Assembly: GCA_017885655.1 (NCBI GenBank)
Contig: JAFNFQ010000059.1
Location: forward strand, 1 to 33,571
Length of the DNA: 33,571 nucleotides
Reading direction: 5' to 3'
Source of the DNA: Methanobacteriota archaeon
GTDB taxonomy: Archaea > Thermoplasmatota > Thermoplasmata > RBG-16-68-12 > JAFNFQ01
Part shown: piece after piece, positions 1 to 33,571 of the stretch
How positions within the stretch are numbered: the first letter of the stretch is position 1
Layout: the number at the start of each line of letters is the position of its first letter
Position numbers and translations under genes: made by a program
Notes under the pieces: model-generated
Told to the model about the DNA's origin: nothing
The model's database searches: none
Seen by the model: only the letters and a program-made list of their open reading frames with translations

Positions 1-614
1 GACAAAACGGCCTCCTTGAAAACACGGCGGGCGAGCGTGAGCCCATTCGAATGTATGCCAGTGCTGCCCAGGCCAATGAGGACATCTCCTGACTTGATCG
101 CTTTTCCCGCTACGATCTTGTTCTTCTCCACGATTCCCAGGCATGTCCCCGCCAGGTCGAAGTCGTGTACGACCTCCGGCAGGATTGCGACCTCGCCGCC
201 AATGATTGATATGTTGGCCTGGCGGGCCCCCTCGTTGAGGCCGATGCCGACCTGCCTCGCAACATCCTCGTTGTATTTCTCCACGGCGAAGTAATCGACG
301 AATGCAATCGGCTCTGCTCCAATGCAGATCATGTCGTTGGCGTTCATGGCAACGCAGTCGATCCCTACAGTGTCCCATTTTCGCATCTGGGTCGCGACGA
401 GCAGTTTCGTCCCGACGCTGTCCGTGCACAATGATAAGGCGTACTTGCCGAAATCCGCAAGACCCGTGAAGTGGCCGATGCCAACCAGAGGCTTGCCCAT
501 TCCCTTCCGGTTATATGTCAGCTGCTCAACTATCGCCGAGATGTGCGAGGCCTTCCTGCTCTGGTCCACTCCCGCTTCGGCGTACGTCTTCACCATGACA
601 ATCGATGCGGACAT
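1..614 (-). CDS. purM: Phosphoribosylformylglycinamidine cyclo-ligase (AIR synthetase), N-terminal part
   Basis: PurM closes the imidazole ring of AIR from FGAM with ATP in de novo purine synthesis, in the cytosol. The reverse strand reads an uninterrupted N-terminal two-thirds with the family landmarks in order: TYAEAGVD near residue 10, GTKLLVA (nucleotide-binding glycine loop), a segment ending in NDMICIGAEPIAFVDYFA, GGEVAILPEVV and FDLAGTCLGIVEK. The last two are the archaeal form of the bacterial GGETAEMPG region. The reading frame runs off the left edge of the window, so the C-terminal AIRS_C half is not visible. I chose the ATG at 614 because GAGG lies 3 nt upstream; an in-frame ATG at 596 is the alternative and sits closer to the usual family start. 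No purine gene neighbour is visible; the next gene, rlmE, is divergent. Confidence 0.93.
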   Translation of the reverse strand, partial: MSASIVMVKTYAEAGVDQSRKASHISAIVEQLTYNRKGMGKPLVGIGHFTGLADFGKYALSLCTDSVGTKLLVATQMRKWDTVGIDCVAMNANDMICIGAEPIAFVDYFAVEKYNEDVARQVGIGLNEGARQANISIIGGEVAILPEVVHDFDLAGTCLGIVEKNKIVAGKAIKSGDVLIGLGSTGIHSNGLTLARRVFKEAVL

Positions 615-865
615 CGCCTCGTCCGATTTGAAGATTTGGCAGGCCCCTGAGGTGAACCTTCGGCGCTACGACTCCTCCGTCTCGTCCATCCCCAATTCGT
701 CCTCGAGGGACTCCCCCTGTGATGACATTCTCTCCGATGGTCTCCCCTCCTGTGACTCAAGGGATGTGTGACGCAAATCCGGTTCACGGTATGTAATCTC
801 GCAGAACCGTTGCGGGGAGCCGCCGAATCGAAGGATACAAGTCGGAGAAGACTGTTCCACCCCGC

Positions 866-1474
866 ATGGGCAAAGCGTGGATCAAGCAGAGGAAGAGAGA
901 CAGGTACTACCGCGCCGCGAAGCGCGAGCACTTCAGGAGCCGATCCGCCTTCAAGCTCATCCAGATCCAGGAGAAGTTCGGCGTGATGGAGGAAGGATGG
1001 GCGGTGCTCGACCTGGGCTCATCGCCCGGCGGCTGGTCGCAGGTCTCTAGGAATATGGTGGGCGACGACGGAGCGGTCTTCGCGGTGGACATAGTGGGAA
1101 TGACCCCGATCGAGGGCGTCAAGTTCTTCCACGGTGACCTCAGGGACGTGCGCTTTCTCAATGAACTCGTGGCGAGCATCGGGGCCGTGGATGCTGTGAT
1201 ATCGGATATGGCCCCCCGGCTCTCAGGCAACAAGTCCTATGATCAGGCAAGAACATTGGAGCTGGCTGAGATTGCGTTCGATATGGCATGCACTTGCCTC
1301 AGGGATGGCGGCAACTTTGTCGCGAAGGCGTTCAGGGGAGAGGATTTCGAGCCGTTCCTCTCGCGCGTCTCTTCTCGATTCAAGAGGACGAAAGCCATCT
1401 CGCCTCCCGCGACGTCGAAAGGCAGCGCCGAGGTCTACGTCGTCGCATTAGGTTTCAAAGGCCAGCGGACCTGA
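866..1474 (+). CDS. rlmE: 23S rRNA (uridine-2'-O)-methyltransferase, RrmJ/FtsJ family
   Basis: This enzyme adds a 2'-O-methyl group to a uridine of 23S rRNA in the peptidyl-transferase centre, using SAM. The 202-residue protein has the compact single-domain length typical of the family. The SAM loop LDLGSSPGGWSQV spans residues 48-60, and SDMAP is at 113-117. The K-D-K-E catalytic tetrad is complete: K30 (RSAFKL), D114, K154 (FVAKAFRG) and E189 (SAEVYVV). The archaeal C-terminal TRAM extension is absent. The ATG at 866 gives the usual MGKAWIKQRKRD-type basic start. A weak A/T-rich patch about 30 bp upstream (around 827-841) could be a TATA box for a leaderless mRNA. It is divergent from purM and convergent with the TPR gene, 15 bp away. 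Confidence 0.95.
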   Translation: MGKAWIKQRKRDRYYRAAKREHFRSRSAFKLIQIQEKFGVMEEGWAVLDLGSSPGGWSQVSRNMVGDDGAVFAVDIVGMTPIEGVKFFHGDLRDVRFLNELVASIGAVDAVISDMAPRLSGNKSYDQARTLELAEIAFDMACTCLRDGGNFVAKAFRGEDFEPFLSRVSSRFKRTKAISPPATSKGSAEVYVVALGFKGQRT

Positions 1475-1489
1475 AGCTCATGGGTGAGT

Positions 1490-2656
1490 CTAGGCGCCTA
1501 GTGCCTTGGCCCTGTCCAAGCACTTCTGGGCCTCGTCCCTCATGCCCAGCCTGGCGAGGACCTCTCCGCGGTTGAGCCATGCGGCGATGTACCGTGGCTT
1601 GAGCCGCACGGCCTTGTCCTGGCACTCCTTGGCCTCATTGAACTTCTTGGATACCGCCAGCGCCGCGCCCTTGTTGTTCCAGGCGATCGCGTATTTAGGC
1701 TTGAGCTCGATGGCTTTGTCGTAGCAATCTATTGCCTTCGTCAGGTCGCCCGACTTGAAGTAGATGTCGCCCTTGTTGCACCAGGCAATCTCGTTCTCCG
1801 GGTCGAGCTTCAGTGCGACGTTCTGGCAATGGAGCGCGTCCTCGAACTTGCCCATGCGCTTGAACGCAATCCCTTTACTGGCCCAGGCGCTCGCGGGCTT
1901 CGAGCCCATGCGGATCGCCCTGTCGTAGTAGTAGATGGCGTCCTGGTAGCTCCCTTCCTTGACGAGCTTGTCGCCCTGGACGATGGCCGACGTGCTCATG
2001 CGGAGCAGCATCATGCCGACCGCCATGCCGACAATAGCCACGACGATGAAAACGACTAAGAGGATCGGATTCGCGGCGAGGGCTGTGGAATCGTACATCC
2101 TGCCCAGGGCGAAGATGGCCAGCAAGGCGACTACCGTCCCGGCGACGTCGATGTCGATCAAGCGCCCGTGGCCGACCTTCATCTTCGAGACGTCCTCCTC
2201 CGTGACCGAGACTGCGACAGGTGCCTCGGCCTCTTCCTCCGCCTCCGCAGGAGCCTCCTCGACAGGCGCGGCCTCCGCGGCCTTGGCTTCCTCGGCCTCC
2301 ACCTTGGCGAACCTGGCACCGCAATGCGTGCAGACCTCGGCTTGGACGGGGAGCGGTGTGCCGCAGAGCGGGCACTCGAACTCCTCGGTCGGGGCAGCCT
2401 GCTCTTCGATCAACAGCGAATCGAGAAGCTCATCGACCAGTTCCTTCTCGACGTCGATGGACTCCTTTCCTCCCTCCGCCGACGCTGCCTCCGCTTCGCC
2501 GGGGGCCTCGATCAGCTCCTCGAGGAGCTTGTCGACATCCGCCTCTTCCTTGGCTGACGCGGCCTCGAGCTTGACGCCGCACGATTCGCAGAATTCTATT
2601 CTGGGCGGGTTATCGGCACCGCAGACCCGGCACTTGACCTTGGGTTCATCTGCCAA
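1490..2656 (-). CDS. Membrane protein with two zinc ribbons, two TM helices and TPR repeats
   Basis: The 388-residue product starts with two zinc-ribbon knuckles (C9/C12/C23/C26 and C95/C98/C109/C112), each followed by an acidic, Glu/Ala-rich linker. Two hydrophobic helices follow at about 170-186 and 197-218, separated by a short loop. The rest (about 224-388) is five tetratricopeptide repeats with clear W/A/G-Y/F-A-P spacing, for example around AWASKGIAFKRMGKFEDA. It probably scaffolds protein contacts at the membrane; the partner is unknown. The start is TTG at 2656, preceded by AGGTG at 5 nt, and a strong TATA sequence lies about 40 bp upstream. Zinc-ribbon plus TPR membrane proteins are common in Thermoplasmatota and other Euryarchaeota (general knowledge). 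It ends 15 bp from the rlmE stop, convergent. Confidence 0.88.
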   Translation of the reverse strand: MADEPKVKCRVCGADNPPRIEFCESCGVKLEAASAKEEADVDKLLEELIEAPGEAEAASAEGGKESIDVEKELVDELLDSLLIEEQAAPTEEFECPLCGTPLPVQAEVCTHCGARFAKVEAEEAKAAEAAPVEEAPAEAEEEAEAPVAVSVTEEDVSKMKVGHGRLIDIDVAGTVVALLAIFALGRMYDSTALAANPILLVVFIVVAIVGMAVGMMLLRMSTSAIVQGDKLVKEGSYQDAIYYYDRAIRMGSKPASAWASKGIAFKRMGKFEDALHCQNVALKLDPENEIAWCNKGDIYFKSGDLTKAIDCYDKAIELKPKYAIAWNNKGAALAVSKKFNEAKECQDKAVRLKPRYIAAWLNRGEVLARLGMRDEAQKCLDRAKALGA

Positions 2657-2689
2657 CGATGCACCTTTGGATTTTGAAGCCCGACTCTA

Positions 2690-2700
2690 GCATATATACC
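2690..2700 (-). promoter_or_regulatory. TATA box of the zinc-ribbon/TPR gene
   Basis: On the minus strand this reads GGTATATATG. It lies about 40 bp before the TTG start at 2656, which predicts a leader of roughly 12-15 nt carrying the AGGTG Shine-Dalgarno-like sequence. Confidence 0.6.
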
Positions 2701-2749
2701 TTGCGAGACGGTTCTTGGCTGCGCAGTTTTCTCCGAATCGCCGACTCAC

Positions 2750-3415
2750 TCAGACGTTGGCGAGCAGGCCGGGCTGTTTCACCGCTGGTCTCAGTCCTTT
2801 CGCCACATAGACGAGAAAGAAATTGTTGGCGTAGAACTTGGTGAAGATGCTCGACAACATGTCATGCGCTTTGCTGACGCCGATGGGGAGGCGTGTGGCG
2901 ATGACGTTGCTCGCGAAGATGTGCTGAGCCCATCCATCAACTTGGTATGTCCTGAGTTGCTGCAGGGTGAAGAAGTGTACATGAGTGGGATCATCACGGC
3001 TCGTTGCCTTGGCGCCATTGGGTATCTGAATCACCACGACCTTCTTGGCGATCCTGCAGAGATTATTGATGCAGGATTGAGTGTCTGGCAGGTGTTCAAG
3101 GACTTGCAGGCAACTAACCAGATCATACGATTCGTCCTTGAACGGCAAGCGAGGAAGGGCGCCGAGAACGCAGTCGCTGGTGTAGCCTTTGACGTCGCAC
3201 CTGGCGGTTCTCAAGCCCATAGTCTTGGAGAGAATCGCGTAGGGCTGCGTATTTGCACCGACATCGAGGTGGGAATCGCAACCATACCAGAGGACGTAGT
3301 CGAGCAGGACTTTCGCCACGAGCGTGTCGATGTCCCTCGGTCCCCATCCCTGAATCCAGCGCGGTGGCGGGACTGGGTTGGCGGTCGATGCTCGCGCGTC
3401 CGCAGTTCCCTTCAA
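2750..3415 (-). CDS. Class I SAM-dependent methyltransferase (Methyltransf_11-like)
   Basis: This 221-residue protein has a Rossmann methyltransferase core. Motif I is HLDVGANTQPY (residues 49-59), an acidic strand end follows at D74, a PFKDESYDLVSC post-I region at 91-102, and QVLEHLPD at 104-111. The substrate cannot be read from the sequence. The context (gmd, a glycosyltransferase and three more methyltransferases within 6 kb) suggests a sugar or surface-glycan methylation step, which is inference. The start is TTG at 3415. A TACTAATACC box centred about 31 bp upstream fits a leaderless transcript, and no ATG exists nearby in this frame. It lies 93 bp from the TPR gene on the same strand with its own promoter. 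Confidence 0.82.
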   Translation of the reverse strand: MKGTADARASTANPVPPPRWIQGWGPRDIDTLVAKVLLDYVLWYGCDSHLDVGANTQPYAILSKTMGLRTARCDVKGYTSDCVLGALPRLPFKDESYDLVSCLQVLEHLPDTQSCINNLCRIAKKVVVIQIPNGAKATSRDDPTHVHFFTLQQLRTYQVDGWAQHIFASNVIATRLPIGVSKAHDMLSSIFTKFYANNFFLVYVAKGLRPAVKQPGLLANV

Positions 3416-3623
3416 GGCGATTCCCCAGACGAGGATGTGCGGTATTAGTAGGTATCGCAGTCAGACATGCTCGTGGTCTCGCTGGTATCGATCCCATCGA
3501 TCCTGCCAATACACTCAGAGAGGAATCAGGGATTGCACTTTAGGAAATGGCTGCTCACAATCTTGAAATAGCAAAGAACGAATCCAGCATTGTCTTCCTT
3601 GAATGGAAGGGGACGGCGTAAAC

Positions 3624-3840
3624 ATGCGAGGGGCAATTGTGATTTCGATTGTGATTGTGGCAAGCCTGGTCGTGCAAGTCTCGCCCGGATCTTTTTCCAA
3701 GCACGGGTGGCGGCTTCCCGTATTCCGCCGAGGATCACCAGCACCATTCGTTCTCTGATCTATCCGCCCACAGTGTGACTCTCAGAATAACGGATGACGA
3801 TGGGGGCACGAGTGAGTACTCTCTTGTTCTGCCCAAGTAA
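3624..3840 (+). pseudogene. Wreck of a secreted PKD-domain protein (signal peptide + PKD tail, frames disagree)
   Basis: From the ATG at 3624 one frame encodes a signal peptide (MRGAIVISIVIVASLVVQVS) and then stops at 3758. From about 3700 to the stop at 3840 a different frame encodes the end of a PKD-type domain: HSFSDLSAHSVTLRITDDDG followed by a short tail ending LVLPK. That piece matches the closing strand of the PKD repeats seen elsewhere in this window (TVTDDDGG and similar). The simplest reading is a gene whose middle was deleted and whose ends were joined out of frame. It has no intact product and lies in the gap before a methyltransferase gene. Alternatively, the signal peptide and the PKD tail could come from two different genes. 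Confidence 0.6.
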
Positions 3841-4009
3841 GCGGCCAAGGGACAAGAGACTGGAGTGGAAAGCGCAGGAATTGCAGTGCGCAGCCGATCG
3901 GACAGCGCGAAGAATCGATTGTCGCATATGGCGTCCCTCATCAGCGATTCGCTCTTCCAATCTTGACTCTGCAAATCTTTTTAGAGCCAGACAAGATGAA
4001 GCGACTGGC

Positions 4010-4771
4010 ATGAGTGTAGACCATTCATCTGAGGGAATAAAGGAGCTAATGTCAAGCGCCAAGGCTGCAATGAAAGAGAAAGGTCTAGTGCATGTCCTCC
4101 GATCTTTGGTCAAAGAAGGCTCGTTCAGGATCGGCAATTCGCTCGCCCTGTTTTACTACAAGACCTTCAAGTCGCTCTACAAATTTAATTTCCAGGGAAA
4201 GAAGTACGGATATCTATACATCAGATACAACAGGACATGGAGAAACGAAAGGGCAGTGGAAATCCCCATTACTTGGGAGGTGGTCAAGCGTTTTCAGGGG
4301 AAGAACATCCTGGAGTTTGGCAATGTGCTTTCCCACTACTTCCCCGTTAGTCACGAGGTCGTGGACAAGTATGAGAAAGCGCCCGGGGTGATAAACCAGG
4401 ATATCGTCGATTTTCGCACCGAGAGAAGATATGACCTCATTGTCGGAATCTCGACGCTGGAGCATGTGGGGTGGGACGAAGAACATAAGGATCCCGAGAA
4501 GACCCTCCGCGCCGTTGAAGTCCTTCGGGGTCTTCTATCACCGGCAGGCATGCTCATGCTCACTATTCCTGTTGGATACAACCCGCATCTGGATCGATAC
4601 CTGGACGAAGGCAGGATGAAATTCACCAGAACGTATTATCTCAAGCGAGTCTCTGCCAGCAACAGATGGATAGAGGTCGAATGGAAGGATATCAGGGGCT
4701 CGAAGTTCCACTACCCCTACCACAATGCGAATGGGCGGGTCATAGCTGTCCTTGAGAACAAGGCAGCATGA
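4010..4771 (+). CDS. SAM-dependent methyltransferase, paralogue of the one at 6435-7202
   Basis: This 253-residue class I methyltransferase-like protein carries a modified SAM loop (ILEFGNVLSHY, residues 100-110), DIVDF at 131-135 and an acceptor-side motif GISTLEHVG at 146-154. It aligns without gaps from residue 1 to about 160 with the protein on the other side of gmd, sharing HVLRSL, TFKS, RTWRNER, NVLS/HVLS and DKYEK. The frame stays open further upstream, but I set the start at the ATG at 4010. Two facts decide this: the paralogue begins at the equivalent residue, and a TATA-like AAATCTTTTTAG lies about 30 bp before it (leaderless mRNA). The 72 upstream residues look non-coding. The substrate is unknown; a sugar or glycolipid methylation role is inferred from the neighbours. 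Confidence 0.8.
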   Translation: MSVDHSSEGIKELMSSAKAAMKEKGLVHVLRSLVKEGSFRIGNSLALFYYKTFKSLYKFNFQGKKYGYLYIRYNRTWRNERAVEIPITWEVVKRFQGKNILEFGNVLSHYFPVSHEVVDKYEKAPGVINQDIVDFRTERRYDLIVGISTLEHVGWDEEHKDPEKTLRAVEVLRGLLSPAGMLMLTIPVGYNPHLDRYLDEGRMKFTRTYYLKRVSASNRWIEVEWKDIRGSKFHYPYHNANGRVIAVLENKAA

Positions 4772-4886
4772 GGAAGATAGCTTCCATTCCGACCATCTGT
4801 GCCATGACCTCCATGCACATCAAGCGAATCCTGCTAACCTCGATGTTAGATAACTTTCATTAGTGAGGGGGCTGCTTCCCTCCTCG

Positions 4887-5867
4887 ATGACGAAGACAGC
4901 TTTCGTGACCGGCGTCACCGGACAGGACGGATCGTATCTTGCGGAGCTCCTCCTCAAGAAAGGCTATGCCGTCTATGGCATGATCAGGCGGCTGAGCTCA
5001 CCGAACACGCGCAACATCGCGCACATCATGGACCAGATTCACCTGATTGACGGTGACATGACAGATCAGTCGTCGCTAATCACGGCGCTGATGGAGTCCA
5101 AGCCCGACGAGATTTACAATCTCGCGGCGCAGTCCTTCGTGGGCACCTCCTTCAGGCAACCTGTGCTCACCGCAGATGTGAATGGCCTCGGAGTTGTCAG
5201 GCTGCTCGACGCCGCCCGGTCGACGGTGCCGGACGCGAAGGTCTACCAGGCATCGACCTCAGAACTCTTCGGGAAGGCCACGGAGATACCTCAGAGCGAG
5301 ACGACGCCGTTCCATCCTCGGAGCCCCTACGGAGTCGCCAAGGTCTTCGCCTACTGGGCGTGCGTGAACTACCGCGAGAGCTACGGGATGTACGTATCCA
5401 ACGGCATCCTGTTCAACCATGAGTCGCCGAGGCGGGGAATGGAGTTCGTCACCAGGAGGATCACCAACGGTGTCGCCAGGATCCACCACAAGCTCGCGAA
5501 GCACATCACGCTGGGCAACCTCGACGCGAAAAGAGACTGGGGATACGCCCCGGAGTACGTGGACGCGATGTGGAGGATGATGCAGCAGAAGGGACCGGGC
5601 GATCTCGTGATCGCCACCGGCGAGACGTATTCCGTGAGGGACTTCCTGAGACTCGCGTTCGCCGAGGTCGGCATCGAGGATTACGAGGCTTACGTGAAGG
5701 TAGACGAGAAGTTGCTCAGGCCGGCGGACGTGCATACCCTGTGCGGAAATCCCGCCAAAGCCGAGAAGTCGCTCGGGTGGAAGGCGAAGACCAAGGTGCC
5801 CGAGCTCGTGAAGATCATGGTTGAGGCTGACCTGGAGAGAGTGAAAGAAGAAAGGCACCACCGCTAG
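4887..5867 (+). CDS. gmd: GDP-mannose 4,6-dehydratase
   Basis: GMD converts GDP-D-mannose to GDP-4-keto-6-deoxy-D-mannose, the entry point to fucose, D-rhamnose, perosamine and related deoxysugars. The 326-residue extended-SDR protein has the NADP loop VTGVTGQDGSYL (7-18). The catalytic set is T124 and E126 in STSELFG plus Y148 and K152 in SPYGVAK. Family signatures FNHESPRRGMEFVTR (176-190), LGNLDAKRDWGYAPEYV and RPADVHTLCGNPAKAEKSLGW are all present. I prefer the ATG at 4887 over the GTG at 4863 because it puts the NADP loop at the usual distance; TATA-like TTAGATAAC lies about 35 bp upstream. No reductase, epimerase or aminotransferase that would use the product is intact in the window. 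It is convergent with the next gene, 15 bp away. Confidence 0.95.
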   Translation: MTKTAFVTGVTGQDGSYLAELLLKKGYAVYGMIRRLSSPNTRNIAHIMDQIHLIDGDMTDQSSLITALMESKPDEIYNLAAQSFVGTSFRQPVLTADVNGLGVVRLLDAARSTVPDAKVYQASTSELFGKATEIPQSETTPFHPRSPYGVAKVFAYWACVNYRESYGMYVSNGILFNHESPRRGMEFVTRRITNGVARIHHKLAKHITLGNLDAKRDWGYAPEYVDAMWRMMQQKGPGDLVIATGETYSVRDFLRLAFAEVGIEDYEAYVKVDEKLLRPADVHTLCGNPAKAEKSLGWKAKTKVPELVKIMVEADLERVKEERHHR

Positions 5868-5882
5868 CGTTGCGAGAGACCG

Positions 5883-6364
5883 TCAGCTCGCTATCCAGGC
5901 TTCGATCCTCTCCACGTCCTCTTTCAAACCCTTTTGGGTGGCCAGCGATTTGTCGGTCCATTTCTCCATGAAGTCTATCTCTTCTTGTATGCTCGGATCG
6001 GCCCGGGCGAGTTGTCTCATTATCGCGATGTTCCCTCGCCGCCACGATACGATGTCCTTCGCCATCAGCCGCTCCTTCGAATAGGGATTGCGCGCCACCG
6101 CCACGTCGGACTGCTCGACCCAGAGTTTGAGGACGATGTCATAGATGAGCCCCATGAGCAGGAATACTCCGATGACGATTAGGAAGAGTATCATCGTCCC
6201 GAGGAAATAGTCGCCTTGCCTCACGATTCCGAGGCTTACAAAGTGCTGGTGGAAGTAGTTCGGGTAGAAGACGCCGGCCAATGTCAGCCCCAGAAAAAGA
6301 GGCCGATTATCGCCTGGCTCTGCTGTATCCGCCACAGCTGCACCATGAATCCTTTCTTCACCAA
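5883..6364 (-). CDS. Two-TM protein with cytosolic helical tail, frameshifted (paralogue of 19425-19919)
   Basis: Family unknown to me. The C-terminal part is intact: a TM helix around GTMILFLIVIGVFLLMGLIY, then a charged helical tail with VEQSDVAVARNPYSKERL, IVSWRRGNIAIMRQLAR and EIDFMEKWTDKSLA. All of these match the paralogue at 19.4 kb closely. The N-terminal part (MVQLWRIQQSQAIIGLFFWG, ATG at 6346, or LVKK from a TTG at 6364) is in another frame and hits TGA at 6286-6284. One missing G in the C4 run at 6288-6291 (plus strand) explains this, because the paralogue reads VFWALTLAG straight through. It is either a real pseudogene or a homopolymer sequencing/assembly error. A GTG at 6335 in the downstream frame would give 150 residues but loses the conserved start. 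Confidence 0.72.
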
Positions 6365-6398
6365 TTCGGCCACCTTGGGCGCGCGTAGAACTGAAGTC

Positions 6399-6417
6399 GA
6401 TATTAGTATGTGTCGTC
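6399..6417 (-). promoter_or_regulatory. Conserved promoter block (copy 1), identical to 19953-19971
   Basis: The 19-nt block reads GATATTAGTATGTGTCGTC on the plus strand and occurs twice in the window, each time about 56 bp before the homologous MVQ start codon of the two-TM paralogues. On the minus strand ACTAATATC is TATA-like. The sequence around the block is not conserved, so the block is probably functional promoter DNA. Confidence 0.6.
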
Positions 6418-6434
6418 GGGGTGGGTGGTCGGCC

Positions 6435-7202
6435 TCATGCTATCGGCGCCCCATCTTGGGTAATCATGCCGATGACCAGCGCGTTTGCATTGGGGAAGGG
6501 GAAGTTGTATTTCGTCGCACGGGCTTCCTCCCAGCTGACCTGCGTCCATCTGTCCAAGCTGATTCGTTTCAGGAATTCCGCTTCGGTGAATCCTATCGCC
6601 CTGGTGTCAAGGTACTTGTCCAGCACGGGATTGAACCCCATAGGTAGGGTGACGAGAATTCTTCCGCTAGGTGCGAGTAAGCTCTTCAGGTTCTCAAAGG
6701 CCTCTAGAACCTTATCTGGCCGCTGTGGGTTCTCGTAAAGGCCGATGTGCTCAAGCGTCGAGATGCCGACGATCAGCTCGTATTTCTTTGGCGGGTTGAA
6801 GTCGACGATATCCGCGTTGATGACGCCATCCACCTTCTCGTACTTGTCGACGATATCATGCTCGAAGGAGAAGTAGTTGGATAACACGTGTCCCACTTCG
6901 AGGATGGACTTTTCGCGGTATTTCTTGACGAGCTCCCACACGATTGGCACCTCGACGCATCTCTCGTTTCTCCAAGTGCGACCGTACATGTGATAGAAGT
7001 ATGTCTGCGGCTTCCCCCTGAAAAGGAACGTTGAATTCGACTTGAAAGTTCGATGGTAGAAGAAGGCGGCATGGTCTCTCAGTTGCGGATAAGCCTCCCT
7101 TGCCAAGGAGCGCAGGACATGGGTTATTCCCCTAGCTTTCAGAGCGATGCTGAGTCTCGAGAAGAGGTCGCTGATCCTGCGGGACAGCCCGGTCCGGCTC
7201 AT
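6435..7202 (-). CDS. SAM-dependent methyltransferase, paralogue of the one at 4010-4771
   Basis: This 255-residue protein has a variant SAM loop ILEVGHVLSNYF (100-111), DIVDF (131-135) and GISTLEHIG (146-154), followed by LLAPSGRILVTLPMGFNP. It is collinear with the protein at 4010-4771. ATG 7202 is well supported: the paralogue begins at the same residue, and AAGCTTTTTCAA lies about 28 bp upstream, as expected for a leaderless transcript. The N-terminal 80 residues (HVLRSLAREAY, HRTFKSNSTFLFRGK) precede the Rossmann core and are specific to this pair. It is 57 bp downstream of the glycosyltransferase gene on the same strand, with its own TATA box in the gap. The role is inferred to be methylation of a glycan or glycolipid. 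Confidence 0.8.
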   Translation of the reverse strand: MSRTGLSRRISDLFSRLSIALKARGITHVLRSLAREAYPQLRDHAAFFYHRTFKSNSTFLFRGKPQTYFYHMYGRTWRNERCVEVPIVWELVKKYREKSILEVGHVLSNYFSFEHDIVDKYEKVDGVINADIVDFNPPKKYELIVGISTLEHIGLYENPQRPDKVLEAFENLKSLLAPSGRILVTLPMGFNPVLDKYLDTRAIGFTEAEFLKRISLDRWTQVSWEEARATKYNFPFPNANALVIGMITQDGAPIA

Positions 7203-7259
7203 CTGGGGATGCAGATGTCAGCGGGTTGAAAAAGCTTGCCCACGAGAGATGGACGCAAT

Positions 7260-8300
7260 CTAGCTCTTCATCGCCTGTTCATAGGCTCTGATGTACGAAG
7301 CTGCAATCGCCTCGATGTTCGCTGTCCGGGCGACGAAATCGTGGGCGCGCTCTCCCATCGCCCTCGCTGCGGCTGGATCTTGCCTTGCCTCCTCGATGCA
7401 CCCCCAGACCTGCTCAGGGCTGCTAGCGTGCCAACCGGTCACTCCGTGTTGAATCACGTCAGGTATGTTGCCCAGAGGGGGCGCTACGACAGGTTTCTTG
7501 AAAGCTATCGCGAAGTAGATAGAACCCGAAGTCGTGATCTCTCTATAGGGCTGCACAATGATGTCGCAGGCTTTAAACCAATGCTGCATTTCGCTGTTTG
7601 AGATGAAACCCAGGTTAGTTATCATGTCGCTGCGCTTCGCTGCCGCCTCTTGAATAATAGCGCCCAGGCCCGACTCTCTGCATTCCCCGAAGACCATGAA
7701 CCTGACACTTCGGTCTGCATCCATTGGGAGCAGTTTGAGGAAATCCTCCGTCCCTTTGTACGGATGGGTCGGAGCGTAGTGGCCCACGACAAATTCCTTC
7801 TCTCCTATGCCCAGACGGGCCCTCGCTTCCTTCTCTGTCGATGTGTCCTCGAACTCGCCATTGAAGTTCATGCAGGGGATGACAACGTCATTCGCAGCCC
7901 ATCTTTCGGGGAGACCTTTTGCGGCAAAAGAACGCGATGCCTCGGAGATCGACCGCGCGCTATGCCAGACTGCGACTTTCGCGTTGTCCAGATAGAGATG
8001 AGTGACGGAGAGATCGTCCTTGAAAACGGGGTCGTGGGGGGTGATGTTATGCACCGTCCAGAGCTTTGGAATGCGCGTGCGGAAGAAGAGCCTCGCAATC
8101 GGCCGGAAGTCAAAGACATTCCAGTGAATGTGGCAGACATCGTAATCGCCTAGGAGCTTCATTGAGAACCCGAGGAAGTTGCGGGGCCACCTCAGATAGG
8201 GATACGGTGCCTCATCAACTTCGACGCCAGCCGCACGAAGAGCCTTGTTGAGTCTGACGACATAGCCGTGCTTGCTACTTGGGATGCAAAGCACTCTCAT
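7260..8300 (-). CDS. Glycosyltransferase, GT4-like (GT-B fold)
   Basis: The 346-residue product starts with MRVLCIPSSKHGYVVRLNKA, the first Rossmann strand and helix of a GT-B enzyme. It contains DVCHIHW and TVHNITPHDP in the acceptor-binding half. The donor half carries HYAPTHPYKGTEDFLKLL, a CDIIVQPYRE strand and the SGSIYFAIAFKKPVVAPPLG loop, where retaining GT4 enzymes hold the nucleotide diphosphate. The ending HGVTGWHASSPEQVW is typical of GT4. There is no signal peptide or TM segment, so it should act on a lipid-linked or nucleotide substrate at the cytosolic membrane face. Sugar and acceptor are unknown; the nearby gmd makes a deoxymannose-type donor possible (inference). The ATG at 8300 is 33 bp from a TATA shared with the divergent methyltransferase. 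Confidence 0.87.
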   Translation of the reverse strand: MRVLCIPSSKHGYVVRLNKALRAAGVEVDEAPYPYLRWPRNFLGFSMKLLGDYDVCHIHWNVFDFRPIARLFFRTRIPKLWTVHNITPHDPVFKDDLSVTHLYLDNAKVAVWHSARSISEASRSFAAKGLPERWAANDVVIPCMNFNGEFEDTSTEKEARARLGIGEKEFVVGHYAPTHPYKGTEDFLKLLPMDADRSVRFMVFGECRESGLGAIIQEAAAKRSDMITNLGFISNSEMQHWFKACDIIVQPYREITTSGSIYFAIAFKKPVVAPPLGNIPDVIQHGVTGWHASSPEQVWGCIEEARQDPAAARAMGERAHDFVARTANIEAIAASYIRAYEQAMKS

Positions 8301-8328
8301 GTGCAGCCTGCGACAGTCATTTCCAGAG

Positions 8329-8338
8329 AGATATATGA
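8329..8338. promoter_or_regulatory. Near-palindromic TATA between divergent glycosyltransferase and methyltransferase genes
   Basis: The sequence GATATATGA is centred near 8333, about 33 bp from the ATG of the minus-strand gene (8300) and about 30 bp from the ATG of the plus-strand gene (8363). A single symmetric TATA box could serve both directions, each giving a nearly leaderless mRNA. Confidence 0.55.
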
Positions 8339-8362
8339 ACTAGCAACGTGCATCACGTCGCG

Positions 8363-9034
8363 ATGGCGTGTGCAGGCAGCGCTTCGGCCAAAGGCGACAC
8401 CGCCCATCTCGCTTATGATTACCGCCACTACAGTGGGAGAGACTGGCAGTTCTTCGAGCCAGTGTTCGCACGGATGAGGCCCGCGCCGCCTGTGCTCGAT
8501 GTGGGCTCCGGTCTCGGATTATTTCTGGATTGCTCCAAGCGCCACGGGACGCCCGCCGTCGGGATCGAATCCTCCAAAGAAGGTGTGGAAGAGTGTGCGA
8601 GGAAGGGGCTCCCAGTCGTGCGGGGAGATATCACCATCCCTTTTCCCTTCAAGGACGCGGTCTACGGAAGCGCGCTCGTCCACCACGTCCTCGAGCACAT
8701 ATCGTTGGAGAAAGAGCGCTTCGTTCTCAAGGAGATATTCAGAGTCCTCCGAGATGGCGGGTTCGTCATGGTGGTCTCTCCAAACGTCTTCGACCCAGGC
8801 GCCACTGTGGATCCCGACCACATCAACCTGTTCAGCCCCCATCAGTTGAAGAAGGAACTCCGGGACGCCGGATTCTCCAAGATCAGCCTCGCCACCAACT
8901 ACTGGAGGCCGATTCGACGACCCTCAGCCAAGCCCAGTCGCCTGGGAGGATTGTTATCAGGAGTGCTCTGGAAAGTGCTCCCCCTCGACCGTTTCGCCGG
9001 AAGTTCATCAGCAATTGCTTGGAAGAACGGATAA
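8363..9034 (+). CDS. Class I SAM-dependent methyltransferase (Methyltransf_11/23-like)
   Basis: This 223-residue methyltransferase has a textbook SAM loop VLDVGSGLGLFL (44-55), an acidic residue at E69, GDITIPFPF (88-96) and ALVHHVLEHIS (104-114), followed by RVLRDGGFVMVVSPN. It resembles the SAM-binding half of ubiquinone/menaquinone-type and sugar methyltransferases. The acceptor is not identifiable. I set the start at the ATG at 8363 because the TATA at about 8333 lies 30 bp upstream. An in-frame GTG at 8348 would fall before the expected transcription start. It is divergent from the GT4 gene and belongs to the methyltransferase-rich glycan cluster. It is not closely related to the 4010/6435 pair. 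Confidence 0.86.
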   Translation: MACAGSASAKGDTAHLAYDYRHYSGRDWQFFEPVFARMRPAPPVLDVGSGLGLFLDCSKRHGTPAVGIESSKEGVEECARKGLPVVRGDITIPFPFKDAVYGSALVHHVLEHISLEKERFVLKEIFRVLRDGGFVMVVSPNVFDPGATVDPDHINLFSPHQLKKELRDAGFSKISLATNYWRPIRRPSAKPSRLGGLLSGVLWKVLPLDRFAGSSSAIAWKNG

Positions 9035-9090
9035 GTCAACCGGCCCGGCAAGTCAGCCATTTGGTCTGGCAACCGCCATCATACTTCGAA

Positions 9091-9105
9091 AACCAATAAA
9101 TAGAC
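9091..9105 (+). promoter_or_regulatory. TATA/BRE block of surface gene 1, same 15 nt as 12540-12554
   Basis: AACCAATAAATAGAC precedes surface gene 1. The same 15 bases recur at 12540-12554 before surface gene 2, suggesting that promoter and gene were duplicated together. A GGAGA at 9126-9130 lies 6 nt before the ATG at 9137. Confidence 0.65.
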
Positions 9106-9136
9106 TCTCGATAATGCCACGCATCGGAGATTGGCC

Positions 9137-12100
9137 ATGCATGGAACTCGGCTTGTCGCATCTTGTGTGTGTGTGCTCTTGGTTCTGACCGCATTCGCGT
9201 TTTCGACTTCCTCGAAAGGTGCGGAAGAGCCGATTATCAGCACAGTCGACCTGAAATTTTCTTCTCCCGCGATGGAGGTGACGCCAGCGCGCGATCCGCT
9301 GCTCGGCGACTTTGTCCGTGTCTCTGCCAACGTCGCTCTCGGCGGAGCGCAGAACTGGTCGAAGTACGGCATTGTCATGGATAAAGGGAACCCCGGAGAC
9401 CCGGATGACACTCAAGTGTCAGCGCCTTTCGTTCTGTTCATAAACGGCGAGTATAAGATGTGGTATGCCGGCGATCCAGGATCGTTCCCAACGACATATC
9501 TCATGTACGCCAACTCCACAGACGGCATCACATGGGTGAAGCATGGGATTGTCCTCAGTCCGCTTGGGTCCCAGGAGCGTCAGGTAATATATCCATGCGT
9601 CATGCTGGACGGGGCCACTTACAAGATGTGGTACAGCGGGTATGATGACACGAACTACAGGATATTCTACGCGACGTCCCCGGACGGACTCACGTGGACC
9701 AGGCAGGGATTGGTGCTCGACCTGGGTGCTCCTGGATCTCTGGATGATTACCTGGTCCTAGCTCCGTTTGTTTTGAAAGAAGGATCCGTGTATAAGATGT
9801 GGTACAACGGCCATGATGGCTCAAATTATCGATTGATGTATGTGGAGTCATCCGATGGCATCAATTGGGGGACACGACAACTAACTCTTGATGTGGGGCC
9901 GCCGGGTTCCGAGGAAAGTGGCGGCGTTTCATATCCTCACGTACTGAAAGAGAACGGAACATATCATCTCTGGTATACTGGCAATTCCGCATCCAAGGAT
10001 AGGATATTCTATGCTGTGTCTGCTGATGGCAAGAGCTGGTCTCGGGTGGGGAAAGTCGTGGACCTCGGTCCACTAGGCGGCGTCGAGGACAGGAACATAG
10101 GAATACAGCACATCCTGCACCTGCCCGGCAAACCTTATCAGATGTGGTATGCGGGAAGGGGGACTATCATGAGGATATTCTATGCCACGCTCGACTCCAA
10201 CGTCACATTGCCCCTCACCGCCAACGTCGATTTCTACCTGGACATTGTGTCACCCGGCAGCAAGATCGGGTCGGACACGATCCAGGTCAGCAAGTTGACT
10301 GGGGCGGTAGCTGAGATTGTCTGGCAGGCCACTCCAGCTGGAGGACATTCAATCCACGCCGTCATCGACGAGACAAACCTGGTGAGCGAGACAAACGAAT
10401 CTAACAATGAGGCATATATCGCGGTCAGGGTCTTGACGAACAGCCCACCGGTTGCCGATGCTGGCCCCGACCATAATGTGTTCAGGAACTCGATGGTCAT
10501 CCTGGACGGTTCAGCCACCTATGACCCGGAAGGTGACCCAATCACCTATCTATGGATCCAGATTGGCGGTCTGCCTATGCCCATGATAGGAGCCAACACC
10601 GCTACCCCGATGGTGCTCACTTATCTCTCTGGCGTCTATACATTCCTCCTTACCGCTCACGATGACCGTGGTGGAATCTCGACCGATATCACGAACGTGA
10701 CGGTGACGAATCGGCCTCCCGCCGCCGATGCCGGACCCGACATGAGCGTCGGCAAAAGGACGCTTGTGATTCTTGACGGATCTGGTTCTTTGGATCCGGA
10801 TTCCGATTTCCTTTCATACAATTGGGTTCAGACTGGGGGCGCTGCCGTGACACTCTACGGCAGTGATACACCGAATCCCACTTTCCTACCATTTACGGCC
10901 GGACTCCGCACTTTCGAATTGACTGTTGACGACGGAGATGGCGGCATCGACAACGACTCTGTCCAAGTGAATGTCACCAACCTCGACCCGGTCGCCAGCG
11001 CGGGACAGGACATAGTCGTCAGGAAAAACACATTCGTGACCCTTGACGGTACCGCCTCGAGCGATCCTGATGGGGACGTTCTTTCTTATTTGTGGATCCA
11101 GACCGAAGGACCAGGAGTGACTTTGTCTCGGTCAGATTCGGCGACCGCCACTTTCACGCCTTCTGCCGCTGCCATCTACATATTCAACCTCCTGGTCTCC
11201 GACGGCAGTGGCGGCACAGACTCCGATTCCGTCCAGGTGAACGCCACGAACACCGGCCCGGTGGCGAACGCGGGCATGGATTTCGCGGCGAGGAAGCGCT
11301 CCCCCGTCATCCTTGACGGCACAGGTTCATACGACCTGGATGGAGACGCCATCACGTTCCTTTGGATGCAAACAGGAGGTCCGCCGGTCATTCCAACTGG
11401 GATGGACACCGCCACGCCGACATTCACGCCATTGCGTGCGGGCCTGTATCAATTCCGTCTCAACGTCTCTGATACCGGTGGAGTGACCAGTACGGATTAC
11501 GTTGAAGTGAGCGTCACGAATTCGCTGCCAAGAGCGTATTCAGGTCTGGATTTCGATGCCAAGAAGAAGACTATTGTGACCTTGGACGGGAGCGGATCTT
11601 TCGATCCGGACTTGGAGGCGCTCACATACGCCTGGGCACGGATTGGCGGCCCGAGTGTGATAATCGTGGACGCGGACATGGCCGTCGCGACTTTCACCCC
11701 GCTGATGTCCGGTAGCTATCTCTTCGAGCTGACGGTGGGTGACGGCGACGGCGGCATATCCGTGGACAGCGTCCAAGTAACAGTCTTCAATACCGACCCC
11801 GTAGCCGACGCGGGCGTTGACCTGATCCGCAGGAAAGGTACTCAAGTGAGTCTTGACGGCGCTGCCTCCGCTGACAGCGACGGCGACTTCCTTTCCTTTG
11901 TCTGGACTCAGACGAGCGGCCCGATCGTCTCTTTGGCGGGAATGGACACCGACTCTCCCAGCTTCACACCAGCGTCCGTGGGAACGTACAGGTTCAGGCT
12001 GGCTGTGGACGATGGTGACGGCGGGACAGACACAGACGCGACAATCGTGGTCATCTACGGGATGACGCCAACCGCCAGACTGGCTGCAAGCGTGTCGATG

Positions 12101-12502
12101 GCGCAAGTGGGCTCATCGATAGGCTTCGACGCCGGCCTGTCATCCGATCCTGACGGTTCCATCGAGGTTTTCCAGTTTGAGTTCGGCGACGGGGCCGATG
12201 AGAGTACGAGCTCCCCGACGACAGCTCACACCTATTACGAACCGGGCACGTACACCGTGATGCTGACAGTTGTGGACGATGACGGGAACACCAGCACGAC
12301 GAGAGTGACCGTAAGAATCTCCGCCGCTCAGCATAATTTCCTCGCGGACACGTGGTGGCTGATTGCAATCATAGTGATACTAGCGGCAAACGTGGTATAC
12401 TTCGCTCTTGAGTGGCGGCGATGGAGGGGAAGGGCGGAGAAGAATGCCGAGCCGGAAGACGCTGAAGAAGAGCCACCGACCCGAAGAAACACGAACCGTT
12501 GA
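9137..12502 (+). CDS. Surface protein 1: five-bladed propeller, CARDB, seven PKD repeats, C-terminal TM anchor
   Basis: This is a secreted, membrane-anchored protein of 1121 residues. It has a signal peptide (1-29) and then five propeller blades, each marked by Y[KHQ][ML]WY motifs near residues 105, 164, 218, 275 and 333 and by SPDG/SADG..W turns. This resembles the GH43/DUF377-type five-blade fold, but I could not identify a catalytic triad. A CARDB-like domain (about 355-435) ends in ETNLVSETNESNNEAYI. Seven PKD/Ig-like repeats follow (about 436-1065), spaced exactly 90 residues apart. A TM helix (WWLIAIIVILAANVVYFALE) and a charged cytosolic tail close it. The ATG at 9137 is chosen over the TTG at 9131 because GGAGA sits 6 nt upstream. 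It is first of three tandem paralogues. The likely role is adhesion or glycan/polymer binding (inference). Confidence 0.88.
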   Translation: MHGTRLVASCVCVLLVLTAFAFSTSSKGAEEPIISTVDLKFSSPAMEVTPARDPLLGDFVRVSANVALGGAQNWSKYGIVMDKGNPGDPDDTQVSAPFVLFINGEYKMWYAGDPGSFPTTYLMYANSTDGITWVKHGIVLSPLGSQERQVIYPCVMLDGATYKMWYSGYDDTNYRIFYATSPDGLTWTRQGLVLDLGAPGSLDDYLVLAPFVLKEGSVYKMWYNGHDGSNYRLMYVESSDGINWGTRQLTLDVGPPGSEESGGVSYPHVLKENGTYHLWYTGNSASKDRIFYAVSADGKSWSRVGKVVDLGPLGGVEDRNIGIQHILHLPGKPYQMWYAGRGTIMRIFYATLDSNVTLPLTANVDFYLDIVSPGSKIGSDTIQVSKLTGAVAEIVWQATPAGGHSIHAVIDETNLVSETNESNNEAYIAVRVLTNSPPVADAGPDHNVFRNSMVILDGSATYDPEGDPITYLWIQIGGLPMPMIGANTATPMVLTYLSGVYTFLLTAHDDRGGISTDITNVTVTNRPPAADAGPDMSVGKRTLVILDGSGSLDPDSDFLSYNWVQTGGAAVTLYGSDTPNPTFLPFTAGLRTFELTVDDGDGGIDNDSVQVNVTNLDPVASAGQDIVVRKNTFVTLDGTASSDPDGDVLSYLWIQTEGPGVTLSRSDSATATFTPSAAAIYIFNLLVSDGSGGTDSDSVQVNATNTGPVANAGMDFAARKRSPVILDGTGSYDLDGDAITFLWMQTGGPPVIPTGMDTATPTFTPLRAGLYQFRLNVSDTGGVTSTDYVEVSVTNSLPRAYSGLDFDAKKKTIVTLDGSGSFDPDLEALTYAWARIGGPSVIIVDADMAVATFTPLMSGSYLFELTVGDGDGGISVDSVQVTVFNTDPVADAGVDLIRRKGTQVSLDGAASADSDGDFLSFVWTQTSGPIVSLAGMDTDSPSFTPASVGTYRFRLAVDDGDGGTDTDATIVVIYGMTPTARLAASVSMAQVGSSIGFDAGLSSDPDGSIEVFQFEFGDGADESTSSPTTAHTYYEPGTYTVMLTVVDDDGNTSTTRVTVRISAAQHNFLADTWWLIAIIVILAANVVYFALEWRRWRGRAEKNAEPEDAEEEPPTRRNTNR
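10445..12334 (+). repeat. Seven PKD-type units with exact 270-nt period
   Basis: The units begin with versions of PPVADAGPD. The codon after the proline lies at 10451, 10721, 10991, 11261, 11531, 11801 and 12071, which is 270 nt apart every time. The first six carry LDGSGSxDPDGD, a Y.W.QTGG segment and a DDGDGG.D.D closing loop; the seventh is a classical PKD with FEFGDG and TVVDDDG. The protein repeats are clear, while the DNA has drifted enough to mix codon choices. Confidence 0.85.
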
Positions 12503-12539
12503 CCCAAGGAAGCCTCAGGTCGCGGCACCGCCCACTGGC

Positions 12540-12554
12540 AACCAATAAATAGAC
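12540..12554 (+). promoter_or_regulatory. TATA/BRE block of surface gene 2, same 15 nt as 9091-9105
   Basis: AACCAATAAATAGAC starts 37 bp after the stop of surface gene 1. This places a separate promoter between the tandem paralogues, so they need not be one operon. Confidence 0.6.
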
Positions 12555-12570
12555 AGCCGCACATATCCTC

Positions 12571-15500
12571 TTGGGGGAACTGGATACGCTGAGGAACTGT
12601 CTTGTGATTCCGCTTCTGTGCGCTCTGCTGATGCTATCGCCATTGTCACGATTGGACGGGCCGACGGCACTTCCTCGACCGATTGTGAGTACTGTGGACC
12701 TGCGATTCGCCTCGCCGAGCCTTCAGATCGATCCGCCGGGGAATCCTTTTTCCGGTGACACGGTGACCTTGCGAGCGAAGGTCCAGCTAGTTGTGAACCA
12801 GACATGGACAAAGCACGGAGTAGTGCTGGACAAGGGCGGTTCCGACCCGCACGAAAGTCAACAGGTGAACTCGCCGTATGTTCTATACGAGGGGGGTGTT
12901 TACAGGATGTGGTACGCCGCGACTGATGGGTCGAGCATCACATGGATCATGTATGCCACATCAGCTGACGGTGTAACCTGGACGAAGCATGGCACTGTTT
13001 TCAGCCCCGGTCCGCTTGGAGAGGAAGAGCAGGTGATTTACCAATGCGTCCTGAGAGACGGGTCAACCTACAAGATGTGGTACAGCGGATATGACGGGAG
13101 CAACTACAGGATATTCTATGCCACCTCGCCCGACGGGCTCGCTTGGAGCAGACAAGGGATGGTCATGGACCTAGGTCCTCCTGGTTCGCCAGACGACTAC
13201 TACGTCTTCGACCCATTCGTCATCAAGGAGGGAGCTCTCTACAGGATGTGGTACAACGGTAACGATGGAGTTCACAACCGAATCATGTACACCGAGTCTA
13301 ACGACGGCTTCAGTTGGGGAACTCGGACTATCTCCCTCGATCTCGGACCGCCGGGTTCTCAGGAATACATGCACGTGTCGTATGCGCATGTCCTTCCCGA
13401 GGGAGGAGGGTATCATCTGTGGTATACGGGGAAAGACGCCAGCATCGACCGGATTTACTATGCGATCTCTTCTGACGGTAAAACGTGGACGCGCGTGGGC
13501 AGGGTTCTGGACGTTGGCCCTGCAGGCGGGACCGAAGACACGAACATCGGTGTGCAATTCGTCATGCATTTGCCGGGCAAACCCTACCAGATGTGGTACG
13601 CAGGGCGTGGCGGCTTCCCGAACATGAAGATCCACTACGCGACCATGGATCCCATTGCGCTCCCGCTCCAAGCAGGGGTGGGATTTTGCCTTGACAGCAT
13701 CGCGTCGGCGAACCTGATCGGTCTCGACACAATCCAGATTGACGGCTCCGCGAATATAGAGGCGGATGTGTCGTGGACAGCTGGTCCGCGAGGGCCGCAC
13801 AGGATATACGCGGTCATTGACCCATCGAACAACGTCACGGAAACGGACGAAACGAACAACATCGCGTTCATCGACATCGTGGTGCTCAATCATCCGCCAA
13901 TCGCCGAGGCTGACGGCCCCTACTCCGCGTTCGAAGGGGGGCAGGTCATCCTTGATGGAAGCGGATCATACGACATCGACAACGACACCCTGCTGTATCG
14001 ATGGGACTTCACGAACGACGGAGTCATGGACACACCCTGGCGCTCCAATCCAAAATACTCTCAAGTCTACGGGGACGATTTCGTCGGTCAGGCCGCTCTG
14101 TACGTGAACGACAGCTTCGATGTCAGCATGGACACGGCGAACGTGACTATCTCGAACGTCTTGCCTTCAGGGAATCTAAGAATAATCTCGGCACAGCACG
14201 AAGGGTCGCAGATTCAGTTCGCCGCGAATGTCACCGATCCGGGTAGCGACGACATCTTTCTGAAATGGACATGGGGCGTTGGGTCCCCTGACGAGTTCTC
14301 AACCTACTACAACAACGGCATTGGACCCGACCCATACCCGTCTCCCGATGTGAATCCTGTCAATCTCGATGACTTCAAGAGCCATGCATACGGGGACAAC
14401 GGGGCCTTCACTGTCACCGTCTTCATAACAGACGACGACAGCGGGAGCCAGGGCACGACACTCACAATCACCGCCACGCCTGACAACCTCCCGCCATCGG
14501 TCTCGGTCTCCGGCGGGATGGTCATCGACGAGGGTCAGTCAGTCTCGCTAACCGCCACCGCCAAGGATCCTGGAAGCGACGACCTGACGTTCGACTGGTC
14601 ATGGGGCGAGGGCTCGACAGAGTCGCGCAACTACTACAACAACGGCGTGGGTCCGGACCCGCCGAACAGCCCTGGCGGGACATGGCCGTTCACCGCCACA
14701 GACTCCGCCACTCACCCGTACGGAGACAACGGCATCTACGCAATCACGTTGAAAGTCATCGACGACGATGGCGGTTTCACAACCTGGACTGGCCAGCTCG
14801 TCGTGAACAACCTCCCGCCGACGATCGCGCCGTTCGGGCCATTCGCAATCGACGAGGGCGGTCCATTGGAGGTGAATACTACCGCCAACGACCCGGGGAG
14901 CGACGACCTGACGTTCGAGTGGTCTTTCGAGCTCTGTCCGGTCATGGTGAACATCTACTACAACGACGGAGTCGGTCCAGACCCGCCACAGAGCCCGGAC
15001 GGGACATACCCGTTCACGGCTCTCGATAGCGTCGAGCACACCTACGGGGACAACGCAGTCTTCACGATCACGCTGACAGTGACCGACGACGATGGCGGTT
15101 CCGCCACCTACACGACCAACATCACCGTCTCCAACCTCCCGCCATCGATTGCACCGTTCGGCCCCTTCGAACTGAACGAGGCCGATCCGCTCACGGTCGG
15201 CACGAACGCCGTGGATCCGGGCAGCGATGACCTGACGTTCACCTGGAGCTTCGATTACGGTCCGACAATCCCGCATGTCTTCTACAATGATGGGGTTGGA
15301 CCTGACCCACCGAAGAGCCCCGACGGGGTCTTCCCGTTCACCGTCGACGACTCCGCCTCTCACACATACGGAGACAACGGAATCTTCAGAATCGCGCTGA
15401 CCGTCGAGGACGACGACGGCGGCATCGCCACGTACGAGACCGTGGTCACCGTGCACAACGTCCCGCCAACGATCGTCGAGGCGAAGGTGTTCATGCTCGC

Positions 15501-16125
15501 AGACATCACGATCAGAGTGGCGGGTGAGAAGTGGCATGACGTCATCCTCAAGCTCTACGAGGACGGACGGGAGGTCGGATGGGCGCAGGTCATCAGGTAC
15601 CCCGGCAGCCCGAACGACCAGATGGCCACCCTGCACGACGTCGAGATAACGCTCGACATGGGCTTCTCCGCGGTCGCGTACTACACGCCCGACGACGACC
15701 CGATCAACGGGCAGCCGAACGGGGCGAACCCCGCCTGGCTCATCATCGGCTGGGAGAACGGCATGGAGACGAGGCTGCACCACACCTTCAACGTCCAGCA
15801 CCCTGACACATGGGTCTGGACTGTGGACAACCCCCACATCTACGCGGTCGACCAGAGGATACACTTCAGGGCGACCGCAACGGATCCCGGGAGCGACGAC
15901 CTGACGTTCACCTGGGACACCGGTGACGGGAGGACACTGACTGGCGTCTACTACAACAACGGGGTCAGCCCGGACCCGTACCCGAGCCCCGAGGTGAAGC
16001 CGATCATCGCCACCGACGAGCAGGTCGTGGTCTATGCTATCACAGGGACGTACACGATTGCCTTGACGGTCACGGATGACGATGGAGGAATGGCGTCCAT
16101 CTCATTCACAATCTCAGTGGGCTAG
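12571..16125 (+). CDS. Surface protein 2: five-bladed propeller, CARDB, PKD variants with inserts, no TM anchor
   Basis: This is a secreted protein of 1184 residues. It has a signal peptide (LVIPLLCALLMLSPLS), five propeller blades with [YR]MWY-type motifs near 110, 166, 223, 280 and 338, and a CARDB-like domain (about 367-440) ending in VTETDETNNIAFI. One regular PKD (about 442-530) is followed by four longer PKD variants (about 531-965). These open with DPGSDDLTF and carry an inserted YYNxGVGPDP..SP loop. A domain I do not recognise lies at about 966-1090, and a final DPGSDDLTF unit closes the protein at SISFTISVG. There is no C-terminal TM helix, unlike both neighbours, so it may be released or held by partners. 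The start is uncertain: TTG 12571 gives a charged n-region, while GTG 12604 has GAGGA 8 nt upstream. Confidence 0.85.
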   Translation: MGELDTLRNCLVIPLLCALLMLSPLSRLDGPTALPRPIVSTVDLRFASPSLQIDPPGNPFSGDTVTLRAKVQLVVNQTWTKHGVVLDKGGSDPHESQQVNSPYVLYEGGVYRMWYAATDGSSITWIMYATSADGVTWTKHGTVFSPGPLGEEEQVIYQCVLRDGSTYKMWYSGYDGSNYRIFYATSPDGLAWSRQGMVMDLGPPGSPDDYYVFDPFVIKEGALYRMWYNGNDGVHNRIMYTESNDGFSWGTRTISLDLGPPGSQEYMHVSYAHVLPEGGGYHLWYTGKDASIDRIYYAISSDGKTWTRVGRVLDVGPAGGTEDTNIGVQFVMHLPGKPYQMWYAGRGGFPNMKIHYATMDPIALPLQAGVGFCLDSIASANLIGLDTIQIDGSANIEADVSWTAGPRGPHRIYAVIDPSNNVTETDETNNIAFIDIVVLNHPPIAEADGPYSAFEGGQVILDGSGSYDIDNDTLLYRWDFTNDGVMDTPWRSNPKYSQVYGDDFVGQAALYVNDSFDVSMDTANVTISNVLPSGNLRIISAQHEGSQIQFAANVTDPGSDDIFLKWTWGVGSPDEFSTYYNNGIGPDPYPSPDVNPVNLDDFKSHAYGDNGAFTVTVFITDDDSGSQGTTLTITATPDNLPPSVSVSGGMVIDEGQSVSLTATAKDPGSDDLTFDWSWGEGSTESRNYYNNGVGPDPPNSPGGTWPFTATDSATHPYGDNGIYAITLKVIDDDGGFTTWTGQLVVNNLPPTIAPFGPFAIDEGGPLEVNTTANDPGSDDLTFEWSFELCPVMVNIYYNDGVGPDPPQSPDGTYPFTALDSVEHTYGDNAVFTITLTVTDDDGGSATYTTNITVSNLPPSIAPFGPFELNEADPLTVGTNAVDPGSDDLTFTWSFDYGPTIPHVFYNDGVGPDPPKSPDGVFPFTVDDSASHTYGDNGIFRIALTVEDDDGGIATYETVVTVHNVPPTIVEAKVFMLADITIRVAGEKWHDVILKLYEDGREVGWAQVIRYPGSPNDQMATLHDVEITLDMGFSAVAYYTPDDDPINGQPNGANPAWLIIGWENGMETRLHHTFNVQHPDTWVWTVDNPHIYAVDQRIHFRATATDPGSDDLTFTWDTGDGRTLTGVYYNNGVSPDPYPSPEVKPIIATDEQVVVYAITGTYTIALTVTDDDGGMASISFTISVG
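14165..15470 (+). repeat. Four tandem long PKD variants (about 324-330 nt each)
   Basis: The GAT of DPGSDD sits at 14236, 14566, 14890 and 15214, giving steps of 330, 324 and 324 nt; a fifth copy is at 15883 after a foreign domain. Relative to the 90-residue PKD, each unit holds about 18 extra residues containing YYNNGVGPDP-type sequence. The conserved cores are also similar at DNA level, which points to internal duplication. Confidence 0.8.
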
Positions 16126-16249
16126 CCACATCGGCTGCGTCATGATGCCTTACGCTGCGCACCTTTCTGCCAGAATCGGGCATGCCCCAAACATGCAAGG
16201 GCGACGCCCTTATATCGGGAATCGGGAATATCCTCACGCGGAGGAGGCA

Positions 16250-18784
16250 ATGTGCAAAGAAGGTCGGCGTCTGATATCTGTATCATTCATTCTTGCCATG
16301 TTGCTTGTTTCAACTGCTGCTGTCACAGCAATCGAGCCAGAGCCGATAGTGAGCCTCGCTGACCTGCACTTCGTCGCTCCGAATCTTGAAGTCCTGCCGA
16401 CGGGGAGCCCAGTCGAAGGCGACACGGTTCAGATTGTCGGCCATGTCCAAGCGAGCGGAAAGCAGGTCTGGACGAAGATGGGGGTCGTCCTCGACAGAGG
16501 ATTACCCGGTGAGCAAGACAGCCACGAACTCGGTGCCCCGACGGTGATCTACGATGCCGGCGAGTACAAGATGTGGTATGCGGGAACCACCGGCGGCATG
16601 ACCGGGTCGATACTGTATGCCACCTCGCCCGACGGCGTGCTCTGGACGAAACATGGCGCTGTTCTCGATCCGGGCCCGTCCCCGGAGAATGTCAATGTCC
16701 ACTATCCTTGCGTGATGAAAGATGGCGCTGTTTACAAAATGTGGTACAGCGCGTACGATGGCTCTTCATACAGGATATTCTATGCTACCTCGCCAGACGG
16801 ATTGACCTGGAGTCGCCAGGGACTTGTACTTGACATCGGCCCGTCGGGATCTTACGATGACGATTTCGCGTACGGCCCTTTCGTGCTGAAGGAGGGCGGC
16901 TCCTTCAGGATGTGGTATTCCGGGAGTGACGGTGCCAACGTCCGGCTCCTTTATGCCACATCTCCTGACGGAGTGGCCTGGACGAAGCAGGGAGTCAGCC
17001 TGAACCTGGGCCCTCCGGGTTCGCTCGAGAACGTGCACGTCTCGCCCAGCTACATCCTCAGGGAAGGCGGCGGATACCACATGTGGTATCGGGGGAGCGA
17101 CGGCACCTACGACAGGATTCTCTACGCGACCTCGTCTGATGGCCTGTCCTGGACGCGGCGGGGATTGGCGGTCGATGTCGGTCCGCCGGGCAGCACCGAC
17201 GGCACGCATGTTCTCCTCCAATCGGTCCTCCATCTGCCAGGGATGCCCTACCAGATGTGGTATTCAGGGCGGGGGGAATTCGCCGTGTACGACAGGATCC
17301 ATTACGCGTACATGACTTCGATCATGATGCCCGTGACGACGGAGGTCGATTTCTACCTCGATGCGATCGGACCGTCGAGCAAGATCGGAACGTACACAGC
17401 TCAGTTCAGTTCATTGTCTCCATCGATTGCTCTCGTTGACTGGGTCGCAGGACCACCCGGAATGCGGACGATCTACGCGGTAATCGACCCCCTGAACAGG
17501 ATATCGGAGACGGATGAGATCAACAACATGGCCAACATCAGCATCTTCGTGAGAGGGCCGCCGATGCCCGACTATGTGCCGACCTCGCCGGTGCCGGCGC
17601 CTCCCTTGAAGGTGGGGCTATCCATGCCCGTCCAGCTCTCGATCCGCGTCGCCAACTTGGGCAGCGGGAACGCGAGCGCGGACTCCGTTTTGGCATTCCG
17701 CGACGAGGCGGGCAATACTCTCTCCACATTCACTGTGCCTCCATTGGAGATGGGCGCCGTCTCAACGGCGATGATGGCGACTTGGATGTCACCTGCGGTT
17801 CCCGGGACCTATCTCGTCTTCGCGGAGGCTGACAGCAACAACGACCTCGCGGAGAACAACGAGACCAACAATGTCTACTCCTGGACGATCTACGTCGTCC
17901 CCGGACCGATTACCTCCCTCAGGATAGGCCTTCCGAAGTACGAGGCCAGCGTCACATACGTCAGGTCATTCTCTCTGCTCGCTTTCTTTGCCCTAGATCC
18001 CGGTGGGAGCGGCATCCGCAACACGACGTTCAGGACAGATGGCGGCGACTGGTTGAACTACACCGCCATCGGCCATTTCTCGCTGTCGGGCGACGGCGGG
18101 CATCTGGTCGAATGGTACTCTATCGACTTCGCGGGGAACAAAGAGAACATCTCGTCGCAGACGGTCTGGGTCGACGACACCCCGCCGACGACCACAATCA
18201 CACCGCAAACCGGACCATATGATGAGAACACGTGGTTCGACCTCACAGCCACGGACTCCGGCTGCGGCGTCGCGGCCATGGAGTACAAGATGGACTCAGA
18301 GCAGTGGAGATCCTATGACGGCAATTTCACGGTGCAAGCCGGACTCCATACGATCTGGTACAGGTCCACGGACAACATAGGCAACAGGGAGACGCCGAAG
18401 AGCCGCGAGGTGAATGTCGAGTCGGAACGCCCGCCGGACATCGTTGCGGGCACGAACTACAAGCCTATGGTCGCGACCGTGTTCACAATCGCCCTCCTGG
18501 TGGCGGGATTCTTGTCATCGAGGAGGAGACCTTGGAAGAACCGAAAGGACAGGGTGGCAATACTCCAGGCATTCTGTGCCCACTCGCTGCCATTCGCGAC
18601 GGCCGAGGCCGTGACCGGGCTGCTGTCTCTGGCGACCGGGGTCCTCTCAATCCCACCCGTGCTCGGACTCGGGACCGCCGTGGATGTGAGCATCCTGTCG
18701 GTCGGACTTGCCGTGGCCATTCTAGACGTGGCTGGTAGGAAGCAGAAGGGGCCTCCCCCGGGGTCGCAGGACAGCAAAGGTTAG
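16250..18784 (+). CDS. Surface protein 3: five-bladed propeller, two CARDB domains, Ig-like/OmpL47-like repeats, three-TM C-terminal module
   Basis: This product is 844 residues long. A basic n-region and signal helix (LISVSFILAMLLVSTAAVTA) precede five propeller blades with MWY motifs near 105, 161, 218, 275 and 333. Two CARDB-like domains follow (about 363-433 and 440-550), ending in ETDEINNMANI and ENNETNNVYSW. Then come Ig-like segments similar to OmpL47 repeats (VEWYSIDFAGNKE, IWYRSTDNIGNRE). From NYKP at about 735 there is a TM helix, a basic loop SSRRRPWKNRKDR and two more TM helices. This C-terminal module is nearly the same in the protein at 28692-31997. I set the start at the ATG at 16250 because GGAGGAGG lies just upstream and TATA-like TTATATC at 16210; the longer frame from 16076 overlaps gene 2. 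Confidence 0.87.
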   Translation: MCKEGRRLISVSFILAMLLVSTAAVTAIEPEPIVSLADLHFVAPNLEVLPTGSPVEGDTVQIVGHVQASGKQVWTKMGVVLDRGLPGEQDSHELGAPTVIYDAGEYKMWYAGTTGGMTGSILYATSPDGVLWTKHGAVLDPGPSPENVNVHYPCVMKDGAVYKMWYSAYDGSSYRIFYATSPDGLTWSRQGLVLDIGPSGSYDDDFAYGPFVLKEGGSFRMWYSGSDGANVRLLYATSPDGVAWTKQGVSLNLGPPGSLENVHVSPSYILREGGGYHMWYRGSDGTYDRILYATSSDGLSWTRRGLAVDVGPPGSTDGTHVLLQSVLHLPGMPYQMWYSGRGEFAVYDRIHYAYMTSIMMPVTTEVDFYLDAIGPSSKIGTYTAQFSSLSPSIALVDWVAGPPGMRTIYAVIDPLNRISETDEINNMANISIFVRGPPMPDYVPTSPVPAPPLKVGLSMPVQLSIRVANLGSGNASADSVLAFRDEAGNTLSTFTVPPLEMGAVSTAMMATWMSPAVPGTYLVFAEADSNNDLAENNETNNVYSWTIYVVPGPITSLRIGLPKYEASVTYVRSFSLLAFFALDPGGSGIRNTTFRTDGGDWLNYTAIGHFSLSGDGGHLVEWYSIDFAGNKENISSQTVWVDDTPPTTTITPQTGPYDENTWFDLTATDSGCGVAAMEYKMDSEQWRSYDGNFTVQAGLHTIWYRSTDNIGNRETPKSREVNVESERPPDIVAGTNYKPMVATVFTIALLVAGFLSSRRRPWKNRKDRVAILQAFCAHSLPFATAEAVTGLLSLATGVLSIPPVLGLGTAVDVSILSVGLAVAILDVAGRKQKGPPPGSQDSKG

Positions 18785-19114
18785 ATGCTGGATGCGACGG
18801 CCGGGCGATAGCTGGGAATATCCCCGGGAGGCTGTCCTATCAGCCAGCGCCTGACGTTGCGGCGAGGGGGCAAGAGGAACATGATTCATCTGAAGAACGA
18901 AGCACCGGCAAGTCGATCGTGCCTGCGAAGCTTGACCGGGCTGCCGGTGTGCACCACATGAGGGGTTTCGAGTTGACGCGGACTTCCCGCGATGCGGCAA
19001 TCGCCTTGGACGGTTCTTCAACACGATCCGCGACCAGATCAGTATGTATCTGGATTGACTACAGGTTTCATGACGGTAATTACAGAGGAGGCAACGCAGT
19101 TGCAGGACTCCGGG
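18785..19114. other. Gene-poor gap, apparently decayed
   Basis: I see no credible start, promoter or protein family in these 330 bases. A plus-strand reading near 19000-19058 (RFFNTIRDQISMYLD then stop) has a coding look and could be the tail of a lost gene, but I cannot name it. The gap leads directly into a truncated reductase fragment, which fits a patch of gene decay. Confidence 0.35.
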
Positions 19115-19279
19115 TTACAGTGAGCGCCGGGGGACGCGATGACAGAAACACCTGAGAGTCAAGAGGAGGAAAAAGCATGAAGAGAAATTCCCCGTCACCG
19201 AAAACCGCCTCGCCTCCGCCTCGTTCAGCAGGTGCTGCCCCATGAGTCCGCTCGCTCCTATGATGAGAAACTCGATCAT
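19115..19279 (-). pseudogene. Truncated N-terminus of an RmlD-like/NAD-dependent sugar-nucleotide reductase
   Basis: The minus strand from the ATG at 19279 reads MIEFLIIGASGLMGQHLLNE and continues to VTGNFSS. This is the first strand, the GxSGLxGxxL dinucleotide loop and the second strand of a dTDP-4-dehydrorhamnose reductase-type SDR. After about 35 residues the similarity ends, and the frame runs through a Cys/Phe-rich stretch to a TAA at 19115-19117. Intact family members are about 280-300 residues, so only about an eighth remains. It suggests the locus once held another deoxysugar gene. The exact member of the family cannot be decided from so short a piece. Confidence 0.55.
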
Positions 19280-19424
19280 GCGCGATGTCGCCCCGGAATC
19301 AGACCGGCCTTCGGTTTGCTGATGGTTGTCGGGTGCACGACGCCCCTCCTCCTTAATTATTGCCTTCCCGCAGGATTACCGCTCTCCGACCTGCTTGAAG
19401 CGCCATCGTTGCGTGGCGTTCCTT

Positions 19425-19919
19425 CTAGCCCATGACCCACTTTTCCAGGCCCTCGACGCTCGCTCTGAGATCAGGTCGTTCCGCGAGGGACTTGGCGATC
19501 CACTTCTCCATGAACTCTATGTCTTTCTGGATTGCACTGTCCGTCTTTGCGAGTTCCTTCATGATGGACACGTTGAAGCGCGTCCACTGCACGATTTCCT
19601 TCGGCTGCATTCGTTCAACCGAATACGGGTTGCGCTCGACCGCAACGTCCGTCTGCTCTCTCCAGAGCTTCAGGGATCTGTCGTAGATTAACCCCATGAG
19701 CAGAATCACGACGACAATGATGAAGAACAGATATGTTGTTCCGATGAGATTGTTCGTCTGGTTGTCCACATCTGGAACAAGTCCCAATCTGATGAAGAAG
19801 GCCCTGAAATAGTTGTAGTAGAAGACTCCGGCGAGAGTCAGCGCCCAGAAGACCAGGCTTATCAGGGCTTGACTCTGCTGTATCCGCCATATCTGAACCA
19901 TCAGGTATTTCTTGACCAA
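19425..19919 (-). CDS. Two-TM protein with cytosolic helical tail (intact paralogue of 5883-6364)
   Basis: Family unknown to me. From the MVQ methionine (ATG at 19901) the protein has 158 residues. TM1 is around ALISLVFWALTLAGVFYYNY and TM2 around TTYLFFIIVVVILLMGLIYD. A charged helical tail follows with LWREQTDVAVERNPYSVERM, VQWTRFNVSIMKELAK and DIEFMEKWIAKSLA. The paralogue at 5.9-6.4 kb shares most of these residues but is frameshifted. I extended the start to the TTG at 19919 because LVKK just before MVQ is also conserved in the paralogue; the ATG is the cautious alternative. The frame remains open to 20201, but that part is a transposase relic and contains the promoter block, so it is not part of this gene. 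Confidence 0.78.
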   Translation of the reverse strand: MVKKYLMVQIWRIQQSQALISLVFWALTLAGVFYYNYFRAFFIRLGLVPDVDNQTNNLIGTTYLFFIIVVVILLMGLIYDRSLKLWREQTDVAVERNPYSVERMQPKEIVQWTRFNVSIMKELAKTDSAIQKDIEFMEKWIAKSLAERPDLRASVEGLEKWVMG

Positions 19920-19952
19920 GTAGACCGCCTCGCCCCCGCGAAGATGAAGAGG

Positions 19953-19971
19953 GATATTAGTATGTGTCGTC
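19953..19971 (-). promoter_or_regulatory. Conserved promoter block (copy 2), identical to 6399-6417
   Basis: It has the same 19 bases as at 6399-6417, and the same spacing of about 56 bp to the MVQ start codon. It also marks the boundary between the real gene and the transposase relic upstream. Confidence 0.6.
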
Positions 19972-20201
19972 CGCGAGTGGAGTCGAGGCGGCAGGAGAAC
20001 GAGAGGAATTCGTGACTCGTTTCGCCTGCGGTTCGCCAGATTTCTCCCTTCCTCGCCCCACCTCAGCCACCTATGGACGGTCGATTGCGGGAGCCCGCGT
20101 TCGCGTGAGATCTTCCACGTCGTCATTCCGTCCTCGTGGCGGTGGATGACCCACTTTCTCAGCCTCAGCCGCCTCTCGTCGTCGATGTCCCGGCGGGGCA
20201 T
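19972..20201 (-). pseudogene. N-terminal HTH relic of an IS481/rve-type transposase
   Basis: From the ATG at 20201, which has GGAGGTG 8 nt upstream, the frame reads MPRRDIDDERRLRLRKWVIH and then a helix-turn-helix with MTTWKISRERGLPQSTVHRW. This is the DNA-binding start of an integrase-type (IS481/IS630-like) transposase. Nothing of the DDE catalytic core follows; after about 70 residues the sequence passes into the promoter of the two-TM gene, in the same frame by chance. About four-fifths of the element is missing and I could not find its inverted repeats. The insertion probably happened upstream of the promoter block without destroying it. Confidence 0.62.
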
Positions 20202-20440
20202 CAGGGGGCACCTCCGACGGCCTACTCAATCCGTTCCACGATTTCGTGTGTAGCACAGTGGGCCAGACGGATAGAGGTTGTCAAGAAGCGGGGGACGCTT
20301 CATCGTGAAACAGGTCCACCGCGTCTTGTCTGCTCCATAAGACAAGAGTTGCGGGTCTGCTTCCAAGGGCTTGCCATCCCTAAAGACTTGACAACGCCAG
20401 ACGGATAAACGGATAAGAACGCTTAAGTAGTGTGGCTGTC

Positions 20441-20716
20441 ATGGAGTCTCAAGGGGTGAGGAAAGCGATAACAACTGTTGCAGCCGTTTCTTCAGCAGCG
20501 TTAGCCTCCCCTGTAGTCGTGGCAGGCCTCGGCGCGGCCGCAGTGATATGCCTCATCCTCATGCTCATCATGAAGGAGTTGAGCACGGCGGAACTGGAGA
20601 GCGGCAAGCCGCGCCCAAGGCTGAAGTTCTTCGCTTCGTGCCTCAACACCGCGATAGCCCCTCTACTCCTTGTTTTCGTTGTGATAGTCGCGGTCAAGGT
20701 CTGGCAAGTCCTCTAG
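20441..20716 (+). CDS. Small two-TM membrane protein of unknown function
   Basis: The 91-residue protein has two hydrophobic helices (around SPVVVAGLGAAAVICLILML and TAIAPLLLVFVVIVAVKVWQ) joined by a charged loop ESGKPRPRLK. I do not recognise a family. The ATG at 20441 is chosen because GGATAAAC about 33 bp upstream may be the TATA box. An in-frame GTG at 20432 or a later GTG at 20456, downstream of CTTAAGTA, are alternatives. Its stop overlaps the stop of the convergent CPBP protease gene by 4 bp. Confidence 0.68.
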   Translation: MESQGVRKAITTVAAVSSAALASPVVVAGLGAAAVICLILMLIMKELSTAELESGKPRPRLKFFASCLNTAIAPLLLVFVVIVAVKVWQVL

Positions 20717-21543
20717 AGGTGGCCCGGGGCCACCAGGTACAGCACCACGTTCACCAGGGTGTGTGCCACCATTACGCCCGCGAGGCTGCGGGTCCTTTGG
20801 ACGGCGATTCCAAACAACAACCCGACCAAGAAGACGAAGGCCAGGTCAGCCGCCGAGAGGAACCCTATGTGGAGCGATGTGAAAACCAACGTCACATAAA
20901 GAAGACCTGAGTTCCTCCCGAGGAAATCGCTCGCGGACCGCAGCATGATTCCCCTGAATATCAGCTCCTCAGAAACGCCCGTGCCCAATGCGAGGGCGAC
21001 CACGGCGAACAATATGCTGCCGGTGCTGAAGTTGGTGAGCCATGGATTCGGACGGAGGATGAAGTACTCGACCACCCCCAGCGGTATGCCGAGCAGGCCG
21101 ATCACGACCTGCCACGGGAGCTTCCTCAGTGGGCCAAGCGCGAGGCAGACGTCCCGACGTTTGAGTTGCAGTGTCCTCATCACCGCGAGACACGACGCGA
21201 TCAGCGGCACGCTCATGATGCCGAGCCACTGCAGCGTGGTGAATGGCCAGAGGGGGACGGAGAGGCTCAGCACTCTGAGCAACGGGCCAAGCGTCAAGCT
21301 CAGGAGGAGACGAGAAAGGGTGGCGTTCTTCGTCCAAGTCGCCGAAGACTGAAAGATGAGCGCGAAGAGAAGGAGCATGTGAACCGCGAGACCCGCCTCG
21401 TATCTGCCAGAGGCAGAGAGCAGTTCCCCGGTCGTCATCGCAGCCAGGTAGAGAAGGAGCGTTGCGATCACTGTGCGAGAGGGCGAGGGACTGGGTGCAG
21501 GACCGCCCTTTGCCTTCCCTGCGTCAACCTCGACCCGCGCCAT
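20713..21543 (-). CDS. CPBP family intramembrane glutamic/metallo-protease (CAAX protease-like)
   Basis: This polytopic membrane protein of 276 residues has the ABI/CPBP signature: EE at 192-193 with R197 (SEELIFRG), H225 (TSLHIG) and H261 with N265 (AHTLVN). Members cleave substrates within the membrane or near CAAX-type ends, and several archaeal ones are linked to membrane-protein maturation; this substrate is unknown. There are about seven to eight hydrophobic helices. The ATG at 21543 is preferred because AGAGG lies 6 nt upstream; the frame continues to a more distal start at 21597 that adds a basic, unconserved-looking stretch. A TATA-like AAATATG lies about 36 bp before 21543. It is divergent from the DUF1616 gene. 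Confidence 0.88.
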   Translation of the reverse strand: MARVEVDAGKAKGGPAPSPSPSRTVIATLLLYLAAMTTGELLSASGRYEAGLAVHMLLLFALIFQSSATWTKNATLSRLLLSLTLGPLLRVLSLSVPLWPFTTLQWLGIMSVPLIASCLAVMRTLQLKRRDVCLALGPLRKLPWQVVIGLLGIPLGVVEYFILRPNPWLTNFSTGSILFAVVALALGTGVSEELIFRGIMLRSASDFLGRNSGLLYVTLVFTSLHIGFLSAADLAFVFLVGLLFGIAVQRTRSLAGVMVAHTLVNVVLYLVAPGHL

Positions 21544-21659
21544 GCACGCCTCTCTGTTGCGGGCTGAATGGCCACGGACATATTTCCTTTTCTGCATTCA
21601 GGCGTCGTCGTTGTCTGGAAAAACATTATTAAGGCGACCAGTCAATTGCGTCGGGGAAG

Positions 21660-22559
21660 ATGAGGATAGCTTTTCGGGAGAAGCCGCATGACATTCTCGT
21701 TGTCCTCGTCCTCAGTCTCGCACTCGTGCCACTCGTCGTTTTCGCAGTCACCGGCCCGTTGAGAGTGGCGCTCGGCCTCCTGTTCGTACTGTTCCTGCCT
21801 GGGTATTCCCTGATCGCCGCCCTCTTTCCGAAGGACAAGGACATAGACTGGATTGAGAGAGTGGCACTGAGCTTCGGGCTGAGCATCGCGGTTGTGCCCC
21901 TTCTCGGGCTCTTGCTGAACTACACGCCCTGGGGCATCAGGCTGGAGCCGATAGTCGTGACCGTCCTCTTGTTCACCCTCGGGATGTGTGCGGCCGCATA
22001 CTACCGCAGGATGCTCCTGCCCGTGGAGGAACGACTCTCATTCACGCTGGATGTCAAATCGCCGATGTGGAAGGAGTACGCGCTCCTGGACAAGGTGTTG
22101 ACGGTCGCCCTCGTCCTCTCCATCATCACAGCTGCGGGGGTGCTCGGGTATGTGCTGGTGACTCCCCGGCAAGGCGAGAGGTTCACGGAGTTCTACATCC
22201 TCGATTCGAACGGGAAGGCGCAGAACTATCCGTCGCGACTCAACGTCAGCGAGAGTGCTTCGGTAATCATCGGCATCGTGAACCATGAGTCCGAGGCGGT
22301 GAATTACACCCTCCTTGTTAGTCTCGTCACGGTGCAGTTCGTCTACAATGTGACGACGGGCAGGAACGACACGGTCGAGCTGGGGAACGTCACGCTTGAC
22401 TCCAGGGCGGTGCTGGTGGACGACGGGCAGACCTGGGAGCGGCCGTTCAACTTCAGCATCGCACAGTCGGGCGACTACAAGCTGCGCTTCCTGCTGTACA
22501 GGGACCCCCCACAGGGGGAACCGCAGTGGTCATTGCACCTCTGGATAAAGGTGAGCTAG
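21660..22559 (+). CDS. DUF1616 domain membrane protein
   Basis: The 299-residue protein starts with four hydrophobic helices holding the DUF1616 hallmark LFVLFLPGYSLIAALFP (about 41-57) and the WIERVALSFGLSIAVVPLLG segment. A fifth TM helix (about 147-167) is followed by a roughly 130-residue external domain with several N-x-S/T sites (NVSES, NYTLL, NVTTG, NFSIA). It resembles known archaeal DUF1616 proteins of similar length; no biochemical role is established for the domain that I know of. The ATG at 21660 lies 32 bp after CATTATTAA, so the mRNA may be leaderless or carry only a short leader with GGGGA. Its position in a surface-protein island suggests an envelope function (inference). Confidence 0.86.
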   Translation: MRIAFREKPHDILVVLVLSLALVPLVVFAVTGPLRVALGLLFVLFLPGYSLIAALFPKDKDIDWIERVALSFGLSIAVVPLLGLLLNYTPWGIRLEPIVVTVLLFTLGMCAAAYYRRMLLPVEERLSFTLDVKSPMWKEYALLDKVLTVALVLSIITAAGVLGYVLVTPRQGERFTEFYILDSNGKAQNYPSRLNVSESASVIIGIVNHESEAVNYTLLVSLVTVQFVYNVTTGRNDTVELGNVTLDSRAVLVDDGQTWERPFNFSIAQSGDYKLRFLLYRDPPQGEPQWSLHLWIKVS

Positions 22560-22579
22560 GACACGCCGCAATCCGATTG

Positions 22580-23110
22580 CTAGAGGTCGAACATCAATTG
22601 GAAGATTGAGATGTCGAGCTCGGCGTTGTAGATTCTCTCGTAGATGTGCCCCATGTGCGTCCAGTGGATGTAGGCACGGACCCAGGGATGGTCCGTATCC
22701 TTGAAAAGCTCGAAGTTGTATATCTTCTCGTTGATCCTGACTACCTGCGTCCCCTGCGCAGGGATGAGCAGGTTTTTCACCATGTCCTCCCCGAATTTCA
22801 CCGAGTCCGCATCGAGTGGCGGCCCGCTGTACACGCTGGCGCTGATTTCCAGGACGACTATGTCAGAGTCCGAGTAGCTCGTGATCTTCACGGAACTGAG
22901 GGTAACCGTATGCTTCTGCGGCTGGACATTGATCATTTCGATACGCAATTCGACTTTCATGACGTCGCTTTCGAAGACCTGCTGGTACCTGCCTGTGAAG
23001 GCGAAAACGCAAGCACTCGATCCCAGAATGAATACCAGCGACAGAACGACCCCTATGACACTCGCCTTTCGGATTGAACCCTCTGACCTCCCCTTGCCTT
23101 TGTCTCTCAA
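22580..23110 (-). CDS. Single-TM anchored extracytoplasmic protein of unknown function
   Basis: The protein is 176 residues from the TTG at 23110. A basic n-region (RDKGKGRSEGSIRK) and one TM helix (ASVIGVVLSLVFILGSSACVFAF) are followed by an external beta-rich domain containing VELRIEMINVQPQ, DIVVLEISASVYSGPP, IPAQGTQVVRINEKIYNFE and HWTHMGHIYERIYNAELD. I recognise no family. TTG 23110 is preferred over the ATG at 23152: GGGAGGAGG lies 5-8 nt before it, and a palindromic TATA (GTTATATAAC, near 23166) predicts transcription from about 23139, downstream of the ATG. It is convergent with DUF1616 (20 bp apart), and the giant surface gene upstream on the same strand ends at 23227. Confidence 0.72.
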   Translation of the reverse strand: MRDKGKGRSEGSIRKASVIGVVLSLVFILGSSACVFAFTGRYQQVFESDVMKVELRIEMINVQPQKHTVTLSSVKITSYSDSDIVVLEISASVYSGPPLDADSVKFGEDMVKNLLIPAQGTQVVRINEKIYNFELFKDTDHPWVRAYIHWTHMGHIYERIYNAELDISIFQLMFDL

Positions 23111-23226
23111 CTCGATCCTCCTCCCGATACCTTCCCTATCCCCACCTAACATCGCCCTGTCGTTATATAACGTTTTCCGATGCTGGCTGGCATCTGGCGC
23201 TATTAATCCGGCGGCGGAGGCAGGCG

Positions 23227-26200
23227 TTACCGTTTTTTGCCGTGTTCGGAAGTCTTTGACTGTCGCCGTGCGAGCTCACCCGCTTTCCTCCTCTTTGAAC
23301 GCCTGCGAATCGCAAACGCGACCGCCACGACGAGGACGATGGAGATGACCAGGAGCAGCGCGAGCATCTGGAGGGGAATCGCTTGCTCGCCCGAGGGGGG
23401 TCGGGTCGGCGGGAGCGGAGTCGTCGTGGCCCGGAGCGAGATCGTGCCCGCGTCCGTCTCAGTGCCATTCTCAACGACCACGCTCGCTTCCTTGGATTCG
23501 TAGCCTGAGAGAGCCGCCCCGACCGCATAGGCGCCCGCCTCGACGCTCGAGAACATGAACGCGCCGGACTGGTCGGTATGGGTTGTCGCCTGAACGATCT
23601 CACCGACTAGAAGGGAGACTGTCGCGCCCTGCAGGGGATGCAGGCCCTCGTCTGTCACCTTCCCGCGTATGGATCCTGGCGCCGGGATCATCCCGGAGAC
23701 TTCCGAGGAGTAGTTCGACTCGATGCCGCCCGAATCGACGGATTTCAGGGCGTAGAAATACTGCACGCCCCTGGAGAGCCCGGAGTCCAAGTAGGTCGTG
23801 CCGGCGACCAAGGTGCTGATTCCCGCGTATGGCGGTCCTGAAGAGTTGCTTCGATAGACGACAAAGCCCGCCAGGTTCAGCAGGGGCGAGCCGTCCTCCC
23901 GCTTCGTCGGGGCGTCCCAGGAGAGCCTCAGGGAAGCGGCGCCTTCGGCGGCGACGGTCAGGTCTGTCGGCGGTTTCGGGCGAACGGGCGTCGGGGGTGG
24001 CACGTTCACAGTCACGGTCATCGTGTCGCTGCCGGAATTGCCGGCTCGGTCGCGCACCGTTAGCGTGACTACGGAGGTCCCCGCGTTCGCGAACGCGTAG
24101 GGCTGCACGGGGCCGTAGAGCGTCTTCGGGTCTGGACCGTCGCTGAATGTCCACGTGTGGTTCACGATCGCATCGTTGTCCGAGGACGCTGTGCCATCGA
24201 ATGCAACACTGTTACCAAGGATGATAATGACATCCGGTCCCGCTTCTGCGACAGGGCGAATCGTGTCGCGGACCTCGAAGGCGCCTGCGGAGGTGGCCTC
24301 GTTGCCGGAGGAGTCGAGCGCCGTGATCACGAATGAGTGCGTGCCGAGGTCCGGGTAGGCACGCCGGAAGTAGTGCCTGCCGGAGGTCGGATCGGGCGAC
24401 ATGGTGAAGTTGCCGAGGGGCGCGCCGCCAGGATCCTTCACCGCCACTCGGACAAGTTGCAGGAGGAAGTTGTCTGTCACGAGCGCGCTGACGTTGACGT
24501 CGAGGTGCACTTCCCGGGGAGAGGGCGTGGCGGCTGCGCCCGAGATGACCGGTCTCGTCGAGTCCCTCACGGTGAACCGTCCGCATGCCTTCGCCCCGTT
24601 GCCGCTCGTGTCCTCCGCAAAGATGCAGTATGCGTACGCCCCGAGCTCGTCGTACGTGCCGTCCCGGTGGTAGGCAGAGGTGTCGAAGGCCATCGTGACG
24701 TTGCCGAGGTCGGCTCCCGCGGGGGAGGTCACGGCTGCCTTGACGGAGGCGACGGCGATGTCGTCGCTCACGCTCGCGGATATCCTTACGGAGCCGTGGA
24801 CCTCCTGCGGGTCGGGAGAGGCGCCGTGCGCGTTTATGGCGGGCGGGGTGACGTCGACGGCGGTCGTCGTGATGCCGAAGCTCCCCGAGGCCTCGGACAC
24901 CTTCCCGCCGAAGTCGCCTGCGGTCATGTTGAAGGTGTGCCTGCCGAGGGCGGAGTAGCGGCGCGCCGAATAGTATCGTGACGAGGTCCGGTCAAGCGTC
25001 AGGGGCTGGTCGAGCAGGAGGACGCCGACGGGGTCGAAGACCCTGATCCTCGTCCAGTTCAGCATGTAGTTGTCCGTGACCAGGGCGGAGATGTTCACGG
25101 TGCCGCCGACGAGCTGCTCTGGCGGGACGACGCGCAAGTCCGAGATCGATGGCGGGATCGTGTCCTGCACGACGATGTCGCCTGTCGCGGAGTTCCAGTT
25201 GCCGGAGGAATCCCCGGCAACCAGAACGAAGGGGTAAGTCCCGAGCGCGTTGAAGGTGCGATTCAGGAAGTAGCGGGTGCTGGCGGGATCGTAGCCCATC
25301 GTGAAGTTCCCGACGCCGACGATGTCCAGCCAGACCCCTTGCAGAAGATAGTTGTCCGTCACTGCGGCCGAGACGTTGACGGTGCCGGAGACCTCCTGTG
25401 GCCGCGGATCGACCGCGAGGCCGGATATCAAGGGCGGGGTCGAGTCGCGGACCGTGAACGCTCCGGAGGCCGATTCCCAGTTACCAGAGGAGTCCGAGGC
25501 CCAGATCGCAAAAGAGTAGGTCGCGATGGACGAGTAGGTGCGGATGAAGTAGCAACGGCCGCTCGTCGCGTCGCGCGACATGGAGAAGTTCCCGACTCCC
25601 GCCACATCGAGGAAGACTCCCTGCAGCTGGTAGTTGTCGCCCACCAGGGCGGAGATGTTGACGCTTCCGAGGACCTCCTGCGGGCTGGGGTCGGACCTGA
25701 CGCCGGAGATGGTGGGCGATGTCGAGTCGCGGACCGCGAAGGCCCCGGACGCCGACGCCCAGTTGCCCGACGTGTCCGACGCCCAGACCGTGAAAGAGTA
25801 CGTGCCAAGCACCGGATACGCCCTCTCGAAGTAGTAGCGGCCCGAGGGGGCGTCGCGCAGCATCGAGAAGTTGCCGACTCCCGCCACGTTGACTCGCTCG
25901 GCCTGCAGCTGGTAGTTGTCCGTCACGGCGGCCGTGATGTTGACCCAGCCGAAGACCTCCTGGGGGTTGGGGTCGGCCCCGAGGCCGGATATGACCGGCT
26001 TCGTCCTGTCCGCCATGGCGAAGCTGCCGGAGCTCGTCGCCGCGTTCCCTGAAGGGTCGACCGCGCGTATCAGGAAAGTGTGGGTGCCCAGGGCCGTGTA
26101 GCTCCTCTTGAAGTAGTATCGGCCGCTGCCCTGGTCCCTGGTCATGAGGAAGCTGCCGAGGAACTGCCCGAGGGGGTTGGTGACGTTCGCGCTCGCCTCC

Positions 26201-27879
26201 TGCACGCTGGTGTTGTCTGTCACGACGGCCGAGACGTTGACCTCAAGCCCGACGTCCTGGGGATTCGGAACGGCCGTGACCGAGGAGATCGCGGGCGGGG
26301 TCGTGTCCGGCGGGATGTATCTCTCGAAGCTCGACCGCGGGTACGCGGCGGTGGAGCGGCTGCTCGCGTTGAGGAGGTTGGTGAACGGGTCGTAGAGGGA
26401 CAGCTTCGCGAAGTAAGGTCCTGAGAAGGAGGAGTTGTAGATCTCCATGCCGCCGAACCAGAGGGGGACCTTCCTCAGCCCGGTCGTGAGGGGTGTCGAG
26501 TTCTGTGTGGAGTTTATCAGGAAGGTCTGCCCGGCGTTCCAGAGCGAGCCCTTCACGATGTAGGTGAGCGACACCTTCACGGAGACCGACGCGTTGACGA
26601 CGAGGTAGTCGTAGAGGCCGTCCGGCGGGGTGTCCGTGTCGAGGCGGTAGTCGCTGTGGGGGGTCTGGAAACGTGCAGGGAGGACATCGAAGCTGGCCGC
26701 ATTGTAGGTCGTGCCCGTCAGGTACGTTCCCGTGCTCGTGACCGTGTCGTTGACGTCGACGATCTGCAGGTAGGCCTGGTATTGCCCCTTGATCCCGGCG
26801 ACCTTGATGGCGCTCCCGAGGAAGTGCAGCCAGACGCTCTTCGGGCCCGTCGAGAGGAAGGTCCGGTTCGCGGTGTACGCGATGAACGCCGGGTTGAGCG
26901 GCTTGTTCTCCCAGAGCTCCCCCTCGACCTTGAAGACGCCCGCCCTGGCCACGTTCGCCTTCACGACGATGACCAGGTAGTCGTAGAGCGAGTTCGCGTC
27001 GAGGTCGAGGGCGAAGTCCGAGTGGGGCGGGGAGAGGGTCGCGGGAGGAGCTTCGAAGCTTGTGTACGCATAGGAACCGGTCGCGTGCGTCCCCGTGGAG
27101 ATGAGGTTGTTGGCCGCGTCGAAAAGGCGGAGCAGGACGTGGTACGGGCCGTTGATGCCGGAGCTGTAGATCAGGAAGCCCGTGAAGTTGACCCTGACCG
27201 TGCGGGTGCCCACGCCCAGGTTCCTGGTGACGGCCTTCTGCTCTATGAGCACGGTCTCCGCCGAGTTGAAGAGGTATGACTTGAGCGTCAGGCCGCATGT
27301 GATGTTCACCTTGATCTTGACGTCGACCGCCAGGAAGTTGAACTTCCCGTTGCCGTCGGTGTCCACGCCGGTGTCGCTGTGGGGGGGCCACAGGGCCGCC
27401 CTCGGGACCTGGAACTGGCTCGCGAGGTATGCCTTCGTCGTGTAGGTGTCGGTGTCGAGTACGAGGAAGTTCTTGTCGTAGAGGGTGAGCGCCACACTGT
27501 ACGGTCCGTCCTTCCGCATCGCAGAGATGTCGAGGCCGTTGAAGTTGAGCTTCACGATCTGGTTGCCCGTCGGGAGGGTCTTGCTCGGCGAGTCGCTCGT
27601 GATGAGGGTGTTGTCCGGTGCGCGGAGGAGGCCCTCGATGACGAAGAGGCCCCCCGATGTGATCGTCAGCGAGACGTTGAGGACGAGGAAGTTGTAGAGG
27701 CCGTCCGGCGGGGTGTCCGTGTCGAGGCCGTAGTCGCTGTGGGGCGGGTTGAACGTGCCTGCCTCGGCGGCGACGACCCCCGAGAGCAACGTGCCCAGGA
27801 GGAAGGCGGCAACCAGGATGCATGGAAATGCTCGAGACGTGTGGCCGCTCTCCCCGGGTGCAACCCCACGATTCGACAT
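23227..27879 (-). CDS. Giant surface protein: four HSD-DxD repeats, seven PQEV Ig-like repeats, PKD, FN3, carboxypeptidase-regulatory domain, TM anchor
   Basis: This is a secreted, anchored protein of 1550 residues. After a signal peptide (about 1-39, FPCILVAAFLLGTLLSGVVA) it has four domains of about 120 residues opening with PPHSDYGLDTDTPPDGLYNF-type sequence (H at 47, 167, 286 and 408). About seven domains of 90-100 residues follow, with PNPQEVxGxVNISAxVTDN and GTYSFxVWASDSSGNW (about 520-1210). Then come a PKD domain (IRPVAEAGPD.., about 1210-1295), fibronectin type III (RPKPPTDLTVAAEG.., about 1300-1395) and a CarboxypepD_reg-like beta-sandwich (GSIRGKVTDEGLHPLQGATV, about 1400-1480). 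A TM helix (MLALLLVISIVLVVAVAFAI) and a very basic tail end it. The ATG at 27879 is chosen because TTTTATCTA lies about 55 bp upstream with GAGGGGGG between; ATG 27921 is possible. Confidence 0.87.
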   Translation of the reverse strand: MSNRGVAPGESGHTSRAFPCILVAAFLLGTLLSGVVAAEAGTFNPPHSDYGLDTDTPPDGLYNFLVLNVSLTITSGGLFVIEGLLRAPDNTLITSDSPSKTLPTGNQIVKLNFNGLDISAMRKDGPYSVALTLYDKNFLVLDTDTYTTKAYLASQFQVPRAALWPPHSDTGVDTDGNGKFNFLAVDVKIKVNITCGLTLKSYLFNSAETVLIEQKAVTRNLGVGTRTVRVNFTGFLIYSSGINGPYHVLLRLFDAANNLISTGTHATGSYAYTSFEAPPATLSPPHSDFALDLDANSLYDYLVIVVKANVARAGVFKVEGELWENKPLNPAFIAYTANRTFLSTGPKSVWLHFLGSAIKVAGIKGQYQAYLQIVDVNDTVTSTGTYLTGTTYNAASFDVLPARFQTPHSDYRLDTDTPPDGLYDYLVVNASVSVKVSLTYIVKGSLWNAGQTFLINSTQNSTPLTTGLRKVPLWFGGMEIYNSSFSGPYFAKLSLYDPFTNLLNASSRSTAAYPRSSFERYIPPDTTPPAISSVTAVPNPQDVGLEVNVSAVVTDNTSVQEASANVTNPLGQFLGSFLMTRDQGSGRYYFKRSYTALGTHTFLIRAVDPSGNAATSSGSFAMADRTKPVISGLGADPNPQEVFGWVNITAAVTDNYQLQAERVNVAGVGNFSMLRDAPSGRYYFERAYPVLGTYSFTVWASDTSGNWASASGAFAVRDSTSPTISGVRSDPSPQEVLGSVNISALVGDNYQLQGVFLDVAGVGNFSMSRDATSGRCYFIRTYSSIATYSFAIWASDSSGNWESASGAFTVRDSTPPLISGLAVDPRPQEVSGTVNVSAAVTDNYLLQGVWLDIVGVGNFTMGYDPASTRYFLNRTFNALGTYPFVLVAGDSSGNWNSATGDIVVQDTIPPSISDLRVVPPEQLVGGTVNISALVTDNYMLNWTRIRVFDPVGVLLLDQPLTLDRTSSRYYSARRYSALGRHTFNMTAGDFGGKVSEASGSFGITTTAVDVTPPAINAHGASPDPQEVHGSVRISASVSDDIAVASVKAAVTSPAGADLGNVTMAFDTSAYHRDGTYDELGAYAYCIFAEDTSGNGAKACGRFTVRDSTRPVISGAAATPSPREVHLDVNVSALVTDNFLLQLVRVAVKDPGGAPLGNFTMSPDPTSGRHYFRRAYPDLGTHSFVITALDSSGNEATSAGAFEVRDTIRPVAEAGPDVIIILGNSVAFDGTASSDNDAIVNHTWTFSDGPDPKTLYGPVQPYAFANAGTSVVTLTVRDRAGNSGSDTMTVTVNVPPPTPVRPKPPTDLTVAAEGAASLRLSWDAPTKREDGSPLLNLAGFVVYRSNSSGPPYAGISTLVAGTTYLDSGLSRGVQYFYALKSVDSGGIESNYSSEVSGMIPAPGSIRGKVTDEGLHPLQGATVSLLVGEIVQATTHTDQSGAFMFSSVEAGAYAVGAALSGYESKEASVVVENGTETDAGTISLRATTTPLPPTRPPSGEQAIPLQMLALLLVISIVLVVAVAFAIRRRSKRRKAGELARRQSKTSEHGKKR
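24480..26310 (-). repeat. Seven tandem PQEV-type Ig-like repeats
   Basis: The units have the pattern PPxISxxxxxPxPQEVxGxVN..AxVTDN....G.Y.F.V.A.DSSGNW.SASG.F.VRD, each about 270-310 nt. The middle copies (about 25150-26000) keep runs of near-identical DNA, indicating recent duplication; the outer ones are more diverged. Confidence 0.8.
26310..27745 (-). repeat. Four HSD-DxD domains, about 360 nt each
   Basis: The His codon of each HSD motif begins (minus strand) at 27741, 27381, 27024 and 26658: steps of 360, 357 and 366 nt. Each domain opens with HSD, then an Asp-rich loop (DTDTPPDG, DTDGNGKF, DLDANSLY, DTDTPPDG) and ends near GPY...L.LYD. The Asp-rich loop looks able to bind calcium (inference). 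Confidence 0.8.
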
Positions 27880-27995
27880 CGTCTTCGCGTCGACCCCCCT
27901 CAGAAGCCCGTTAGTAATCATCCGATCTAGATAAAACACTTCCGCCGATGGCGGGGGATCTGCCATCCTGAAATCACTTTCTTGGAGAGACCGCA

Positions 27996-28399
27996 ATGAC
28001 CCCCATGCCCAGGCTGACGCAGGGGCAGGTCGCACGGATGATAACCGCGAGGGAAGATGGGGTCAAGTCTGTGTGCTCGACGCCAAGAAGTGCGGCATCA
28101 CTCCTCGGCGCGCGAGGGATAGCGGTATGGCACATCTGCTCCAAGTCAAGACATCCTCAGATTGGGAGAAGGTGGAGAGGCTGTCCGGGACGATCAAGTC
28201 GAAGCTGAAGGCCATGTGGCCCGACGGGAAGAAGGAGTTCCGGGACCTGGACGAGGTGATCAAGTGGTACGACGAGGTGAAGCCTCACGAGTCACTCGAT
28301 TTCGACCACGCGGAGACGCCTGCGCACGCGTTCGTGAGGAAGCTGCGTCCCAAGGATAGGAAACTGTATCTGAAAAGACTTAGGGAGATTAGAGCATGA
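27996..28399 (+). pseudogene. Internally deleted, frameshifted integrase-type transposase relic
   Basis: The left part, from ATG 27996/28008, reads MPRLTQGQVARMITAREDGV and in a second frame LDAKKCGITPRRARDSG. Together these form the N-terminal HTH of an rve/IS481-type transposase. Around 28115-28135 the sequence jumps to the C-terminal end of the catalytic core: HICSKSRHPQ in one frame, then EKVERLSGTIKSKLK in another, where the last catalytic Glu of DDE lies. The tail DEVIKWYDEVKPHESLDFDH and TPAHAFVRKLRPKDRKLYLK follows and stops at 28399. The first two Asp residues and about 150 residues of core are missing, and there are at least two frameshifts. It is non-functional. Its left end overlaps only non-coding upstream DNA of the giant surface gene. 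Confidence 0.75.
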
Positions 28400-28691
28400 A
28401 CCCTTGGCCCTCCAGGAAACTAATCACAGGATTGTACGGGCCCTCGCCGTAGAGAAGGCGCGTATGACTTTTCCGGTATCCCCGCGGCCATCTAAGGGGA
28501 CCGGCGGTGTGGCGGCGGTCCCCGTCTGCGATTGGATGCGTGGTCCTCTTATAGCCCCAAGTTTCCTCGGGAGGAACCGCTCGGCTCGCCGATCATCGGG
28601 GGGCCGATGAAATCATTAAGTATTCGGCATCCCCTTTCAACCGTGTCACGGTGGAGGAGGGAAGTCGGTTTCTTCTTCCAGGGGCGGGGCG

Positions 28692-31600
28692 ATGAGGACG
28701 CTTGGGCGTGCCAGTGAACGACGGATGATAATCGCGGCAGTAATTGTCCTGACTCTTTCGGCTTTCATCCAGCCGCAGATCCTCTGCCCGACCTCCCGCT
28801 CCCCGGGAATCCCGTCCCTGAATCCGCCCGACGGTCTCGCTTCAGGCACGCTCGCCTATGCGACCTTCCTCGGTGGATTCTCTATGGATATCGGCTGGGG
28901 CATTGCGGTGGATGCGTCGGGGTCCGCGTATGTGACGGGCAGAACCACTTCCCCAGACTTCCCCGTCACCCCTGGGGCGTTCCAAACCGCGTATGGCGGG
29001 CAGGGGGACGCCTTCGTCGCGAAGCTGAGCCCTGATGGCTCTCAGGTCGTGTGGGCGACTTTCCTTGGCGGGTCTGGGGGCGAGGGTGCGGGTTCGGTCG
29101 CAGTCGACTCTTCCAACAACGTCTATGTCGCGGGCGCGACGGGATCGCTGGACTTCCCCACGACCGCCGGAGCGTTCGACCAAACAGCGAACGGAAGGAC
29201 GGACGCCTTCGTCGCGATGCTGAGCCCCGACGGCTCTCAGCTCCTATGGAGCACCTACCTTGGCGGCGCGGACAATGAAGACACCGACGCCTTGGCAATC
29301 GGCGGCTCGGGCAACGTGTACGTCACGGGCTCCACGACTTCACCAGACTTCCCCGTCACTCCGGGCGCCTTCGACGAAACTTGCGGCACCGACGGGACCT
29401 GCAACTGGGACGGGATGGTGAACCACGACGACGTGTTCGTCACGGAAATCAGCCCCGACGGGCACTCGCTCGTGTGGTCCACGTTTCTCGGCGCCGAAGA
29501 TCTGGATCATCCCTGGACCATAGTCGTAGACGCTGCAGGATTCCCCGTCATAGCGGGCATCACATCGTCGACGGGGTTTCCGGCGACCCCCGGCGCCTTC
29601 CAATCCACGTTCCGAGGAGGAAGAAGCGACGCGTTCATCGCAAAGCTGAGCCCGGATGGCAGCACGCTCGCGTGGGCGACGTTTCTCGGAGGGAGCGGTT
29701 CAGACGGCGGGTTCGTCACCCTCGACGCGGCGGGGGCAATCGCCATATGTGGCGGCACCGATTCCTTGGATTTCCCAGTGACGCCGGGCGCCTATCAGAC
29801 CACGCTCGGGGGCGATATGGACGCGTTCGTCGGGAAGATGAGTTCCGACGGGAGAACGCTGGTCTGGGCGACCTACCTCGGGGGGACTGAAAAGGATAGC
29901 TGCGATGCGGTGTCGGACGGTTCCGGGGCAATCCATGTCACTGGCTTCACGAACTCCTCCGACTTCCCTGTCACGCCCGACGCGTTCGACTCCTCGTACA
30001 ACGGCGGCGTAAACGACGCCTTCGTCGCGCAGTTGGATTCCACGGGGAGCAGGCTCATCTACGCCACATTCCTGGGCGGGATTGGCGAGGATGGCGCGGA
30101 CCACGCGGTGCTTGACGCCTCCGGGGACGTCTACGTGAGCGGTCGGACGAACTCGCCCGACTTCCCCGCGACGCCGGGGGCGTTCGACACGAGTTTCAAC
30201 GGCCTGCGGGACGCCTACGTGGTGAAATCCGTGGTGACGGCTCGGGTCAACACGCCACCCGCTTTGTCCTGGACCGGTGAGCCGAGCTACGTCGCGGACG
30301 GGTTGGACCCGGAGGCGGGCACGAATCGCACGACCTTCTCCTATAAGGTCGCCTATGCCGATGCCGACGGCGATCCACCGACGCAAATCAAGGTGAAGAT
30401 CGAGAAGCCCCTCGGCACACCGTGGGGGACGTTCCCGATGGCCTTCGCCGGGTGGGTCGGGGCACCGAACGACTACGCCGCGGGCGCGATCTACATGTTC
30501 TCCACGACGCTCCCCGCAGGCACGGACTTCTGGTATTCCTTCCGCGCCACGGACGGCTGGGACTGGGCGACAGGGCCGCCCACGATTCCAATCGATGCTC
30601 CGGACGTGGTCGCGGATAATCCCCCGGTCGCTTTGGCGCAAGCCTCGCCGACAGTCGCGCACATGGGCGACGTGATCACGTTCGATGCAACAGGTTCGAC
30701 TGACGACTTCGGCATCGTTGCGTACCAGTGGGACTTCGGCGACGGGGCGAACGACTCGAACTCCGTGATTACGCACACCTACGCGTCCCGCGGCACATTC
30801 ATCGCGACCCTGACGGTGTGGGATGCTTCGAACCAGAATGACACGGACACCGTGTCAGTCTTAATCGAAAACCGACCGCCGAACGCGAACGCAGGCCCCG
30901 ACCAGACGGTCACGAAGAAGACGCAGGTCACCCTCGACGGCACGGGCTCCTCGGATTCCGACGGCGACTCCCTGACGTATGCGTGGATGCAGACTGGCGG
31001 TTCCGTCGTGGCCTTACTTGGCGCGAACACCCCGACTCCAACGTTCACGCCGCCGACGAGCGGGATCTACACGTTCCAGCTGACGGTTGATGATGGAAAC
31101 GGCGGTGTGGCGGCGGACACGGTCGAGGTGACAGCGACGAACACGCCGCCCGTGGCCGAAGCGGGACCGGATCAGACGGCGCGGAAGAACACCCTCGTCG
31201 CGTTGGATGGCTCGCGCTCTTCTGACTCTGATGGCGACATTCTGACATTCACTTGGGCGCAGATCTCCGGACCTGCCGTGACTCTTACCGACGCAGGCAC
31301 CGACACCCCGACGTTCACGCCAGCGAGAGTGGGGACGTACGCTTTCCGCCTGACCATCGATGATGGCGACGGGGGAACATCCGAGGACGCTGTGTCCGTC
31401 ACGGTCTGGGGTCTCCCGCCGATCGCTAGCTTGGTGGCGAGGCCTCCGAGCGCAGAGGTCGGTGCGCAGATTGAGTTCGACGCCAGTGGTTCCGCGGATC
31501 CCGACGGCACCATCGTGGACTTCGCATTCCTGTTCAGCGACGACGCATCGATGAGCGGTTCCACTGCGGTGCGAAATCACTCTTATGCTGCCCCTGGCTC

Positions 31601-31997
31601 GTACGTGGTCACGCTGACCGTGACGGATGACGACGGGAACGTGAGCACTGCGAGCGTGACTGTCGAGATCACTTCGATACCGCCATCGGCCGAAGCGAAT
31701 TACAAACCACTGGTGGCGGTGATCTTCGCAATCATCCTGCTCTTAGCGGGAGTCTGGTCGTCGAGAAAGAAGCCCTGGAAGGGCGGGAAGGACGGGATGG
31801 CGGTTGCGAAGACTTTCATGATCTCGTCCATGCCTTTCATCCTGGCAGAAGCCGTCACGGGAGTCGTGTCTCTCCTCACAGGAATCCTGTCGATACCGCC
31901 AATCATTGGGTTCGGCACCGCCATCGACCTGGTCGTCCTTGTCGCGGGACTGGTGATGGGCGCCCACGGGATACTCAAGAGCCCCGGAGCCCGGTAG
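28692..31997 (+). CDS. Surface protein: seven-bladed SBBP propeller, PKD repeats, three-TM C-terminal module
   Basis: This product is 1101 residues. A signal peptide (MIIAAVIVLTLSAFIQPQIL) leads into seven SBBP repeats (about 52-520), each with W[AS]T[FY]LGG, a GS.YVTG..S.DFP turn and a TPGAF..DAFVAKLSPDG stretch: one closed seven-bladed beta-propeller. A domain of about 115 residues follows (SYKVAYADADGDPPTQIKVK to the DGWDWATG region). Four PKD units start near 643, 726, 816 and 906, the last three exactly 90 residues apart. At about 1002 NYKP begins a TM helix, a basic loop (SSRKKPWKGGKDG) and two more TM helices, the module shared with the gene at 16250-18784. A TATA-like CATTAAGTA lies about 75 bp upstream and GGGGCGGGGCG precedes the ATG. 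The ligand is unknown. Confidence 0.88.
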   Translation: MRTLGRASERRMIIAAVIVLTLSAFIQPQILCPTSRSPGIPSLNPPDGLASGTLAYATFLGGFSMDIGWGIAVDASGSAYVTGRTTSPDFPVTPGAFQTAYGGQGDAFVAKLSPDGSQVVWATFLGGSGGEGAGSVAVDSSNNVYVAGATGSLDFPTTAGAFDQTANGRTDAFVAMLSPDGSQLLWSTYLGGADNEDTDALAIGGSGNVYVTGSTTSPDFPVTPGAFDETCGTDGTCNWDGMVNHDDVFVTEISPDGHSLVWSTFLGAEDLDHPWTIVVDAAGFPVIAGITSSTGFPATPGAFQSTFRGGRSDAFIAKLSPDGSTLAWATFLGGSGSDGGFVTLDAAGAIAICGGTDSLDFPVTPGAYQTTLGGDMDAFVGKMSSDGRTLVWATYLGGTEKDSCDAVSDGSGAIHVTGFTNSSDFPVTPDAFDSSYNGGVNDAFVAQLDSTGSRLIYATFLGGIGEDGADHAVLDASGDVYVSGRTNSPDFPATPGAFDTSFNGLRDAYVVKSVVTARVNTPPALSWTGEPSYVADGLDPEAGTNRTTFSYKVAYADADGDPPTQIKVKIEKPLGTPWGTFPMAFAGWVGAPNDYAAGAIYMFSTTLPAGTDFWYSFRATDGWDWATGPPTIPIDAPDVVADNPPVALAQASPTVAHMGDVITFDATGSTDDFGIVAYQWDFGDGANDSNSVITHTYASRGTFIATLTVWDASNQNDTDTVSVLIENRPPNANAGPDQTVTKKTQVTLDGTGSSDSDGDSLTYAWMQTGGSVVALLGANTPTPTFTPPTSGIYTFQLTVDDGNGGVAADTVEVTATNTPPVAEAGPDQTARKNTLVALDGSRSSDSDGDILTFTWAQISGPAVTLTDAGTDTPTFTPARVGTYAFRLTIDDGDGGTSEDAVSVTVWGLPPIASLVARPPSAEVGAQIEFDASGSADPDGTIVDFAFLFSDDASMSGSTAVRNHSYAAPGSYVVTLTVTDDDGNVSTASVTVEITSIPPSAEANYKPLVAVIFAIILLLAGVWSSRKKPWKGGKDGMAVAKTFMISSMPFILAEAVTGVVSLLTGILSIPPIIGFGTAIDLVVLVAGLVMGAHGILKSPGAR
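28840..30240 (+). repeat. Seven SBBP propeller repeats
   Basis: There are seven copies of about 55-70 codons with the motif [YW][AS]T[FY]LG[GA], SPDFPVTPGAF and DAFVAKLSPDG. Copy 4 (from about 29470) is the most divergent (WSTFLGAEDLDHP), and copy 3 carries a 12-residue Cys-containing insertion (CGTDGTCNWDG) that is unusual in a secreted propeller. Confidence 0.82.
30870..31680 (+). repeat. Three PKD units with exact 270-nt period
   Basis: The codon after the leading prolines falls at 30882, 31152 and 31422, the same 270-nt step as in the gene at 9137-12502. The units resemble that gene's (VTKKTQVTLDGTGSSDSDGD, WMQTGG, DDGNGG). This suggests one domain cassette spread between genes. Confidence 0.75.
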
Positions 31998-32103
31998 CCA
32001 ACACCGCGCGTGCTCTATTCTGCATTCCTCTCTGTCGGTTTTGGAGGAGGAGTGCATGCTACGCTCATCCACGATTCCGACATGGCATCCAAGGCAGGCG
32101 GAA

Positions 32104-32116
32104 ACCATTATATGCA
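32104..32116 (+). promoter_or_regulatory. TATA box before the last surface gene
   Basis: CCATTATATGCAA lies about 25-30 bp before the ATG pair at 32135/32138. A GGAGGA at 32129-32134 directly precedes them, so the leader is very short; the spacing favours the second ATG for ribosome binding. Confidence 0.5.
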
Positions 32117-32137
32117 AAGAAACTCAATGGAGGAATG

Positions 32138-33571
32138 ATGGCAGGGAGAAGGGGCGTCCGCAGGGCGATGGTTGTGGTGATTGTCCAGTTACTCCTGTTT
32201 ACCTCGGTCATTTCCCTACCAAGCTTTATCGTACAGCCTGCCTCCGCATCACACCTCGCCTGGTCCATCGAAACCCTGGACGGAGAAGGAAGCGACCGGA
32301 CTGGATACTACACCTCCATCGCCGTGGATTCTGGTCGAAATCCACACATCAGTTATCACTACTTCACAAGCGGAGACCTGATGTACGCGACAAAGAAGAC
32401 AGGGCAGTGGATCATTGAGGCTCTCGATACTGCGGGAGCTGTCGGCGATTCGACATCCATCGCCCTGGATTCCAATGAGTATCCTCACATAAGCTATACG
32501 TCCCACGGTGGTGGGCAGCTGAAATATGCGGCCAAGACATCAGCAATTCCCTTCACTATAATCGAAACGGTGGAAACGTCTTTTGGCATGGCGGACACGT
32601 CGATAGCTGTTGACAAGTCAGACCGTCCTCACATCGCCTACGCCTCAGTCCCGGTCTATGATGGCGACAGCGTTCTCAAGTACGCCGTGAGAGACAGCGG
32701 TACGTGGAGCACGGAGGAAGTCTATGCAGATGCTCCATTGGCGGATTGGGAAATATCTCTCAACCTTGACAGCACGGGCACTCCTCACATCATTTTCGGG
32801 TGTGAATCCAAAGAGGTGCTGTGTCACGCCTACAAGACCGCCGGAATGTGGAACATCGAGACGACCATCATAGGTGAGGACTTGACCTGGGGATTATCAT
32901 CCGCCATCGATTCCCAAGACAACATCCATGTGAGTTACGGCGATAGATTCGGGGATGCGGATGTGAAATACGCGGTAAAGAGAGGCGGGGTTTGGAGCAA
33001 CGAGACGATCGGACATACCGGCGGTTGGGTCGCCCCAACCGATATCGCTCTGGACGCTTTTGATAATCCTCACGTGTGTTACTTCAACCAGTCTCTCCTT
33101 ACACGTCCGTTTCACCTTACATACGCGACGAAGCGTGGCGGCGTGTGGGTTCGCGAGACCGTCGACTCAGACAGCGATGTGGGTGCCTACTGCTCGATCG
33201 CCATGGACCGGCTGAATGTGCCTCACATCAGCTATCACGACGACACCCATGAAGACCTGAAGTACGCGACCATCGTGGGCGGCATGTGGGAAGTCGAGAT
33301 CGCCGACAAGGGAATAGAGGACGATGTCGGGAGATACTCGTCAATCAAACTCGACGGCGCGGACAGACCTCACATAAGCTATCTCGACGACACGTTCGGC
33401 GACCTGAAGTACATGTCCGAGATCTCGGCGGGCTCCTGGTCCAGGAACCGCGTCGACGTGGTCGGCGAGGTCGGATGGGGCAGTTCGATCGCCCTCGATT
33501 CGACGGGCAAGGCACATTTCAGCTACTTCGACATGACCAACCAGGACCTGAAGTACGCCTGCGGCACGGGA
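32138..33571 (+). CDS. Secreted repeat protein with PHISY/LKYA beta-propeller-type repeats, truncated by the window end
   Basis: A basic signal peptide (AGRRGVRRAMVVVIVQLLLF..SLPSFIVQPASA, about 1-40) is followed by at least nine repeats of about 46-52 residues. The repeat pattern is SIALDS.G.PHISYyD...gDLKYATk.gG.W..E.vd. PHIS-type motifs fall near nucleotides 32341, 32483, 32627, 32783, 32921, 33067, 33220, 33367 and 33508. The blade-size period suggests one large or two smaller beta-propellers. It is not obviously related to the SBBP or five-blade propellers nearby. The frame is open at the right edge, so any stalk or anchor is unseen. ATG 32138 (or 32135) follows GGAGGA. It lies 137 bp after the SBBP gene and has its own TATA box. 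Confidence 0.82.
   Translation, partial: MAGRRGVRRAMVVVIVQLLLFTSVISLPSFIVQPASASHLAWSIETLDGEGSDRTGYYTSIAVDSGRNPHISYHYFTSGDLMYATKKTGQWIIEALDTAGAVGDSTSIALDSNEYPHISYTSHGGGQLKYAAKTSAIPFTIIETVETSFGMADTSIAVDKSDRPHIAYASVPVYDGDSVLKYAVRDSGTWSTEEVYADAPLADWEISLNLDSTGTPHIIFGCESKEVLCHAYKTAGMWNIETTIIGEDLTWGLSSAIDSQDNIHVSYGDRFGDADVKYAVKRGGVWSNETIGHTGGWVAPTDIALDAFDNPHVCYFNQSLLTRPFHLTYATKRGGVWVRETVDSDSDVGAYCSIAMDRLNVPHISYHDDTHEDLKYATIVGGMWEVEIADKGIEDDVGRYSSIKLDGADRPHISYLDDTFGDLKYMSEISAGSWSRNRVDVVGEVGWGSSIALDSTGKAHFSYFDMTNQDLKYACGTG

Follow-up and report, generated by a model that had tools for sequence, protein, structure and literature searches.

The window, the whole 33,571-nucleotide stretch analysed here, is contig C59 of a 2.54 Mb genome in 86 contigs (G000; G, C and L numbers denote genomes, contigs and loci). 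It encodes proteins A to D (Table 1), of which C and D both end in a tail of three transmembrane (TM) helices. In a single pairwise comparison, these two tails align without gaps over 87 residues at 55% identity and 76% positives (E=4e-36), and they have in common the motifs SSRRRPWK (C) or SSRKKPWK (D), AEAVTG, SIPP, and GLGTAVD or GFGTAID. An earlier, sequence-only reading had proposed a close match of the two protein ends, and every motif that it named is present; the NYKP of protein C is also there, but starts at 18455 rather than 18456. By BLAST the similarity reaches only ~38 residues upstream of NYKP, and the proposal that the extracellular parts are unrelated holds by family, C carrying CARDB and a BNR-like propeller and D carrying SBBP and PKD domains.

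Comparison with the neighbouring paralogues shows these parts in other combinations. Proteins A, B, and C have ~450 N-terminal residues in common (C matches A and B at 49-52%) but differ at the other end, where A has a single TM, B has none, and C has the NYKP tail. Similarly, A and D have a PKD array in common (47% over 347 residues) and differ in their anchors. Because the N-terminal domain and the PKD array are each shared across different C-termini, anchor and ectodomain are independent modules. Paralogue B, having no C-terminal TM, may be truncated, may be secreted as it stands, or may depend on another protein to hold it.

Table 1. Surface-protein genes of the window and the parts of their C-terminal tails (window positions)
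Feature	Position	Strand	Remarks
Paralogue A	9131..12502	+	For comparison; N-terminal propeller as in C, PKD array like that of D, single-TM C-terminus
Paralogue B	12571..16125	+	For comparison; N-terminal propeller as in A and C, C-terminal TM absent
Surface protein C	16250..18784	+	Start probably at 16250 (the ORF opens at 16076); signal peptide, BNR-like propeller, CARDB, Ig-like region, three-TM tail
Three-TM tail of C	18455..18784	+	NYKP to stop codon
Half 1 of C tail	18455..18517	+	NYKP and TM1, tail residues 1-21
Basic linker of C tail	18518..18562	+	SRRRPWKNRKDRVAI, residues 22-36, predicted cytosolic
Half 2 of C tail	18563..18727	+	TM2, SIPP loop, and TM3 (hairpin), residues 37-91
Surface protein D	28692..31997	+	SBBP propeller, PKD array, three-TM tail
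Three-TM tail of D	31698..31997	+	NYKP to stop codon
Identical tract in D tail	31713..31799	+	Same 87 bp as in the C68 tail (L010), a sign of gene conversion

Anatomy and topology of the tail

Across 30 diverse copies, N1, P4, E51 (in TM2), G55, S58, P68, G73, and G84 are invariant in an alignment whose mean column identity is 38%. An obligatory salt bridge between K3 and E51 can be rejected, because two copies read NWTP while keeping E51. The linker after TM1 averages 5.3 Lys and Arg residues, and the TM2-TM3 loop, at 0.2, is nearly uncharged. By the positive-inside rule, the ectodomain would lie outside, the linker inside, the SIPP loop outside, and the C-terminus inside, a topology that would place both NxKP and the SIPP loop on the outer face. 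AlphaFold2 models the tail as three helices with moderate confidence (pLDDT 77.6, pTM 0.50).

No established family accounts for this arrangement. For the moderate-confidence model, Foldseek returned no PDB fold match (best E 1.8), and hmmsearch found no sequence relative of the tail in the PDB (best E 0.21). A Pfam scan of 18 tails gave no consistent family, with best E-values of 0.0025-0.0038 distributed over several unrelated TM families and no match at all for tail member 1. Among NCBIfam models, no C-terminal signal (LPXTG, PEP-CTERM, GlyGly-CTERM, MYXO-CTERM, or others) exceeded its cut-off in the 18 tails; the weak matches were scattered and inconsistent (best E 0.0037-0.0055), including Rumino_NPXTG at 0.0044 in four members. 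TIGR04126 (PGF-CTERM) matched none of the 18 tails and exceeded its cut-off nowhere in the genome. The tail family is thus unnamed: Pfam, NCBIfam, and the PDB hold no existing domain that covers it, and no account of a tail like this turned up in a search of the open-access literature.

A repeated tail with many ectodomains

Searches with a tail profile separated members cleanly from background, leaving nothing between E 6e-4 and 0.66 among 3700 ORFs and no match below 1e-3 in a reversed-sequence control of 3700 ORFs. In the window's own genome, 28 match rows represent 27 tail loci, comprising 18 full tails, seven partial ones, one interrupted where its contig stops, and one with a long linker (on C7). 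With 27 loci in one genome, homologues beyond its own family and in a second order, and a clean reversed control, the likeness first noticed between C and D lies far beyond chance.

Among the full tails examined, from this genome and its relatives, 35 of 35 are C-terminal, with at most 45 residues (median 7) after the match. Their ectodomains include DUF7948 with SBBP, SBBP with PKD, CARDB, FG-GAP, NosD/beta-helix with PKD, and Ig-like types, while BNR, LTD, and VWA domains occur together in the long-linker C7 protein and in one tail protein of G129. Judged by eye, signal-peptide-like stretches open the complete tail ORFs. The view of the sequence-only reading, that a polytopic C-terminal anchor matching no named sorting signal is common to unrelated surface proteins, has therefore stood up in C-terminal position, variety of ectodomains, and absence of a model match. 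No conserved gene neighbour was seen at the compact-tail loci.

The tails of this genome also bear the marks of recombination. The tract common to the D and C68 tails spans tail nucleotides 16-102, which encode TM1 and the linker; a tract of this kind arose in none of 500 shuffles, and it is flanked by unrelated DNA upstream and more diverged DNA downstream. Other tail pairs display smaller mosaics. The seven partial tails start at tail residues 9-31, with no ectodomain-coding DNA running into them, and sit in short frames on contigs C67 (two), C26, C18, C27, C6, and C78; two of the seven contain in-frame stops. Their 5' ends fall in the same segment as the 87-bp tract. Third codon positions hold an excess of the differences among intact tails (a share of 0.48-0.57), against 0.42-0.45 in most partial tails. 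Together, mosaics and partial copies fit recombination within the tail followed by decay of the leftovers.

Among relatives, the tail was matched in 16 of 300 genomes of the class, 14 of them among the 37 of the order (own genome included) and two in another order; copy numbers per genome are to be read as "at least". A phylum sample of 390 genomes added only two weak matches (G334 and G416, E ~3e-5), both discarded because they resemble FtsX/MacB-like permeases on inspection by eye. Clear matches in named archaeal records number three, all in metagenome-assembled genomes labelled Thermoplasmata, Methanomassiliicoccales, or "Euryarchaeota". A WOR-3 match (L077) was dropped, as it spans only 22 residues and is not significant with the profile.

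Split and long-linker forms

Variants of the tail divide it between TM1 and TM2. Copies in G000 (C7), G014, G035, G117, G129, and G144 have a longer cytosolic linker at this point, and at five loci in four genomes of genera g3 and g7 (G025 twice, G053, G076, and G159) the tail is split into two genes. The first ORF, a surface protein, ends in N[YWH]KP, TM1, and a ..KRPL.MARKK stretch, with an acidic tail beyond. The second ORF starts directly after the stop codon of the first or overlaps it (TGATG, TGAATG, or TGAGTG), and the pair is apparently translationally coupled. In the ~150-residue product of the second ORF, a C4HC3 zinc finger is joined through a short basic linker to a homologue of the TM2-TM3 hairpin. 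One split-form genome is assembled into a single contig, and the junction turns up in different assemblies, which makes an assembly error unlikely. This count leaves out G026, where the sequence is masked upstream of the hairpin ORF, and G015, a form carrying zinc ribbons that was rejected as a split locus because both frames share a Pro-rich repeat and one chain with an indel is likelier.

Profile comparison relates both halves to the compact tail. The compact hairpin matches the split subunit at an hhalign probability of 95.9% (E 6e-9), and the compact NxKP-TM1 segment matches the end of the first ORF at 97% (E 1e-10); the split subunit, too, has an invariant Glu in TM2 and, seven residues on, an invariant Ser. 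The finger has invariant ligands C10, C13, C26, C29, H34, C37, C44, and C47, in C4HC3 order. It matches Pfam Prok-RING_1 at E 1.1e-6, where its 28.9 bits fall just below the cut-off of 29.1, and its model gives a Foldseek probability of 1.00 against RING-H2 fingers, with 1iym and 5ulk among the matches, though at E-values of only 0.02-0.04. As judged from ligand order and modelled fold, the finger is a treble clef of the RING/PHD type.

Fused and split genes can also be connected through their ectodomains. The fused long-linker proteins of G014 and G035 (genus g2) are 31-32% identical to split first ORFs (G025 C43, G053, G076, and G159) over an ectodomain of ~570-650 residues (E 1e-46 to 1e-60), and the hairpins of the fused and split proteins are 39% identical over 80 residues (E 4e-8). 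With ectodomains and hairpins both homologous, these genes form one family, with the hairpin supplied in cis in one genus while two others supply it in trans. On the usual gene-fusion argument, such a pair predicts that TM1 and the hairpin bind one another.

The sequence-only reading had offered a docking site for a membrane partner as one function of the tail. That idea survives in modified form: the TM2-TM3 hairpin occurs as a separate gene beside NxKP-TM1 proteins, so that the tail seems to contain its own partner, and no third-party membrane partner was found. Free-standing occurrence, which that reading had named as a refutation, is seen in part, for the hairpin half only, the full three-TM tail being C-terminal. 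RING-bearing loci L167-L181 were rejected as split partners, as they have no hairpin. In G144 and G035, other surface proteins (L169:1127-3334 and L173:932-3103) carry a RING-like finger behind a single C-terminal TM.

A proposed two-part membrane anchor

We consider that the tail is probably a dedicated and transferable membrane anchor at the C-terminus, built from two halves that interact. The first, NxKP and TM1, would stop the secreted ectodomain from being translocated further, NxKP lying on the outer face and the basic RRPW stretch inside. The second would be the TM2-TM3 hairpin, whose TM2 carries the invariant Glu and whose outer loop has the conserved pattern SIPP..G.GT.(D/N). This hairpin may pack against TM1 to form a compact three-helix unit that stays unprocessed and in which E51 may play a role. 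In some relatives, the second half would be a separate subunit, encoded by the abutting gene and equipped with a cytosolic RING/PHD-type finger that might recruit something cytosolic, and the compact tail would be the cis-fused form of this complex of TM1 and hairpin. In the window's own genome, the tails would make up a repeated family that trades DNA by gene conversion and has been joined to many ectodomains. Several observations count against an anchor of two halves. Only two genera have the split form, and compact tails lack its zinc finger, so that either form may be ancestral. The AlphaFold2 model is of moderate confidence and resembles no PDB fold, and the K3-E51 salt bridge is not obligatory. 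In addition, a protease sorting signal could look much the same, with an invariant NxKP on the outer side of a TM and basic residues after it.

A wider interpretation, which we put forward tentatively and would not yet favour, is that of a new kind of archaeal system for anchoring surface proteins, a two-part intramembrane complex in which the surface protein would carry an NxKP-TM1 plug that fits an acidic socket of two helices. This socket could be a membrane protein of its own with a RING finger, or could be fused in cis, and the fused form may have spread through the genome as a cassette, serving as a recombination platform for the exchange of ectodomains.

By what means many uncultured Thermoplasmata anchor their large adhesin-like proteins is, to our knowledge, unclear. 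With the tail profile, as many as two dozen or so surface proteins can be annotated in a genome, the natural fusion/fission pair predicts a physical interaction of TM1 with the hairpin, and an archaeal RING/PHD-type finger is coupled to surface proteins.

Competing explanations

The foremost alternative holds that NxKP, TM1, and the basic stretch form a tripartite signal for an archaeosortase or intramembrane protease, cut near NxKP and followed by lipid attachment, with TM2-TM3 as an appendage. A layout of motif, TM, and basic residues has been described for sortase-type signals (PMC11980579), and NxKP-TM-RRPW shares it. Furthermore, the genome encodes an archaeosortase A (ArtA) above cut-off and no PGF-CTERM protein above cut-off, leaving the enzyme without recognisable substrates. 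Within the order, ArtA and tail are both present in nine genomes, with five having the tail only, two ArtA only, and 21 neither (Fisher p 0.0006). That association is gone (p 1.0), however, once genus g5, which lacks both, is set aside, and G025, G053, and G097 have intact tails and no ArtA, genus g3 being one of tails without ArtA. An ArtC-like enzyme occurs order-wide, tail-less genomes included (p 0.17), and an exclusive archaeosortase partner is accordingly unsupported; archaeosortases, examined as co-occurring membrane proteins, do not co-vary specifically with the tail. No NCBIfam C-terminal signal model recognises the tail, the hairpin is conserved at least as well as the NxKP half, and split genes place a long acidic tail after TM1, unlike known signals. 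No specific support for archaeosortase processing of the tail emerged, and we regard this account as possible but unlikely.

Archaeosortase A lies at G000:C67:14118-14846 (L118), and in four genomes its neighbour is a surface protein whose C-terminal domain is cytosolic. The ArtC-like archaeosortase (G000:C8:71834-73072, L153) carries a C-terminal RING-like zinc finger, and its gene adjoins one resembling phosphoribosyl-pyrophosphate synthetase. In G025 and G097, the ArtC-like gene is followed by a membrane protein gene related to two window ORFs (5886-6335 and 19428-19964, both on the minus strand), which are copies of an unnamed membrane protein family with an RNPYS motif. Near the tail genes, the window also encodes a CPBP/Rce1-like intramembrane protease (20716-21597, minus strand), which shows no sign of a link to the tails.

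Transmembrane coupling or signalling, in which ligand binding by the ectodomain would be relayed through the three-TM unit to cytosolic domains (RING/PHD finger, zinc ribbons, or a C-terminal domain), is a rather improbable alternative. The invariance of E51 in TM2 and of all eight ligands of the split-subunit C4HC3 finger would suit such a role, as would the zinc ribbons of the G015 form and the ~175-residue cytosolic domain that follows TM3 in the C7 copy. Yet almost every copy has only the basic linker and a short tail inside, nothing that could receive a signal. The C7 copy itself is at L099:1660-2700 (minus strand), and its cytosolic domain (P0001) found no NCBIfam or Pfam match. Lastly, an ordinary hydrophobic tail made similar by recent duplication and gene conversion within one genome would explain the conversion tracts, near-identical paralogues, and decayed copies, but is already contradicted by conservation outside the genome, with identical invariant residues in other families and another order, a split operon conserved across two genera, and third-position enrichment of differences among intact copies, and is scarcely credible.

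Comparison with known systems

In the system of PGF-CTERM and archaeosortase A (TIGR04126/TIGR04125), as with the tail, many unrelated surface proteins of archaea have a C-terminal TM with basic residues after it; PGF-CTERM, however, has one TM with PGF, whereas the tail has NxKP and three TMs, matches no model, and occurs without ArtA. The MYXO-CTERM tag likewise ends dozens of surface proteins per genome, and its sortase in Myxococcus is a CPBP protease (PMC11980579), but it has an invariant Cys and one TM, and a conserved CPBP neighbour was not seen at the other tail loci. Prokaryotic RING finger family 1 (PF14446) is like the C4HC3 finger of the split hairpin subunit, a likeness limited to that extra domain and not extending to the tail itself. 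Ordinary single-TM C-terminal anchors, such as that of paralogue A, likewise hold an ectodomain in the membrane; unlike them, the tail described here has three TMs, invariant residues, and both split and fused forms.
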